Positions 1-64,000 of a stretch of DNA of 64,000 bases are shown here, piece by piece. Every line of letters starts with the position of its first letter. Position 1 is the first letter of the stretch. A program made the position numbers and the translations under genes. The stretch comes from Pseudomonas sp. PD9R (GTDB lineage: Bacteria; Pseudomonadota; Gammaproteobacteria; Pseudomonadales; Pseudomonadaceae): assembly GCF_019200975.1 (NCBI RefSeq), contig NZ_JAHTMR010000014.1:192-64191 (forward strand), written 5' to 3'. Under the pieces are notes generated by a model. That model ran no database searches. It was not told the origin of the DNA and saw nothing but the letters and a program-made list of their open reading frames with translations.

Positions 1-70
1 AGAGCAACACACAAATCTATTACATACCCAATTTGCTGAAACGTTGAAAGACGGATCAGTACCCGAATTT

Positions 71-186
71 CTTGACGACCATAGAGCCTTGGAACCACCT
101 GATCCCATCCCGAACTCAGTAGTGAAACGATGCATCGCCGATGGTAGTGTGGGGTTTCCCCATGTGAGAGTAGGTCATCGTCAAGA
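71..186 (+). rRNA. rrf: 5S ribosomal RNA
   Basis: The sequence has the typical Pseudomonas 5S core (GGAACCACCTGATCCCATCC, then GAACTCAGTAGTGAAACGATG) and the 5' and 3' ends (TTGACGACC / GGTCATCGTCAA) pair to form helix I. The 70 bases before it look like the 23S-5S spacer; the 23S gene itself lies outside the window. The ends are placed by helix pairing and could be off by one or two bases. Confidence 0.95.
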
Positions 187-196
187 TTAAATTCCG

Positions 197-232
197 AAAC
201 CCCAATTGCGAAAGCAGTTGGGGTTTTGTTTT
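197..232 (+). terminator. rho-independent terminator of the rRNA operon
   Basis: A stem of CCCCAATTGC against GCAGTTGGGG (one T-G wobble) with a GAAA loop is followed by TTTTGTTTT. It starts 11 bases after the 5S end, as expected for the end of an rrn operon. Confidence 0.9.
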
Positions 233-298
233 GTCCGCAGGAAAGTACCGCGCAAATAAAGGGACGGCCTGATGGCTGTCCCTTTTTCTACCGCTGCA

Positions 299-1222
299 TT
301 AATGAAACTTTGGCAGCACGTGTTCTGCGATCTCTTCAATAATCTCTGCAACGGGTCTCTCGCTGCGACGCAAGTGCAGACCAATATGTTGCACGCCTGC
401 CTCGCGTAATGCCTGAAGTTCGTCAATCAACGCCAGACGTCCACAACTGCCGCCGAAATGGACACGGTGCATTGGCGCATGGGGATTGGCTGCTAGATCC
501 AAATGCACAAAGCTGATGTAGGGCTTGTCGCCGCTGACCTCACGCCACAACCCAACTCGACGACGATGCTCCTCCGGCGTTCCAGGGTAGGCGAGCCAGC
601 CATCCATGTGTTCGCCAATCCACGATGGTGATTGCTGGCCAAGGCCCGCCACCAGCAGCGGCATTGACTCATCACGCTCCGGAAGCAGGCGAGCACCTTC
701 AGGCAAACGACCTTTCCCCTGGCTGTGCAGCAACTCAACGGTATTGCGAAAGATCTCGCCGCGTTGCTCATAGTCCACTCCAAACAACGGATATTCCATC
801 GGTCGATCGCCACTGGCCACGCCCAGCAGCAGACGCCCATCACTCAGTTCATCGACACTGTTAGCCGACTTGAGTGTCAGCCAAGGCTGACGCAAGGGAA
901 GCACAACAGCTGCCGTACCCAGCATGATGTTGTCAGTGATGCCTGCCAGGTAACCCAAGTAGGAAAAGGTTTCGAACACCTGTGCAGCATCACCAAAGTG
1001 AGGGTCGTAAATGGGTACATCTCGGACCCACAGCGCACGGAAACCGGCCTTGTCTGCCAGGCGCGCCATGGCTGCATGCTGCTTCAGGTCCGGCACACCA
1101 AACGGGCGACCTTCAGCGACTCTCAATCGCTGACCATCGTTGGACCAATCATTGTCCAGCGGCAATTCCAGCCCGATGGAAAACTCCTTCGAACCCAGTA
1201 ATCGTTGAAATCGTGGATGCAT
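299..1222 (-). CDS. LLM class oxidoreductase (luciferase-like monooxygenase)
   Basis: The 307-residue protein has the look of a bacterial luciferase-like TIM-barrel flavin oxidoreductase. It shows an N-terminal barrel strand (FSIGLELPL), the AD-x-AGF-ALWVRD segment, the LGTAAVVLPLRQP stretch, the D-ELS-GRLLLGVASGD flavin/substrate loop, and a C-terminal GVQHIGLHL strand. It would oxidise a small organic substrate with reduced flavin in the cytoplasm; the substrate cannot be told from sequence. It appears closest to the 'luciferase-type oxidoreductase, BA3436 family' subgroup (from memory). The start has a GGAG Shine-Dalgarno 7 bases upstream. The gene is alone, convergent with the rRNA operon and divergent from mrdA. 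Confidence 0.85.
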   Translation of the reverse strand: MHPRFQRLLGSKEFSIGLELPLDNDWSNDGQRLRVAEGRPFGVPDLKQHAAMARLADKAGFRALWVRDVPIYDPHFGDAAQVFETFSYLGYLAGITDNIMLGTAAVVLPLRQPWLTLKSANSVDELSDGRLLLGVASGDRPMEYPLFGVDYEQRGEIFRNTVELLHSQGKGRLPEGARLLPERDESMPLLVAGLGQQSPSWIGEHMDGWLAYPGTPEEHRRRVGLWREVSGDKPYISFVHLDLAANPHAPMHRVHFGGSCGRLALIDELQALREAGVQHIGLHLRRSERPVAEIIEEIAEHVLPKFH

Positions 1223-1488
1223 AAATTAACTCCAAAAAAAACGATGGAATGACATACACCCAGTATCCATACGCCGGTCAGCAAGAAAAATGCACGAATA
1301 GGAATATCAATCTTGAGCAAAACGCACGAGTGGCGAAACACATTAAGGTTTTACCATTCACAAAAACTACCGTTAGAGGAAATCGAACTAAAGTGACCGG
1401 ACAGTTTTTGGTATGGTGCAGCTCCTTTTTAACGGACTGATTTCAAGCCCACGGATCGGCACCTCATCTTCAAAGAGTTGCTACAGAA

Positions 1489-3381
1489 ATGCCTGAACCG
1501 ATACCCATCAAGGATCACGAAAAAGAGACGCGCCTGGTCAACAAAAGGCTGATGGCCTGCGCCTTGTTCGTCGCCGCCATTACTTGTGCACTTGTGGTGC
1601 GCATGTACGTCTTGCAAGTAGTCGAGTTCGACTATCACTCCACGATTTCCGAAAACAACCGCGTCCACGTTCTTCCAATCACCCCCACCCGTGGATTGAT
1701 TTATGACCGCAATGGCGTGGTCTTGGCGGACAACCGGCCCAGTTACAACCTGACCATCACCCGCGAGCGCGCTTCGGATGTCAAAGAGGAGCTGGATGAG
1801 GTAGTCAACCTGCTGCACTTGCCCGCTGAGGACCGCACGCTGTTTGACAAGGCGATGAAGCAGGCGCGGCACCCGTTCGTGCCGGTGACACTGTTCTACG
1901 AACTGACCGAAGAGCAGATCGCCGTGCTGGCAGTCAACGAGTTCCGTCTGCCGGGCCTTGATGTCGAGCCGCAGTTCGTACGCCATTACCCGCTGGCCGA
2001 GCATTTCGCGCATTCAATTGGTTACGTCGGGCGTATCAACGAGAAAGAATCCAAGGTTCTGGATTCGGTCGAGTACCGGGGCACCCAGTCCATCGGCAAG
2101 ACCGGCGTTGAAAAATTCTACGAATCGGAACTGCACGGCCAAGTCGGTTACGAGGAAGTCGAAACCAATGCACAGGGCCGTGTACTTCGAGTGCTCAAGC
2201 ACACCGACCCGATTCCCGGTAAAAACATCGTCTTGAGTCTCGACGTCAAACTTCAGGAAGCTGCCGAAGAAGCCTTGGGTGATCGCCGTGGATCGGTGGT
2301 GGCACTCGATCCGTCGACCGGCGAAGTGTTGGCGATGGTCAGCAAGCCGAGCTTTGACCCGAACCTGTTCGTCACCGGCATCAGCTTCAAGGAATACGCG
2401 GCACTTCACGATTCGATCGATCGGCCACTGTTCAACCGCGTACTGCGTGGACTGTATGCGCCGGGCTCAACCATCAAACCGGAAGTGGCAATTGCCGGGC
2501 TCGATACCGGTGTGGTCACGCCGCAGACCCGCGTTTTCGACCCCGGCTATTACCAACTCCCCGACTTCGATCACAAGTACCGCAACTGGAACCACAGCGG
2601 CGACGGTTGGGTGGACATGGACGCGGCGATCATGCGCTCCAACGACACCTATTTCTACGACCTCGCGCACAAACTGGGCATCGATCGCCTGCACGACTAC
2701 ATGGCAATGTTCGGTCTAGGCGAAAAGGTCTCGCTGGACATGTACGAAGAGTCCGCCGGGCTGATGCCGTCCCAGGCCTGGAAGCGCGCCACGCGTCGTC
2801 AGCCTTGGTTCCCCGGCGAAACGGTGATCCTTGGTATTGGCCAGGGCTACATGCAGGTCACGCCGCTGCAACTGGCCCAGGCCACGGCGCTGATTGCCAA
2901 TAAAGGCGTCTGGAACCGCCCGCGTCTGGCCAAGACCGTCGACGGTGTTGTGCCGGTGGATGAGCATCCGATGCCGAACATCCTGCTTAAAGACCCGCGT
3001 GACTGGGAGCAGGTCAACCATGGCATGCAGATGGTGATGCACGATGCCCGTGGTATTGCTCGTGCTGCAGCAGTGGGTGCGCAATACCGTATTGCCGGCA
3101 AGAGTGGCACCGCGCAAGTGGTGGCGATCAAGCAGGGCGAGCGTTACAACCGCGAGAAGACCCAGGAGCGTAACCGCGACAACGCCTTGTTCGTCGGTTT
3201 CGCCCCGGCCGAACACCCGAAGATCGTCATCTCGGTGATGATCGAAAACGGCGAGGCCGGTGGCCGTGTTGCCGGTCCAGTGGTGCGGCAAATCATGGAC
3301 GCCTGGCTGCTCGATCAGGAAGGCCATCTGAAACCGCAATACGCGGCACCGAGCAAAGCGCCGGGTGATCCTCACGTTTAA
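1489..3381 (+). CDS. mrdA: penicillin-binding protein 2, peptidoglycan D,D-transpeptidase (stand-alone copy)
   Basis: The 630-residue protein is a class B PBP of the PBP2/MrdA type, which cross-links peptidoglycan during cell elongation. Residues about 20-42 form the single membrane anchor. A non-catalytic dimerisation region follows (RGLIYDRNGVVLADN is the family's conserved start), then the transpeptidase domain. The active-site motifs are S327-T-I-K330, S384-N-D386 and K538-S-G-T. Length and motif spacing match E. coli and Pseudomonas PBP2. What is odd is the setting: mrdA normally sits with rodA and rlpA, but here neighbours are a monooxygenase and an amine-dehydrogenase regulator, so this is probably a second copy. 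An AAAGAG ribosome site precedes the ATG. Confidence 0.93.
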   Translation: MPEPIPIKDHEKETRLVNKRLMACALFVAAITCALVVRMYVLQVVEFDYHSTISENNRVHVLPITPTRGLIYDRNGVVLADNRPSYNLTITRERASDVKEELDEVVNLLHLPAEDRTLFDKAMKQARHPFVPVTLFYELTEEQIAVLAVNEFRLPGLDVEPQFVRHYPLAEHFAHSIGYVGRINEKESKVLDSVEYRGTQSIGKTGVEKFYESELHGQVGYEEVETNAQGRVLRVLKHTDPIPGKNIVLSLDVKLQEAAEEALGDRRGSVVALDPSTGEVLAMVSKPSFDPNLFVTGISFKEYAALHDSIDRPLFNRVLRGLYAPGSTIKPEVAIAGLDTGVVTPQTRVFDPGYYQLPDFDHKYRNWNHSGDGWVDMDAAIMRSNDTYFYDLAHKLGIDRLHDYMAMFGLGEKVSLDMYEESAGLMPSQAWKRATRRQPWFPGETVILGIGQGYMQVTPLQLAQATALIANKGVWNRPRLAKTVDGVVPVDEHPMPNILLKDPRDWEQVNHGMQMVMHDARGIARAAAVGAQYRIAGKSGTAQVVAIKQGERYNREKTQERNRDNALFVGFAPAEHPKIVISVMIENGEAGGRVAGPVVRQIMDAWLLDQEGHLKPQYAAPSKAPGDPHV

Positions 3382-3440
3382 GAACGCTGACGCGATCCGC
3401 CTGGCGGAACACAAGCGCCGTAAGGCACTTGCCATCGCCC

Positions 3441-3454
3441 TTACGTTAACGTAA
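3441..3454. promoter_or_regulatory. 14-bp perfect palindrome, possible operator
   Basis: TTACGTTAACGTAA is a perfect palindrome in the 130-bp gap between mrdA and the sigma-54 regulator gene. It resembles operator sequences remembered for LiuR-type MerR regulators of branched-chain amino acid catabolism (TTTACGTTAACGTAAA-like). The resemblance is from memory and the regulator is unproven. Confidence 0.45.
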
Positions 3455-3511
3455 AGATTGCGGCAGGGCGCCGTTGTTTAAAGGCGCAGGGCGGACGACC
3501 CGGAGCGCTTG

Positions 3512-5416
3512 ATGACGCTAATAAAAACAAACTCTCCCAAACTGCACCGCGAAGCCCGGCTGGCCCGGGAAAAGCTGCACTTGGAAGGCGAAGTACCGGA
3601 CGGTGTCCTGCGCGCCGAAATCGACGCTTCGTGGCGACGCAGTCTCAGTCATGGTGTGCATTTCAATGCCAAGCATGAACTGGCACTGGCATCGAGTGCC
3701 GGCCTGGACGTGTTGCTGGCGAGCAATCGCTTGCTGATCGACGCCGCATTACCGGCTATCGATTACCTGGCCGAGCGCCAGGGCAAGGAAGGGTTGATCA
3801 TCCTCGCCAACTCCGATGCGACCATTCTTGCTGTTGAAGGACGTGCTGACCGGCTCAAGGGCAGCGGCCTGCAAGACATCACCCTCGGCGCTTGCTGGAG
3901 CGAAGCCGCGCGCGGTACCAACGCGCTCGGTACGGCGCTGGTAGAAGCGCGGCCAACCCTGATCGATTGCGGCGAACATTACCTGGATCGCCTCAGTGAT
4001 TTTTCCTGCACGTCGGTGCCGATTTATTGCCCGCAGGGTGAGATCCTCGGCGTCCTCGACCTGACCCGCGAAGGCCCACTCGGTCGCGCCCACGACAGCA
4101 CCGCGCTGCTGGCCATGGCCGTCAGCCAGATTGAAAGCCGGGTGTTCAACGCCAGTTACCCGGACGAGATCGTCCTGGCTTTTCACAGTCGTCGTCAGTA
4201 CCTCGAATCCCCTTGGCAGGGCCTGCTGGCGGTGAGCCTTGGCGGTCAGATACTCGCCGTCAGCGCCCAGGCCTGCCAGTTGCTGCATGCCGAGCGCTCC
4301 GCACTGGTTGGCCGGCGCTGCGAAGAGTTTCTCGGCGTCGATGGCCTGCAATTATTGGCCCGATTGCATCAGGGCGGTGCCGGTAGCCTGCAGACCGCCA
4401 AAGGCGAATTTTTCTACAAAACCCTGCGTGCGCCGCAACGTTCGATCAACGTCAGCACACCGCCGCGCAGCGCCCCCAAAACCGCCAAGGCGCAACCGGA
4501 TCTGGAAACCCTGGCCGGCAGCAACGTCCGTTATGCCCGCGCCTTGCGCATGGCCCGCCAAGGCCTGGCCAACGAGTTGCCGGTGTTGTTGCTGGGTGAA
4601 ACCGGCACCGGTAAAGAAGTCATCGCCCGCGCTCTGCACATGGCTGGCACCCGCTGCGACAAACCCTTCGTCGCGGTGAACTGCGCGGCGATTCCTGAAG
4701 GCCTCATCGAGTCCGAACTGTTCGGTTACCGCGAAGGCGCGTTCACCGGTTCACGCCGTGGCGGCATGATCGGGCGACTTCAACAGGCCCACGGCGGCAC
4801 GCTGTTTCTCGATGAAATCGGCGACATGCCACTGGCTTTGCAGGCGCGTCTGCTAAGGGTGTTGCAGGACCGCAAAGTCGCGCCGCTGGGCGCCGGTGAA
4901 GAGCAGGACATCGACGTCGCGCTGATCTGCGCCACCCACCGTGACCTCAAGCGCCTGGTGGAAGAAAAACACTTTCGTGAAGACCTGTTCTACCGGGTCA
5001 ACGGCATCAGCGTGATACTCCCAGCCCTGCGCGAACGGGAAGACTTCAGCGGTCTGGTCAGCCGTTTGTTGGCCAAACTCGACGCGCCAACGGTGGTGCT
5101 GCATGACGACTTGAGTCGCTTGCTCGGTGGCTACCACTGGCCGGGCAACATCCGCCAATTGGAGATGGTCCTGCGCACCGCGCTGGCCATGCGCGAACCG
5201 GGGGAAACCGTCCTGACCCTCGATCATTTGCCCGACAGCATGCTCGACGACCTGAACGCCAGCGAACGGCCGCAGTCCGGCAGTATCCGCGAAAACGAAC
5301 TGGAGATGATTCGCCAGTCCCTGGACAACCATCAGGGCAACGTCTCGGCCGCCGCCGATGCCCTGGGCATCAGCCGCGCGACCTTGTATCGCAAGCTCAA
5401 ACAGTTGCGCTCGTGA
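3512..5416 (+). CDS. sigma-54-dependent Fis-family transcriptional regulator (AcoR-like), likely controls the QHNDH genes
   Basis: The 634-residue protein has three parts: an N-terminal GAF-like sensory region (about 50-210) plus a PAS-like segment, a central AAA+ sigma-54 interaction domain, and a C-terminal Fis-type helix-turn-helix (about 595-634, [20 protein letters not shown]). Key motifs are the Walker A GETGTGKE near residue 362, the sigma-54 contact GAFTGS near 408, and Walker [10 protein letters not shown]. The layout matches AcoR-type activators. GGAG at 3502-3505 favours the ATG at 3512 over the TTG just before it. Its stop overlaps the qhpF start (TGATG), so it is part of the maturation operon. 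A perfect -24/-12 promoter before the aldehyde dehydrogenase suggests this activator works on that gene and on qhpA. In Paracoccus the qhp regulator is AraC-type instead. Confidence 0.88.
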
Positions 5417-7134
5417 TGCAGCGCCTGATCGTTCGGCTGATCGACAGCCAGAACCCGCAAGCCCTGCAATCGGCGTTGCAGTGGCTGTACAGCTTCGTGC
5501 GTCCCCATCGACTGGCGATTGCAGGGTTGCTGGGTTTATCGGTCTGCGCTTCGGCGTTGGTGCTGGTGCAGCCATGGCTGACCAAACTGCTGATCGACGA
5601 TGGTCTATTGGCGCGCAACTTTCCGAAGCTAATGCTGATCGCCGGGTTGATGATCGTCGCCGGGCTGCTGGGCACGGCACTCTCCGGGATCAATCGTTAC
5701 CTGCACACGCGGCTGTCCGGGCGCATGTTATTTGCCCTGCGCGACGACCTTTATCGGCATTTGCAAACCCTGTCGCCGAGCTTCTATGGCCAGCGGCGCA
5801 TCGGTGATTTGATGTCGCGCCTCGATGGCGATGTCGCCGAAATTCAGCGCTTTGCCGTGGACTCGCTGTTCTCGGCAGTGTCCAGCGTGATCGGGCTGGT
5901 AGTCGCCATTGCGATGCTCCTGACGCTGTCATGGAAACTTTCGTTGCTGGCACTGGTGCTGATTCCCCTCGACGTGCTTTGGCTGCGCTGGATGCGGCGC
6001 AAAGTCGAGCGCGATGTGCGGCAGTTGCGCGAACGCTCGGCGGACATGTCGTCATTCATGGTCGAGACCTTACCGGTGATGAAATTCATCCAGTCTGCCG
6101 GCCAGCAACAACGCGAGGCGCGACGTCTAGAAAGCCTGGGTCAGGGCTACATGAGCCAGTTGCTGCGCCTGCAAGTCACCGAGTTTTTCACCCAGGCCGT
6201 GCCAGGCACGCTGACCTCGCTGTCCCGGGCCTGTGCGTTTTTGATCGGCGGTTATTGGGTGGTGCAAGGCACCTGGCAATTGGGTGCGTTGATCGCCTTT
6301 TCGACTTATCTGGGTATGGCTGTCGGGCCGGTGCAGAGCCTGCTCGGACTGTACGTTGCGATTCAACGGATGACCGTCAGCCTCGGGCGCGTCATGGAGC
6401 TTCGTGGCGAACAGCCGACCGTGCTCACACCGAACACGCCGAAACCGATGCCGGCCTCTGGTGAACTGCGTTTCGATAACGTGCACTTCAGCCACCCCGG
6501 CCGCACCACGACCCTGCGCGGTATCGAAGCGCGTATTCCTTATGGTTTGAAAGTGGCCCTGAGCGGCGGCTCCGGCGTCGGCAAATCAACCCTGATCGAC
6601 CTGCTGCAACGGCACCACGATCCACAGTCCGGGCGGGTGTTGTTGGGGGAGGTCGATGTGCGCGAACTGGACCTGTTCCAGCTGCGTCGTCGCATCGCCG
6701 TAGTCAGTCAGGACATCGTGCTGTTTCGCGGCAGCCTCGCCGACAACCTGGCGTATGCGGTGCCGGACGCCAGCCGTGAAGCGATTGCCGAAGTGGCGCG
6801 CCTGGCGCAACTCGACAGCCTGATCGCGTCCCTGCCCGAAGGCCTTGACAGTCCTTTGGGTGAACGCGGCCAGCAGTTATCCGGTGGGCAGAAACAACGC
6901 ATCGCGATTGCCCGCGCACTGCTACAAGACCCGTTGATTCTGGTGCTCGACGAAGCCACCTCGGCGGTGGACGAAGCCACTGAGCGCGAAGTGATCGAAG
7001 CCATTGACCGCCTGTTTGCCGGGCGTACGCGCATCCTGATCAGCCATCGCCCTTCAACCTTGGCCGATGCCGATCTGCGCTTTGAATTGCTCGATGGTGT
7101 GCTGGTTTCGAAAACGGTGCTGCATGAAGCCTGA
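5416..7134 (+). CDS. qhpF: ABC transporter, fused membrane and ATPase domains (QhpF type)
   Basis: This 572-residue half-transporter has an exporter-type membrane domain (about 30-330, six predicted helices) and an ATPase domain with Walker A GGSGVGKST (K393), signature LSGGQ from residue 488, and Walker B LILVLDEATS. In the QHNDH system QhpF is thought to carry the cross-linked gamma subunit to the periplasm; the gamma subunit has no Sec signal. Family membership is clear; the specific cargo is inferred from the neighbours: regulator gene upstream (1-base overlap) and the qhpE protease gene 5 bases downstream. The GTG at 5413 is an alternative start, but the ATG in the TGATG overlap is preferred. 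Confidence 0.88.
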   Translation: MQRLIVRLIDSQNPQALQSALQWLYSFVRPHRLAIAGLLGLSVCASALVLVQPWLTKLLIDDGLLARNFPKLMLIAGLMIVAGLLGTALSGINRYLHTRLSGRMLFALRDDLYRHLQTLSPSFYGQRRIGDLMSRLDGDVAEIQRFAVDSLFSAVSSVIGLVVAIAMLLTLSWKLSLLALVLIPLDVLWLRWMRRKVERDVRQLRERSADMSSFMVETLPVMKFIQSAGQQQREARRLESLGQGYMSQLLRLQVTEFFTQAVPGTLTSLSRACAFLIGGYWVVQGTWQLGALIAFSTYLGMAVGPVQSLLGLYVAIQRMTVSLGRVMELRGEQPTVLTPNTPKPMPASGELRFDNVHFSHPGRTTTLRGIEARIPYGLKVALSGGSGVGKSTLIDLLQRHHDPQSGRVLLGEVDVRELDLFQLRRRIAVVSQDIVLFRGSLADNLAYAVPDASREAIAEVARLAQLDSLIASLPEGLDSPLGERGQQLSGGQKQRIAIARALLQDPLILVLDEATSAVDEATEREVIEAIDRLFAGRTRILISHRPSTLADADLRFELLDGVLVSKTVLHEA

Positions 7135-7139
7135 GCCCT

Positions 7140-7817
7140 ATGAAACCTGAGTTGCGCATCGGCGTGGTGGACAGTGGTCACTCGGCGGCGCAACGGGTGC
7201 AGGTGATCGCCGGCCGGTGTTTTTCGCTGGTGGAGGATGGGCTTGCCGAAAGCGATTTGCGCGATGATCCGTTGGGCCATGGCAGCGCAGTGATCGAGGC
7301 CATCGGCCGACGTGCACCGTCGGCGCTGTTTTGCGTGGCTCAGGTGTTTGACCAGCGCGGCGTCACCAGCGCCTTGCAGATCGCCACGGCGATTGACTGG
7401 CTGGTGGCGCAGGACGTGCGCTTGATCAATTTGAGTCTCGGCTTGCGCCAGGATCGCAGCCTGTTGCGCACGGCTTGCGCGGCAGCGGTAGAGCGGGGCG
7501 TGCTGCTTTGCGCGTCCAGTCCGGCTCAGGGCGATGGCGTGTATCCAGCGAGTTATCCAGCAGTGCTGCGAGTGACCGGCGATGCGCGCTGCGCCGAACT
7601 CGAATGGTCGTGGCTCAACAGTGCCCAGGCGGATTTCGCTGCCTGTGTGCATGGCACCTATCCGGGGCAATCTGGTGCCAGCCTCGGCTGTGCGGCGTTG
7701 AGCGGGCACATCGCGGCGTTTCTGGTGGCACACCCTCCGGCGAGCAACGAGCAGGTCATCCAGTGGCTGCGCGATAACGCCCGTTACCGTGGCCCCGAAC
7801 GGCGCTTAGGGCCATGA
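7140..7817 (+). CDS. qhpE: subtilisin-like serine protease of QHNDH maturation (QhpE type)
   Basis: The 225-residue protein is a small subtilase domain with no signal peptide. The catalytic triad can be placed at D11 (GVVDSGHS), H47 (GHGSAV) and S181 (SGASLGCAAL, in place of the usual GTSMA). It is shorter than secreted subtilisins (about 275 or more in the mature enzyme). In Paracoccus QhpE cuts the 28-residue leader from the gamma subunit in the cytoplasm after the radical SAM enzyme has acted. The position between qhpF and qhpG, with a 5-base gap before and an ATGA overlap after, supports the same role here. Confidence 0.88.
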   Translation: MKPELRIGVVDSGHSAAQRVQVIAGRCFSLVEDGLAESDLRDDPLGHGSAVIEAIGRRAPSALFCVAQVFDQRGVTSALQIATAIDWLVAQDVRLINLSLGLRQDRSLLRTACAAAVERGVLLCASSPAQGDGVYPASYPAVLRVTGDARCAELEWSWLNSAQADFAACVHGTYPGQSGASLGCAALSGHIAAFLVAHPPASNEQVIQWLRDNARYRGPERRLGP

Positions 7818-9109
7818 CAAGGATTGTGATTTTAGGCGCCGGCCCGGCGGGTGCGGCGGTTGCGCTGGGTTTGCGGCGGCTCGGTTATGCCGTGACGCTG
7901 GTCAGCGAGTGGCGTCGCTTTGCCGCGCTGGAAGGCGTTTCCGTGCGGGTGCTGGAAGCCATGCGCGGTGCAGGTCTGCATCAGGCGTTGGCGGATGCGG
8001 TGTTGCCTTCTCAGCGACAGGTGTCGTGGAACGGCCGGCAACACGCACAGAACATCGAATACCTGCTGGATCGCCCGAGCGTTGATCGAGGCCTGCGCGA
8101 AGACCTGCGTCAGGCGGGCGTTGAATTGATCGAAGGCCGGGTGCTGACGGTTCAGACATCTGCTGACGGGCACCGGATCGAAATCCAAGGGTGCGAAACA
8201 CGGGTTGCGGATTTCCTCGTCGAGGCCCGTGGGCGTCAGGCACCCGCCCTCGGTAAAGGCTTGCGCGGTCCGGAGACAGTCAGCCTGCTCAACCGCTGGC
8301 AAGGCACGTCGGGTAACACGGCCAGTGCAGTGGAGAGCCTTGAGGACGGTTGGGCCTGGATGGCGCGCCGAGCCGATGGCCAGTGTTACTGGCAATGGAC
8401 GGTGGACGTGGTCAGTGCCGGCTTGCCGGGCAAGACTATGTTGCTCGATTACTGTCGTCGGCGGCGTCTGGATTCTTCGGTGGCCCGGGCATTTTTCGGC
8501 AACGATCCGGAACTGGATTTGCAGCTACACGCCCGCAGCAGCACAGCAATTCTGAGCCCGCGGGTATGCGGCGATAACTGGATTCGGGTCGGCGATGCGG
8601 CGATGGCGGTGGACCCGCTGTCGGGCAATGGCATCTTTCAGTCCTTGTCGTCGGCGTTGCAGGCACCGACGGTGATCAACACCTTGCTGTGCAAACCTGA
8701 GCGAGCGGCGTTGGCCCAGCGCTTTCATCAGCAACGCGTCGAGCAGTTGTTTTTACGCTTTGCGCGGATCGGTCGTGATTTTTATGCCGATGAGCAGCGC
8801 TGGCTCGATCTGCCGTTCTGGCAGGCTCGGCGACAATGGCCGGATGCTGAGGTCGCCCATGCCGAGGCGGATTTCAATGCGCTGAGGATCGAGCGAGCGC
8901 CAGTGCTGCGGGACGGGTTTGTCGATGAGGCTGAGGTGGTGATTACGGCGGATCAGCCGCTGGGGATCTGGCATGTGCAAGGGGTTGAGCTGGCGTCGTT
9001 GGTGCGGCGGTTGCGCAGCGAGCCGGCGGACCAGGTTTTGGCGGGTTTGACGGTGGAGCAGGGGCGGACAGTTCGGGGGTGGTTGTTGGCTCAGGGTTTC
9101 AAACCCTGA
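7814..9109 (+). CDS. qhpG: FAD-dependent monooxygenase of CTQ cofactor formation (QhpG type)
   Basis: The 431-residue flavoprotein has an N-terminal dinucleotide fold (RIVILGAGPAGAAVALGL) and the second FAD motif GDAAMAVDPLSGNGI around residue 260, both typical of group A flavin monooxygenases/halogenase-like enzymes. In the qhp system this enzyme hydroxylates the gamma-subunit tryptophan that becomes cysteine tryptophylquinone. Its ATG overlaps the qhpE stop (ATGA), so both are translated together. It is the last gene of the left arm, followed by a REP pair. The role is from family knowledge plus context; the flavoprotein fold is direct. Confidence 0.87.
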   Translation: MTRIVILGAGPAGAAVALGLRRLGYAVTLVSEWRRFAALEGVSVRVLEAMRGAGLHQALADAVLPSQRQVSWNGRQHAQNIEYLLDRPSVDRGLREDLRQAGVELIEGRVLTVQTSADGHRIEIQGCETRVADFLVEARGRQAPALGKGLRGPETVSLLNRWQGTSGNTASAVESLEDGWAWMARRADGQCYWQWTVDVVSAGLPGKTMLLDYCRRRRLDSSVARAFFGNDPELDLQLHARSSTAILSPRVCGDNWIRVGDAAMAVDPLSGNGIFQSLSSALQAPTVINTLLCKPERAALAQRFHQQRVEQLFLRFARIGRDFYADEQRWLDLPFWQARRQWPDAEVAHAEADFNALRIERAPVLRDGFVDEAEVVITADQPLGIWHVQGVELASLVRRLRSEPADQVLAGLTVEQGRTVRGWLLAQGFKP

Positions 9110-9135
9110 TTTTTTGCATTGGCCGGTCGGGCCTC

Positions 9136-9199
9136 TTCGCGGGCAAGCCTCGCTCCTACAGGGTATCGCGAGACCCTGTAGGAGCGGGCTTGCCCGCGA
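9136..9199. repeat. REP pair (type B), likely acts as terminator
   Basis: Two inverted copies of the TCGCGGGCAAG...CTCCTACAGGG type face each other around a 10-base centre. They lie between the convergent ends of qhpG and the aldehyde dehydrogenase gene. Confidence 0.85.
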
Positions 9200-9223
9200 T
9201 GGCGCCCGTGAGGACGCCGCGGA

Positions 9224-10714
9224 TTACAACTTGATCAACACCGACTTCAACTCGGTGTAATGCTCAATCGCCGCATACCCCATCTCGCGCCCGACCCCGG
9301 ACATCTTGTAGCCACCAAACGGCAGCGCCGGGTCCAGGGCGCTGTGGCAGTTGACCCACACTGAACCGGACTTGATCCGCGGAATCATCCGATGCACTGC
9401 CGCCAGGTCATTCGACCAGATGCTCGCCCCCAACCCGTAAGGGCTGTCATTGGCCATGCGCAACGCATCGGCTTCGTCATCGAACGGAATCGCCACCAGC
9501 ACCGGGCCGAAGATTTCTTCCTGCACCAGCGAATGCTTCTGATCGACGTCAACAATGACCGTTGGTTTGACGAAGAACCCAGGGCCGAACTGTTCGCCAC
9601 CGCACGCAATGGTCGCGCCGCTTTCCCGGCCTTTTTCGATATAGCCATACACCCGTTCCTGCTGACGCGCCGAGATCAACGGCCCCATCTCGACGCTCGG
9701 GTCCAGGCCATTACCGAGCTTCATCGCATTGGCGATGCCGGCGATATCCGCCACCACATTGTCGAAGTGTTTGCGCTGCACATACAGGCGTGAACCGGCG
9801 CAACAAACCTGGCCCTGGTTGAAGAAAATCGCGCTGGCAGCACCTGCGGCCGCGCTCGGCAAATCGGCATCGCCCATGACGATGGTCGGCGATTTGCCGC
9901 CCAGTTCCAGAGTGACGCGGGTCATCGAGTCCATGGCGATTTTGCCGATCTGCTTGCCCACGGCGGTAGAGCCGGTGAAGGTCAACTTGTCCACCAAAGG
10001 GTTATGCGTCAGGGCGGAACCGGCGGTGATACCGGTGCCGGTGACCACGTTGAAAACGCCTTCGGGGTAGCCGGCTTCCAGTACCAGTTCGGCCAGCTTC
10101 AGCGCTGTCAGCGGGGTTTCGTCGGCCGGTTTGAGCACTACAGTGCAACCGGTGGCCAGGGCCGGGCCGAGTTTCCAGCAGGCCAGCAGCAGCGGAAAGT
10201 TCCAGGCGACGATCGCGCCGACCACGCCTACCGCTTCGCGACGGATGAAACTGTGGAACTGATCGTTGGGCATCAGCGGCAGCGACACCTCGACGCTGGA
10301 GCCTTCGATCTTGGTCGCCCAACCGGCCATGTAGCGCAGAAAGTCGATGGCCAGTTGCACGTCCATCACCTGCGCAACGGCGGCGCTTTTTCCATTGTTC
10401 AGGCATTCCAGCTGGGCCAGCAGTTCGGCGTCGCGCTGCATCAGGTCGGCGAGTTTCCACAACAGGTTCTGCCGCTCCCGGGGCCGAGTGCGGGTCCACG
10501 CCGAATCATCGAACGCCTGACGCGCGGCAAGCACCGCACGGTCGACATCGTCCGGCGTGGCCCGTGGCACTACGCACAGCACTTCGCCAGTGGCCGGGTT
10601 GTGCAGGGGCATGGTCTGACCGTCGGCGGCCTCGATCCAGTCGCCACCAATAAGCATGCGCGGAGCGCGCTGGATGAATGCCGTAGTGGCGGGAAGCAGG
10701 TTTGGAAGCGACAT
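9224..10714 (-). CDS. aldehyde dehydrogenase, phenylacetaldehyde dehydrogenase type
   Basis: The 496-residue protein is an NAD(P)-dependent aldehyde dehydrogenase. Conserved parts are VVAWNFPLLLACWKLGPAL, the FTGSTAVG cofactor loop, ELGGKSP with the general-base Glu, and catalytic Cys304 in GQVCCAG. It most resembles FeaB/PadA enzymes that oxidise phenylacetaldehyde, which fits an amine dehydrogenase producing aldehydes next door; the exact substrate is inferred. The ATG at 10714 has GAGG upstream; the open frame runs about 107 codons further upstream but through REP and promoter DNA, so the longer start is rejected. A strong sigma-54 promoter lies 38 bases upstream. Confidence 0.92.
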   Translation of the reverse strand: MSLPNLLPATTAFIQRAPRMLIGGDWIEAADGQTMPLHNPATGEVLCVVPRATPDDVDRAVLAARQAFDDSAWTRTRPRERQNLLWKLADLMQRDAELLAQLECLNNGKSAAVAQVMDVQLAIDFLRYMAGWATKIEGSSVEVSLPLMPNDQFHSFIRREAVGVVGAIVAWNFPLLLACWKLGPALATGCTVVLKPADETPLTALKLAELVLEAGYPEGVFNVVTGTGITAGSALTHNPLVDKLTFTGSTAVGKQIGKIAMDSMTRVTLELGGKSPTIVMGDADLPSAAAGAASAIFFNQGQVCCAGSRLYVQRKHFDNVVADIAGIANAMKLGNGLDPSVEMGPLISARQQERVYGYIEKGRESGATIACGGEQFGPGFFVKPTVIVDVDQKHSLVQEEIFGPVLVAIPFDDEADALRMANDSPYGLGASIWSNDLAAVHRMIPRIKSGSVWVNCHSALDPALPFGGYKMSGVGREMGYAAIEHYTELKSVLIKL

Positions 10715-10751
10715 GTTGAAACCTCGTCTTGTTCGTGTGGCGAGGTCTTTC

Positions 10752-10766
10752 GCAACGGTTGTGCCA
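10752..10766 (-). promoter_or_regulatory. sigma-54 (-24/-12) promoter for the aldehyde dehydrogenase gene
   Basis: On the minus strand the sequence reads TGGCACAACCGTTGC, a full match to TGGCAC-N5-TTGC with GG and GC ten bases apart. A sigma-54 activator gene lies in the same cluster. Confidence 0.88.
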
Positions 10767-10872
10767 GTTGTGGTTTTTTTAGTGAAAGCCCCATGCGACG
10801 GGCAATGGCAGGTGCTTGAGCAATGCATGGCGAGTGCCGGACGTCGCAAATTGCGACGCGGTGAGACGGCCA

Positions 10873-10960
10873 AGATCAAATGTTCGCAGCCTTCGGCAGC
10901 TCCTACACAGGAGTCGGCATACACCTGTAGGAGCTGCCGAAGGCTGCGATCTTTTGATCT
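10873..10960. repeat. REP pair (type A) in the divergent promoter region
   Basis: Inverted copies of GATCAAA.GTTCGCAGCCTTCGGCAGCTCCTACA and its reverse complement (one arm slightly degraded) sit between the two divergent promoters of the 499-bp gap 10715-11213. Besides this REP and the sites listed separately, no gene is seen in that gap. Confidence 0.85.
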
Positions 10961-11050
10961 TGATCCTATGCTTGTCTCAGAGTGAAACAGTTGTCGCGAT
11001 ATTGGACGCCTGCCGTTCGCTTCAGAAGTCGACAAGGACTCTTTATTTCA

Positions 11051-11064
11051 ATCAACCGGTTGAT
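11051..11064. promoter_or_regulatory. 14-bp perfect palindrome upstream of qhpA
   Basis: ATCAACCGGTTGAT is a perfect palindrome inside a wider partly symmetric AT-rich stretch, 21 bases before a possible -24 box. A site for the sigma-54 activator (enhancer-like) or another regulator is possible; no family match is claimed. Confidence 0.45.
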
Positions 11065-11084
11065 AAATAACACTATTCGTAAGC

Positions 11085-11099
11085 TGGCACGCTCCGTGT
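11085..11099 (+). promoter_or_regulatory. possible degenerate sigma-54 promoter for qhpA
   Basis: TGGCACG is a perfect -24 element, but the -12 element at correct spacing reads GTGT rather than TTGC. A TTGC exists at 11101 but is five bases too far. Weak candidate, supported mainly by the clear sigma-54 promoter of the divergent gene. Confidence 0.35.
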
Positions 11100-11213
11100 A
11101 TTGCTCATCGCAGACGTTTCTCTTGCCTCCGTCAGCGGATCAAAGCCGACGGCAGAAACCAAAAAAACGATAAGCCACAAAAATAAGAAAGCACCGTGCG
11201 AGGTTCGACGTTG

Positions 11214-12794
11214 ATGAAGAGAAAACTCCGATCAGGTATGAGCGCCAGCTTGCTGGCCGTAGCCGCTTGTGTAGCGCTGCATTCGCCTCATAGCCTGGCA
11301 GCCCGAGACGCCCAGACCATCCTCAAGGAAACCTGTCAGGGCTGTCACACCCCCGAAGCCGATAACGCCCTGAGCCGTATCAGCCACCAGCGTAAAACGC
11401 CGGAAGGCTGGCTGATGAGCATTGCCCGGATGCAGACCATGCACGGCTTGCAGATCAGCGATGAAGACCGTCGCACGCTGGTCAAGTACCTGGCCGATAC
11501 ACAGGGCCTGGCACCCAGCGAAACCGATGGCGTGCGTTATGCGATGGAGCGCCGGCTCAACACTGTCGAGCAATTCGACGAGAAGACCAGCCAAATGTGT
11601 GGCCGCTGCCACTCCGGTGCACGGGTTGCCCTGCAGCGGCGTCCGGCCCAGGAATGGGAACGCTTGGTGAATTTCCACCTCGGCCAATGGCCGTCGCTGG
11701 AATATCAGGCTCTGGCCCGTGACCGCGACTGGTTCGATATCGCCCGCAAAGAGATGGTGCCATTGTTGGCCAAGCGTTATCCGCTGGACAACCCGGCCTG
11801 GAAGAAATGGCAAAGCGTTGCGCCGAAAAGCGATGCACTGGTGGGTGACTGGAGCTTCAGCGGTCACGTGCCGGGCAAAGGCGAACTGGCTGGCGTGATG
11901 AGCGTGACGGTAGACGGCAGCGACACCTTCAAGGTCAGCGTCAAAGGTCAATACGCCGACGGCACGCCGTTCAATGGCGACGGCAGCGCGATTCTCTACA
12001 CCGGCTACGAATGGCGCGGCAACGTGACCATCGACGGCGTGACCATGCGCCAGGTGTTCGCTGCCCAAGGCAACGCCATGCAGGGGCGGATGTTCGAGGC
12101 CGAGCATGATGAACGTGGTCTGGATTTTGTCGCAGCCAAGCAAGGCTCCAGTCGTCTGCTCGCAGTGCAGCCGGGTTACCTGAAGGCCGGCAGCGAAACC
12201 GAAGTCACCCTGATCGGCAGCGGCCTCACCGGCAAACCGAACTTCGGCAAAGGTGTGGAAGTGGTCGAAGTCGTGGAGCAAAGCGCGGACCGGATCAAGG
12301 TCAAACTCAAGGCTGCCGCCAATGCCCAACCGGGCCTGCGCGAAGTCACCCTTGGAACGCTGAAAGGCCCGAGCCTGTCGGTCTACAACAAGATCGACGC
12401 GGTCAAAGTGGTGCCGGAATTCTCGGTGGCGCGGATCGGCGAGGGCGGTGGTTCGACGCCGAAAGTCCAGGGCCGTTTCGACGCCGAAGCCTGGGGCAAG
12501 GGCGCGGATGGCAAGCCGTATCGCATCGGTGTATTCCCGGCGCAATGGAAGGTCGAAGCATTCGACGACCGCGCCAAGGAAGATGACGACGTCAAGTTTG
12601 CCGGCACCATGCAGGCCGACGCAGGCGTATTCACACCGGGCGATGCCGGGCCGAATCCGGCACGCAAAATGTCCACCAACAATGCCGGCAACCTCAAGGT
12701 CATCGCCGCCGTCGACGACGAAGGGAAATCCCTGACCGGCGAAGGCCACATGATCGTGACCGTGCAACGCTGGAACAGTCCACCCATTCCATAA
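11214..12794 (+). CDS. qhpA: quinohemoprotein amine dehydrogenase alpha subunit (diheme)
   Basis: The 526-residue precursor (also called peaA) starts with a Sec signal peptide ending near SLAA (about residue 28). Two c-type heme sites follow in the N-terminal cytochrome domain: CQGCH (C41) and CGRCH (C129). The rest forms the beta-rich domains of the known about 60-kDa alpha subunit. It works in the periplasm, passing electrons from the CTQ cofactor of the gamma subunit to an external acceptor while primary amines become aldehydes. The ATG at 11214 with GAGGT 9 bases upstream is chosen over a GTG at 11196. It is the first gene of the right arm. Confidence 0.93.
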   Translation: MKRKLRSGMSASLLAVAACVALHSPHSLAARDAQTILKETCQGCHTPEADNALSRISHQRKTPEGWLMSIARMQTMHGLQISDEDRRTLVKYLADTQGLAPSETDGVRYAMERRLNTVEQFDEKTSQMCGRCHSGARVALQRRPAQEWERLVNFHLGQWPSLEYQALARDRDWFDIARKEMVPLLAKRYPLDNPAWKKWQSVAPKSDALVGDWSFSGHVPGKGELAGVMSVTVDGSDTFKVSVKGQYADGTPFNGDGSAILYTGYEWRGNVTIDGVTMRQVFAAQGNAMQGRMFEAEHDERGLDFVAAKQGSSRLLAVQPGYLKAGSETEVTLIGSGLTGKPNFGKGVEVVEVVEQSADRIKVKLKAAANAQPGLREVTLGTLKGPSLSVYNKIDAVKVVPEFSVARIGEGGGSTPKVQGRFDAEAWGKGADGKPYRIGVFPAQWKVEAFDDRAKEDDDVKFAGTMQADAGVFTPGDAGPNPARKMSTNNAGNLKVIAAVDDEGKSLTGEGHMIVTVQRWNSPPIP

Positions 12795-12875
12795 GTTGGC
12801 TGAAACCCACAGCTTCAGACACTTTTTCGGAATGACCGCAGGCCCCGCACTCGGGGTTTGCATTGGAGGTTTGCA

Positions 12876-14306
12876 ATGGGCGCTATCTTGAATCTGGTCG
12901 AACGCAACCTGCACGAAGTGCACGTCGATGCCGACCGCATTCTGTTTCACATCCCCAGCAGTTCGCTGTTTGCCAGCGATGAGCTGACCGGCACCATCAT
13001 CGATACCTTGCGTGGTCCTGGCTGTTCCTCGGACGACCTGATCCAGCGCCTGGCCGCGCGCTTCAGCGGTGAGGAAATCACCGAAACCCTGCGCGAACTG
13101 ATGGCCCTGGAACTGGTCAGCGACGGCTCGCCACTGACCCCGGACATCGCCACCAAACGCGTCGAGCGCACGGCGATCAATACCGTGGTGCTCAACGTCA
13201 ACACAGGTTGCAACCTGAGCTGCACCTACTGCTACAAGGAAGACCTCGACAAGCCTTCGGCCGGCAAGAAAATGGACGTCGAAACCGCGATCGCTTCGGT
13301 GGAAATGCTGCTGCGTGAATCCCCGGACGAAGAGCGTTTCACCGTGGTGTTCTTCGGCGGCGAACCATTGAGCAACCGCAAGCTGATCGAGTACATGGTC
13401 GACTATTGCGAGAAGCGTTTCCGCGAGGCTGGCAAGTTCGTCGAATTTGTCATGACCACCAACGCCACGCTGCTCACCGAAGAAACCGTGGACTACCTCA
13501 ATGCCCACCGGTTCGGTTTGTCGGTAAGTATCGACGGACCGAAAACCGTGCACGACCGCAACCGCATCACCGTGGGCGGGCAGGGTACGTACGACGTGGT
13601 GCGGCGTAAGGCCGAGATGCTGCTGTCGCGTTACAACAGCCGTCCGGTCGGTGCACGCGTGACGCTAACCACTGGCGTGACGGACGTCGAAACCATCTGG
13701 GATCACCTGTTCAACGAACTGGGTTTTGCCGAAGTCGGTTTTGCCCCGGTGACCTCCGGCGACATCAGCACATTCAACCTGACCAGCGACGAGTTGATCG
13801 AAGTCTTCGCCAATATGAAAAAACTCGGTCGGCGTTACCTGGAAGCGGCTTTGGAGCACCGCAACATCGGTTTCTCCAACCTGCACCAGTTGATCACCGA
13901 TATCCACGAAGGCCACAAGAAAGCCCTGCCGTGCGGCGCGGGCCTGAAGATGCTGGCGGTGGACTACAAGGGTGAATTGAACTTGTGCCACCGCTTCACC
14001 GGGTCGAGCCTGCCGACCTTCGGTAACGTCCACACCGCCGTGAAACAGGTGGAGTTGAACGACTTCCTGTCCCAGCGCCTGGACCGCACCAACACCGGCT
14101 GCGAAGACTGCCAGATCCGCAACCTGTGCTCCGGCGGCTGCTACCACGAGAGCTACGCCCGCTACGGCGACCCGACGCACCCGACTTATCACTACTGCGA
14201 ACTGATGCGTGACTGGGTCGACTTCGGCATCGAGGTCTACACCCGGATCATGGCTCACAACCCTGCGTTCATCAGCAGCTACATCACTCCGCGCAAGGCT
14301 CACTGA
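12876..14306 (+). CDS. qhpD: radical SAM maturase of the QHNDH gamma subunit
   Basis: The 476-residue enzyme (also called peaB) has an N-terminal peptide-binding region, then the radical SAM cluster motif C112-NLS-C116-TY-C119, a partial TIM barrel with VFFGGEPL, and a C-terminal SPASM-type cysteine region ([26 protein letters not shown]) for auxiliary iron-sulfur clusters. The family forms the Cys-to-Asp/Glu thioether cross-links in the gamma peptide. GGAGGT at 12865-12870 supports the ATG at 12876. The gene ends one base before the start of its substrate gene, qhpC, so both are probably made together. Confidence 0.94.
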
Positions 14307-14307
14307 T

Positions 14308-14631
14308 ATGAAACATCTCAAGGCAATCAATAACAAAGCGTTGAAGCTGGATCAGGCCGCGGACGAAAACCGCATCGAAGAAGTGGTCGCGATGAGCTCC
14401 GTGGCGGGTTGCGCCTCGACCACCGACCCCGGTTGGGAGATCGATGCGTTTGGCGGTGTGTCGTCGCTGTGCCAGCCGATGGAGGCTGACTTGTATGGCT
14501 GCTCCGACCCTTGCTGGTGGCCAGCCCAGGTGCCCGACATGATGAGCACGTACCCGGACTGGAACAAGGATGCCCAGTCGTCCAACGAAAACTGGCGCAA
14601 CCTCGGCACGGTCTTCCCCAAAGACAAGTGA
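14308..14631 (+). CDS. qhpC: quinohemoprotein amine dehydrogenase gamma subunit (CTQ peptide)
   Basis: The 107-residue peptide has a 28-residue leader without a hydrophobic core, then a mature part starting near M29. Numbered from there, all residues known to be modified in the P. putida enzyme are present: C7-E16, C27-D33 and C41-D49 for thioether links, and C37 with W43 for cysteine tryptophylquinone (precursor C35-E44, C55-D61, C69-D77, C65-W71). This small protein carries the catalytic cofactor and binds the alpha and beta subunits in the periplasm. The ATG lies one base after the qhpD stop. A longer open frame starting inside qhpD is rejected because this start gives the canonical leader. 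Confidence 0.95.
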
Positions 14632-14656
14632 TCAGAACAAGAAGAAGGATTCCAGC

Positions 14657-15775
14657 ATGCACAGCATCAAAGCCTGCGGCCTGGCCGCGTTCGCCGTCCT
14701 GAGCACCTTGTCGCTCAGTGTCCTGGCCGATGAAAACAGCGCGTTGCAAGACGGTCACGAGTACATGTTGACCACCAATTACCCGAACAACCTGAACGTG
14801 ATCGACCTGGCCACCGACACGCTGTTCAAGACCTGCAAGATGCCTGACGCCTTCGGCCCTGGCACCGTGCAACTATCGCCGGATCGCAAGACCGCTTACG
14901 TGCTGAATAATCACTATGCGGATGTCTACGGCGTCGAGCTGGACAATTGCAAACAGGTGTTCCACGCCAGCATCACCCAGAAACCGGGGGAGAAAGCGAA
15001 GTCGATGTTCGCCTTCACCCTCAGCCACGACGGCAAGGAACTGTTCACCATCGCCAACCCGACATTGATGCTCAACGATCACTACGAAGTGCAGCAGCCT
15101 CGGCTTGATGTGTATGCGACCAGCGCCGGCATGGACGCCAAACCGCTGCGCAGTTTCCCGGCGCCGCGCCAGCTGACCATCATGCAGAGCGGTGACGATG
15201 GCACGCTGTACGTGGCGGGGGCGGATGTCTACAAGGTCAATGTGCAAACCGGCAAGTTCGACGTGCTGATCCCGAGCCGTCACTGGAAACGCCCGAACTA
15301 CAGCGCGCCGGACGTGCTCTATGTGTGGAACCAGCAGACCTATCGGCATGATTTTTCGCTGCTCTATACCGCAGCGAAATTCAAGGATAAGAAGCAGGAC
15401 CCGTTGACCGCCGAATACCTGTATGGGCTGTTCAGCATCGACCTGAAAACCGGCAAGACCGAAACCACCGACTTCGGTCCTCTGACGGAGATTTACTTCA
15501 GCGGCATGCGCTCGCCGAAAGACCCGAACCTGATGTTTGGTGTGCTCAACCGCTTGGCCAAGTACGACATCAAGCAGAAGAAACTGCTGCAGTCGGCGAC
15601 GCTTGATCACTCTTATTACTGCATTTCCTTCAACAAGGATGGCAGCAAGATCTACCTGGCCGGGACCTTCAACGATGTGGCGATCTTCGATGCCGATAGC
15701 CTGAAACAGATCGGCAGTATCAAGATGCCGGGCGGGGATATGGCGATTACCACGGCACAGGTTTTTGTGCGGTAG
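14657..15775 (+). CDS. qhpB: quinohemoprotein amine dehydrogenase beta subunit
   Basis: The 372-residue precursor (also called peaD) has a Sec signal peptide (about residues 1-24, ending SVLA) and a mature protein of repeated beta-propeller blades (for example GPGTVQLSPDRKTAYVLNNHYADVYG and YYCISFNKDGSKIYLAGTFNDVAIFD). This matches the seven-bladed 40-kDa beta subunit that caps the gamma subunit and shapes the amine-binding site. GAAGAAGGA at 14641-14649 supports the ATG at 14657; an upstream in-frame ATG inside qhpC is not used. Last gene of the right arm, followed by a REP hairpin. Confidence 0.93.
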   Translation: MHSIKACGLAAFAVLSTLSLSVLADENSALQDGHEYMLTTNYPNNLNVIDLATDTLFKTCKMPDAFGPGTVQLSPDRKTAYVLNNHYADVYGVELDNCKQVFHASITQKPGEKAKSMFAFTLSHDGKELFTIANPTLMLNDHYEVQQPRLDVYATSAGMDAKPLRSFPAPRQLTIMQSGDDGTLYVAGADVYKVNVQTGKFDVLIPSRHWKRPNYSAPDVLYVWNQQTYRHDFSLLYTAAKFKDKKQDPLTAEYLYGLFSIDLKTGKTETTDFGPLTEIYFSGMRSPKDPNLMFGVLNRLAKYDIKQKKLLQSATLDHSYYCISFNKDGSKIYLAGTFNDVAIFDADSLKQIGSIKMPGGDMAITTAQVFVR

Positions 15776-15779
15776 AGCA

Positions 15780-15830
15780 GATCAAAAGATCGCAGCCTTC
15801 GGCAGCTCCTATATGAGGCTGCGATCTTTT
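15780..15830 (+). terminator. REP-derived hairpin after qhpB
   Basis: AAAAGATCGCAGCC pairs with GGCTGCGATCTTTT around a short loop that holds TTCGGCAGCTCCTA. It is a type-A REP that can end transcription of qhpB and, on the other strand, of the convergent gene. Confidence 0.7.
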
Positions 15831-15835
15831 CGCTT

Positions 15836-16240
15836 TTAAGGGTTGGATGGCACCGGACACCCCAAATCCCCTTCCTGACACTTCAAGTAAGTCTTGAACG
15901 TCTCAACCCGCGCCTTGGTCAATTGCGTCACGCAGTTGCTATAGATCAGCGGATAAACACTCCCGCCTTCGACACCCGACGCCGAAAACTTGCACTCGGC
16001 ATCCCGAAACGCAACCCACGAACGCTGCGCGCCCACCAACAGCTTCTTGCTGTCCGGATTGCTTTTCAGTCGTGTGCTGATTTGCTGGTACAGGGCATTC
16101 AATTCCTTATCCGCCGCCATATGTTCCTGCGATGCACATTGGTTCATCGTGGCTTGGTCGGCGGCGTTGTCGCAATCGACGGCATGGGCCAGGGCGGTGA
16201 ACAACAAAGGCGTCAGCGCCAGAAGAATGCGTGAGTGCAT
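15836..16240 (-). CDS. lysozyme inhibitor LprI family protein (DUF1311)
   Basis: The 134-residue protein has a signal peptide (about 1-20, ending AHA) and then the LprI/DUF1311 pattern: CDNAADQATMNQCASQE, an AADKELNALYQQ helix, and QRSWVAFRDAECKF. Four or more cysteines suggest disulfide bonds in the periplasm. LprI family members can inhibit lysozyme, but most are uncharacterised, so function is only suggestive. The ATG at 16240 gives a proper signal peptide; the frame is open for 21 codons more upstream. The gene stands alone. Confidence 0.85.
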   Translation of the reverse strand: MHSRILLALTPLLFTALAHAVDCDNAADQATMNQCASQEHMAADKELNALYQQISTRLKSNPDSKKLLVGAQRSWVAFRDAECKFSASGVEGGSVYPLIYSNCVTQLTKARVETFKTYLKCQEGDLGCPVPSNP

Positions 16241-16303
16241 GGGGAAACTCGCTTTGGCAGGGAAAATTGAGGTGCAGTTTAGCGCGATGGAATATTGCGC
16301 CAT

Positions 16304-16702
16304 CTACGTTTGCCATTCCGGGTATTTTTTTACCGCTTCGTATTCAAGCCAGGGTAAATCGTGGGACGTCCAGATATGCGCCTGAGGCGTCATTTTCGGG
16401 TCGTCGTCCAGTGTCGCTACTCGAACAATGACGTGCGGCTGGGCCAAGCGTTCCGCCACCAAATGCGAGCCGCAGACCGAACAGAAATGCCGCAGTTTGC
16501 CCGGCGACGATTCATAGCTGCTCAGCCGATCCTGGCCCTTGGTCCAGCGAAAGTGCTCGCGCATCACCCCGGCATTCGCGGCGAATTGCGCCGCATGCGC
16601 CTTGCGGCAGGTCTGGCAGTGACAATGACTGATAGGCACGTCGAGGCTTTCGACTTCGTACTGGACGGTTTTGCAGAGGCAGCTTCCGCGCAGGCTATTC
16701 AT
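16304..16702 (-). CDS. GFA family protein (glutathione-dependent formaldehyde-activating enzyme/CENP-V fold)
   Basis: The 132-residue protein contains the zinc-binding cysteines of the GFA fold: GSCLCKTVQYEV, then SHCHCQTCRKAHAA, and FCSVCGSHLV. The family includes Gfa of Paracoccus, proposed to help glutathione react with formaldehyde, though most members have unknown roles. Its start overlaps the end of the upstream ADP-ribosylglycohydrolase gene by 8 bases, so the two are probably translated together. Small cytoplasmic protein without signal peptide. Confidence 0.88.
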   Translation of the reverse strand: MNSLRGSCLCKTVQYEVESLDVPISHCHCQTCRKAHAAQFAANAGVMREHFRWTKGQDRLSSYESSPGKLRHFCSVCGSHLVAERLAQPHVIVRVATLDDDPKMTPQAHIWTSHDLPWLEYEAVKKYPEWQT

Positions 16703-17630
16703 GGAGCTCTCCTGAGGGAGTGAGTACAGTGGCTGCCCGAAGTAACGCGTCAGCCATGGCTTGAATTTCTTTGCGTAGGTGCAGCTTCCCTAGCCAGTGT
16801 TCGGGAATGGCCTTTACGCCGTAGTGGGCACCGGCCAATTGGCCAACGATAGCAGCGGTGGTGTCCGCATCGTCGCCCAGGTTGGCCGCTTTGAGAATGG
16901 CGGCTTCAAAGCTGTCCGTGTGATGGAAGCACCACAAGGCTGCTTCGAGTGAGGCAACGCAATAACCGCTGCCCCGGATATCGCTTGCAGATTTATCAGA
17001 GTAATCGGCTCGGGCGATGGCCGCGACTTTTGGTTCAAGGCATGTCGTCTTTGCGGCACTGAGCAAGTCGCGCGTGGGTGTGCCTTGCAAGGCCATGCAG
17101 GTCAGCTCGGCGAACAACTGGCAACACTCGACCGCTTCCGGTGCGGCGTGAGTCGTTCTGGAACTGTTCGCGGCAAATGTTCGCACCCGTTCGCGGTCCG
17201 GAAAGTAATACAAAACCACCGGAGCCAGTCGCATCAACGAACCGTTGCCGGCGGTGCAGGGATCGCGGGAGCCCGCGAAGGGGATGCCTGTTGCCTGATA
17301 GCGGGCCAGCGCATCACTCACAGTCATGCCAATGTCGAAGCACTCCCCGGTTGAACTCAGGTAGCCGTGTCGCCACCAAGCGAGGTAGCGGTTCATTTGA
17401 TCGGTTGCATCAAAGCCATTTTTAATCAGCAGGCTTTCAGCCAGGCACAGCGCCATTGAGGTGTCGTCGGTCCATTGACCGGGCTTCAGGTTGAAGGGGC
17501 CACCGCCTGCCATGTCGGTCAGGGCCGGGAATGTACCGCGCGGCTGGAATTCGACAGTGGTGCCAACGGCATCGCCGCAGGCCAGGCCGAGCAAGGCCCC
17601 GCGATATCGTTCCGTAAGTGAGGGCTGCAT
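16695..17630 (-). CDS. ADP-ribosylglycohydrolase family protein (DraG-like)
   Basis: The 311-residue protein has the ADP-ribosylglycohydrolase metal-site motifs: GLACGDAVGTTVEF, GQWTDDTSMALCLAESL, NGSLMRLAPV, and near the C-terminus NLGDDADTTAAIVGQLAGAHYG. Such enzymes remove ADP-ribose from proteins, nucleic acids or small molecules using two magnesium ions; the target here is unknown. AAAGGTAG 8 bases upstream supports the ATG at 17630; the open frame reaches further upstream without a ribosome site. It overlaps the GFA gene by 8 bases. No nitrogenase genes are nearby, so a DraG role in nitrogen fixation is unlikely. Confidence 0.9.
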   Translation of the reverse strand: MQPSLTERYRGALLGLACGDAVGTTVEFQPRGTFPALTDMAGGGPFNLKPGQWTDDTSMALCLAESLLIKNGFDATDQMNRYLAWWRHGYLSSTGECFDIGMTVSDALARYQATGIPFAGSRDPCTAGNGSLMRLAPVVLYYFPDRERVRTFAANSSRTTHAAPEAVECCQLFAELTCMALQGTPTRDLLSAAKTTCLEPKVAAIARADYSDKSASDIRGSGYCVASLEAALWCFHHTDSFEAAILKAANLGDDADTTAAIVGQLAGAHYGVKAIPEHWLGKLHLRKEIQAMADALLRAATVLTPSGELHE

Positions 17631-17833
17631 GAATCTACCTTTTTGCGACATCGGTCTGGCGGTAAACGTTAGCAGTTTTGGCTGACTGCCATTCCTCTCA
17701 AAGGCAGAACTAATTACTGGAAATGCAGCCGAATATTTCAGGAAAAGTTGATTTGCTATACCTGACGGGTACAACTTTAGCGCTGGACATGGGGTCTTAC
17801 AGGCCTACTGTTGTTCAGTACAGGAGGTGACTA

Positions 17834-18322
17834 ATGAACCCAGCATCAGATCGCATCGAAAGAAAGATTTTGCTCAAGGCGCCGCGTTCACAGGTCTGGC
17901 GAGTGATCGCCCATGCCGAAGAATTCGGGAAGTGGTTTGGCGTGGCACTCGACGGCAAGCGTTTTGTCGCCGGTGAGTGGACCCAGGGGCAGATTACCTA
18001 CCCCGGTTACGAGCACCTGCGCTGGAATGTGCTGGTGGAGCGGGTCGAGCCGGAGCGGTTGTTTTCGTTTCGCTGGCACCCTTACGCAGTAGAGCCGGAG
18101 TTCGATTACTCCCAGGAACCCACCACGCTGGTGAAGTTCGAGCTCGAAGACATGGACGATGGCACGCTGCTCAAGGTGTCCGAGTCCGGTTTCGATCACA
18201 TTCCCCAGCATCGCCGCCTCAAGGCGTTTCGCATGGACAGCCGGGGCTGGGATGAACAGATGAACAACATCGAACAGTTTCTTGTGGAAAGGGCAAAGGC
18301 TCACGAGCATCAGGATGATTGA
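17834..18322 (+). CDS. SRPBCC family protein (AHSA1/START-like)
   Basis: The 162-residue protein fits the START-like/AHSA1 helix-grip fold: IERKILLKAPRSQVWRVIAHAEEFGKWFG at the start, a beta-rich middle (YEHLRWNVLVERVEPERLFSFRWHP), TLVKFELEDMDDGTLLKVSESGFD, and a C-terminal helix GWDEQMNNIEQFL. Family members bind hydrophobic ligands; many are paired with ArsR regulators, but none is next to this gene. An excellent ribosome site (CAGGAGGTG) lies 5 bases upstream of the ATG. Ligand and role unknown. Confidence 0.88.
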   Translation: MNPASDRIERKILLKAPRSQVWRVIAHAEEFGKWFGVALDGKRFVAGEWTQGQITYPGYEHLRWNVLVERVEPERLFSFRWHPYAVEPEFDYSQEPTTLVKFELEDMDDGTLLKVSESGFDHIPQHRRLKAFRMDSRGWDEQMNNIEQFLVERAKAHEHQDD

Positions 18323-18459
18323 CGGAAACCTGCTGACGGTCCCGGAACACGCGGCCTCCAGGCAAGGCACCTGAGTCATCTAAGGGTTTTCGGAAGGGCT
18401 GCTATGGCGAATGTCTTACACGCGATGGTAGCTATGTCGTCTATTGAACTTTGGATCCC

Positions 18460-18555
18460 ATGCGTATTCTGGCCCCATCCACTGAAGCACAGGCAGTGCT
18501 CAGGATCATGGATGATCGGCCATTTGCATGGAATGCTGACGACAGGGAGTCGTAA
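18460..18555 (+). CDS. possible 31-residue small protein
   Basis: The 322-bp gap 18323-18644 holds no normal gene. This small frame (MRILAPSTEAQAVLRIMDD, then RPFAWNADDRES) ends 12 bases before a strong rho-independent terminator, which suggests something upstream is transcribed. There is no clear ribosome site, so it may instead be part of a small RNA or a decayed gene. Not recognised. Confidence 0.3.
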   Translation: MRILAPSTEAQAVLRIMDDRPFAWNADDRES

Positions 18556-18567
18556 TGGTCTTGGAAG

Positions 18568-18590
18568 AACCCGCTTCGGCGGGTTTTTTT
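18568..18590 (+). terminator. rho-independent terminator
   Basis: AACCCGC-TTCG-GCGGGTT followed by a T run. It closes a transcript coming from the left (SRPBCC gene and/or the small frame at 18460). Confidence 0.88.
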
Positions 18591-18608
18591 ATGAGCGAAT
18601 GAAAAGTA

Positions 18609-18642
18609 ATGGCTGCGAGGACTTGGTCCCCGCAGCCATTTT
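18609..18642 (-). terminator. hairpin terminator after the isonitrile hydratase gene
   Basis: ATGGCTGCG.GGAC and GTCC.CGCAGCCAT form a long stem immediately after the gene's stop; T-rich on both sides, so it may work in both directions. Confidence 0.7.
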
Positions 18643-18644
18643 GT

Positions 18645-19331
18645 TCACTGAAGATCGAGTTTCTCTGCTGCACGCCGGGTAATTTCCGCGCGCAGTTTCA
18701 ATGAAGCAGCCGCACGTTTACGGGCCTCTTCCAGTACGCCGGTTGGCGCGGTTTCAGGGCTGCCAGACTGGAACGGCGGTGCCGGCGCGTATTCCAGCTG
18801 CAATTGCACCAGTTCGGCGGTGTCCTTATCGAACAATTCAGCGGCCAGGGTCAGGGCAAAATCGATTCCTGCAGTGATCCCGCCACCGGTCAGCAAATTG
18901 CCGTCGCGAACCACTCGATCCTTCACTGCGATTGCGCCCAGTGGCGCCAGCAATTCGTGATAGGCCCAGTGAGTCGTGGCGCGTTTACCCTTCAACAGGC
19001 CTGCCGCGCCGAGCACCAGTGCTCCGGTGCAAACCGAGGTGACGTAACGCGCATTGGCCGCCTGTTTCTTGATGAACGCCAGGGTCTGCTCATCCTCCAT
19101 CAACGGCCCGACACCACTACCACCGGGAATGCAGATCACATCCAGCGCCGGGCAATCGTCGAAGGTGGCGGTGGGTTTGAGCATCAGGCCGGTGCTCGCG
19201 GTGATGGGCAGCAAGTCCTTCCAGATCAGATGCACCTTCACATCCGGCAGCGAAGCCAGCACGTCGTACGGGCCGGTCAGGTCGAGTTGCTGAACCTGTG
19301 GAAACAACAGAAATCCGATCTGCAGGGTCAT
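18645..19331 (-). CDS. inhA: isonitrile hydratase (DJ-1/PfpI family)
   Basis: The 228-residue protein is a DJ-1/PfpI family member and strongly resembles remembered P. putida isonitrile hydratase (same length and the same QIGFLLFPQVQQLDLTGPYD start). The nucleophile cysteine is in VTSVCTGALVLGAAG, and the family's conserved GGGITAGIDFAL follows. The enzyme adds water to isonitriles to give N-substituted formamides in the cytoplasm. The ATG at 19331 gives the family length; 12 in-frame codons upstream are left out. It is divergent from a GlxA-type regulator whose sensor domain belongs to the same superfamily. Confidence 0.9.
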   Translation of the reverse strand: MTLQIGFLLFPQVQQLDLTGPYDVLASLPDVKVHLIWKDLLPITASTGLMLKPTATFDDCPALDVICIPGGSGVGPLMEDEQTLAFIKKQAANARYVTSVCTGALVLGAAGLLKGKRATTHWAYHELLAPLGAIAVKDRVVRDGNLLTGGGITAGIDFALTLAAELFDKDTAELVQLQLEYAPAPPFQSGSPETAPTGVLEEARKRAAASLKLRAEITRRAAEKLDLQ

Positions 19332-19369
19332 GGTGTTTTTTCTCGTGAAGTGGGTGGACGACTTCACTG

Positions 19370-19420
19370 TAGGCGCCTAGGATTTGGCGCATACGCCAAT
19401 CAGCCCACGAATTACGCCAA
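19370..19420. promoter_or_regulatory. cluster of repeats in the inhA/regulator divergent promoter
   Basis: The 91-bp gap contains TAGGCGCCTA (palindrome, 19370-19379), TTGGCG-CATA-CGCCAA (inverted repeat, 19384-19399) and a further CGCCAA half-site at 19415, exactly 21 bases (two helical turns) from the one at 19394. This is the layout expected of an AraC-type operator. Confidence 0.55.
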
Positions 19421-19422
19421 TC

Positions 19423-20406
19423 ATGCCTAAATCCATTCATGTGCTCGCCTTCACTAACGTGCAATTGCTCGACGTAACGGGGCCGCTGCAGGTATTTGCG
19501 TCGGCGAACGACATCGCTCGCCAGCAAGGGCTGCCGGCGCCTTATGCACCGACGGTGATTGCCAGTGGCGGCGGGGCGGTGATGTCGTCGGCGGGATTGG
19601 CGTTGTTGACCGAACCATTGCCCGAGCAGGGCAGCGACACCTTGATCATCGCCGGTGGCTGGGGCGTTTATGCGGCAGCGGAAGATGGACCTCTGGTGAG
19701 CTGGGTGCGCGAGCATGCGGCGGGGTGTCGACGGGTTTCATCGGTGTGTACGGGGGCGTTTTTGCTGGCAGCCAGCGGTTGGCTCGATGGCCGGCGCGTC
19801 GTTACCCATTGGACTCGCTGCGAGCAGTTGGCTCAGCAACACCCGCAATTGCAGGTCGAGCCTAATCCGATTTTCATCAACGACGGTCCGGTCTGGACCT
19901 CGGCCGGCGTCACCGCTGGCATCGACCTGGCGTTGGCCATGGTTGAGCAAGATCTCGGTCGGACCATGGCCCTGGAAGTCGCGCGGCAACTGGTGGTGTT
20001 CCTCAAACGCCCCGGCGGCCAGTCGCAGTTCAGCGTGACCTTGTCTTTACAGAAAGAAGGCAGCCGTTTCGACGAACTTCATGCCTGGATCAGTGAAAAC
20101 CTCACCAAGGACCTCGGCATTCCGACCCTGGCCTTGCAGGCCGGCATGAGCGAACGCAGCTTCGTTCGCCACTACCGCGCCGACACCGGGCAGACCCCGG
20201 CCCGGGCAATCGAATTGATCCGGGTCGAAACTGCGCGACGCCTGCTGAGCGACACCGGCGTGCCGATCAAGCGGGTCGCCGTGCAATGTGGATTCGGCAG
20301 CGAAGAAACCCTGCGGCGCAGTTTTCTGCGTGCCATGGGCGTGACGCCGCAAGCCTACCGCGAGCGGTTTTCCGTCAGCGTTGCAGTCGATCCAGTAATG
20401 CTTTGA
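19423..20406 (+). CDS. GlxA family transcriptional regulator (DJ-1 domain plus AraC HTH)
   Basis: The 327-residue protein has an N-terminal DJ-1/PfpI-like domain (about 5-185, with VSSVCTGAFLLAASG) and a C-terminal AraC/XylS DNA-binding domain (about 215-320: FVRHYRADTGQTPARAIELIRVETARRLL, then VPIKRVAVQCGFGSEETLRRSFLRAMGVTPQAYRERF). It probably senses a small ligand and controls the divergent isonitrile hydratase gene. No clear ribosome site precedes the ATG at 19423, and repeats lie right up to it, so it may be translated from a short leader; a TTG at 19384 is an unlikely alternative. Confidence 0.9.
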   Translation: MPKSIHVLAFTNVQLLDVTGPLQVFASANDIARQQGLPAPYAPTVIASGGGAVMSSAGLALLTEPLPEQGSDTLIIAGGWGVYAAAEDGPLVSWVREHAAGCRRVSSVCTGAFLLAASGWLDGRRVVTHWTRCEQLAQQHPQLQVEPNPIFINDGPVWTSAGVTAGIDLALAMVEQDLGRTMALEVARQLVVFLKRPGGQSQFSVTLSLQKEGSRFDELHAWISENLTKDLGIPTLALQAGMSERSFVRHYRADTGQTPARAIELIRVETARRLLSDTGVPIKRVAVQCGFGSEETLRRSFLRAMGVTPQAYRERFSVSVAVDPVML

Positions 20407-20478
20407 GCGTGGGATTGGGTGCCTCTTCCGCAGTGTTATGCCCATCGAGTCAACGTGGACGCTATGGGGAAATCAGCA

Positions 20479-20874
20479 CTATTCAACGGCGTCCACTTCC
20501 GCCACCTGATTAAAATACTTCGTCCGATCCGGCGTAAACGTCACCACCATTCGCGTGCGTGAACAGGTCAGCGCCCGCTCCTCGGCCACATCCACATCCA
20601 GATCCTCCCCGCGCAAGCCCTGCCACTGGGCGAGGTATTTCAGGGAGCCGTATTTTTCGCGTTTTTTCAGGCCGCGGCTGACGCCACCTTTCCAGCCCAG
20701 GACCGGCAGTTCGTCGGCGAGGCATTGTTGGGCCAGTTCGGGTAAACGGGCGGCGCGCTGGCGGCCGATTTCCCAGCATTTGATCAGGCCCTTGTCATCG
20801 GCGTCCCACAGTTCTTCGCGATTCAGGCCGGTTCGTAAGGGGAGGTCGATGCTGCGATGGATGCGTTGGCTCAT
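20479..20874 (-). CDS. hypothetical protein
   Basis: The 131-residue protein is not recognised. It is soluble, charged, with no signal peptide or membrane segment, and contains a GWKGGVSRGLKKREKYGSL basic patch and several Trp residues. AAGGAAC 4 bases before the ATG and normal codon use for the region suggest a real gene. It stands alone between a regulator (convergent) and a GH15 gene. Confidence 0.65.
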   Translation of the reverse strand: MSQRIHRSIDLPLRTGLNREELWDADDKGLIKCWEIGRQRAARLPELAQQCLADELPVLGWKGGVSRGLKKREKYGSLKYLAQWQGLRGEDLDVDVAEERALTCSRTRMVVTFTPDRTKYFNQVAEVDAVE

Positions 20875-21047
20875 TCGGGTTCCTTGAATTCGGGTTGTGT
20901 TGGACAGCTCCGCTGTACCCGTTGAGCACGGATGTTAGGTGGCGATGCAGTGACTGGCAACAAGGTATTTCGGGGGCATGGGCGTCGGTGTTGTTTAAGA
21001 AATGTAGGGCGTGGGCCTACACAGATACCAACGCAAGGACACTGTTG

Positions 21048-21075
21048 GTGGCGAGGGAGCAAGCTCCCTCGCCAC
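21048..21075. repeat. REP palindrome (type C)
   Basis: GTGGCGAGGGAGC-AAGCTCCCTCGCCAC is a near-perfect inverted repeat in the gap before the GH15 gene's 3' end. It belongs to the same family as the REP inside the NRPS gene at 27129-27233. Confidence 0.85.
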
Positions 21076-21105
21076 AGGTGATCGGTCGCGCCAGAAAACC
21101 CCGAT

Positions 21106-22932
21106 TTACGGCTGCCAAAAACTCTTCTCCCCACTCAATCTCCGATCCAGAAAACACGCCGCGCTGATCAGTGCCAAATGCGTCAGCGCTTGCGGTGTGT
21201 TGCCCATGTGCCGCGCGTGGCTGTCGAATTCCTCGGCGTACAACCCCAGTGGATTGGCGTACCGGAGCAGTTGTTCGAATTCCAGATGGGCTTTCTCTAC
21301 GCGTCCGGCGCGCGCCAGGCATTCGACGTACCAGAAGGAACAAGCGGCGAAGGCGCCTTCAGAGCCGGGCAGGCCGTCGATGTGGGTTTTGTCGTTGTGG
21401 TAGCGGTAGACCATGCCGTCGCGCACCAGGTGTTTTTCGATGGCGTCGAGGGTCGTGAGCCAGCGTGGGTCTTTGGCGCTGACGAAACGCACCAGCGGCA
21501 TCAGAAGCATCGAACCGTCGAGGGCAGTGCCACCGATGTGCTGGACGAAATGCCCACGCTCTTCGTTCCAGAAGTTGTCCCAGATGTCGGCGTAGATCGC
21601 CTGGCGGGTCTGATCCCAACGGGCGAACGGCGCGGGCAGTGAGCGTTTAGAGGCGAGGCGAATCGCCCGGTCCAGCGCCACCCAGCACATCAGTCGCGAG
21701 TGCAGGAAATGATGCTGCTCGCCGCGCATTTCCCAGATGCCCACATCCTCTTGCTGCCAGGTTTCGCAGACCTGATCGACCACTTCCATGGTGTGCTTCC
21801 AGCCTTCATGGGAAATGGCTTCGCCGTATTTATTGACCAGGTAAATGGCGTCCATCAGTTCGCCAAAGATGTCGAGCTGGACCTGCGCATAAGCCAGGTT
21901 GCCAATACGCACCGGTTTCGCGCCGCCGTGACCGGACAGGTGCGAAAGCTCGATCTCCGGCAGTTCCTGGCGGCCATCGATGCCGTAGAGAATGTTTAAT
22001 TTCATCGACTTGCCATGACAGTCGCTGACCCGCCCGCGCAACCAGCGCATGTAGGCGTTGGCTTCTTCAACAAAACCCAGGCGCATAAAGGCATAGACGG
22101 TAAACGAAGCATCGCGGATCCAGGTGTAGCGATAGTCCCAGTTGCGTTCTCCGCCAACGGTTTCCGGCAGGCCAAATGTCGCGGCGGCCAGGATCGCGCC
22201 GTGCTTGCGCGAGGTCAGCAACTTCATTGCCAGTGCCGAACGGTTGACCATTTCCCGCCAGCGGCCGCGATAGTTGGACTGGCCGATCCAGTCGCGCCAG
22301 AACTTGAGCGTGCGTTCCAGGCACAGCGCGGCGGCACCGTCCTTGAAGCGCGGATCGTCGATGGCACCGAGCAAAAATTGCGCAGTCTGGTCCTGCTCAA
22401 GGGTGAATTCGGCGGTTGCCGCGTTGCGATCAATCTTTAAAGGCTGATCCGCCGACAGGCGCAGGGACGGTTGATCGGCGGCCTCGAAGATCACGTCGTT
22501 CTTATCCATGCGCGCGTGGGTGTTGGCGCGGGCATAGTCATGACGCACGGCGCAGCGCAGGTGGAATGTCGCTTGGCCACTGACCACCCGGACGCGACGC
22601 ATCAGCATCGGCAAGTCGTCTTCGGTATCGCCGATGGGCAGCAGATCAGTCACTTCGACCACGGCGCGGTCGCTGAGCCAGCGGGTTAGCAGCACGTTGG
22701 TGTCCGGCAGGTAAATCTGTTCACGGCGTGCGTCGGGCAAGTCCGGGGACAGCTGGAAGATGCCGGCTTCGGGGGTGTCCAGCAGCGAACAGAAAATCGA
22801 TGGGCTGTCGAATTCCGGCCAGCAGAAAAAATCCACGCTGCCTTTGTCGTTGACCAGCGCGGCGCTGCGCATGTCACCGATGATGCCGTGGGCGTCGATG
22901 GGGCTTTGGCGTTCGGGATGATGATCAGCCAT
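21106..22932 (-). CDS. glycoside hydrolase family 15 protein (trehalase/glucoamylase-like)
   Basis: The 608-residue protein has the GH15 layout: an N-terminal beta-sandwich (about 1-250, beginning PIDAHGIIGDMRSAALV and SVDFFCWPEFDSPSIF) and a C-terminal alpha/alpha-barrel with the family signature NWDYRYTWIRDASFTVYAFMRLG, a helix-rich WEMRGEQHHFLHSRLMCWVALDRA, and GALLPR-type end segments. There is no signal peptide, so it acts in the cytoplasm. Bacterial proteins of this shape hydrolyse trehalose or alpha-glucans; the true substrate is not visible. GGAG precedes the ATG. Single gene. Confidence 0.9.
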   Translation of the reverse strand: MADHHPERQSPIDAHGIIGDMRSAALVNDKGSVDFFCWPEFDSPSIFCSLLDTPEAGIFQLSPDLPDARREQIYLPDTNVLLTRWLSDRAVVEVTDLLPIGDTEDDLPMLMRRVRVVSGQATFHLRCAVRHDYARANTHARMDKNDVIFEAADQPSLRLSADQPLKIDRNAATAEFTLEQDQTAQFLLGAIDDPRFKDGAAALCLERTLKFWRDWIGQSNYRGRWREMVNRSALAMKLLTSRKHGAILAAATFGLPETVGGERNWDYRYTWIRDASFTVYAFMRLGFVEEANAYMRWLRGRVSDCHGKSMKLNILYGIDGRQELPEIELSHLSGHGGAKPVRIGNLAYAQVQLDIFGELMDAIYLVNKYGEAISHEGWKHTMEVVDQVCETWQQEDVGIWEMRGEQHHFLHSRLMCWVALDRAIRLASKRSLPAPFARWDQTRQAIYADIWDNFWNEERGHFVQHIGGTALDGSMLLMPLVRFVSAKDPRWLTTLDAIEKHLVRDGMVYRYHNDKTHIDGLPGSEGAFAACSFWYVECLARAGRVEKAHLEFEQLLRYANPLGLYAEEFDSHARHMGNTPQALTHLALISAACFLDRRLSGEKSFWQP

Positions 22933-23036
22933 TGTTTCGGGGCTCCGGGTTTTACGATGAGGGCCTTAGTAGCTGACTGGTTTGGGCGGGTTGGAGTTCA
23001 TTTGTCTGCGGTTACAGGGTGAGCGTTCTGGCCTCA

Positions 23037-23106
23037 TCGCGAGCAGGCTCTCTCCCACAATGGATTTGTGTACACCGATTAATGTGGGAGTGAGCCTGCT
23101 CGCGAT
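23037..23106. repeat. REP pair (type B)
   Basis: TCGCGAGCAGGCTC.CTCCCACA and its inverted partner face each other across about 25 bases in the 262-bp divergent gap between the GH15 and MFS genes. Confidence 0.85.
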
Positions 23107-23194
23107 AGGGCCTTCACATTCAACCAACAATTCCACGCTTTCCCCTCAACCAAGGGTTATGGCAACGTGCATGCCCTTGTCGAGACTTGCACCC

Positions 23195-24367
23195 ATGGCA
23201 AACCCCTACCGCGAACTGTTCAAGGCCCCAGGCAGCCGAGCCTTCGTGCTCGCCGGCATGATCGCGCGCATGCCGATTTCCATGACCGGCATCGGCCTGA
23301 TCACCATGCTTTCGCAGTTGCAAGGTGGCTACGGCCTGGCCGGCGCGGTGGCGGCAACGTTTGCGCTGGCCACGGCGTTTTGTGCGCCGCAGGTGTCGCG
23401 GTGGGTCGACCGTTTTGGTCAGCGGCGGATCTTGCCGGTGTCGGCGCTGGTCGGTGGCGGGGCGTTGATGATGGTGTTGCTTTGCACGCGTTTGCAGGCG
23501 CCGCACTGGACCTTGTTTGTATTCGCCGCTTTGGCCGGTTGCATGCCGAGCATGTCGGCGATGGTACGGGCGCGCTGGACCGAGGTGTATCGCGGCCAGC
23601 CGCAATTGCAAACGGCGTATGCCCTGGAATCGGTGCTGGACGAAGTCTGCTTTATTGTCGGGCCGCCGTTGTCGGTGGGCTTGTGCGTGGTGGCGTTCCC
23701 CGAGGCCGGGCCTTTGGCGGCGTTGCTGATGCTGGCCATCGGGGTGACGGCATTTGTCTTGCAACGCAGCACTGAACCGCCGGTGCATCCGCACGAAGAA
23801 CATCAAATGGGCTCGATCATTCGCTCCGTGGACATTCAATTGCTGATGCTGTTGATGGTCGCGATGGGCACCATCGTCGGTGTGGTGGACGTGGTCAGCG
23901 TCGCCTTCGCCCAGCAGCAGGGCCAGCCGGCGGCGGCGAGTATCGTGTTGTCGGTGTATGCGATTGGCTCGTGCATGGCCGGGTTGGCGTTCGGCGCATT
24001 GCGTTCGAAAGTGCCGTTGCCTCGATTGTTTTTGTACGGTGGGGTGGCGACGGCGGTGACGACTTTGCCGTTGCTGCTGGCGACCAATATTTTCGGGTTA
24101 TCCCTGGCAGTGTTCGTCGCCGGGCTGTTTTTTGCGCCGACCCTGATTGTCGCCATGGCGTTGGTGGAGCAGATCGTGCCGCCGGCCAAACTCACCGAAG
24201 GCCTGACCTGGCTGGTCACCGGTTTGAGCATCGGCGTGGCGATTGGCGCTGCGAGTTCCGGGTGGCTGGTGGATGCGTTCGGCGCGCCCAGCGGGTTTTG
24301 GGTGGCGATTGCGGCGGGGGCGGTGGTGTTGGGTTCGGCAATCCAAAGCTTCCGCCACCTGAAATAG
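23195..24367 (+). CDS. MFS transporter
   Basis: The 390-residue membrane protein has about 12 predicted hydrophobic helices in two halves, with the MFS loop between helices 2 and 3 visible as WVDRFGQRRILP. It belongs to the general MFS-1 drug/metabolite exporter group; the cargo is unknown. The ATG at 23195 (MANPYRELF) is chosen from memory of similar Pseudomonas proteins; ATGs at 23171 and 23160 are in frame, and neither has a clearly better ribosome site. The gene is followed by a REP pair. Confidence 0.87.
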   Translation: MANPYRELFKAPGSRAFVLAGMIARMPISMTGIGLITMLSQLQGGYGLAGAVAATFALATAFCAPQVSRWVDRFGQRRILPVSALVGGGALMMVLLCTRLQAPHWTLFVFAALAGCMPSMSAMVRARWTEVYRGQPQLQTAYALESVLDEVCFIVGPPLSVGLCVVAFPEAGPLAALLMLAIGVTAFVLQRSTEPPVHPHEEHQMGSIIRSVDIQLLMLLMVAMGTIVGVVDVVSVAFAQQQGQPAAASIVLSVYAIGSCMAGLAFGALRSKVPLPRLFLYGGVATAVTTLPLLLATNIFGLSLAVFVAGLFFAPTLIVAMALVEQIVPPAKLTEGLTWLVTGLSIGVAIGAASSGWLVDAFGAPSGFWVAIAAGAVVLGSAIQSFRHLK

Positions 24368-24378
24368 GCACCCCTTTT

Positions 24379-24463
24379 TGTAGGAGCTGCCGAAGGCTGC
24401 GATCTTTTGATTTTTCTAATCAAAGGCAAGATCAAAAGATCGCAGCCTTCGGCAGCTCCTACA
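24379..24463. repeat. REP pair (type A)
   Basis: Two 33-base arms (TGTAGGAGCTGCCGAAGG... and its exact reverse complement) separated by 19 bases, just after the MFS gene. Confidence 0.9.
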
Positions 24464-24513
24464 ACAGCGCTTTGAAGCAGCATCAAGACAGTTGCTCACA
24501 CATTGGATCTTCG

Positions 24514-24539
24514 ACTAATTCAAGCGCTGCCTCATCCGT
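24514..24539 (+). promoter_or_regulatory. iron-starvation (PvdS-type) promoter before the thioesterase gene
   Basis: TAATT (24516-24520), 16 bases, then CGT (24537-24539), compared with the pyoverdine consensus TAAAT-N16-CGT: one mismatch. It lies 32 bases before the GTG start, a normal distance. Confidence 0.65.
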
Positions 24540-24571
24540 TCTCTTAGCAGACAACTTTTGAGGTAAGCCCA

Positions 24572-25306
24572 GTGACCCAGCTGACATTGCTGTGCCTGCC
24601 CTATTCGGGCGCGAGTGCCATGGTCTACAGCCGCTGGCGGCGCAAACTGCCGCAGTGGCTGAAACTGCAACCGGTGGAGCTGCCGGGGCGCGGTGCGCGT
24701 TACGGCGAACCGCTGCACACCGACATGCGCCGCCTCGCGCTACAACTCGCCCATGAACAGAAAGCCACGCTCAAGGCGCCATATGCCTTATTCGGCCATA
24801 GCCTGGGCGCGTTGCTCGCCTGTGAAATGGCGCATGCCTTTCGCGCTCTCGGCATGCCGGAGCCGGCAGCGTTGTTCGCCTCGGGCACCGCCGCGCCAAC
24901 GCTGCGCGCCGAGTACGACCGCGGTTTCGCCGAGCCAAAATCCGATGCCGAGCTGATCGAGCAATTGCGCACGCTCAACGGCACCAGCGAGGAAGTACTG
25001 GCCAACGAAGAGCTGATGAGCCTGACGCTGCCGATCCTGCGCGCCGACTTCCAGTTGTGCGGGCGATTCGAGCCGGTGCAGCGGCCATTGCTCAAATGCC
25101 CGGTGCATGTGCTCGGCGGCAAGGCCGACCGGGCGACTACCGAACAACTGATCGGCTGGCGCAAGGAAACCCTCGGCAGTTTTTCCGTCGACATGCTCGC
25201 CGGCGGGCACTTCTTCATCCATGAGCACGAGGCCAAAGTGTTGCGGGTGATCAAGGATCAACTTGAAGTTCATCATCGGCGACACGCCATGGCCGCCAGC
25301 GCCTGA
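24572..25306 (+). CDS. type II thioesterase of pyoverdine synthesis
   Basis: The 244-residue alpha/beta hydrolase is an external (type II) thioesterase: LLCLPYSGASAMVYSRW at the start, nucleophile Ser77 in FGHSLGALLA, an acidic residue in VLGGKADRAT and catalytic His in GGHFFIHE. Such enzymes clear wrongly loaded or stalled NRPS carrier domains. PvdG in P. aeruginosa is the comparable protein, but orthology is not certain, so no symbol is given. The start is GTG with a good GAGGTAAG site. It is directly upstream of the first NRPS gene and has an iron-starvation promoter. The stop codon lies inside a short tandem repeat. Confidence 0.9.
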   Translation: MTQLTLLCLPYSGASAMVYSRWRRKLPQWLKLQPVELPGRGARYGEPLHTDMRRLALQLAHEQKATLKAPYALFGHSLGALLACEMAHAFRALGMPEPAALFASGTAAPTLRAEYDRGFAEPKSDAELIEQLRTLNGTSEEVLANEELMSLTLPILRADFQLCGRFEPVQRPLLKCPVHVLGGKADRATTEQLIGWRKETLGSFSVDMLAGGHFFIHEHEAKVLRVIKDQLEVHHRRHAMAASA

Positions 25307-25388
25307 CCACCATCCCTGCGGCACGCGATGGTCGCCTGACCACTATCCCCTGTGGCACGCCATTGTCGCCTGACCACCATCCCCTGTA
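25301..25388. repeat. short tandem repeat, about 33-34 bp unit, nearly three copies
   Basis: Units beginning GCCTGACCACYATCCC occur at 25301, 25334 and 25368, the last running into a REP. A degraded earlier copy may lie in the last codons of the thioesterase gene (CACGCCATGGCC...GCCTGACCACC). The first copy contains the thioesterase stop codon. Confidence 0.8.
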
Positions 25389-25476
25389 GGAGCCGAGCTT
25401 GCTCGCGATGACTGACTGACCTTCAACATTGATGTCGACAGTTACAGCGCTATCGCGAGCAAGCTCGGCTCCTACA
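25385..25476. repeat. REP pair (type B)
   Basis: TGTAGGAGCCGAGCTTGCTC and GAGCAAGCTCGGCTCCTACA in inverted order, about 40 bases apart, between the thioesterase and first NRPS genes. Confidence 0.88.
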
Positions 25477-25485
25477 CTCATTCGC

Positions 25486-25508
25486 TAATTTTTCCGGCCT
25501 GCATTCGT
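25486..25508 (+). promoter_or_regulatory. weak iron-starvation promoter candidate before the first NRPS gene
   Basis: TAATT at 25486-25490 and CGT at 25506-25508 are 15 bases apart (16-17 expected) with one -35 mismatch. Plausible only because of its position 54 bases before the NRPS start. Confidence 0.35.
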
Positions 25509-25562
25509 TTTATAGGGACGACGTGCCTTTGTGCTGCCTGCCACTGATCCGGATGCCTAGAA

Positions 25563-28500
25563 ATGAATGCTGAAGACTCCTTGAAACTTGCTCGCCGGTT
25601 TATCGGGTTGCCCCTGGAAAAGCGCCAGATGTTCCTTGCGGCCTTGCACAAGGAAGGCGTTGATTTCGCCCGGTTTCCAATTCCTGCCGGGGTCGAGGCC
25701 GAGGACCGACAGGCGCTGTCTTTCGCCCAGAAGCGCATGTGGTTTCTCTGGCAACTGGACCCGCAAAGCGGTGCTTACAACCTGCCAGGCGCAGTGCGTT
25801 TGACCGGTCGTCTGAACTTGCCCGCATTGGAGCAGGCCTTCGCCAGCCTGGTAGAGCGTCACGAAACCCTGCGCACGGTGTTCCAGCAACAGGCCGATGA
25901 CAGTCTGCGGCAAGTACCGGCCACAGCGCCGCTGGTGATCGAGCAGGTGGATTTCAGCGCACTCTCGACCATGGAGCGCGAAAAGGCAGTCGCACAAACC
26001 GCCGAGCAGCAGTCGGTATTGCCATTCGATCTGGGTGCCGGCCCGCTGCTGCGGGTCACCTTGCTCAAGCTTGCCGAGCAGGAACACGTTCTGCTGCTGA
26101 CCCTGCACCACATCGTTTCCGACGGTTGGTCGATGAACGTGCTGATCGACGAATTCATCCGCTGCTTCGACGCCTTTGATGCTGGCGCGCAACCACAACT
26201 TGCAGTGTTGCCGATCCAGTACAGCGACTATGCCTTGTGGCAGCGCCGCTGGCTGGAAGCCGGCGAGCAGGCGCGCCAGCTCGAATATTGGCAGGCGCAA
26301 CTGGGCGACGAACACCCTGTGCTGGAACTGCCCACGGATCATCCGCGCCCGGCGATGCCGAGCTATCGCGGCACCCGTTACGAATTCGCCGTCGACGCGC
26401 AACTGGCCGAGCAACTGCGGGCCACCGCGCAGAAGCACAACATCACCCTGTTCATGCTGTTGCTCGGTGCCTTCAACGTGCTGCTGCATCGTTACACCGG
26501 GCAAACCGACCTGCGCGTCGGCGTGCCGATTGCCAACCGCAACCGCCCCGAGATCGAAGGCCTGATCGGTTTTTTCGTCAACACCCAGGTACTGCGCACG
26601 CAACTGGACGGCCAGACCCGCGTCGATGAGTTGCTGCGCCGCATCAAGGAAACCGCCCTCGGTGCCCAGGCCCATCAGGACCTGCCGTTCGAGCGCCTGG
26701 TCGAAGCCTTGAAACTGGAGCGCAGCCTCAGTCACACGCCGCTGTTCCAGGTGATGTACAACCACCAGCCGCAGGTTGCGGATATTTCCACCGTCACCAC
26801 AAAGTCCGGCCTGGCGTTGGGCGCAATCGAATGGCAAGGGCGCACCACGCAATTCGACCTGACCCTCGACACGTACGAGAAGGGCGGCAAGTTGCACGCC
26901 GCATTGACTTACGCCAACGACCTGTTCGACGCCGCAACCATAGCGCGTATGGCGCAACACTGGACGCGCCTGCTGCACGGCATGGTCAGCGACTCGCAGC
27001 AGCGGATCAGTGATTTGCCGATGCTGGAACAGGCTGAATACCAGCGCATCGTCCATGACTGGAACCACAGCGATGAATGCTTCGCACAGGATCTGAATGC
27101 TGTTCACTTAAAAACGAACGTTGTACCTGTGGCGAGGGAGCTTGCTCCCGCTGGACTGCGAAGCAGTCCCTATCTTTTTAGGGACAAGACGGGGGCCGCT
27201 TCGCGCCCCAGCGGTAGCAAGCTCCCTCGCCACGGGTTTCACGACACGCCCTATCGCCTAGCTGAACTGCATTTCGCACAGGATCTGTGCATCCATCAAT
27301 TGATTGCCCAACAAGTCGCTGTGGCACCGGATGCGCTGGCGGTGACGTTCGCCACCACGCAGTTGACCTACAGCGAACTCGACACTCAAGCCAACCGTCT
27401 CGCACACAAGCTGATCGAACTCGGCGTAGGCCCGGAAATCCGGGTTGGCGTGGCGATGCAGCGTTCCGACAAATTGCTGGTGGCGTTGCTGGCGGTGTTC
27501 AAGGCCGGGGGCGCCTACGTGCCGCTGGACCCGGATTACCCGGCGGAACGAGTGGCCTACATGCTCGAAGACAGCCGCTCGCGGGTGCTGCTGACCGAGC
27601 AATCAGTCGCCGCGACCTTGACCGTGTCAGAGGACACGCAAGTGCTGCTGATGGACAGCATCTTTCTGGCTGATTACCCGGACAGCGCTCCGGTCACCCT
27701 CGTCACGCCGGATAACCTGGCCTACGTGATCTACACCTCCGGCTCCACCGGCAAACCCAAAGGCGTGGCCATCGCCCACCGCAACGTGCTGGCGCTGATC
27801 GACTGGTCGCACTCGGTCTACCGTCGCGAAGACATCCAAGGAGTGCTGGCCTCGACTTCAGTGTGCTTCGACCTGTCGGTGTGGGAGCTGTTCGTGACCC
27901 TGGCCAACGGTGGCTCGGTGATCATTGCCCGCAACGCCCTGGAGCTGCCGAACCTGCCGGCCCGGGATCAGGTGCGCTTGATCAACACCGTGCCGTCGGC
28001 GATCAATGCGCTGCAACGCGACGGGCAGATCCCGCCCAGTGTGCGCATCATCAACCTCGCCGGGGAGCCACTCAAGCAAAGCCTGGTGGACGCGCTATAC
28101 CAGCAGCCGACCATCGAACACGTCTACGATCTGTATGGCCCGTCGGAAGACACCACCTATTCGACCTGGACCCGCCGCACGGCCGGCGGCAGCGCCAACA
28201 TCGGCCGTCCGCTCAAGCACACCGCCAGCTATTTGCTGGACGCCGACCTGCAACCGGTGCCGCAAGGCGTGTCTGCCGAGCTGTACCTCAGCGGCGCCGG
28301 CATCACTCGCGGTTACCTCGCGCGACCGAGCCTGACTGCCGAAAAATACGTGCCAAACCCGTTCGCCAGCAATGGCGAACGCCTCTACCGCACCGGCGAC
28401 CTGACCCGTTATCAGGTCGACGGCACGCTGCAATATGTCGGCCGCATCGACCATCAGGTCAAGGTGCGCGGTTTCCGTATCGAGCTGGGAGAAATCGAGG

Positions 28501-31500
28501 CGCGGCTGTTGCAACAGGACACGGTGCGCGAACTGGCGGTACTCGCTCAGGACGGTGCCAGTGGTCAGCAACTGGTGGCCTATATCGTGCCAACCGAGCC
28601 GGCGTTGCTGGGTGATGAAGGCGCGCAAACAACCCTGCGTGAAACCCTCAAGGCTGCACTGCGTCAGCATCTGCCGGACTATATGGTCCCGGCGTTCCTG
28701 CTGTTCCTCGAACAACTGCCGCTGACCCCCAACGGCAAGCTCGACCGCAAGGCTTTGCCGGCGGTGGATGGCTCGCAACAAAAGCGCGAACACGTCGCGC
28801 CGCGCAGTGCCCTGGAAAAGTCTCTCGCAGCGATCTGGCAGGACGTGCTGGCCATCGACAACGTCGGCCTGGACGACAACTTCTTCGAGCTGGGCGGCGA
28901 CTCCATTGTGTCGATGCAAGTGGTCAGTCGCGCTCGTCAGGCGGGGATCGTGTTGAGCCCCAAGGATTTGTTCCAGCACCAGACCATTCGCAGCCTGGCT
29001 CAAGCAGCCCGCTGCGGTGAGCAATCGCTGATCGACCAAGGCCCGGCGACTGGCGCGGTGCCTTTGGCGCCGGTACAACAGTGGTTCTTTGAACAAGCCA
29101 TCCCGCAGCGTCAGCACTGGAACCAGTCGCTGTTGCTGGTGCCGCGCGAGGCGTTGAATGTCGAAGCGCTGGAGCGTGCGTTGGCACAACTGCTGACCCA
29201 CCACGACAGCTTGCGTCTGCGTTACCAGCCAAGCGAAAGCGGCTGGCAACAAGCCTATGCCGCGCCGACCAGCGACTCGGTGCTGTGGCAGCGTCAGGCG
29301 CAATCGATCGAACAACTCACTGCGTTGTGCGATGAAGCCCAGCGTAGCCTCGACTTGCACAACGGCCCATTGCTGCGCGCGCTGTTGGTCGCCATGGCCG
29401 ACGGCAGCGAGCGTCTGCTGCTGGTCATCCATCACCTCGTAGTGGACGGGGTTTCCTGGCGTGTGCTGCTGGAAGATCTTCAACAGTTCTACAGCAGCGG
29501 CGTGGTGCCGGCGAAGACCAGCAGCTATCAGAGCTGGGCCGCACGATTGCAGGATCATCTGCCGGCGTTTGAACAAAGCCTTGGCCACTGGCGAACCCAA
29601 CTGCAAGACGCTCCGGTCGACCTGCCATGCGACCGTCCGAACGGCGCGCTGGAAAATCGTTTCGAGCACAAACTCCAACTCAAACTCGACGCCGAACAAA
29701 CCCGAAAACTGCTGCAACAGGCACCCGCTGCTTATCGCACTCAAGTCAACGACTTGCTGCTGACCGCGCTGGCCCGTGCCGTTTGCCGCTGGAGCGGGCA
29801 GGGCAGTACGTTGGTTCAGCTCGAAGGTCATGGCCGCGAAGACCTGTTCGATGACGTTGATTTGACCCGCAGCGTCGGTTGGTTCACCAGCCTGTTCCCG
29901 ATCAACCTGACGCCTGCGACCGCTGTCGGCGCCTCGATCAAAAGCATCAAGGAGCAATTGCGCAGCGTTCCGGCAAAAGGCCTGGGCTACGGCGCACTGC
30001 GTTATCTCGGCACCCCGGAAATTCGCACCGAACTGGCGGCGTTGCCGCAACCGCGTATCACCTTCAATTACCTTGGGCAGTTCGACCGCCAGTTCGACGA
30101 CGGTGCACTTTTTACACCGTCCACCGAAGGCAATGGTCTGGCACAGGACCCGACGGCACCGCTGGGTAACTGGCTGGTTGTAGAAGGTCAGGTTTACGGC
30201 GGCGAACTGTCCCTGAGCTGGGGCTTCAGCCGCGAGATGTTCGACGCGGCGACCATCCAGCGTCTGGCCGATGATTACGCTGTGGAACTTATTGGGCTGA
30301 TCGAACATTGCTGCACCCTTGAATCACCCCAGGCAACACCGTCGGACTTCCCGTTGGCGCGGATCAGTCAGGTTCAACTTGATGCACTGCCGGTCGCCGT
30401 ATCGACCCTCGAAGATGTGTATCCATTGTCGCCGATGCAGCAGGGCATGTTGTTCCACACACTTTACGAGCCCGAAGTCGGCGCCTACATCAGCCAGTTG
30501 CGCCTGGACATTGGCGGGCTGGACACCGAACGATTCACCCGGTCCTGGCAAGCGGCGGTCGAGCGTCACGACATTCTGCGCAGCAGCTTCCATTGGCAGG
30601 GACTCGACATTGCGCATCAGGCGATTGCCCACCAAGTGGCACTGCCGCTTGAGGTGCTTGAAGCCAGCGACACCGACACACTGGCCGATGCCGAGCGAGC
30701 GCAAGGATTTGTCCTCGGCTGCGCGCCGCTGTTCCGATTGAAACTGGTACGGACCGGCACCGACGCCTGGCACCTGATCTACACCAGCCATCACATTCTG
30801 ATGGACGGCTGGAGCAACGCGCAGTTGCTCGCCGAAGTGATCCAGCATTACGCCGCCGGGCAGTCGCTGCCTGCACCGTCGGGGCAATACCGCGATTACC
30901 TGGGCTGGTTGCAGCAGCAATCGGCAGTTGCCGGCGAGCAGTTCTGGAAGGCCGCTTTGGCACCGCTGGAAGCCCCTACATTGCTGGCCGAAGCCCTGCG
31001 CCCGCCGGTCGGCACCGAGGGCAGCGAAGAATATCGGGTAGCCCTCGACAGCCACGCGACCCAACGTCTGGCCGAGTTCGCCCGCCAACAAAAAGTCACC
31101 CTCAACACCGTGCTGCAAGCAGCCTGGAGCCTGTTGCTGCACCGCTACACCGGTCAGGATTGCGTGGTGTTCGGCGCGACCGTGGCGGGTCGTTCGGCAC
31201 CGCTGCCGGGGATCGAAGAACAGCTCGGATTGTTCATCAACACCCTGCCGCTGGTGTGCGCGATGAAACCGGACCAGACCGTCAGCCAATGGCTCGGCGA
31301 ACTGCAAGGCCTGAACCTGGCCATGCGCGAGTTCGAGCACGTGCCGCTGTATGACATTCAGGGTTGGGCGGGGCAGCAGGGTTCGGCGCTGTTCGACAGC
31401 CTGCTGGTGTTCGAAAACTTCCCTGTGGCCGAGGCGCTGAAACAGGGCGCGCCGGCCGGGTTGGCATTCGGCAACCTGCATAACCACGAGCGCACCCACT

Positions 31501-34500
31501 ATCCGCTGACCCTGGGCATTGAACTGGGTGCAGCGTTGAGTCTGGACTTCAGCTACGACGCGGCGCGCTTCAGTGCCGCGCAGATCGCTACGTTGTCGGC
31601 CAACTTGCAGCATCTGCTGATGCAACTGGTATCGATGCCGGATGCGGCATTGGGCGCGCTGGAATTGCTCGATGCCGAGGATAAAAGCGCGGTACTCGCG
31701 ATCAGCCAACCGTCGACAGTGCCGTTGGTTTCGACCTTGCTGGTGCACGAACAAATCGCAGCTCAGGCGGCGGCCACTCCGGACGCGTTGGCATTGCAAG
31801 TCGACGGCCAGTCCCTGAGCTACAGCCAACTGAATGCTCAAGCCAACCGCTTGGCCCATTACCTGATCGACAACGGTGCCGGCCCCGGCACGCGCGTGGG
31901 TCTTGCGCTGCGTCGCGGCCCGCAACTGATCGTCAGCCTGCTGGCGGTGCTGAAAAGCGGTGCAGCCTATGTGCCGCTGGACCCGAAATACCCGGCTGAA
32001 CGCCTGGCCTACATGATCGACGACAGTCGCCTCGACGTGCTGCTGTGTGAATCCGGCCTGCTGGAAGACATGCCATTGTCAGCGGACTTGCCGCGCCTGC
32101 GCCTCGATGACAATGCCGCTTACCCGGATACCAATCCGGCCCCTGTAGGAGCGAAGCTTGCTCGCGATGGCGGTATACCTGTCGCCGAAAATCTCGCCTA
32201 CATCATCTACACCTCAGGCTCCACCGGCCAACCCAAAGGCGTAGCCATCAGCCACGCCGCACTGCGCGAGTTCTGCCAGACCGCCGCCGACTATTCGATG
32301 CTCTCTGCTAAAGACCGCGTGTTGCAGTTCGCGACTTTCAGCTTCGACGGCTTCGTCGAGCAATGCTTCCCGGCGCTGTGCATCGGCGCGGCGTTGATCA
32401 TGCGCGGCGATGACCTGTGGGACGCTGGCCGCCTGGCCGCAGAAATCGTCGATCAAGGCGTGACCGTCGCCGACTTGCCGGCCGCCTACTGGTTCCTGCT
32501 GGCCCGTGAATCTGCCAGCGGTGTGGTGCGCAGCCTCGGCGACTTGCGCCAGGTTCACGTCGGCGGCGAAGCCATGTCAGTGGAGGGGCTGCGCCTTTGG
32601 CATCAGGCCGGCTTGAGCCACGTTCGGTTACTCAACACCTACGGGCCGACCGAAGCGACCGTGGTGTCCAGCGTGCATGAGTGCCAGTTGGCCGATGCCA
32701 GCGACGCGTTCGGTGTCCCGATTGGTCGGGCCATCCCAGGCCGCGCGTTGTATGTGCTGGATTCGGCGGGTCAATTGTTGCCGTCCGACGGCGTCGGCGA
32801 GTTGTGCATCGGCGCGCCGGCCTGTCTGGCGCAACGCTATTTCGACCGTCCGGCGCTGACTGCCGAGCGTTTCCTGCCGGACCCGTTCGCCCGTGAGCCG
32901 GGGGCGCGGCTGTACCGCAGCGGCGACTTGGCGCGCTACAACGCCAACGGCGATCTGGAATACGTCGGACGTATCGACCATCAAGTGAAAATTCGCGGTT
33001 TCCGTATCGAGATGGGCGAAATCGAAGCCTGCCTGCAAGCTCGCGATGACGTACGCGAAGCGGCGGTGATTGCTCAGGACGGCACGCAATTGGTGGCATA
33101 CATCGTGGCCAGCGATGCGTTGGTTTCCGAGGCAGAGTATCTGGACGGACTCAAAGACGTCCTGCGTCAGTCGCTGCCGGAATACATGGTGCCAAGCCAT
33201 CTGGTCCTGCTGGCCAAATTGCCGCTCAACAACAACGGCAAACTTGACCGAAAAGCCTTGCCCCGTGCCGAGGCCGGCGACGCACAACGCGACTTCGTGG
33301 CCCCGACTCAAGGGCTGGAAACGCAGCTTGCGCAGATCTGGCAAGAAGTGTTGCAGGTCGACCGCGTGGGTCGCGACGACAACTTCTTCGAACTGGGCGG
33401 CCACTCGTTGCTGGTGCTGCAAGTGATCTCCCGAGTGCGTCAGCAACTGAACATCGAGTTGTCCGTGAGCAGCCTGTTTTCTGCGGTGAACCTCGCGCAA
33501 TTCGCCGAACGCGCAGCACTGGCGAACGTCAGCAGCCAACCGCTGCTGCAACGTGCAGCAGCCGATCAGCCACGGGTTCTGTCTTACGCCCAGCAGCGCC
33601 AGTGGATTCTCTGGCAACTGGACCCACAAAGCGCTGCCTACAACATTCCAGCCGCGCTGCGCCTCAAGGGGCCATTGAACCGTGAAGCGCTGCGCACAGC
33701 CTTCACGCAATTGCAGGCCCGCCACGAGACCCTGCGCACAACCTTCGAACAGAACGGTCAGCAGGCGCGCCCACCGGTTCACGCACAACTGCCGTTGCAG
33801 CTCAGTGAGCGCCCAGTCGACGAGGTATCGATCAACGACGCTGTGGCCGAAGAAATCGCCCGACCGTTCGACCTGCGCAGCGGCCCGTTGTGGCGCGTTC
33901 TGCTGCTGCAAGTCAGCGCCGAGGACCATGTGCTGGTGCTCACCGTGCACCACATCGCCGCGGATGGCTGGTCGATGCAAGTCATGGTCAAAGAATTCAG
34001 CGCGCTGTACCAAGCCGCCGTTGCAGGCCAAATCGCCAACCTGAAAACGCTGCCGGTGGCCTACAGCGACTACGCCCGCTGGCAACGCGACTGGCTGGAG
34101 GCCGGCGAGGGCGCGCGGCAACTGGCATGGTGGCGCGAGCAACTGGATGGCAGCCAGGCACCGCTGGAATTGCCGAGCGAACTGACTCGTCCGGCCCGCC
34201 GCAGTCAGCGTGGGGCGACCCTGGCGCTGAACGTGGATCGCCACTTGCTGGCCGGTTTGCGTGAGCGCGCCCAGCAGCAGCAAGTGACCTTGTTCATGTT
34301 GCTGCTGGCGAGCTTCCAGACGTTGCTGCATCGCCAGAGTGGTCAGCCGAGCATCAGCGTCGGCGTGCCAAGTGCTGGCCGTTCGCGCCTGGAAACCGAA
34401 GGCCTGATCGGCTTCTTCATCAACACGCAGGTGCTGCTCGCCGAGATCGACGGGCAGCAGTCCTTCAGCACCCTGTTGCAACAGGTCAAGCAGGTGGCGT

Positions 34501-36764
34501 TGGGCGCACAGGCCCATCAGGACCTGCCGTTCGAGCAACTGGTTGACGCCTTGCAACCCGACCGCAGCCTCAATCACAGCCCGTTGTTCCAGGTGCTCTA
34601 CAACCACCAGCAGCAATTGGGCGCCAGCGTCGAACGCGCTGTCGCCGAGCTGCAGGTCGAGCGCCTGCACTGGCAGCAACACACCGCACAATTCGATCTG
34701 GTGCTCGATACCCAGGAACAGGGCGATGAACTGGACGCCAGCCTGAGCTACGCCACCGATCTGTACGACGAAGCGTCGATGCAGCGCTTCGCCGAGCAGT
34801 GGCTGAACCTGCTGCGCGCCGTGGTCGAAGATCCGCAACAACGCGTCGCTGAACTGCCGTTGCTGCAAGCGCCGCAGGCCGCCGGGTTGATCCAGCACTG
34901 GAATCCGACATTCGAAGCTCAACTGCAGTCGCCGACCCTGCATCAGTTGTTTGAAGCCCAAGCCGCGCAACAACCGGACGCTATCGCGCTGGTCTACGAA
35001 GGCGAGCAACTGAGCTACGCCGCACTCAATGCCCAGGCCAACCGGTTGGCGCGCAAACTGCGTGAGCAAGGCGTCGGCCCGGAGGTGAAAGTCGGCATCG
35101 CCACCGAGCGAGCCATACCGCTGGTGGTCGGTTTGCTGGCGATTCTCAAGGCCGGTGGCGCCTATGTGCCGCTGGACCCGCAATACCCCGCCGAGCGCTT
35201 GAGCTACATGATCGAAGACAGCGGCATCGCGCTGCTGTTGACTCAGTCACATTTGATCGACGGCTTGCCGTCCCGCGACGGCGTGCAGGTGTTGGACCTG
35301 TCGTCACTGCAACTGGACGCCTACAGCGCCGACAACCTGCCAGCGCTGGCGAGCCCGGAAAATCTCGCCTATGTGATCTACACCTCCGGCTCCACCGGTC
35401 GGCCAAAGGGCGCATTGCTCAGCCATGGCAACGTCGGACGCTTGCTGACGGCCACCGCAAAAGAATTCAACTTCGGCCCGGCGGATGTCTGGACCCTGTT
35501 CCATTCCTACGCCTTCGATTTCTCGGTGTGGGAGCTGTTCGGTTCGCTGTGTACGGGCGGGCGTCTGGTGATCGTGCCGTATTACATCAGTCGCGAGCCG
35601 CAAGAATTCCACCGCTTGCTCTGCGACGAAGGCGTGACGGTGTTGAACCAGACGCCGACTGCTTTCCGCCAGCTGTTGCCGATTGCCTGCGCCAGCCCAC
35701 GCAGCATGGCGCTGCGTCAGGTGGTTTTCGGTGGCGAAGCACTGGAAGTGGTCAGTTTGCGTCCATGGTTCGAACGCTTCGGCGACCAGCAACCGACGCT
35801 GGTCAACATGTACGGCATCACCGAAACCACGGTGCACGTGACCTACCGCGCGATCCGTCTGGCCGACCTCGACGGCAAGGCGCAGAGCCCCATCGGCCTG
35901 CCGATCCGCGACCTGCGCTGGTACTTGCTCGACAGCCAGTTGCAACCGGTGCCGGTGGGTGTGGCGGGCGAGCTGTACATCGCAGGTGCCGGTCTGGCGC
36001 GTGGTTACCACGGGCGTTGCGGCCTGACCGCCGAGCGTTTCGTGCCGAGCCCGTTCGATACCTCGCAGCGCCTGTATCGCAGCGGCGACCTGGCGCGCCA
36101 GCGCGTCGACGGCAGCATCGATTACCTCGGTCGTATCGACCAGCAAGTGAAGGTCCGTGGGTTCCGTATCGAGCTGGGTGAAATCGAAGCCGCGTTGCTT
36201 GCCCAACCGGGCGTGCGCCATGCGGTGCTGAGCGTGCATGCGGGCGACGGCGGGCCGCAGCTTTGCGCCTACGTTGTCGCCGAGCACCCCCCACACGACC
36301 CGATTGCATGGCGCGATCACCTGCGCGCCGCGCTCAAGGTCGACCTGCCGGATTACATGGTGCCGAATCACTGGCTGCTGCTTGATGCCTTGCCGCTGAC
36401 CAGCAACGGCAAGCTCGACCGCAAGGCCTTGCCACTGCCGGATGCCGAGGACTGGCAATGCCCGTTCGAAGCCCCCGAGGGCGATCTCGAACAGCAACTG
36501 GCAGCCATTTGGGCCAGCGTGTTGGGCGTGGCGCAGATCGGCCGGCGCGACAACTTCTTTGAACTGGGCGGGCACTCGCTGCTCGCCGCCCAGGCCAGCG
36601 CCCGTGTGGAGCTGGAACTGGGGATCGAGCTGCCGCTGCGTGCGCTGTTCGAATCCACCGACCTTCAGGCTTACGCCGCCATGGCCGGGCAACACGCCCC
36701 GACTGACAACGATGCACGCCTGGATGCGCTTGAGTCGCTTCTCGACGAGATGGAGATCAACTGA
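25563..36764 (+). CDS. pvdI: pyoverdine non-ribosomal peptide synthetase, modules 1-3 (C-A-T-E, C-A-T, C-A-T)
   Basis: The 3733-residue enzyme adds three residues to the pyoverdine chain. Module 1: C (HHIVSDG at 182), A (YTSGSTG near 724), T (Ser1114 in GGDS), E (HHLVVDG at 1290). Module 2: C (HHILMDG at 1743), A (about 2213), T (Ser2615, GGHS). Module 3: C (2796), A (3270), T (Ser3672). Eye-read A-domain codes: DLWNNALTYK (Ala-like), DGEDHGTVVK (Lys), DFWNVGMVHK (Thr); with the E domain this suggests D-Ala-Lys-Thr. The starting C domain implies it accepts a chain from another synthetase (PvdL, not here). It overlaps the next gene by one base (TGATG). Odd: REP DNA inserted in frame in modules 1 and 2. 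The symbol follows naming habit and is not certain. Confidence 0.93.
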   Translation: MNAEDSLKLARRFIGLPLEKRQMFLAALHKEGVDFARFPIPAGVEAEDRQALSFAQKRMWFLWQLDPQSGAYNLPGAVRLTGRLNLPALEQAFASLVERHETLRTVFQQQADDSLRQVPATAPLVIEQVDFSALSTMEREKAVAQTAEQQSVLPFDLGAGPLLRVTLLKLAEQEHVLLLTLHHIVSDGWSMNVLIDEFIRCFDAFDAGAQPQLAVLPIQYSDYALWQRRWLEAGEQARQLEYWQAQLGDEHPVLELPTDHPRPAMPSYRGTRYEFAVDAQLAEQLRATAQKHNITLFMLLLGAFNVLLHRYTGQTDLRVGVPIANRNRPEIEGLIGFFVNTQVLRTQLDGQTRVDELLRRIKETALGAQAHQDLPFERLVEALKLERSLSHTPLFQVMYNHQPQVADISTVTTKSGLALGAIEWQGRTTQFDLTLDTYEKGGKLHAALTYANDLFDAATIARMAQHWTRLLHGMVSDSQQRISDLPMLEQAEYQRIVHDWNHSDECFAQDLNAVHLKTNVVPVARELAPAGLRSSPYLFRDKTGAASRPSGSKLPRHGFHDTPYRLAELHFAQDLCIHQLIAQQVAVAPDALAVTFATTQLTYSELDTQANRLAHKLIELGVGPEIRVGVAMQRSDKLLVALLAVFKAGGAYVPLDPDYPAERVAYMLEDSRSRVLLTEQSVAATLTVSEDTQVLLMDSIFLADYPDSAPVTLVTPDNLAYVIYTSGSTGKPKGVAIAHRNVLALIDWSHSVYRREDIQGVLASTSVCFDLSVWELFVTLANGGSVIIARNALELPNLPARDQVRLINTVPSAINALQRDGQIPPSVRIINLAGEPLKQSLVDALYQQPTIEHVYDLYGPSEDTTYSTWTRRTAGGSANIGRPLKHTASYLLDADLQPVPQGVSAELYLSGAGITRGYLARPSLTAEKYVPNPFASNGERLYRTGDLTRYQVDGTLQYVGRIDHQVKVRGFRIELGEIEARLLQQDTVRELAVLAQDGASGQQLVAYIVPTEPALLGDEGAQTTLRETLKAALRQHLPDYMVPAFLLFLEQLPLTPNGKLDRKALPAVDGSQQKREHVAPRSALEKSLAAIWQDVLAIDNVGLDDNFFELGGDSIVSMQVVSRARQAGIVLSPKDLFQHQTIRSLAQAARCGEQSLIDQGPATGAVPLAPVQQWFFEQAIPQRQHWNQSLLLVPREALNVEALERALAQLLTHHDSLRLRYQPSESGWQQAYAAPTSDSVLWQRQAQSIEQLTALCDEAQRSLDLHNGPLLRALLVAMADGSERLLLVIHHLVVDGVSWRVLLEDLQQFYSSGVVPAKTSSYQSWAARLQDHLPAFEQSLGHWRTQLQDAPVDLPCDRPNGALENRFEHKLQLKLDAEQTRKLLQQAPAAYRTQVNDLLLTALARAVCRWSGQGSTLVQLEGHGREDLFDDVDLTRSVGWFTSLFPINLTPATAVGASIKSIKEQLRSVPAKGLGYGALRYLGTPEIRTELAALPQPRITFNYLGQFDRQFDDGALFTPSTEGNGLAQDPTAPLGNWLVVEGQVYGGELSLSWGFSREMFDAATIQRLADDYAVELIGLIEHCCTLESPQATPSDFPLARISQVQLDALPVAVSTLEDVYPLSPMQQGMLFHTLYEPEVGAYISQLRLDIGGLDTERFTRSWQAAVERHDILRSSFHWQGLDIAHQAIAHQVALPLEVLEASDTDTLADAERAQGFVLGCAPLFRLKLVRTGTDAWHLIYTSHHILMDGWSNAQLLAEVIQHYAAGQSLPAPSGQYRDYLGWLQQQSAVAGEQFWKAALAPLEAPTLLAEALRPPVGTEGSEEYRVALDSHATQRLAEFARQQKVTLNTVLQAAWSLLLHRYTGQDCVVFGATVAGRSAPLPGIEEQLGLFINTLPLVCAMKPDQTVSQWLGELQGLNLAMREFEHVPLYDIQGWAGQQGSALFDSLLVFENFPVAEALKQGAPAGLAFGNLHNHERTHYPLTLGIELGAALSLDFSYDAARFSAAQIATLSANLQHLLMQLVSMPDAALGALELLDAEDKSAVLAISQPSTVPLVSTLLVHEQIAAQAAATPDALALQVDGQSLSYSQLNAQANRLAHYLIDNGAGPGTRVGLALRRGPQLIVSLLAVLKSGAAYVPLDPKYPAERLAYMIDDSRLDVLLCESGLLEDMPLSADLPRLRLDDNAAYPDTNPAPVGAKLARDGGIPVAENLAYIIYTSGSTGQPKGVAISHAALREFCQTAADYSMLSAKDRVLQFATFSFDGFVEQCFPALCIGAALIMRGDDLWDAGRLAAEIVDQGVTVADLPAAYWFLLARESASGVVRSLGDLRQVHVGGEAMSVEGLRLWHQAGLSHVRLLNTYGPTEATVVSSVHECQLADASDAFGVPIGRAIPGRALYVLDSAGQLLPSDGVGELCIGAPACLAQRYFDRPALTAERFLPDPFAREPGARLYRSGDLARYNANGDLEYVGRIDHQVKIRGFRIEMGEIEACLQARDDVREAAVIAQDGTQLVAYIVASDALVSEAEYLDGLKDVLRQSLPEYMVPSHLVLLAKLPLNNNGKLDRKALPRAEAGDAQRDFVAPTQGLETQLAQIWQEVLQVDRVGRDDNFFELGGHSLLVLQVISRVRQQLNIELSVSSLFSAVNLAQFAERAALANVSSQPLLQRAAADQPRVLSYAQQRQWILWQLDPQSAAYNIPAALRLKGPLNREALRTAFTQLQARHETLRTTFEQNGQQARPPVHAQLPLQLSERPVDEVSINDAVAEEIARPFDLRSGPLWRVLLLQVSAEDHVLVLTVHHIAADGWSMQVMVKEFSALYQAAVAGQIANLKTLPVAYSDYARWQRDWLEAGEGARQLAWWREQLDGSQAPLELPSELTRPARRSQRGATLALNVDRHLLAGLRERAQQQQVTLFMLLLASFQTLLHRQSGQPSISVGVPSAGRSRLETEGLIGFFINTQVLLAEIDGQQSFSTLLQQVKQVALGAQAHQDLPFEQLVDALQPDRSLNHSPLFQVLYNHQQQLGASVERAVAELQVERLHWQQHTAQFDLVLDTQEQGDELDASLSYATDLYDEASMQRFAEQWLNLLRAVVEDPQQRVAELPLLQAPQAAGLIQHWNPTFEAQLQSPTLHQLFEAQAAQQPDAIALVYEGEQLSYAALNAQANRLARKLREQGVGPEVKVGIATERAIPLVVGLLAILKAGGAYVPLDPQYPAERLSYMIEDSGIALLLTQSHLIDGLPSRDGVQVLDLSSLQLDAYSADNLPALASPENLAYVIYTSGSTGRPKGALLSHGNVGRLLTATAKEFNFGPADVWTLFHSYAFDFSVWELFGSLCTGGRLVIVPYYISREPQEFHRLLCDEGVTVLNQTPTAFRQLLPIACASPRSMALRQVVFGGEALEVVSLRPWFERFGDQQPTLVNMYGITETTVHVTYRAIRLADLDGKAQSPIGLPIRDLRWYLLDSQLQPVPVGVAGELYIAGAGLARGYHGRCGLTAERFVPSPFDTSQRLYRSGDLARQRVDGSIDYLGRIDQQVKVRGFRIELGEIEAALLAQPGVRHAVLSVHAGDGGPQLCAYVVAEHPPHDPIAWRDHLRAALKVDLPDYMVPNHWLLLDALPLTSNGKLDRKALPLPDAEDWQCPFEAPEGDLEQQLAAIWASVLGVAQIGRRDNFFELGGHSLLAAQASARVELELGIELPLRALFESTDLQAYAAMAGQHAPTDNDARLDALESLLDEMEIN
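27081..27287. mobile_element. in-frame REP-pair insertion in the NRPS gene, flanked by a 15-bp direct repeat
   Basis: TTCGCACAGGATCTG occurs at 27081-27095 and again at 27273-27287, exactly 192 bases (64 codons) apart. Between them lies a full type-C REP pair (27129-27233; GTGGCGAGGGAGCTTGCTCCC...GAGCTTGC...CTCGCCAC), very similar to that at 52537-52629. The reading frame stays open, giving about 64 extra residues (507-570) between the C and A domains of module 1. Confidence 0.88.
32142..32171. repeat. half REP (type B) inside the module 2 adenylation domain
   Basis: CCTGTAGGAGCGAAGCTTGC followed by TCGCGATGGC matches one arm of the intergenic type-B REPs. It is in frame (PVGAKLARDGG) and lies just before the A3 motif YTSGSTG, where family members have a variable loop. 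Confidence 0.78.
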
Positions 36765-39700
36765 TGGAACACAGCACTGCCTGGCGTATCGCCACCCGTT
36801 TCGCCGGCCTGCCAGCCGACAAGCGCCGCGAGTTTCTGACAAAAATGCAAGAGCAGGGCGTGAGCTTCGGCCAACTGCCAATACCGCCCGCCGCAGAGCC
36901 GCAAGCGACGTTTGAACTGTCCTATGCGCAACAACGCCAATGGTTCCTGTGGCAGCTCGACCCGCAGAGCAGCGCCTACAACATTCCAGCCGCCCTGCGC
37001 CTGCACGGGCCGCTGAATGTGGCGGCGCTGCAACTGAGTTTTGATGTGTTGCTGGAACGTCATCAGAGCCTGCGCAGCCGCTTCGTCGAGGACGACGGGC
37101 AGGTGATGCAAGCGTTGGCGACGTTCACCACACTGCCCATCGAACAGCACGATCTGCGCGTCGAATCCGAAGCGCAACGCTTCGAACGGGCGATGAAAAC
37201 AGTCGAGCAGGAAATCGCCCGGCCGTTCGATCTGCAACACGGGCCGCTGCTACGCGTCAGCCTGTTGCAACTGGGCGACGAAGACCACGTGCTGGTGCTG
37301 ACCCTGCACCACATCGTCACTGACGGTTGGTCGATGGGCGTGCTGGTGGAAGAGTTTTCCCGACTCTACGCCGCCCATTGCCAAGGGCAGGGCGCAGAGC
37401 TGGAAGCGCTGCCAATCCAGTATTCGGACTATGCCGCCTGGCAACGTCGCTGGATGGAAGCGGGGGAGCTGGAGCGCCAGCTGAACTGGTGGCGTGAAAA
37501 ACTCGGCAGCGAACAACCGTTGCTGGAATTGCCGACGGATCGCCCGCGCCCGGCACAACCGAGCCAGCGCGGTGCGCGTCTGGATTTCGCCCTCGATGCC
37601 GCGTTGGCCAGCGGTCTGATCGCCCTGGCCAAACAGCGCGGCGTCACGCCGTTCATGCTGCTGCTGGCGAGCTTCCAGGCCTTGCTCTATCGCTACAGCG
37701 GTCAGTCCGATTTGCGCATCGGCGTGCCGATCGGTAACCGCAATCGTGCGGAAACCCGTGGCCTGATCGGTTTCTTCGTCAACACCCAGGTCATGCGCGC
37801 CGAGCTGGACGGTCGTTTGCCGTTCAGCCAGTTGCTCGACCAGACTCGCGCCGCGTCGCTGGATGCCCAGGATTATCGAGACTTGCCGTTCGAGCGCCTG
37901 GTGCAGGCGCTGCAAGGTGAACGCAGTCTGAGCCACAGCCCGTTGTTCCAGGTGATGTTCAACCACCAGCAGGCCAAACCGGCAGCGGTCAGCGGTTTGC
38001 TGGCGGGCCTGCGGGTCGAGGCGCTGAATGCCTCGGCGCAGACCACCCAGTTCGACCTGCAACTGGATACCCAGGAAGAGGGTGACAAACTGTTCGCCAG
38101 CCTGACCTACGCCACCGATCTGTTCGACGCCGAGCGCGTTGAGCATCTGGCGCGTCACTGGCGCAACTTGCTGGCCGGTGTGTTGGCGAACCCGCAAACC
38201 CCGCTGGCGGAGTTGCCCTTGCTGGACGCCGACGAGCGCCTGCGCATTCTAGATGACCTCAACGACACCGCCAAAAACTATCCGGGTGAAGTCTGCGTGC
38301 AGCGGCATTTCGAGGAGCGCGTCATTGAAAACGGTGACGCGACAGCGCTGGTGTTCCAGGGCCAACGCCTGAGTTACGCCGAACTGAATCGTCGGGCCAA
38401 TCGCCTGGCTTATCACTTGCGCGCCCAAGGTGTCGGCCCGGAAGTGCTGGTGGGGATTGCCTGCGACCGTTCGTTTGAAATGGTCGTTGGCCTGCTGGCG
38501 ATCCTTAAGGCAGGCGGCGCCTATGTGCCGCTGGACCCGGAATACCCGCTCGATCGCCTGAGCTATATGATTGAAGACAGCGGCATTTCGCTGTTGCTGA
38601 CCCAGGAACAGTTGCTGGCGCATTTGCCGACGCCGGACGACGTTCGTACGTTGTGCCTGCGCAGTGACGCCGATTGGCTGAGCGACTTGCCATGCTCCGA
38701 CCCGGTCAATCTGGCGGTCGCGGAAAACCTCGCTTATGTGATTTACACCTCCGGCTCCACTGGCAAACCAAAAGGCGCGGGCAACCGTCATGTCGCGCTT
38801 CATAACCGTCTGGAGTGGATGCAAGAAGCCTACAACCTGCTGCCTGCTGACCGCGTGCTGCAAAAAACGCCGTTCAGTTTCGACGTATCGGTGTGGGAAT
38901 TTTTCTGGCCGTTGATGAAGGGCGCCACGCTGGTGATCGCCGCGCCGGGGGAGCACCGTGATCCGCAACGCCTCGCCGCGCTGATCGTCGAACAGGCGAT
39001 CACCACGCTGCACTTTGTGCCGTCGATGCTCTCGGTATTCATCGGTGCCGACGAGTCGCTGGCCTGCACCTCGCTGACGCGCATTATTTGCAGTGGCGAA
39101 GCCTTGCCGATGGACCTGCAACGCCAGACGCTGCGCAGCCTGCCGCATGCCAATCTGTACAACCTGTATGGCCCGACCGAAGCGGCCATCGACGTGACCC
39201 ATTGGACCTGCGTCGAAGAAGGCCGCGACAGTGTGCCGATTGGCCGGCCTATCGCCAACTTGCGCACCTGCATTCTCGACAGCGAGCTGCAACCGTTGCC
39301 ATTGGGCGCGGTGGGCGAGTTGTACCTCGGTGGCGTCGGACTTGCTCGCGGTTACCACCGCCGTGGCGCGTTGACCGCCGAACGTTTCGTCGTTGATCCG
39401 TTTGGCAGTGGCGAGCGTCTGTACCGCACCGGCGACCTGGCGCGCTATCGCGCCGACGGTGCAATCGATTACTGCGGGCGAATTGACCATCAAGTGAAGA
39501 TTCGCGGTTTGCGCATCGAACTGGGCGAGATCGAAGCACGTCTGCAAGACCATGCCGAGGTGCAGGAAGCCGTGGTGCTGGCCCTCGATGGCCCGAGCGG
39601 CAAGCAACTGGTCGCCTACATCGTGCCGCAGGACCGCGCTTTGGTCGGCGCCGATACCGACCGGCAAGGCGCGTGGCGTGAAACCCTGAAAAGCCATTTG

Positions 39701-42700
39701 CTCGGCAGCCTGCCGGATTACATGGTGCCGGCGCAGACCGTGCTGATCGAGCAAATGCCCCTGAGCCCCAACGGCAAGCTCGACCGTAAACGTCTGCCAG
39801 CGCCGACCGCGCAAGTCAGCCAGCGCGTTTTCGAAGCACCGCGCACTGAACACGAGCAAGTGCTGGCGCAGATTTGGCAAGACGTGTTGGGTGTGGCGCA
39901 GGTTGGGCGTCAGGACAACTTCTTTGAACTGGGCGGCGACTCGATCATTTCGATTCAAGTGGTCAGCCGCGCCCGTCGGGCGGGCCTGAGCCTGCAACCG
40001 CGTGATTTGTTCCAGCAGCAGACCTTGCAAGCGCTGGCCGCCGTGGTCAAAGAACAAGCCGCTCCGCTGGCGCAACAAGGGCCGGTGGATGGCGTGCAGA
40101 TACTTACGCCGATTCAGCGTTGGTTCTTCGACGAGCCGATCTCGCAGCGTGCCCACTGGAACCAGGCGGTGTTGCTCACACCACGGGAAACCCTTGAATT
40201 ACCGCGTCTGCAAGGCGCCCTGCAACGCGTGCTCAAGCAGCACGATGCCCTGCGTCTGCGCTTCAGTCAGGTCGACGGCCAATGGACCGCACGCTATGTC
40301 GGCGCCGACAGTGCCGATGTCATCGACATGCTCTGGACCGCTCGCGTGGCCAGCGATGCGTCGCTGGAGTCGGTGTGCGATGAAGCCCAGCGCAGCCTGA
40401 GCCTGCAAGACGGGCCGTTGCTGCGGGTGGCGCTGATTGCCCAGGCCGATGGCTCGCAACGGTTGCTGTTGGTCATCCACCACCTGGCCGTGGACGGTGT
40501 GTCCTGGCGGGTGTTGCTGGAGGATTTGCAGGCCGCTTATGAAGGGCAGGAATTGCCGCCGAAGACCAGCGCCTTCCAGGCCTGGGCCGACAAACTCGAC
40601 ACTTATGCACGTTCCGAAGCCGCCGCCAGCGAACTGAGCTGGTGGCAAGCTCAGCTTGGCTTCGCGCATGATTCGTTGCCGGCGGCTAATGCCCAGGCGA
40701 GTCAGGCCGGGCATCTGCGCCAAGGCGTCAGCATCGGTCTGACTCGCGAGCAAACCCGCCAGTTGCTGCAACAGGCCCCGGCGATCTACCGCACGCAGGT
40801 CAACGACCTGCTGTTGACCGCACTGGCTCGCACCCTCAGTCGCTGGGCCGGCAACGAGTCAGCATTGATTCAGCTCGAAGGTCATGGCCGCGAAGAACTG
40901 TTCGATGACATCGACCTGACCCGCACTGTCGGCTGGTTCTCCAGCCTGTTCCCGGTGCGCCTGACGCCGACCGCTGACCTTGGCGGTTCGATCAAAGCGA
41001 TCAAACAGCAACTGCGCGAAATTCCCGGCAAAGGCCTGGGCTATGGCCTGTTGCGCTATATGGGTGATGCCAAGGCCCAAGCGGCATTGGCGGCATTGCC
41101 GGCAGCGCGAGTCACCTTCAACTACCTCGGCCAGTTCGACCAGAGCTTTGCCGAGGACGCATTGTTCAGCCCTGCAAGCGAATCCAGCGGTGCCGCGCAG
41201 TCCGCCGATGCACCGCTGCCAAACTGGTTGTCGGTGGACGGCCAGGTCTATGGCGGCGAACTGAAACTCGACTGGACCTTCAGCCGCGACTGCTTTGACC
41301 GTCGAGAAATCGAGGCGTTGGCCGCCGACTTCCGCAGTGAGTTATTGGCGCTGATCGACCACTGCCTGAGCGACGGCGCGGGCGGCGTGACCCCGGCGGA
41401 CTTCCCGCTGGCGCGTCTGACTCAGGCGCAACTCGATGGTCTGCCAGTGCCAGCGGCGCAGATCGAGGACGTTTACCCGCTGTCGCCGATGCAGGCCGGT
41501 TTGTTGTTTCACAGCCTGTACGAATCGGATTCAGGCGCTTATGTGAACCAACTCAGTGTCGAGGCTCGCGGTCTCGATGCCGAACGCCTCGGTCGCGCGT
41601 GGCAAGCGGTGCTTGATAGCCACGCGATTCTGCGCAGCAGCTTCCATTTCCCTGAAGGCTTCGAAGCACCGGTGCAACTGGTCCATCGTCACTTGCAATT
41701 GCCGATGATTTGCCTTGATTGGCGCACGCGCGACGATCAGGCCGAGGCGTTGGAGCAGTTGATCGACAGCGAACGCCTGCAACTCGATTCGACCCGCGCA
41801 CCGCTGATGCGTCTGACCCTGGTACGCCTGGACGATGAGCGTCAGCAACTGATCTACACCCACCATCACTTGTTGCTGGATGGCTGGAGTAATTCGCTAC
41901 TGCTGAGTGAAGTCTTGCAGCGTTACGCCGGGCAAGCAGTGCAGGCGCCGACCGGGCGTTTCGCCGATTACATCGGCTGGCTGCAACGTCAGGATGCCGA
42001 GGCCGACGAACTGTTCTGGCGCGAGCAACTGGCAACCCTCGACAATCCGACGCTGTTAGCCCAGAGCCTCGCTCATGGCGAACGAAAAAGTCTGTCGGAC
42101 GCCGAGTTTGCCGACCACCGTCAGACCTTCGACGCAGCCATCAGCAAACGCTTCAGCGACTTTGCCCGTCAGCAAAAAGTCACCCTCAACACCTTGGTGC
42201 AAGGCGCCTGGGCCTTGTTGCTGCAACGCTACAGCGGCCAGCGCAGTGTCGCGTTCGGTGCCACGGTGGCGGGGCGGCCGGTGGATTTGCCGGGGGCCGA
42301 AAGCCAACTCGGTTTGTTCATCAACACCTTGCCCGTGATCAGCAGCCCGGATGCGGTGGAAAGCGTTGAGCAATGGCTGAGGCGTTTGCAGGCGCAGAAC
42401 CTGGAATTGCGTGAACATGAATTCACCGCCCTCGGTGACATTCAGCGCTGGGCCGGGCGTGCCGGTGAGCCGCTGTTCGACAGCCTGCTGGTGTTCGAAA
42501 ACTTCCCGGTGGCCGAAGCGCTGCAACAGGGCGCGCCGGCCGGGTTGAGTTTCTCGATTCCGCAGAACCACGAACGCACCAACTTCCCGCTGACCCTCGC
42601 CGCCACTGCCGAAAGCCAGCTCAGCCTGAACTGGAGCTACCAGTGCAGCCACTTCAGCAGCGACGCGATCAAGCGCATGAGCGAGCATCTGGCCGCGCTG

Positions 42701-45700
42701 CTGGCGGCGATGGTTGCCGCGCCAAAGGCTGCATTGAGCGAACTGGACCTGCTGACCGCGCCGGAACGTGAGCAGCAATTGCTGGAATGGAACCCGCCGT
42801 TCACCACGACGCAAAACCCGCTGTGGGTGCATCAGTTGATCGAAGCGCAGGCCGCCGCGCGACCAGACGCCACGGCGCTGATCTTCAACGACCTGGAATT
42901 GACCTTCGACCAACTCAACCGTCGCGCCAATCGCTTGGCCCATCACCTGCGCGCACTGGGCATCGGCCCGGAAGTGCGGGTCGGCCTGGCGATGCAGCGT
43001 TCGCCGGAAATGATCATTGGCTTGCTGGCAATCCTCAAGGCCGGCGGTGCTTATGTGCCGCTGGACCCGGCGTATCCGGCTGAGCGCCTGCGTTACCTGA
43101 TGGAAGACAGCGGCATTTCCCTGATGATCAGCCAGTCGTGGTTGCGGGAAAAACTGCCGTTGCCGCAAGGCTTGCCGGTGCTGGAAATCGACCGCGAAGC
43201 GCTGGAATTCATGGCAGAAACCAACCTGGTCAACCTGACCTGTGGCGAGAACCTTGCCTATCTGATTTACACCTCGGGTTCGACTGGCCGGCCAAAAGGC
43301 GTCAGCGTGGCTCACGGTCCGCTGGCCATGCATTGCCTGTCGATTGGCGAGCTGTACGGCATGACCCCGGACGACCGCGAGCTGCAATTTGCCTCGATCA
43401 GCTTCGACGGTGCCCACGAACGCTGGCTGACACCGCTGGTGTTCGGCTCCGCCGTGATGCCCCGCGACGACGAGTTGTGGAGCGTTGAGCGCACTTGCGC
43501 CGAGATTGAAAAACACGGCATCACCATTGCCTGCTTCACCCCGACCTATTTGGGGCAGATCGCCGATTTCATGGGTGAAGCGGGGCGCGATTTGCCGATC
43601 CGTTCCTACACCCCATGCGGTGAAGGCATGGCCAAGCACGCGTTCGACGAGGTGCAGCAAGTGCTGCAACCCAAGCGCCTGATCAATGGTTACGGTCCGA
43701 CCGAAACGGTGATCACGCCGCTGATCTGGCTGGCGTATCCGGACACTGAATTCGACTCGGCATTCATGCCCATCGGTCGCCCGGTCGGCAACCGCAGTGC
43801 CTACATCCTCGACGGCGGCATGCAGCCGTTGCCGGTCGGCGTAGCGGGCGAGTTATACCTGGGCGGCGAAGGTGTCGCGCGGGGTTATCACCAGCGTCCG
43901 GATTTGACCGCCGAACGTTTTGTGCCGGACCCCTTCGTGCCGGGTGCGCGCTTGTATCGCAGTGGCGATCTTGCACGTTTCCGCACCGATGGCGTTGTTG
44001 AATACCTTGGCCGTATCGACCAGCAAGTGAAGATTCGCGGGTTCCGGATCGAGCTAGGTGAAATCGAAGCCTGTCTGCTGGAACACGAAGGCGTGCGTGA
44101 AGCCTTTGTGATCGACCGCGATGGTCCGGTGAGCCGCCAGTTGGTGGGTTACGTGGTACCGCGCGATCCGCTCGCCGATGAGCAGGAACTGCGTGAAGCG
44201 CTGACGGCGCATCTGCGCAGCCGTTTGCCGGCGCACATGCTGCCGGCGCACATGATGTGCCTGGCCGCATTGCCGTTGACGCCAAATGGCAAACTCGATC
44301 GCCAAGGCTTGCCTGCGCCTGAAGCCTCCCGTCAGCAACTCGGTCAGGTGGCCGCCGCGTCACCGGCCGAAGCGCTGTTGGTGGAGATCTGGCAGGAACT
44401 GCTGGGCCTGGAATCGGTGGGCGTCACTGAAAACTTCTTCGAACTGGGCGGTGATTCGATCATCTCGTTACAAGCGGTCAGTCGTGCCGGGCAGCGTGGG
44501 TGGGTGTTCAGTCCGAAGCAGCTGTTCGAGCAGCAGACCATTCGAGCCCTCGCGGCAGTGGCCAGCAGCCGCGAAGCCGCGTTGGTTGAAGCGCCGAAAG
44601 TCGAGGCGTTCTCGCTGGTGCCGCACATTGACGTCGGGGCCCGTGAAGGGTTGCAAGACCTGTATCCGCTGTCGCCGATGCAGCAGGGCATGTTGTTCCA
44701 TTGCCTCGATTCACCGGAGCTCAACCCCTACGTCAACCAGCTCAGCGTGGCGGTGGACGGCATGCAGGTGCCGCGTTTCCGCGCAGCCTGGCAAGCCTTG
44801 ATCGAACGTCATGAAGTGCTGCGTGCGGCGTTCCGCTGGCGCGATGGCCTGGCTGATCCGCTGCAAGCGGTGTTTGCCAAGGTCGAGTTGCCCATCGAAG
44901 AATTCGACTGGCGCGAGCGCACGGACACCGAACACGCATTGAGTGAACTGGCGGCTGCGGAACAGGCAAAAGGCTTCGACCTGAGCTGCCCGCCGCTGAT
45001 GCGTTTCATCCTGGTGCGTCTGGGTGAAGAGCGTTACCAGATGATCTGGATTTATCATCACTTGCTGCTCGATGGCTGGAGTGCTTCGCGTCTTTTGGGC
45101 GACATGTTGCGCCTGTATCACAACGACAGCCTGCCGGCGCTGACCGGTCGTTACGCCGATTACATCGCCTGGCTGCAACGTCAGGACGGTGCGCAGGCCG
45201 AGGGTTTCTGGCGCGAGCGCCTGGCGTTGCTCGAAGCACCGACCATTCTGGCGAAGGCTTCCGGTGCCGAGGGGGCTGGTCATGGCGTGATGTACAGCAA
45301 CCTCGACGCCGAAGCGACGCGCAAACTGCACACTTTCGCCAAGCGTCAACGCGTGACGCTCAACACGCTGGTGCAAGGCGCGTGGCTGTTGCTTCTGCAA
45401 CGCCACAGCGGTTTACGCAGCGTGGCGTTCGGTGCCACGGTGGCGGGGCGTCCGACCGGTTTGGCCGGGGCGCAGGACATGCTCGGCCTGTTCATCAACA
45501 CCTTGCCGGTGATCCAGACCCTCGACCCGCAACAACCGCTCGGCGAGTGGTTGCGCGACCTGCAGGATTACAACCTGAGCGTGCGCGACTACGAGCACAC
45601 GCCGTTGTCGGACATTCAGCGCTGGGCCGGGCAGGGTGGCCAGGGCTTGTTCGACAGCATCATCGTCTTTGAGAACCATCCGGTGGACCGTGCCTTGCGC

Positions 45701-48526
45701 GGTGGCGAGGAAGGCGAGTTGCGTTTTGCCGAAGTCGGCAGCGGCGGCGTCACCAACTTCCCGATGGACTTGATGGTCAGCGCCAACGAAGAAGGGCTTG
45801 AGGTTGAATACCTGTTCCTGCGTGATCGCTTCAGCGATCTGGAAGTGCAGCGTATTCGTGCGCAGCTTGAAGGTTTGCTGCGGGCGTTGCCGGAAGACGC
45901 GGCTTGCCTGCTCGGCAATATCGGCTTGCCGGAGGCGCGTTTGATCCTGCCGCAAGCGTCCGATGAGCAGGCCGATTTGCTCCACAGCTTCAATCAGCAC
46001 GTGCGTATGCAACCGCAGAAAATCGCGCTGTTCTGTGAAGAGCGCTCGGTCACCTATGCCGACCTTGAGGCCCAGGCCAATGGTCTGGCGCAGCAACTGA
46101 TCACTCGCGGCATTGGCCCGGAAAGTCTGGTCGCCGTAGCGTTGCCACGTTCCGAGCGCACCATCGTTGCGTTTCTCGCGGTGCTGAAGGCTGGCGCAGC
46201 GTATCTGCCGCTGGACCTGGCGTACCCGGCAGAGCGTCTGGCGTACATGCTCAGTGATTCGGCTGCCAGCCTGTTGATTTGCGACAGCGATCTGGGTGAT
46301 CGCCTGACGTTGGCCGACAGTCCGCCACGCCTGTTGCTCGATCAATTGACTGTTGCTGGCCGCAGCGAATGTCCAGTTTCCACTTCGCTGCCGGGACACC
46401 TCGCGTACCTGATCTACACCTCTGGTTCCACCGGCCAACCGAAAGGCGTGGCCGTGGCGCGGGGACCGATTGCCCGGCATTGCCGCGGCATTATCGATCT
46501 GTACGAACTGGTCCCGGACAGCCGCGAACTGCACTTCATGTCGTTCGCTTTCGACGGTGCCCAGGAGCGCTGGTTGAGTGTGCTGTTGGCGGGCGGCAGC
46601 CTGGTGATCCGTGAGGACAATTTGTGGACCCCGGAGCAGACGCTGGACGTGCTGCATCGTCACGCCGTTACCGTGGCGTGCTTCCCGCCGGCGTACCTGC
46701 AACAGATGGCTGAAGTGGCCGAACGCCTGGGCAATCCTCCAGCGGTTCAGGTGTACTGCTTTGGCGGTGATGCGGTGCCGGAGGCCAGCTTCGAGCAGGT
46801 CAAGCGGGCCTTGCGTCCACAGCGTCTGGTTAATGGTTACGGCCCGACCGAAACCGTGGTTACGCCGCTGTTGTGGCGTGCCGAAGTCAGTGAAACCTGC
46901 GATGCGGCCTATGCGCCAATCGGGCGTGGTGTGGCCGGGCGTGGTTTGTATGTACTCGACGCCGACCTCAACCCGCTGCCGGTCGGTGTCAGTGGCGAGT
47001 TGTACCTGGGCGGCGAATGCCTGGCCCGTGGGTATCACCAGCGTCCGGGCATGAGCGCCGAACGCTTCATTCCCGATCCGTTTGAGGCCGGTGGCCGTAT
47101 GTATCGCACTGGCGACCTGGTGCGCCAGCGCGAATGCGGGTTGATCGACTATCTGGGGCGGTTGGACCAGCAAGTGAAGATCCGTGGTTTCCGCATCGAG
47201 CTCGGCGAAATCGAAGCCCGCCTGCGCGAATGCGCCGGGGTACAGGATGCCGTCGTGGTGGTGCACGACACGCCAACCGGCAAGCAATTGGTCGGTTATG
47301 TCGTGGCGGTGGGCGCGACCGGGCTGGATCGTCGACTCAAGGCCGAACTGCAAGCGCAGTTGCCGGACTACATGGTGCCAGCGCGAATCATGGTGCTGGA
47401 GCGTTTCCCGTTATCGGCCAACGGCAAGCTGGATCGTCGCGCACTGCCGGAGCCGGAATGGGCCATCGGCGGTTATCGCGCCCCGCGCAACGCGCTGGAA
47501 CAGGCGTTGACCGCGATCTGGCAAGAAGTGCTCGGCGTGCCGCAGGTGGGCATCGACGACAACTTCTTCGAACTCGGTGGCGACTCGTTGCAGGTGCTCA
47601 AAGTCATCTCGCGGGTACGCAGCCAGCCGCAACTGGGCTTCCAATTGAAACTGCGCGACCTGATGCAGAAACCGTGCATCGCCGAACTCAGTGGCTATCA
47701 AATGGTTGAACCTTCGAAAGCCCCCGACCCATTGCTGGCATTGAATGGCCGGGTGACAAACGTGCCAGCGCTGTTCTGCCTGCACGCCGGTTTCGGCACG
47801 GTGTTCGACTACGAGCCACTGGCCCGGCGTCTGGAAGGGCGGCGCACGGTCTATGGCCTGCAATGCCGCATGTTGCTTGATCCGCAATGGCAGGATGAAT
47901 CGCTGCTGGCGATGGCTCAGGCGTATACGCAACGGATTCGTGTGCAACAGCCTGAAGGTCCGTATTACCTGCTCGGTTGGTCGTTGGGTGGTGCGCTGAC
48001 GCAACTGGTCGCTCACGAACTGGAGGCTCAGGGACAGGCGGTCGCGTTTGCCGGACTGGTCGACAGCTATGTGGCAGGCACCGCGGAAGCGGGGGACTGG
48101 CGCGAGGATCTGGTGGACTTTCTGACCTTTGTTCTCGGTCTGCCGGCGGATGAGGCGCAGGCGCTGATAGCGTCGAAAGCTGCAGACATGAACGAGCGCG
48201 AGGGTGCTGCGGCAGTGATCGAGGCGGCCATGCACGGCGGCAATGGTCATGCGGCGTTGGGGGCGAGTGAGCTCACGCAGATTTTTGCCACCGGCTCATC
48301 GCTCAAGCAACTGGCTCTGGCGCAGCGGCAACTGCCGAAAATTCAGGTCGCGGCGCATCGCTGGTGGGTGGCCGGGCGCGATGACGAGCGCCGGGTGTTC
48401 GAGGCACAAGTCGGTCATCACGGCGTTGATCGCCTGTTGACGGGCGGGCACTACGAATTGCTGCGCGGTGATGAATTACTCGACCAGCTGGAAGACCTGT
48501 TGGAGCAGCGCCTGGCTATCGCCTAG
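36764..48526 (+). CDS. pvdD: pyoverdine non-ribosomal peptide synthetase, modules 4-6 with thioesterase (C-A-T-E, C-A-T, C-A-T-TE)
   Basis: The 3920-residue enzyme completes the peptide. Module 4: C (HHIVTDG at 182), A (about 658), T (Ser1060, GGDS), E (HHLAVDG at 1239). Module 5: C (HHLLLDG at 1701), A (2166), T (Ser2565, GGDS). Module 6: C (2765), A (3215), T (Ser3608). TE: nucleophile Ser3740 in GWSLGG. Codes read by eye: DVWHISLIDK (Ser, made D by the E domain), DGECTCGIT+K and DGECCGGVT+K (related to each other; basic or ornithine-type, unresolved). Modules 1-4 supply no iron ligand, so modules 5 and 6 probably load hydroxyornithine derivatives. The start overlaps the previous stop (TGATG). 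The TE marks this as the last synthetase, like PvdD; orthology to a named gene is uncertain. Confidence 0.93.
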   Translation: MEHSTAWRIATRFAGLPADKRREFLTKMQEQGVSFGQLPIPPAAEPQATFELSYAQQRQWFLWQLDPQSSAYNIPAALRLHGPLNVAALQLSFDVLLERHQSLRSRFVEDDGQVMQALATFTTLPIEQHDLRVESEAQRFERAMKTVEQEIARPFDLQHGPLLRVSLLQLGDEDHVLVLTLHHIVTDGWSMGVLVEEFSRLYAAHCQGQGAELEALPIQYSDYAAWQRRWMEAGELERQLNWWREKLGSEQPLLELPTDRPRPAQPSQRGARLDFALDAALASGLIALAKQRGVTPFMLLLASFQALLYRYSGQSDLRIGVPIGNRNRAETRGLIGFFVNTQVMRAELDGRLPFSQLLDQTRAASLDAQDYRDLPFERLVQALQGERSLSHSPLFQVMFNHQQAKPAAVSGLLAGLRVEALNASAQTTQFDLQLDTQEEGDKLFASLTYATDLFDAERVEHLARHWRNLLAGVLANPQTPLAELPLLDADERLRILDDLNDTAKNYPGEVCVQRHFEERVIENGDATALVFQGQRLSYAELNRRANRLAYHLRAQGVGPEVLVGIACDRSFEMVVGLLAILKAGGAYVPLDPEYPLDRLSYMIEDSGISLLLTQEQLLAHLPTPDDVRTLCLRSDADWLSDLPCSDPVNLAVAENLAYVIYTSGSTGKPKGAGNRHVALHNRLEWMQEAYNLLPADRVLQKTPFSFDVSVWEFFWPLMKGATLVIAAPGEHRDPQRLAALIVEQAITTLHFVPSMLSVFIGADESLACTSLTRIICSGEALPMDLQRQTLRSLPHANLYNLYGPTEAAIDVTHWTCVEEGRDSVPIGRPIANLRTCILDSELQPLPLGAVGELYLGGVGLARGYHRRGALTAERFVVDPFGSGERLYRTGDLARYRADGAIDYCGRIDHQVKIRGLRIELGEIEARLQDHAEVQEAVVLALDGPSGKQLVAYIVPQDRALVGADTDRQGAWRETLKSHLLGSLPDYMVPAQTVLIEQMPLSPNGKLDRKRLPAPTAQVSQRVFEAPRTEHEQVLAQIWQDVLGVAQVGRQDNFFELGGDSIISIQVVSRARRAGLSLQPRDLFQQQTLQALAAVVKEQAAPLAQQGPVDGVQILTPIQRWFFDEPISQRAHWNQAVLLTPRETLELPRLQGALQRVLKQHDALRLRFSQVDGQWTARYVGADSADVIDMLWTARVASDASLESVCDEAQRSLSLQDGPLLRVALIAQADGSQRLLLVIHHLAVDGVSWRVLLEDLQAAYEGQELPPKTSAFQAWADKLDTYARSEAAASELSWWQAQLGFAHDSLPAANAQASQAGHLRQGVSIGLTREQTRQLLQQAPAIYRTQVNDLLLTALARTLSRWAGNESALIQLEGHGREELFDDIDLTRTVGWFSSLFPVRLTPTADLGGSIKAIKQQLREIPGKGLGYGLLRYMGDAKAQAALAALPAARVTFNYLGQFDQSFAEDALFSPASESSGAAQSADAPLPNWLSVDGQVYGGELKLDWTFSRDCFDRREIEALAADFRSELLALIDHCLSDGAGGVTPADFPLARLTQAQLDGLPVPAAQIEDVYPLSPMQAGLLFHSLYESDSGAYVNQLSVEARGLDAERLGRAWQAVLDSHAILRSSFHFPEGFEAPVQLVHRHLQLPMICLDWRTRDDQAEALEQLIDSERLQLDSTRAPLMRLTLVRLDDERQQLIYTHHHLLLDGWSNSLLLSEVLQRYAGQAVQAPTGRFADYIGWLQRQDAEADELFWREQLATLDNPTLLAQSLAHGERKSLSDAEFADHRQTFDAAISKRFSDFARQQKVTLNTLVQGAWALLLQRYSGQRSVAFGATVAGRPVDLPGAESQLGLFINTLPVISSPDAVESVEQWLRRLQAQNLELREHEFTALGDIQRWAGRAGEPLFDSLLVFENFPVAEALQQGAPAGLSFSIPQNHERTNFPLTLAATAESQLSLNWSYQCSHFSSDAIKRMSEHLAALLAAMVAAPKAALSELDLLTAPEREQQLLEWNPPFTTTQNPLWVHQLIEAQAAARPDATALIFNDLELTFDQLNRRANRLAHHLRALGIGPEVRVGLAMQRSPEMIIGLLAILKAGGAYVPLDPAYPAERLRYLMEDSGISLMISQSWLREKLPLPQGLPVLEIDREALEFMAETNLVNLTCGENLAYLIYTSGSTGRPKGVSVAHGPLAMHCLSIGELYGMTPDDRELQFASISFDGAHERWLTPLVFGSAVMPRDDELWSVERTCAEIEKHGITIACFTPTYLGQIADFMGEAGRDLPIRSYTPCGEGMAKHAFDEVQQVLQPKRLINGYGPTETVITPLIWLAYPDTEFDSAFMPIGRPVGNRSAYILDGGMQPLPVGVAGELYLGGEGVARGYHQRPDLTAERFVPDPFVPGARLYRSGDLARFRTDGVVEYLGRIDQQVKIRGFRIELGEIEACLLEHEGVREAFVIDRDGPVSRQLVGYVVPRDPLADEQELREALTAHLRSRLPAHMLPAHMMCLAALPLTPNGKLDRQGLPAPEASRQQLGQVAAASPAEALLVEIWQELLGLESVGVTENFFELGGDSIISLQAVSRAGQRGWVFSPKQLFEQQTIRALAAVASSREAALVEAPKVEAFSLVPHIDVGAREGLQDLYPLSPMQQGMLFHCLDSPELNPYVNQLSVAVDGMQVPRFRAAWQALIERHEVLRAAFRWRDGLADPLQAVFAKVELPIEEFDWRERTDTEHALSELAAAEQAKGFDLSCPPLMRFILVRLGEERYQMIWIYHHLLLDGWSASRLLGDMLRLYHNDSLPALTGRYADYIAWLQRQDGAQAEGFWRERLALLEAPTILAKASGAEGAGHGVMYSNLDAEATRKLHTFAKRQRVTLNTLVQGAWLLLLQRHSGLRSVAFGATVAGRPTGLAGAQDMLGLFINTLPVIQTLDPQQPLGEWLRDLQDYNLSVRDYEHTPLSDIQRWAGQGGQGLFDSIIVFENHPVDRALRGGEEGELRFAEVGSGGVTNFPMDLMVSANEEGLEVEYLFLRDRFSDLEVQRIRAQLEGLLRALPEDAACLLGNIGLPEARLILPQASDEQADLLHSFNQHVRMQPQKIALFCEERSVTYADLEAQANGLAQQLITRGIGPESLVAVALPRSERTIVAFLAVLKAGAAYLPLDLAYPAERLAYMLSDSAASLLICDSDLGDRLTLADSPPRLLLDQLTVAGRSECPVSTSLPGHLAYLIYTSGSTGQPKGVAVARGPIARHCRGIIDLYELVPDSRELHFMSFAFDGAQERWLSVLLAGGSLVIREDNLWTPEQTLDVLHRHAVTVACFPPAYLQQMAEVAERLGNPPAVQVYCFGGDAVPEASFEQVKRALRPQRLVNGYGPTETVVTPLLWRAEVSETCDAAYAPIGRGVAGRGLYVLDADLNPLPVGVSGELYLGGECLARGYHQRPGMSAERFIPDPFEAGGRMYRTGDLVRQRECGLIDYLGRLDQQVKIRGFRIELGEIEARLRECAGVQDAVVVVHDTPTGKQLVGYVVAVGATGLDRRLKAELQAQLPDYMVPARIMVLERFPLSANGKLDRRALPEPEWAIGGYRAPRNALEQALTAIWQEVLGVPQVGIDDNFFELGGDSLQVLKVISRVRSQPQLGFQLKLRDLMQKPCIAELSGYQMVEPSKAPDPLLALNGRVTNVPALFCLHAGFGTVFDYEPLARRLEGRRTVYGLQCRMLLDPQWQDESLLAMAQAYTQRIRVQQPEGPYYLLGWSLGGALTQLVAHELEAQGQAVAFAGLVDSYVAGTAEAGDWREDLVDFLTFVLGLPADEAQALIASKAADMNEREGAAAVIEAAMHGGNGHAALGASELTQIFATGSSLKQLALAQRQLPKIQVAAHRWWVAGRDDERRVFEAQVGHHGVDRLLTGGHYELLRGDELLDQLEDLLEQRLAIA

Positions 48527-48528
48527 CC

Positions 48529-48632
48529 CTGTAGGAGCTACCGCAGGCTGCGATCTTTTGGCTGTGTTCGATCGGTGTTCGATATACCGATGAATCAAGA
48601 TCAAAAGATCGCAGCCTGCGGCAACTCCTACA
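48529..48632. repeat. REP pair (type A)
   Basis: TGTAGGAGCTACCGCAGGCTGC... and its inverted partner flank about 40 bases between the NRPS and hydrolase genes. It could end NRPS transcription. Confidence 0.85.
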
Positions 48633-48692
48633 TGAACCAGGTTCGATTCAAGATTTTGATTATTGACCTCTTTGTGTAAAAGGATTCGCCCC

Positions 48693-49649
48693 ATGGCTGT
48701 ACTGCCAGAACTTGAAGCTTTTCTCGAACTCGCCGAGTTCGGCCGCCTGACCGGTAAAAGTCGCGCCATGCACGAACAGACGCCGCAACAGGCGCGGATC
48801 GATTTCGAAGCGTCCTCGGGCTTTCTCGATGTGCCACTCGACCACATTGCCTGCGAAGACTTCAGCGTGACCGCGCGCGATGGCCACAGGCTGCCGGCGC
48901 GCTTGTATCGCAATGGGCAAGCGGCGGCCGGGTTGCAACCGGTGATCCTGTATTTCCATGGCGGCGGTTACGTGGTTGGTAGCCTCGATTCCCACGATGC
49001 GTTGTGTCGGAGACTGGCGGCCCAGGGTGGTTTTGCCCTGTTGACCGTGGATTATCGGCTGGCGCCGGAGTGGCGTTTTCCCACTCCGGTGCAGGACGCT
49101 TGCGATGCGGGTAACTGGTTAATGCGTGAGGGTGCGGCCCGTGGTTTGGACGCAAGCCGAGTAGCGTTGGCCGGTGACAGTGTTGGCGCGACGCTGGCCA
49201 CGGTGCTGTCGATCATCGCCGTGCGTGAACCTGAGGAACTGGCGCTTAAACCCAAGGCGCAACTGCTGGTGTACCCGGTGACGGACGCCACCACCCACCG
49301 CGCTTCGCACCGGGATTTCGCCGAAGGCTATTTGCTGGAAACCCCGACCCTGGACTGGTTCTACGCCCACTACGGACGTACGCTGCAGGACCTGGCGGAC
49401 TGGCGCTGCTCGCCGCTGCTGGCCGAAGACCTGTCGGGCGTGGTGCCCGCGCTGGTGTACCTGGCCGGGCATGATCCGCTGCATGACGAAGGGCTGGCCT
49501 ATGCCGAGCGCTTGCGTGTTGCGGGGAATGACGTGACGTTGCTGGAGCAATCGGGCATGACTCACGACTTCTTGCGCATGGCCGGGTTGCTGAGTGAAGT
49601 CGAAGGGATTCATGCCGAAGTGGCGGGGTGGGTGCGTTCGCGGTTGTGA
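48693..49649 (+). CDS. alpha/beta hydrolase, hormone-sensitive lipase family
   Basis: The 318-residue protein shows the HSL/acetyl-hydrolase signature: oxyanion motif YFHGGGYVVGS, nucleophile Ser in AGDSVGATLA, catalytic Asp in LAGHDPLHDEG and His in GMTHDFLRM. There is no signal peptide, so it acts in the cytoplasm on an ester or amide of a small molecule. AAAAGGA 9 bases upstream supports the ATG at 48693. It follows the NRPS genes in the same direction after a REP pair, and precedes fpvA (convergent). A role in trimming pyoverdine or recycling the siderophore is possible but only by location. Confidence 0.85.
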   Translation: MAVLPELEAFLELAEFGRLTGKSRAMHEQTPQQARIDFEASSGFLDVPLDHIACEDFSVTARDGHRLPARLYRNGQAAAGLQPVILYFHGGGYVVGSLDSHDALCRRLAAQGGFALLTVDYRLAPEWRFPTPVQDACDAGNWLMREGAARGLDASRVALAGDSVGATLATVLSIIAVREPEELALKPKAQLLVYPVTDATTHRASHRDFAEGYLLETPTLDWFYAHYGRTLQDLADWRCSPLLAEDLSGVVPALVYLAGHDPLHDEGLAYAERLRVAGNDVTLLEQSGMTHDFLRMAGLLSEVEGIHAEVAGWVRSRL

Positions 49650-49664
49650 GGGGGAATGAATAGA

Positions 49665-49707
49665 AGATCAAAAGATCGCAGCCTGCCGCAGGCTCCGATC
49701 TTTTGAC
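49665..49707. repeat. REP hairpin (type A)
   Basis: GATCAAAAGATCG.AGCCTG-CCG-CAGGCT.CGATCTTTTGA, a compact inverted repeat after the hydrolase gene. Confidence 0.85.
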
Positions 49708-49759
49708 TTTGCCCTTTTGGGGCGGGGAGCGGAGATTTGTGGTGGGGCAACTAATGCCT

Positions 49760-49850
49760 TCGCGAGCAGGCTCGCTCCTACAGGGGATCTTTGGCGGACA
49801 CAGAATCGGTGTTCACATAGGTCAAATGTGGGAGTGAGCCTGCTCGCGAT
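49760..49850. repeat. REP pair (type B)
   Basis: TCGCGAGCAGGCTCGCTCC and inverted GGGAGTGAGCCTGCTCGCGA, in the same 288-bp convergent gap. Confidence 0.85.
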
Positions 49851-49885
49851 GGCGTCATCACAGTCAGCACAAATCCCACAGCCAT

Positions 49886-49920
49886 AAAAAATGCCCGTAT
49901 CTCGCGATACGGGCATTTTT
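49886..49920 (-). terminator. rho-independent terminator of fpvA
   Basis: AAAAATGCCCGTATC-TC-GCGATACGGGCATTTTT: long symmetric stem with T runs on both strands, 17 bases after the fpvA stop. It may serve both convergent genes. Confidence 0.9.
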
Positions 49921-49937
49921 CATTTCAGGTCAGGTGC

Positions 49938-52403
49938 TTAGAAATCGTATTTCGCCGTGAGCTGCAGGTTGCGCGGCTCGCCGTCGAAGGTGGTGCCGAA
50001 GTTGCCCAGGCCCGTCAGGTAATGCTTGTCGAAGACGTTGTTGGCATTGACGGTGAAGCTCAGGTGCTCGTCGAACTGATAACGGCTCATCAGGTCCACG
50101 AGGGTGTAGCCGCCTTGCTTGAGCGAGGTAGCGCCTTCGGTAGGGCTGGTGCTCTGGCCGTAGAAAGCGCTCTGCCAGCTGATGCCGCCGCCGACGGTAA
50201 CCTGGTCCAGTACGCCGGGCAGGCGGTAGGTGGTGAACGTACGCACAACGTGTTCCGGTTTGGTGGTGGCCAGCGGGAAACCGTAGATGCGTTGCTCGTC
50301 CTTGTCACGGGTACGGGCGTAGGTGTAGCCGGCGGATACGTTCCAGCCTTCGGCCAGTGCACCGGCCAGTTCCAGTTCCACGCCCTTGGTGGTTGCACCG
50401 GAGGTTGATTTGTAGATGTCCTGCAGGGTCGTGGTGTCGGTGGCGACGTACTGGGCGACGTTGTCCTGTTCGATGCGGAAGAAGGCCAGGCTGGCGTTTA
50501 GTTTGCCTTCGAAGTAGGCCGCTTTCAGGCCGGTCTCGTAGCTGTTGCCTTCAACCGGGTCCAGGGTCTTGCCGCTGGCGTCCCGGTAGATTTGTGGCTG
50601 GTAGATGTTGGTGTAGCTGGCGTAGACCGAGTAGGTGTCGTCGAGGTCATAGACCACACCGGCGTAAGGCGTGACGACGCCGTGTTCCTTGTAGCTGGCG
50701 TGGCTGTCGGTCAGGCCGGCATCCGGGTTGTAGGTGTAATCTTCGTTGTACTTGAAGGTACTCAGGCGGCCGCCGAGGATGAACGACAAGTCGTCGGTCG
50801 GGCGCAGGCGCGTGGCCAGGTAGATACCGTTCTGGCTCTGGATGCGTTCGTACTTGCCGTTTTTCGGAAACTCCGGTTTGGCCAGTTCGCCATTCCAGTC
50901 ATAGATGCTGCCAGGCACCAGGCCATCGGCGTTGGGGGCGCCATAGTTTGCACCGGTCTGACGCGAGTGGGAGGTCATGAAACCTGCCACCAGTTCATGC
51001 TCGCGACCACCCAGGCTGAATGGACCGGTCACGTTCACGTCAGCCGTGTTCTGCACGCGATGACCTTCCCAGCGACCCCAGTAAAGGAACATCCCGTCAC
51101 CGGTGGCACGATCCGGGCTGCCGCCGCTGGCCGAGGCCAGTTGGGTATCGTGATCGGTGGTTTTCTGGTCGAGGCTGAGCTTGAGTTTCCAGTCGTTGGC
51201 CAGTGCCTGTTCCAGGGACGCGAAGTAGGTGGTGCTGTCGAAATCACGACGGCTCCAGTCGGCACCCGGGTTGAAACTGCGTGGGAAGTCGGTACGGCCA
51301 CCGTCGGCGAAGTACACGGTGTTACCGGTCCAGGAGCTGCCGCGCGGGGTGGCGCTGGACTTGTCGATACCGAAGGTCAGCAGGGTATCGTCGGTCAGGT
51401 CGGCTTCGAGGATGCCGTAGAACAGGTCTTTCTTCTGGCTGTAGTGGTCGATGTACGAATCTTTGTCCTGGTAGGCGGTCACGAAACGGCCACGCACGTT
51501 GCCCGAATCGGTCAGCGAACCGGAAATGTCGCCTTCGGTGCGGTAGTTGTCCCAGGAGCCGGCGGTGGCGCTGACCGATGCCTTGAATTCCTTGGTCGGC
51601 TTTTTGCGGACCAGGTTGACGGTGGCGGACGGATCGCCCGCACCGGTCATCAGGCCGGTCGAGCCTTTGATGACTTCAACGCGGTCGAGGCTGGCGGCGT
51701 CGTCGCTGTTGTTCGGGTTTTCACCGTACACACCGTCGTAGGGAATGTTGACGCCGTCGTACTGAAAGTTAGTGATGGCAAAGCCACGGGCGGAGAACTC
51801 GGTACGGTCACTGTCGTACTTCTGCGTCGAGACACCGGGGGTATTGCGCAGCACATCACCCACGCTCTTTGAGCCCTGATCGTCCATCTGCTGACGGGTA
51901 ATCACGGTGACGGTTTGCGGGGTTTCACGAATGGTCAGCGGCAGCTTGGTGGCGGTGGTGGTCGCGCCAGTGGTGTAGGAGCCGGTGTCTTCGGTGACCA
52001 GGCCCAGGGCCTGGCCAGAAATGGTGGTCGCGCCCAGTTGCAGGCTAGAGGAACCGCCGGACATCAGGGTTACGCTGTTGCCGTTGATCTGGAACGAAAT
52101 GCCGGTGCCTTTGAGCATCTCGGTCAGGGCCGCCGAAGGCTCCAGCGAACCGGACACCGCGCGAGACTTGATACCGGCCACCTGATCCGGGCTGTAGAGA
52201 ATTTGCAGGTTGGTCTGCATGCCCAGTTCGGTCAAGGCGCTGGACAGCGGTTGTACTGCAATACTTACTTTTACAGGTGCAGCATTGGCCATCGAGCTCC
52301 CCAGCAAGGTGGCGGTCAGCAGAACGCTGGTCAACAGGGTTCGATGCAGGGTCGGGCGCTGTACGGCCAACGCGAGAGGTGTGCGGCGTGGAAGAGATCG
52401 CAT
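49938..52403 (-). CDS. fpvA: TonB-dependent ferripyoverdine receptor FpvA
   Basis: The 821-residue precursor has a long signal peptide (to about ANAAP, residue 43), an STN signalling domain (about 45-125: VSIAVQPLSSALTELGMQTNLQILYSPDQV), a TonB-box/plug region (LTIRETPQTVTVITRQQMDDQG, then SVGDVLRNTPGVSTQKYDSDRTEFSARGF) and a 22-strand barrel ending LQLTAKYDF. The STN domain means it can signal through an anti-sigma factor (FpvR type) when ferripyoverdine binds. It works in the outer membrane to import the iron complex. AGGTAAG precedes the ATG. A Fur-like site and iron-starvation box lie upstream. A receptor for another hydroxamate/catecholate siderophore is possible, but the context favours FpvA. 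Confidence 0.93.
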   Translation of the reverse strand: MRSLPRRTPLALAVQRPTLHRTLLTSVLLTATLLGSSMANAAPVKVSIAVQPLSSALTELGMQTNLQILYSPDQVAGIKSRAVSGSLEPSAALTEMLKGTGISFQINGNSVTLMSGGSSSLQLGATTISGQALGLVTEDTGSYTTGATTTATKLPLTIRETPQTVTVITRQQMDDQGSKSVGDVLRNTPGVSTQKYDSDRTEFSARGFAITNFQYDGVNIPYDGVYGENPNNSDDAASLDRVEVIKGSTGLMTGAGDPSATVNLVRKKPTKEFKASVSATAGSWDNYRTEGDISGSLTDSGNVRGRFVTAYQDKDSYIDHYSQKKDLFYGILEADLTDDTLLTFGIDKSSATPRGSSWTGNTVYFADGGRTDFPRSFNPGADWSRRDFDSTTYFASLEQALANDWKLKLSLDQKTTDHDTQLASASGGSPDRATGDGMFLYWGRWEGHRVQNTADVNVTGPFSLGGREHELVAGFMTSHSRQTGANYGAPNADGLVPGSIYDWNGELAKPEFPKNGKYERIQSQNGIYLATRLRPTDDLSFILGGRLSTFKYNEDYTYNPDAGLTDSHASYKEHGVVTPYAGVVYDLDDTYSVYASYTNIYQPQIYRDASGKTLDPVEGNSYETGLKAAYFEGKLNASLAFFRIEQDNVAQYVATDTTTLQDIYKSTSGATTKGVELELAGALAEGWNVSAGYTYARTRDKDEQRIYGFPLATTKPEHVVRTFTTYRLPGVLDQVTVGGGISWQSAFYGQSTSPTEGATSLKQGGYTLVDLMSRYQFDEHLSFTVNANNVFDKHYLTGLGNFGTTFDGEPRNLQLTAKYDF

Positions 52404-52445
52404 TACTTACCTGTGCTCCTGAAAAAGTGTCGTGCAGAGTTTTTG

Positions 52446-52465
52446 TTAATAGGAATGATTATTAA
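52446..52465. promoter_or_regulatory. Fur-box-like inverted repeat before fpvA
   Basis: TTAATAGGAATGATTATTAA has ends TTAATA/TATTAA in inverted order and an AATGATTATT core like the Fur consensus (GATAATGATAATCATTATC). It lies between the -10 position and the fpvA start. Confidence 0.5.
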
Positions 52466-52477
52466 GACGGGGCGAGT

Positions 52478-52502
52478 ACGCGAAACCGGAAAAATAAATT
52501 TC
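52478..52502 (-). promoter_or_regulatory. iron-starvation promoter candidate of fpvA
   Basis: On the minus strand GAAAT, 17 bases, CGT. Compared with TAAAT-N16-CGT this has one -35 mismatch and one extra spacer base, so it is weaker than those of pvdE, pvdM and pvdP. Confidence 0.5.
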
Positions 52503-52536
52503 AGAACGATGAATGACTGGGCTTTTATGCGGTCCC

Positions 52537-52629
52537 GTGGCGAGGGAGCTTGCTCCCGTTGGACTGCGCAGCAGTCCTGGTTTTTTTGGGGCCGCTTCGC
52601 GACCCAGCGGGAGCAAGCTCCCTCGCCAC
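52537..52629. repeat. REP pair (type C)
   Basis: GTGGCGAGGGAGCTTGCTCCC and inverted GGGAGCAAGCTCCCTCGCCAC flank two small internal hairpins (GGACTGCGCAGCAGTCC; GGGGCCGCTTCGCGACCC). It is nearly the same element as the one in the NRPS gene. Confidence 0.9.
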
Positions 52630-52658
52630 AAAGTTGTGTTCAGCTCGGTCCTAAGCGG

Positions 52659-54308
52659 TCAGGCAGGGGTCAGTTCGGTGACGACCCGGCCGCTTTCCAT
52701 GCGCACCAACTGGTCGGCGACATCGAAATAGCGGTCGTCGTGAGAGATCACGATGATGGTCTTGCCCAGGCGCTTCAGGTCCGGCAGCAGCTCGGTGTAG
52801 AAGATCCGGCGGAAGGTCGGGTCCTGGTCCGCCGCCCACTCGTCGAACACCAGCACCGGCCGTTCTTCCAGCCAGGCATTGATCAGCGCCAGGCGTTTGC
52901 GCTGGCCGGTGGAGAGGTCGGTGGTGGTGAAATTGCCGTCCTTGACGCTGACTTTGTGCGCGATTTCCAGGCGCTCCAGGTATTTGTTGGCGTCCTCCGG
53001 GATCTGCATGTCGCCCTGGACCACGTCATCGAACAGGTAGTAATCGGCGAAAACCGTGGTGAACAATTGGCGATAGTCGTCGCGGTTCTGCGCATCAATG
53101 GCCTCGCCGTTGACGCGGATCTCACCTTGCTGCGGTGTGTACAGGCCCAGTAGCAATTTGATCAGCGTGGTCTTGCCGCAGCCGTTCTCGCCGACGATGA
53201 AGGTGATGTCGCCCTGCTTGATCGACAGGTTGACCGGCCCCAGCTGGAATGGTGCGGCACCGTCAACGGACGGGAAGGCATAGCGCACGTCCGCCAATTG
53301 CAGTTCGTGCACGGCTTGTTTGACGTAGCCCTGATCGTTGAGCAGCAGGTGCGGCTCAGGGGTGGAAAACTGCTCGGACAATTCGGCGATGCGGCGGAAC
53401 GCGATCTGCGCGCGGCTGACGATGGGCAGGGTGCTGATCAAGTGTTCCAGCGGGCCTTTCATGTACAGCAGCACCAGCACGAAACCGCTCATCACGGTTT
53501 TGTCGGCACTCGGCCAGAAAGTTTGCAGCGCCAGGGCCAGGACGATGACCACGAAAAACAGCATCGAGCCGAAAGTCTTGGCGATGACGAACGTGTTGAT
53601 CGAGCGCACCTGAGTGTTGCAGATGAACTCGGCGGTGGCCTTGATGCCCGCGACGAACATGCGCTGGCGACGTGGGCGGTGAATGCGCAGTTCCTTGGCG
53701 CCTTCGGCGATTGCGTTGTAGTGCTTTTGCAATTCGTCTTCGGCGTCACGGGCGGCCATGAAACCCTGTACGCCTTTGCTCTGGGCGTAAGCCTGGATGG
53801 CGGTGCCGATCAGGATCGCGGCGACCATGATCAGGAACATCGGCCACGACAGCATCGCCAGGTAGCCCATGCAGCCCAAGGTCACGGTGACGGATATCGC
53901 CAGTGGCGCGAAGGCGAAGGCGAAGTCGCTGATGGTGTCGACGTCATGGGTCAGCACCGGAATCAGGCGGTGGCTGCGATAACGCTCGATCTGTTCGATC
54001 GGTGCTGACAGGACCTGTTCACCCAGTTGTTTACGCAGCTTGGCGATGATGTGCTGGCCGACGTAGTTGGTGCCGATGTCGGAGCAGATCGAACTGAGCA
54101 ATGCCAACAGGCACAGGCCGGCGAACAGTGCGACCACGCCTTGGGTCAGGCCGGTTTCCGAGTGCAGCGCGTTGTTGATGGTCGCCAGCAGCACCGTGAC
54201 ACTCAGGCCGCCGACCATGCCCAGGAAAATCGACGCGGCGACAATGAGTCGAAAGGGTTTCAACAGGGCGAACAATTCGCCAATGGCGCCACGGGTTGGC
54301 TGGGTCAT
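52659..54308 (-). CDS. pvdE: pyoverdine precursor export ABC transporter PvdE
   Basis: The 549-residue half-transporter belongs to the cyclic peptide export family: six predicted membrane helices in the first 320 residues and an ATPase domain with Walker A IVGENGCGKTT, the family's altered signature LSTGQRKRLALINAWL, and Walker B VLVFDEWAADQDP. PvdE moves acylated ferribactin from cytoplasm to periplasm, where PvdM, N, O and P finish it. AAGGA 10 bases upstream supports the ATG at 54308; a TTG at 54317 is possible. It has its own perfect iron-starvation promoter, so it need not be read with the pvdMNO genes upstream. Confidence 0.94.
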   Translation of the reverse strand: MTQPTRGAIGELFALLKPFRLIVAASIFLGMVGGLSVTVLLATINNALHSETGLTQGVVALFAGLCLLALLSSICSDIGTNYVGQHIIAKLRKQLGEQVLSAPIEQIERYRSHRLIPVLTHDVDTISDFAFAFAPLAISVTVTLGCMGYLAMLSWPMFLIMVAAILIGTAIQAYAQSKGVQGFMAARDAEDELQKHYNAIAEGAKELRIHRPRRQRMFVAGIKATAEFICNTQVRSINTFVIAKTFGSMLFFVVIVLALALQTFWPSADKTVMSGFVLVLLYMKGPLEHLISTLPIVSRAQIAFRRIAELSEQFSTPEPHLLLNDQGYVKQAVHELQLADVRYAFPSVDGAAPFQLGPVNLSIKQGDITFIVGENGCGKTTLIKLLLGLYTPQQGEIRVNGEAIDAQNRDDYRQLFTTVFADYYLFDDVVQGDMQIPEDANKYLERLEIAHKVSVKDGNFTTTDLSTGQRKRLALINAWLEERPVLVFDEWAADQDPTFRRIFYTELLPDLKRLGKTIIVISHDDRYFDVADQLVRMESGRVVTELTPA

Positions 54309-54349
54309 GGAGGACAATTCCTTGGGTCGTAAGGCAGATACCCAGTAGA

Positions 54350-54373
54350 ACGTCTGATCGAAGGCTTAATTTA
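54350..54373 (-). promoter_or_regulatory. iron-starvation (PvdS-type) promoter of pvdE
   Basis: On the minus strand TAAAT (54373-54369), 16 bases, CGT (54352-54350): a perfect match to the consensus, 41 bases before the ATG. Confidence 0.85.
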
Positions 54374-54416
54374 CAGCGGCGCCGACTGGCGGCGGGGTTG
54401 CTGCAACTGCATCGAC

Positions 54417-54485
54417 CTGTAGGAGCCAGGCTTGCCGGCGAAGGCGTCCCTGAGATCGCCTTCGCCGGCAAGCCTGGCTCCTACG
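54417..54485. repeat. REP pair (type B variant)
   Basis: CTGTAGGAGCCAGGCTTGCC and inverted GGCAAGCCTGGCTCCTACG surround GGCGAAGGCG...CGCCTTCGCC. It separates pvdO from the pvdE promoter. Confidence 0.87.
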
Positions 54486-54502
54486 AAAAGCGTTCCGGAC
54501 GC

Positions 54503-55366
54503 TTAGAGGTCACGCACTACGCGAAAGCCCATCCAGTCGCCGCGTTCCTGCGGGTATTGGCTGTTGCGGTTACCCGAGCGAGAGAATACTGGCGCCTCAC
54601 CCCAGTCGTTGCCGCGAATGCGCACGGCTTCGCAGTTGGGCTCCAGCCAGGCGCTGCCATCGGTGGGGGCACCGATGTAGTTCGGGTGTTCGCAGTCTTC
54701 GACCCACTCATAGACATTGCCGTGCATGTCGTACATGCCGAAGGCGTTGGGCGGGTAGCTGCCCACCGGCGAGCTGTAGCTGTAGCCGTCCGCCGGGCCG
54801 TAGGTGTTGGCGTGTTTGGCGATGCTGTATTCCTTGCCCTCATCGAACGGGAAGGGGAACGGCCCCTTGGTGCCGCCGCGTGCGGCGTATTCGCGCTGGG
54901 CCTCGCTGACCATGTGGTATTTCTGCCCGGTCTTCTTCGACAGCCAGGCGACGTAGTTCTTCACGTCATCGAAGTTCATGCACACCGCCGGTTGGCGCGG
55001 GCTCTGTGGATACCGTGGTTTACTGGCGACGCACTCACGGCCGGGGCGCGTATCGCCATTGGCGATGGTCACGCCGCTCTCGCGCACGTAGTTGTCCCAT
55101 TCACCGGCGGTGACCTGGAAGCGGCTCATGGCGAATGGCTTGGCGAAGGTGACTTCGTGCATCGGACTCTCATCGGGCTCACGACCGACTTCGTCATCCG
55201 GTGTGCCCATGGTGAAGGTGCCGGCAGGCAGCACAACCATTTCCGGGCAGTCGCGGCAGTCCTTGAACACCTTGCCCGGTTGCGGTGGGGTGGCGGCTTG
55301 GGCGGCAACCGGTAACAGGCCGGCGAGGAGTACAGTCAGTCCAACGGTCAGCAGATTTCGGTTCAT
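54503..55366 (-). CDS. pvdO: pyoverdine maturation protein PvdO (formylglycine-generating-enzyme-like)
   Basis: The 287-residue precursor has a signal peptide (about 1-24, ending AQA) and an FGE-sulfatase domain: CPEMVVLPAGTFTMGTPDDE, then a FAMSRFQVTAGEWDNYV segment, WLSKKTGQKYHMVSEAQREYAARGG, DMHGNVYEWVEDC and the C-terminal MGFRVVRDL. In P. aeruginosa PvdO is needed in the periplasm for the last oxidation of dihydropyoverdine to pyoverdine. It follows pvdN after a REP pair on the same strand, completing the pvdMNO unit. Confidence 0.93.
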   Translation of the reverse strand: MNRNLLTVGLTVLLAGLLPVAAQAATPPQPGKVFKDCRDCPEMVVLPAGTFTMGTPDDEVGREPDESPMHEVTFAKPFAMSRFQVTAGEWDNYVRESGVTIANGDTRPGRECVASKPRYPQSPRQPAVCMNFDDVKNYVAWLSKKTGQKYHMVSEAQREYAARGGTKGPFPFPFDEGKEYSIAKHANTYGPADGYSYSSPVGSYPPNAFGMYDMHGNVYEWVEDCEHPNYIGAPTDGSAWLEPNCEAVRIRGNDWGEAPVFSRSGNRNSQYPQERGDWMGFRVVRDL

Positions 55367-55406
55367 GACTCATCTCGATCAAAAAGAAACGGGGCAATAA
55401 CGGAAC

Positions 55407-55504
55407 CTGTAGGAGCTGCCGCAGGCTGCGATCTTTTGACCTTGATCTTTCACGGTATCAAGAAGATCGAGATCAAAAGATCGCAGCCTGCGGCAGCTCC
55501 TACA
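55407..55504. repeat. REP pair (type A)
   Basis: TGTAGGAGCTGCCGCAGGCT... and its inverted partner, about 26 bases apart, between pvdN and pvdO. Its place inside an operon suggests it may affect mRNA stability. Confidence 0.88.
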
Positions 55505-55516
55505 GAGGGGCGCGTG

Positions 55517-56809
55517 TCAGGCCGTTTTGTTCAGCTGCGCCATGAAACGGTCGATTTCGTTTTCGCTGTTGAGCAAGCCGGGGGCGATGCGGATCACCGG
55601 GCCGACGTCGCGTTCCACCGAGTCGCAGACCACGCGGTTGTGCATCAGTTGGCTGGCGACCTTTTCGCAGTCCTTGTCCTTGATCCGGAAGAAGGTGAAT
55701 CCGGCGGACAGTTGCGGGCTTTGCGGGGTCACCAGTTCGATTTGTGGCTGTTCCAGCAAACGATTCTTGGCATAGGTGTTGAGGGCGTGGATACGCGCCT
55801 GAACATCGGCCTTGCCCAGGTCCAGGTGCAATTTGAACGCTTCGTCCGCCGCCCAGCGATGCTCGAAACTGTGATAGCCACCGGGGGTCATGATGGTCGA
55901 GAAATCAGTGGATTCGCTGAAGGTCGGAATGATCGGCGTGACGTCTTTGAGCTCACTCGAACGGGCACAAATGATCCCGGTGCCACGAGGACCGAACATC
56001 CATTTGTGGGTGCCAGCGATGAAAAAGTCGCAATGCATGTCGGGAAACTCGAAGTCTTCGACGCCGAAACCGTGCACGCCATCGACTACATAAAGGATGC
56101 GGTCCTTGTCCTCACGATTGCGGTTTTGCTCTTCTACGAGTTTGCCGATTTCGCCAATCGGCAGTTTCACGCCGCTGCCCGAATGCACCCAGGTCATGCC
56201 CAGGACACGGGTCTCGGGACGGATGCCACTGGCGATCGAACCCAGCACTTCGTCCACGGAAATATCGCGGCTGTTTTCGAATAATTTGAGTTTGCGCACC
56301 TGGGTGGCCTGGCGTTGCTGTCGATACTCCAGGGTGTAATGGGTGGAGTAATGCTCGTGTTCGCTGACCAGAATTTCCTGATCCGGGCGCACATGAATGC
56401 CGCCATAAATCATCGCCAGGCCTTCGGTGGTGCTGCCGGTGAGGGCGATCTGTTCCGGCCTGGCGTTGAGGTAGCGACCGGCCCAGACACGCACGTTCTG
56501 CTCGCGTTTCTCGGTTTCCTGCAGGTCCCAGTCCATGGCCCGGCCGGGGTTGCGGTCGATAGTGGCGCGGTGCATCTCGATGGCATTGCGCACCGGCGCC
56601 GGGTGCGAGGTCACCAGAAAGTTGGCGAAGTGCAGGTAATCCGGATCCTGATTGAACAGCTGCTTTAGCTGCGCCCACTTACCCTTGGGCAGGGATTGCG
56701 GCTGCTGTTGCAGATTGCCGGCCATCGCCGGCAGTTTCACGGCGGCAGTCAGGGGCAGGCCGGCGGCGAGAATACCGGCCTGCTTGAGGAATGAGCGACG
56801 GTTGGTCAT
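55517..56809 (-). CDS. pvdN: pyoverdine maturation protein PvdN (PLP-dependent, Tat-exported)
   Basis: The 430-residue precursor begins with a twin-arginine signal (TNRRSFLKQAGILAAGLPLTAA) and is a class V aminotransferase-fold protein with the PLP lysine at K269 (GTHKWMFGPRGTG) and the cofactor Asp/His in VVDGVHGFG. PvdN converts the glutamate side chain of ferribactin to succinamide in the periplasm. The ATG at 56809 is chosen; a TTG at 56830 is possible. It lies 31 bases after pvdM in the same direction. Confidence 0.93.
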   Translation of the reverse strand: MTNRRSFLKQAGILAAGLPLTAAVKLPAMAGNLQQQPQSLPKGKWAQLKQLFNQDPDYLHFANFLVTSHPAPVRNAIEMHRATIDRNPGRAMDWDLQETEKREQNVRVWAGRYLNARPEQIALTGSTTEGLAMIYGGIHVRPDQEILVSEHEHYSTHYTLEYRQQRQATQVRKLKLFENSRDISVDEVLGSIASGIRPETRVLGMTWVHSGSGVKLPIGEIGKLVEEQNRNREDKDRILYVVDGVHGFGVEDFEFPDMHCDFFIAGTHKWMFGPRGTGIICARSSELKDVTPIIPTFSESTDFSTIMTPGGYHSFEHRWAADEAFKLHLDLGKADVQARIHALNTYAKNRLLEQPQIELVTPQSPQLSAGFTFFRIKDKDCEKVASQLMHNRVVCDSVERDVGPVIRIAPGLLNSENEIDRFMAQLNKTA

Positions 56810-56840
56810 GAGCTTGATTCGCTTATGCAAAAAATAGGGA

Positions 56841-58190
56841 TCAGTTTTTCGCCACAGGCCTGGAAGACTTCTGCACCTGGTCCCATACCCGCAGGAAATT
56901 GCCGCCCCAGAGTTTGCCGATGTCGGCCTCGCTGTAGCCGCGACTGATCAGCTCGGCGGTCACGTTGCGTGCCTCGCTGACGTCCTTCCAGCCGTCGAGG
57001 CCGCCACCATCGTTGAAGTCGGAACTGATGCCGACATGATCGATGCCGATTTTCTTCACCGCGTAGTCGATCGCGTCGCCGTAGTCCTTGAGGTTGGCCT
57101 TCGGTTCTTCGTCGACAATCGCATAGAGCTGGCTGGCGTACTCACCGAAACGCTGTTCGGACCAGACGGTGATGATCGGGTCGCCCGGCATCAGCGCCAT
57201 TTCCAGTCCCTGCAACGGTTGCAGATCAAAACGCGCACGCAGGGCGTTGAGCTTGTCCTGGGTCGCCTGACTCAACGGGCGGATGTAGGTCGGGAAGCCG
57301 ACAATCTGCACCACGCCGCCACTGTCTTTGATCAGCTGCATTTCGTGGTCACTGAGGTTGCGCGGGATGTCCACCAAACCGCGTGGGGCCGAGTGCGAGG
57401 CGACCATTGGTGTACGGCTCAATTGCGCCACTTGCTCCAGCGCTTTGGTCGACATCTGCGATACATCGATGATTACGCCAAGGTCGTTGAGGCGGTGCAC
57501 GGCTTGTTTGCCGATGTCCGAGAGACCGCCAAGGGCGTCGCGGGAATCGTTGAAAAACGGCAACGGTCGCGACGAATCAGCCCAGGCGTTATTGCCCACA
57601 TAACTGAAGCCGAACATGCGCATGCCGCGTGCCGCCCACTTGTCGAGGGCGTTGAGGTCGTTGCCCAGCGGGTAGGCGTTGAGCATGCTCATGAAAATCG
57701 CAAACTTGCCTTCGCCGTGCAGGCGACGGAAATCGTCCGGGGTGTAAGCGATGGCGACCTGATGGGGGTAGTCGCGAACCATCGTGCTGATGATCTTGTA
57801 GCGGGTTTCCTGCTCGAAGCGGGCCTCGTCGACGAACCCGGCGGTGGGGCGATGCGGGGCATTGGCACCGTTCCAGATTTCCGGCCAGCCGAAGATGGTC
57901 AGCGCAGCGCCGGACAGGCGCCCGCGTCCGGTCTTGACCAGGTCAAACTGGCCGCTGCCGTCCTTGTCGGCTTCGTTACCGGCGGTGCCGAAGTCCATGG
58001 GCACAGTGATGTGGCTGTCGAACGAGAGAAGTCGCTCGTGCAGTTCATCCGCCTGTTTCATCACCTTGGCCGGGTAGCCGGGGTTGTCCTTGAACCAGTA
58101 ATCCCAAGCCGCAAAGCCTGCTCCCGCGCTGATCGCCAGGGCCAGCGGCAGGCCGATGAAAAGAGCCTTTTTCGAACGTGGTTTTGTCAT
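56841..58190 (-). CDS. pvdM: pyoverdine maturation protein PvdM (dipeptidase-like)
   Basis: The 449-residue precursor has an N-terminal hydrophobic anchor/signal (ALFIGLPLALAISAGAGFAAW) and a renal dipeptidase (M19) fold: HERLLSFDSHITVPMDFG, MFGFSYVGNNAWADS, VIIDVSQMS, MVASHSAPRGL and HVGISSDFNDGGG. PvdM works in the periplasm early in pyoverdine maturation, with PvdP, on ferribactin. The ATG at 58190 gives the family length; the frame runs upstream to 58241, but that would start at the promoter. It heads the pvdM-N-O unit. Confidence 0.93.
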   Translation of the reverse strand: MTKPRSKKALFIGLPLALAISAGAGFAAWDYWFKDNPGYPAKVMKQADELHERLLSFDSHITVPMDFGTAGNEADKDGSGQFDLVKTGRGRLSGAALTIFGWPEIWNGANAPHRPTAGFVDEARFEQETRYKIISTMVRDYPHQVAIAYTPDDFRRLHGEGKFAIFMSMLNAYPLGNDLNALDKWAARGMRMFGFSYVGNNAWADSSRPLPFFNDSRDALGGLSDIGKQAVHRLNDLGVIIDVSQMSTKALEQVAQLSRTPMVASHSAPRGLVDIPRNLSDHEMQLIKDSGGVVQIVGFPTYIRPLSQATQDKLNALRARFDLQPLQGLEMALMPGDPIITVWSEQRFGEYASQLYAIVDEEPKANLKDYGDAIDYAVKKIGIDHVGISSDFNDGGGLDGWKDVSEARNVTAELISRGYSEADIGKLWGGNFLRVWDQVQKSSRPVAKN

Positions 58191-58252
58191 TGCCGTCTCA
58201 GTCAGGTGTGCCGCCCCGGTACAGGCGCAGGGGCCTTTCATATCTGGGAAGA

Positions 58253-58276
58253 ACGAGTGGCTGGTCTTGGAATTTA
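58253..58276 (-). promoter_or_regulatory. iron-starvation (PvdS-type) promoter of pvdMNO
   Basis: On the minus strand TAAAT (58276-58272), 16 bases, CGT (58255-58253): perfect consensus match, 62 bases before the pvdM ATG. Confidence 0.85.
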
Positions 58277-58285
58277 GGTTGTCTC

Positions 58286-58379
58286 TAAAAGATCGCAGCC
58301 TCGTTTCACTCGACAGCTCCTACATGGAACGCAATCCCCTGTAGGAGCTGTCGAGTGAAACGAGGCTGCGATCTTTTAG
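58286..58379. repeat. REP hairpin with perfect 40-base arms between the pvdM and pvdP promoters
   Basis: CTAAAAGATCGCAGCCTCG... through ...GACAGCTCCTACA is repeated as an exact reverse complement after 14 bases. It sits symmetrically between the divergent -35 boxes, about 10 bases from each. Confidence 0.9.
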
Positions 58380-58387
58380 GCTCACCA

Positions 58388-58411
58388 TAAATTTTCGAGG
58401 GCAACAAACGT
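58388..58411 (+). promoter_or_regulatory. iron-starvation (PvdS-type) promoter of pvdP
   Basis: TAAAT (58388-58392), 16 bases, CGT (58409-58411): perfect consensus match, 45 bases before the pvdP ATG at 58457. Confidence 0.85.
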
Positions 58412-58456
58412 TCTAGCTTGGATAAAGCCTGCTTCATGGCTGACACAGGTAGGGCA

Positions 58457-60076
58457 ATGACGATTTCTCGACGATGGTTCATGGCGGGCCTGGCGCTGAC
58501 CGGCGCTGCCGTGCCTGCGGCTTTTTATGGGCATCGCGAATGGACGAAACCGGACCCCACGGTCACCCCCGGCGAGGCTTCGTTCGACGTGGCGGATGTC
58601 GCCGGTCAACGGTTGGCGGACACCTTGCGCGGTGTCTGGCAGATACGGTTCCAAGGGCGTGATGCGGGGCTTGAAGGCCTGCCGCCGGATGGGCTGGAGG
58701 TGTTTCTCGACATTGGCCAGAAAGGTCGCGGCCTGGTCGGTTTTGTCGATACCGCCGAACGGTTGCGCTCGAACGATGCCCCGCGTTACCGGGTGCTGGG
58801 CGATCTGGCCGGTGCCAAACCGGCGCAGCTGAGTTGGCGACTGCTCAGCGCCAACGGTACGCCGGATTACGAATTCAGCATGGCGCTGGATGAAGTCTGG
58901 GCCGGGTTTGGCAACGCCGGCAGCGGTACGCTCAGTGGGCGAGTATTGAACCTGGATCGACCGTTGATGATGAGCGCCCAGGACAATCGCTTCATCGCCG
59001 TCAAACGGGTATTCCCCGAGGCCCGCGAGCGCGCCGGCCTGAACCCGCCGCTGTTGGCCTGGCTGGTGTCACCTGAGCATCGGCTGTTTCACCAGCTCTG
59101 GCATGCGTCCCGGGACAAGTGGCACACCTTGCCGGAAGACAAGCGCAATGCCTTGCGCGGCATTGGCTGGCAGCCTGGCCCGCGAGACAAAGAGCGTGAC
59201 GCCCGTGGTGCACGCAAGGATCGCAACGGCTCGGGTGTGGATTTTTTCTTCATGCACCGGCACATGCTTGGCACGGCGCGTTCGCTTCAGGACTTGCCGT
59301 CGTGGACGCAGTTCCCGTTGCCGCAACCAGAACTGGCCCGCGATCGTATCGGCTTCGCCAACTATTTCGATAACCATGACGGCACGGCGTTGCCCCCGAC
59401 CTGGCTGGCCGACGACGATGCCGAATACTCGAAGTGGGTCAGCGACATCAAGACAGCCGAGACTTATCACAGCAACTTCCAGGTTTGGGAATCGCAGTAT
59501 CGCGACCCGCGCTACCTGTCGAAGTTGAGCCTGGGGCAGTTCGGCTCGGAAGTGGAACTGGGATTGCACGATTGGCTGCACATGCGCTGGGCCTCGGTGC
59601 CGCGTGATCCGTCCAACGGTCAGCCGGTGCCATTTGCCCGCGACCCATCAGACTTTGCCGCGCGCTGGTTTGCGCCGGAAAACGACTTTCTCGGCGATCC
59701 GTTTTCGTCCCATGTAAACCCGTTGTTCTGGCATTTTCACGGCTGGATCGACGATCGCCTGGAAGACTGGTTCCGCGCCCATGAGCGTTTTCATCCGGGG
59801 GAGGTCAGTCGGCTGGAAGTCAACGGCGTGCATTGGTTTGCACCGGGTCGCTGGGTCGAAGTGGATGACCCATGGCTCGGCCCGAGTACCCATGGTTGCA
59901 GCACAACGCCGGGGTTACAGGCTGGCAAATCAGTGGAAATGGACCCGGAAACCATGAAGCTGGCGCTGCGGATTACCTTTGGCGAGGACGAGAAGAAGCT
60001 GAAGGATCTGTTGCGCAAAGTGCCGCAGCGGCCGTGGTATGCGCGGCATTTGAAGGCCAAGCAAAGTCAGGTTTGA
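58457..60076 (+). CDS. pvdP: pyoverdine maturation tyrosinase PvdP
   Basis: The 539-residue precursor starts with a twin-arginine signal (SRRWFMAGLALTGAA). An N-terminal beta-barrel domain (about 45-190) is followed by a tyrosinase-like copper domain with HASRDKWH, FMHRHMLG, LHDWLHMRWA and HVNPLFWHFHGWIDDR. PvdP oxidises the D-Tyr of ferribactin in the periplasm, closing the chromophore to dihydropyoverdine. AGGTAGGG 4 bases before the ATG at 58457 supports this start over 58418 and 58436, which lie at or just behind the expected transcription start. Transcribed alone, divergently from pvdM. Confidence 0.94.
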   Translation: MTISRRWFMAGLALTGAAVPAAFYGHREWTKPDPTVTPGEASFDVADVAGQRLADTLRGVWQIRFQGRDAGLEGLPPDGLEVFLDIGQKGRGLVGFVDTAERLRSNDAPRYRVLGDLAGAKPAQLSWRLLSANGTPDYEFSMALDEVWAGFGNAGSGTLSGRVLNLDRPLMMSAQDNRFIAVKRVFPEARERAGLNPPLLAWLVSPEHRLFHQLWHASRDKWHTLPEDKRNALRGIGWQPGPRDKERDARGARKDRNGSGVDFFFMHRHMLGTARSLQDLPSWTQFPLPQPELARDRIGFANYFDNHDGTALPPTWLADDDAEYSKWVSDIKTAETYHSNFQVWESQYRDPRYLSKLSLGQFGSEVELGLHDWLHMRWASVPRDPSNGQPVPFARDPSDFAARWFAPENDFLGDPFSSHVNPLFWHFHGWIDDRLEDWFRAHERFHPGEVSRLEVNGVHWFAPGRWVEVDDPWLGPSTHGCSTTPGLQAGKSVEMDPETMKLALRITFGEDEKKLKDLLRKVPQRPWYARHLKAKQSQV

Positions 60077-60088
60077 AACCGCGTTCAA

Positions 60089-60176
60089 TCGCGAGCAGGC
60101 TCGCTCCCACAGGTTATGTGTCATGCCCGAGTCCTGCGGCTAACGCAAAACCCTGTGGGAGTGAGCCTGCTCGCGA
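60089..60176. repeat. REP pair (type B)
   Basis: TCGCGAGCAGGCTCGCTCCC and inverted GGGAGTGAGCCTGCTCGCGA in the convergent pvdP/opmQ gap. Confidence 0.88.
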
Positions 60177-60199
60177 AAGCGGTCTATCAAACGCCGCAA

Positions 60200-61594
60200 T
60201 TACAACGTCTGCCAACCACCACCCAACGCCTTGTACAACGCAATACTCGCCTGCAACCGCGACAACCGCAGTTGCACATTCAGATCCTGCGCCGCATAGA
60301 GCGTGCGCTGGGTTTCCAGCACCGTCAGCAAATCTTCGGCACCGGCCTGATAACGGCTTTGCGCGATGTTGAACGCGGTTTGCGCCTGGCTCAGTTCTTC
60401 ACCTTGCCATTGCCGTTGTGCGTCCAGCCCGCGAATGCTGTTCAGCGCTTTTTCCACGTCGGCGAAGCCGTTGATGATGGCACCGCGATAGATTTCCAGC
60501 AGTTCCTCCTGACGGGCCGTGGCCTTGTCGCGTTCGGCACCCAGGCGACCGTTGTTGAACACCGGCGCAAGCAGGCCGGCGGTGAGGTTGTAGAACGGGC
60601 TGCGCAAAATGTCACCGGCGCGGTCGGCACCGGAACCGATGTCCGCGCTCAGGGTCACGCTCGGCAACATGGCGGCGCGGGCGACGGTGACGTCGGCCTG
60701 GGCAGCGGCCAGTTGCGCTTCGGCGCGGGCAATGTCCGGGCGACGGCTGAGTAATTGGCTGGGCACACCGGCGTCGATGGCCGGCCATGACAGTTGATCA
60801 AAATGCTCCTGGCCTAGAAACAGCTCCTGCACCGGCCGACCGAGCAGGGCGGCGAGGCTGATCTGCGCGTCCTTGGCCTGTTGCAGCACCAGCGGCAATT
60901 GCCGTTGCTGGGCCGCCACCAGGCTTTTTTGCTGGGCCAGTTCGAGGGCTGTCGCCGAGCCTGCGTCGAATCGGGTCTGCACCAGTTTCAAAACGCTCTG
61001 CGCATTCGCCAGATTCAATCCGGCAATGCGGCTCTGTTCCTGCAATGACAAAGCTTGCGCATAAGTGTTGGCAACGCTGCTGAGCAACGTCAGCTCCACC
61101 GTCGCCTGATCGAACTCGCTGGCCTGCAATCCGAACTGCGCACTGTCGCGGGAGGCCTGCTTGCCACCCCAGAAATCAATTTCATAACTGGCGCTGAGGT
61201 TGGCGTCGAAGTAATCCACGGCCTTGTTGCTGTTGTCGGCGTCCAGTTGGCTGTAGCCGTTGCCGCGCAGCAGTTTCTGCCGATTGGCGTTGGCGGCGGC
61301 CTTGACCTCTGGCAGCAATGAGCCGCTGGCGACGACGGTTTCTGCCTGTGCCTGGCGCACTCGGGCAACGGCGGCGGCCAGGTCGTAACTGCCAACCCGG
61401 GCCTGTTCGATCAGGCGATCCAGTTGCGGACTACCGAACCGGGTCCACCATTGCAGGTTGCTGTGGCTGGCTTGTTCACTGGGTGGCGATTGCCACGCGG
61501 CGGGCGATTGAAGGCCGCTGTCCGGGCGCGGGGCAGGGCTGCCGCAACCCGCGAGCAACAAACAAAGGGTCAATAGACTGAGTGGCGGCTTCAT
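60200..61594 (-). CDS. opmQ: outer membrane efflux protein OpmQ (TolC/OprM family)
   Basis: The 464-residue protein is an RND/MacB-type outer membrane factor lipoprotein: lipobox LLAGC (signal peptidase II site), then two OEP repeats with long coiled helices (VARVRQAQAETVVASGSLLPEVKAAANANRQKL; ASEFDQATVELTLLSSVANTY; QSRYQAGAEDLLTVLETQR). With PvdR and PvdT it forms a tripartite pump that exports newly made and recycled pyoverdine. The ATG at 61594 is 8 bases after the pvdT stop; the longer open frame overlaps pvdT and is not used. Confidence 0.93.
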   Translation of the reverse strand: MKPPLSLLTLCLLLAGCGSPAPRPDSGLQSPAAWQSPPSEQASHSNLQWWTRFGSPQLDRLIEQARVGSYDLAAAVARVRQAQAETVVASGSLLPEVKAAANANRQKLLRGNGYSQLDADNSNKAVDYFDANLSASYEIDFWGGKQASRDSAQFGLQASEFDQATVELTLLSSVANTYAQALSLQEQSRIAGLNLANAQSVLKLVQTRFDAGSATALELAQQKSLVAAQQRQLPLVLQQAKDAQISLAALLGRPVQELFLGQEHFDQLSWPAIDAGVPSQLLSRRPDIARAEAQLAAAQADVTVARAAMLPSVTLSADIGSGADRAGDILRSPFYNLTAGLLAPVFNNGRLGAERDKATARQEELLEIYRGAIINGFADVEKALNSIRGLDAQRQWQGEELSQAQTAFNIAQSRYQAGAEDLLTVLETQRTLYAAQDLNVQLRLSRLQASIALYKALGGGWQTL

Positions 61595-61601
61595 CGAAAG
61601 A

Positions 61602-63575
61602 TCATTCACTGGTAAGGGCCGTGACCGGGTCGAGACGGGCAGCTTTGCGGGCCGGCATGAAGCCGAAGACAACACCGGTGACCAGCGCACAACCGAAGGC
61701 GCCCAGCACCGCTATCAAGGAGAATGCGACGGCGACTTCGCTGAGGATCAACACGCCGCCGACCATCAGTGCCAGGGCAATCCCGGCGAGCCCGCCGACC
61801 ACCGAGAGCATCACCGCCTCGGTAAGGAACTGACGCAGGATGTCCCGTTGCCGTGCACCGGTGGCCATGCGGATGCCGATCTCGCGGGTACGCTCGCGCA
61901 CGGTCATGAGCATGATGTTCATCACGCCGATGCCGCCCACCAGCAGCGAAATCGCAGCAATCGAACCGAGCATCAGCGACAAGGTATTTTGTGTGCGCGC
62001 TTCAGCCTGGATCATCGCGGCGTTGTTGGTCAGCTCGAAATCCTTTTTGCCGTTGTGCAGGCGCAGCATCAGTTGCTCGATGGCTTTTTCCGTGTCCTTG
62101 ACCTTGCGCGCATCAGCGGCAGCGATAGCGATGTACTCGGGGTTGTGGGTGCCGAACAAGCGCACGCTGGCGGCGGAGTAGGGGATGGCGATGCGGTTGT
62201 CGCTGTCGGAATCGCCGGAGCTGGCGCCTTTTTCCGCGAGCACACCGACCACCTGAAATGGCACGTTTTCGATCAGGATGTATTGCCCGATGGGGTTGGC
62301 CACGTCCTTGAGCAACTTGGTGCGGACCTTGTGGCCGATCACCGCGACGGCAGCGGCGTTTTGCTCGTCGGCTTCGGTGAAGTAGCTGCCTTCCACCACC
62401 GGCCAGTTGAAGATCGCCGGGAAGTTGGTGTCGTTGCCGCCGACGTAGCTCAGGTGGTCGAGGTTGCCAAAACGCACCCCGGCTTCCTGACCGTTGACCG
62501 GCATGATTCGCATTACTTGGGGCAGGCTTGCGACGGCTTTGACTTCGTCCAGGGTGATGATACCCAGCGGTGTTCGCGGGTTGGGCGACGAGCCGCTGAG
62601 GTAAATGATGTTGGAGCCGAACGCGCCCATTTGTGCCATGACCTGGCGCTTACTGCCCTCACCGACGGCCAGCATCACCACCACTGATGCAACGCCGATG
62701 ATGATCCCGAGCAGGGTCAGCGCGGTGCGGAACTTGTTGATCCACATCACCCGCCACGCCGCTTGCACGGCATCCAGCAGTTCGCCTTTCCAGGCACCGG
62801 TGGCTTGCGCGCCTTCGCTCAGGCGCTTGCGCAAATCGACGGCCTGCAAGGCACCGGGGTTGGCCGTATTCTGCGCGGTGGGGTTGTCACGAGCGCTGTC
62901 GCTGATGATCAGGCCGTCACGAATTTCGATGATGCGTTTGGCCCGCGCCGCCACTTCGCGGTCGTGGGTGATCAGGATGACGACGTGGCCCTGGCTCGCC
63001 AGCTCGTCCAGCAGGGTCATCACTTCGGCGCCGCTGTGGCTATCGAGGGCGCCAGTAGGTTCGTCGGCGAGGATGATGTGGCCGCCGTTCATCAAGGCGC
63101 GGGCGATGGACACGCGTTGCTGCTGGCCGCCGGAGAGCTGGTGTGGACGATTGCCGGTGCGCGTGGCCAGCCCGAGGCGGTCGAGCAGGGCGGCGGCGCG
63201 AGCGTGGCGCTCGGCGGCCGGTGTACCTGCGTAGATCGCCGGCATCTCGACGTTTTCCTGGGCTGAACCGGACGGGATCAGGTGGTAGCCCTGAAACACA
63301 AAACCGAAGGCTTCGCGGCGCAGCCACGCCAGTTCGTCGGTGTCGAGGGCGGCGACGTTTTCCCCGGCGAAGCGGTATTCACCCGACGTCGGGCGGTCGA
63401 GGCAGCCGAGGATGTTCATCAGCGTCGATTTGCCGGAACCGGAGGCACCGACAATCGCCACGAACTCGCCGGCATGGATCGACAAGTCGATGCCGCGCAA
63501 CACGTGAACTTCGGGGGCGTCGCCTCCGCCGTAGGCTTTGCGGATGGCTTGCAGGTCAATCAGGGGCGTCTGCAT
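61602..63575 (-). CDS. pvdT: MacB-type ABC transporter PvdT
   Basis: The 657-residue protein has an N-terminal ATPase domain (Walker [11 protein letters not shown] near residue 40, signature [15 protein letters not shown], Walker [12 protein letters not shown]), then four predicted membrane helices with a large periplasmic domain between the first and second, the MacB layout. It drives the PvdRT-OpmQ efflux pump in the inner membrane. The ATG directly follows the pvdR stop (TGAATG), and the gene ends 7 bases before opmQ, so the three genes are an operon read leftwards. Confidence 0.94.
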
Positions 63576-64000
63576 TCAGCCGCCACTCCCGTCGGCCGGG
63601 CCGATCAACAGGTGATCGCCTTCCTGCAAGCCGTCGAGAATCTGCACCCGCAAGCGATCACTGATGCCGGTGCGGACGTTGCGTTGTTCGATGCTGCCGT
63701 TTTTCGCGACCACTTGCGCAGTCTGGCGGTCCGCTTGTGCACCGGCTTGCAGGGCGGCGATGGGGGCGGTCAACACGTCCTTCGCTTCATCGGCGACGAA
63801 AAATACCTGGGTGGTCATTTCCGCCATCAGTGCGTTGTCGGTGTTATCGACATCCAGCAGCACGGTGTACAGCACCACCCGGGCGCTGCCGCTTTTGCTG
63901 GTACTGGCGGGGCTGCCGCCGCCCTGGCTGGTTTGGTCCAACGGCTTGGGCGGCACCGGCAGAATCTGCCGCACGGTGCTTTTCCAGCGCCGGGTGCCGC
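63576..64000 (-). CDS. pvdR: periplasmic adaptor PvdR (MacA type), C-terminal part only
   Basis: Only the last about 141 residues are in the window; the gene runs off the right edge. The visible part has the membrane-fusion-protein C-terminal region (VVLYTVLLDVDNTDNALMAEMTTQVFFV and VLTAPIAALQ, then QVVAKNGSIEQRNVRTGISD). The adaptor links PvdT to OpmQ. It ends immediately before the pvdT start. Confidence 0.9.
   Translation of the reverse strand, partial: GTRRWKSTVRQILPVPPKPLDQTSQGGGSPASTSKSGSARVVLYTVLLDVDNTDNALMAEMTTQVFFVADEAKDVLTAPIAALQAGAQADRQTAQVVAKNGSIEQRNVRTGISDRLRVQILDGLQEGDHLLIGPADGSGG

Follow-up and report, generated by a model that had tools for sequence, protein, structure and literature searches.

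Module 1 of a nonribosomal peptide synthetase (NRPS) gene in the analyzed DNA contains, in frame, a pair of inverted REP sequences between two copies of a short direct repeat. The question raised by this locus is what kind of mobile DNA entered the gene, which enzyme moved it and how the gene remained open. An earlier note on the window (the whole analyzed stretch of 64,000 nucleotides) took the insert for a snapshot of REP transposition. Our analysis suggests a different reading: the insert is very probably a non-autonomous IS4-family MITE with a REPIN core that owes its movement to an IS4-type transposase and not to a REP-associated transposase (RAYT).

Structure of the insert

An exact 15-bp direct repeat, TTCGCACAGGATCTG, was found at 27081-27095 and 27273-27287. 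Its copies start 192 bp apart and the reading frame is kept, in agreement with the earlier note. The features of the insert are as follows.

27082..27095, no strand: left duplicated target, 14 bp, within the 15-bp repeat from 27081; single copy in genomes G005, G049, G058, G002 and G046
27096..27273, + strand: whole mobile element, 178 bp (IS4-type TIR, spacer, REPIN, spacer, TIR)
27096..27112, + strand: left terminal inverted repeat (TIR) AATGCTGTTCACTTAAA, one mismatch to the IS4-type end AATGCTGTTCASTTAAG
27129..27233, + strand: REPIN, an inverted REP pair with loop, core of the element (sequence, genome search, RNA folding)
27129..27149, + strand: left REP, GTGG-tagged hairpin GTGGCGAGGGAGCTTGCTCCC (sequence; many matches in the same genome)
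27213..27233, - strand: right REP, inverted, one base different from the left REP (sequence)
27257..27273, - strand: right TIR, reverse complement AATGCAGTTCAGCTAGG, three mismatches to AATGCTGTTCASTTAAG
27274..27287, no strand: right duplicated target, 14 bp, within the 15-bp repeat from 27273

The 178-bp element begins with AATGCTGTTCACTTAAA and ends with CCTAGCTGAACTGCATT, and a TIR-pair pattern matched it at exactly 27096-27273. The terminal T of the element (GCATT) doubles as the opening T of the 15-bp repeat, so that 14 bp (27082-27095 and 27274-27287) rather than 15 bp were probably duplicated. Both 17-bp ends match Pseudomonas IS4-type ends (one mismatch on the left, three on the right); with its three mismatches the right TIR of this copy may be dead.

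The complete REP pair reported earlier between the repeat copies was recovered, with inverted arms of 52 nt that are 83% complementary; the fold of the 207-nt stretch as RNA has an energy of -109.9 kcal/mol (z -9.8). Two inverted REPs, each with a GTRG tag and a palindrome, thus form a REPIN core. The REPIN accounts for only 105 of the 178 bases and the remainder consists of two transposon-end arms, by which the mobile unit reaches 33 bp and 40 bp past the REPs.

Host gene and locus

27096-27273 lies within an open reading frame, 25563-36764, that is uninterrupted through the insert. The features of the locus are as follows.

25563..36764, + strand: NRPS gene, 3733 amino acids; the C-A linker of its module 1 carries the element in frame (open ORF, Pfam, PDB alignments)
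49938-52403: TonB-dependent siderophore receptor, curated cut-off exceeded
52537..52630, + strand: bare REPIN lacking IS4-type ends, with REPs of the element's type; for comparison only (sequence, genome search)
52659-54317: cyclic-peptide exporter, curated cut-off exceeded
55517-56830: PvdN, curated cut-off exceeded

The inserted length of 178 + 14 = 192 bp corresponds to 64 codons, residues 512-575. The gene is still open because 192 is divisible by three and one frame through the element is free of stops. The insert was placed in the C-A linker from the end of the condensation domain by Pfam (residues 47-496) and from the starts of the PDB alignments for the adenylation domain (residues 563-591), and the earlier claim of about 64 residues added between these domains is thereby upheld. 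Module 1 retains all core motifs searched (C3, A3, A7, A8, A10 and T). AlphaFold modelling of the C-A region with six modules of the window gave a mean pLDDT of 55.9, too low for a claim about the fold; in this low-confidence model the insert has a pLDDT of 25-29 and is nearly all coil. The C-A linker is probably able to absorb 64 extra residues, and we infer that the synthetase is still functional despite the insert. The exporter beside the NRPS gene is presumably PvdE and the siderophore receptor FpvA, and the neighbors of the NRPS gene are consistent with a pyoverdine locus.

In the proposed mechanism, the whole TIR-REPIN-TIR unit would be mobilized by a DDE transposase of the IS4 type acting in trans. 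The unit would insert among the codons for the C-A linker in the pyoverdine NRPS gene with duplication of about 14 bp of target, and after insertion the gene would stay open and gain 64 residues.

The insertion site in related genomes

The flanks of the insert were searched in 95 genomes including that of the source strain, and 59 of these gave a match. Among the matches listed, four relatives (G005, G049, G058 and G002) align to each flank separately, and the two aligned segments share a single 15-bp copy in register. The aligned site is contiguous, present once and free of the insert in these four and in G046, as predicted for an insertion with a duplicated target; all five empty-site relatives belong to species other than that of the source strain. 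In a 398-genome genus sample, with the best two candidates per genome scored, no other genome matched the element over its full length at E <= 1e-30. Exact flank matches of at least 9 bp were rare in controls with mispaired flanks (5/1522 and 5/2179); given these controls and the single insert-free site in five relatives, a chance origin of the repeat is very unlikely.

The same results bear on the possibility that the structure arose by misassembly or by recombination between repeats. The genome is a 41-contig draft with numerous REPs, which lends this explanation some ground, but an exact duplication, a site present once in relatives and an uninterrupted frame of 3733 amino acids are unexpected for a chimeric join, and we consider it extremely improbable.

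REPINs, RAYT genes and copies in the same genome

The search of the genome for a RAYT that the earlier note had proposed was rewarding: four Y1_Tnp genes are present, none of them on the contig of the window, C7. One of them, C23:204222-204503, has an inverted REP pair of the window REP type on either side and is a cognate RAYT candidate for the REPIN. The likeness that the note saw to the intergenic pair at 52537-52630 holds for the REP type and does not extend to the arms, which that bare REPIN lacks.

A unit moved by a RAYT would be expected to end at the REPs and to lack a target duplication; target duplication is not known for the IS200/IS605 relatives of RAYTs. Transposition of the REPIN alone by a RAYT, with the 15-bp repeat as its target duplication, would draw on the complete REPIN and on the Y1 transposase gene that has REPINs of this type on both sides. 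The unit found here is nevertheless one of 178 bp with IS4-type ends that extend beyond the REPs and a duplication of 14-15 bp, its sister copies also have such ends outside the REPIN, and the bare REPIN of the window has no such arms. From the arms and the sister copies, a RAYT as direct cause was rejected and is highly unlikely. The RAYT route is available for bare REPINs but leaves the arms and the duplication unexplained. The reading as a snapshot of REP transposition is therefore given up in favor of an IS4-family MITE: the IS4-type TIRs, the duplication and the near-full-length copies at other genomic positions point to a DDE transposase rather than a RAYT.

These copies were identified with a query of 192 bases (27096-27287), and the best 40 of 60 candidates were scored. 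Near-full-length copies among the scored candidates lie at C19:27721 (86%), C33:378567 (82%), C40:147881 (83%) and C13:65161 (81%), and many further matches in the same search cover the REP only. The arms outside the REPIN are common to the window element and these four copies, and the REPIN loop also occurs in the C19 and C33 copies. With 178 bp, no transposase of its own and several copies in the genome, the element has the characteristics of a MITE.

Scans for the end motif revealed eleven TIR pairs in this genome. The window REP type is present in five of them (the window element and the four near-full-length copies); the C15 pair has its REPIN reduced to a single hairpin; three pairs (C12:941760, C33:34289 and C13:35918) contain another REP type, GTAGGAGCGAGC; and two are very short, 60 and 42 bp, with a REP remnant in the 60-bp one. 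Duplications of 11 bp or more, with no or one mismatch, flank 6/11 pairs. Solitary IS4-type ends beside a REP or a broken REP were also observed (C40:118360-118376, C9:21165-21181, C3:51679 and C40:135089); these are probably decayed, one-ended remnants of TIR-REPIN elements.

The very short pairs, together with one of 57 bp in genome G272, are what would favor a history in two steps, in which the NRPS gene first received an empty IS4-type MITE and a REPIN moved into that MITE afterwards. Against this, the window, C19 and C33 copies have the spacers and the REPIN loop in common, which makes the composite older than the window insertion. Two of the three short pairs hold REP remnants and look like collapsed composites, and neither MITE nor REPIN is present at the site in the five aligned relatives; among the matches listed in the 94 other genomes, none has an empty MITE at the NRPS site. 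Such a history is very improbable, and insertion of the ready-made composite is preferred.

Putative IS4-type partner elements

PF13006 (Nterm_IS4) has no match in the genome of the source strain but occurs in 36 of the 398 genus genomes. The missing partner lowers the case for present activity, while descent of the copies needs no partner. Movement by an IS4-type transposase is inferred for an element whose own genome now shows none. The only DDE_Tnp_1 gene of this genome was considered as partner and rejected, as it encodes an IS1182-family transposase (over the NCBI cut-off) and no such ends lie nearby.

Thirty loci (L106-L135) were fetched from the PF13006 search. The end AATGCYGWTCASTTAAG occurs within two mismatches at least once in all 30 loci and on both sides in 23 of them. 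Seventeen full-length IS copies of 1418-1427 bp were recovered, with exact target duplications of 9-14 bp in 14 and a YREK motif in 15. The IS4 subgroup is described, in the part of the source consulted, with ends -AATR--------WTW----, a less strictly conserved first terminal base and repeats of 10-13 bp (PMC2266710), and by sequence the fetched Pseudomonas elements match this subgroup. By eye, the full-length copies (L106-L129) also appear to have inserted into hairpins that resemble intrinsic terminators.

TIR-pair elements in other genomes

Genome contigs were searched with a content-blind pattern that requires two IS4-type ends separated by 115-145 bp. The search yielded at least 117 loci and at least 118 elements, 115 of them distinct with flanks; many come from one genome or one ancestral insertion, so that the events are not independent. 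Judged by record titles, the hosts are mostly Pseudomonas; Stutzerimonas, Collimonas, Herbaspirillum, Massilia, Chitinibacter and Serratia also occur, as do MAGs labelled Janthinobacterium, Gammaproteobacteria and Elusimicrobia.

Under a strict rule (tag and perfect hairpin in both arms), 63 of the 118 listed elements contain a REP pair (52 GTRG, 11 CGTC) against 0/1180 shuffles. With one mismatch allowed, pairs are present in 90/118 against 12/1180 shuffles: 65 GTRG outward, 13 GTRG inward, 11 CGTC outward and one CGTC inward; the remainder comprises 13 elements with single arms and 15 with none. Analysis of the first 81 elements (80 of the 117 loci) gave 41 strict and 64 relaxed pairs, with the CGTC pairs in Collimonas and Herbaspirillum. 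Ten of the 81 have no tagged hairpins; six of these (L158, L160, L167, L170, L176 and L197) contain CCCCTCTCCC palindromes and the other four are L151, L173, L209 and L211. For 48/81, the tagged hairpin is also present in the fetched flanking DNA, away from any element.

Inward-facing REPs, with tags toward the middle, were observed in L157, L164, L172, L192, L196, L201 and L219 (Pseudomonas guariconensis), L179 and L185 (P. capeferrum) and L147 (Stutzerimonas azotifigens), and outward pairs elsewhere. Insertions or replacements of about 13-19 bp in one REP hairpin of a pair recur in more than one species. At least three kinds can be told apart by the sequence they contain (CGCCTAG, TCGGATCGCCGCACCG or CGGGCGGCGTTCCGACG); they were seen in L161, L152, L143, L178, L230, L251, the C33:34289-34455 element of the source strain, G052, G030, G204 and G167; two G204 copies have nearly identical ones.

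Among 249 genus genomes, the source strain included, the pattern was found in 20 genomes with 38 elements, and a reversed-pattern control gave none among the matches listed. A gap of 5-35 bp gave two genomes, both elements having a REP remnant and one being the 57-bp element of G272; a gap of 200-230 bp gave one genome, where the ends look like a plain IS deletion. Within the three gap ranges tried (5-35, 115-145 and 200-230 bp), and with a pattern to which decayed ends are invisible, REP-cored elements are thus much more numerous than ordinary deletion MITEs.

Target sites and reading frames

Exact target duplications of 9-15 bp flank 60 of 110 distinct listed elements with 60-bp flanks, compared with the 5/2179 mispaired controls. 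Analysis of the 60 rebuilt empty sites revealed a stem of at least 7 bp centered near the duplication in 33; the same stem was found at 83/11000 random positions and at 107/6577 positions that lie in neither an ORF of 150 codons nor an element. Many rebuilt sites resemble intrinsic terminators, and by eye seven of the first 40 have GGGCAAGCCC-type cores as in REPs. The targets of TIR-pair elements are thus often hairpins, and hairpin targeting seems to be a property of the IS4-type transposase.

The window target differs in being coding, with a stem of 6 that is off center. As a terminator mimic (GCACAG-GAT-CTGTGC) it is only weak, since a stem of at least 6 occurs at 205/7467 NRPS codon positions and its center is 3 bp off. 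Its duplication of 14-15 bp is slightly above the published 10-13 bp and was counted as a target duplication. The weak off-center hairpin and the slightly long duplication count against the MITE reading, as do the three mismatches of the right TIR, the absence of PF13006 from the same genome and the copies without good duplication (50/110 listed elements with no exact duplication of at least 9 bp, and 5/11 pairs of the source strain).

Of 129 elements (118 listed and 11 of the source strain), only the window copy lies in a frame that continues without a stop for 80 codons in both directions. None of the other 128 is read through by a gene, in a test to which gene-breaking copies are invisible. 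Open frames through the elements themselves number 15/774 (12/708 for listed elements, 3/66 for those of the source strain). The window copy is an outlier and was plausibly retained because its frame stayed open by chance.

Comparison with known systems

No description of REPINs or REPs inside IS4-type MITEs was found in searches of the open-access PMC literature. The closest relatives by their ends are elements of the IS4 subgroup (De Palmenaer 2008, PMC2266710), which have, in the part of the source consulted, the same terminal pattern, target repeats near 10-13 bp and autonomous members with Nterm_IS4 and YREK. The window element differs in its 178 bp, its lack of a transposase and its REPIN core, and the word MITE does not occur in the main text of that paper.

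By its core, the element resembles REPINs and GTAG REPs with their RAYTs (Bertels and Rainey 2011, PMC3116915; Nunvar 2013, PMC3686654), which in the consulted parts of these papers are likewise inverted GTRG-tagged hairpins with a RAYT flanked by the same REP type in the genome. Unlike in those systems, the REPIN here lies inside IS4-type ends with a duplication, and dispersal of the unit need not use a RAYT. REPIN spread has hitherto been explained by RAYTs; units with IS4-type ends would add a second, testable route and would explain the arrival of a REPIN with a target duplication.

Among repeats described in Pseudomonas, family R6 of P. fluorescens (177 bp, 34-bp inverted repeats, 50 copies in Pf0-1; Silby 2009, PMC2718517, in part) is almost identical in length to the window element, and its inverted ends are likewise long. 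Pf0-1 is reported, in the consulted part of PMC3390384, to be without a RAYT. R6 might be an IS4-ended MITE with a REPIN core. MITEPsy1 and MITEPsy2 of P. syringae are further Pseudomonas MITEs thought to move in trans; as far as the consulted part of PMC3189936 describes them, their ends differ from those of the window element in being IS5-like (ISPsy2) and Tn3-like (ISPsy30), respectively, and MITEPsy1, with 100 bp and a 4-nt duplication, would shift a frame that the window element keeps.

IS elements that target REPs are already known (PMC1525189 and PMC11708052, in the parts consulted), and CGTC repeats are reported without a dedicated transposase in the consulted part of PMC3733652. The recurrence of these so far enzyme-less repeats as cores of IS4-ended units offers a possible route for their spread. 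It is an evenly balanced proposition that widespread two-enzyme elements exist, in which IS4-type ends repeatedly captured unrelated palindromic repeats (GTAG REPINs, CGTC repeats) that then spread as units by a DDE transposase. Insertion favors hairpins such as terminators and REPs; with a hairpin as cargo, every new copy would in turn provide a further target, and the palindromic core may be a working part and not a passenger.

With respect to the host gene, the nearest parallels are intragenic GTAG and CGTC REPs and the RPEs of Rickettsia (Di Nocera 2013, PMC3733652), which, in the consulted part of that paper, are also palindromic repeats in frame, possibly tolerated in linkers. Those are REPs or RPEs, whereas the insert described here is bounded by transposon ends and flanked by a duplicated target. 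It also shows that a modular synthetase gene can stay open after gaining 64 foreign residues between two domains.
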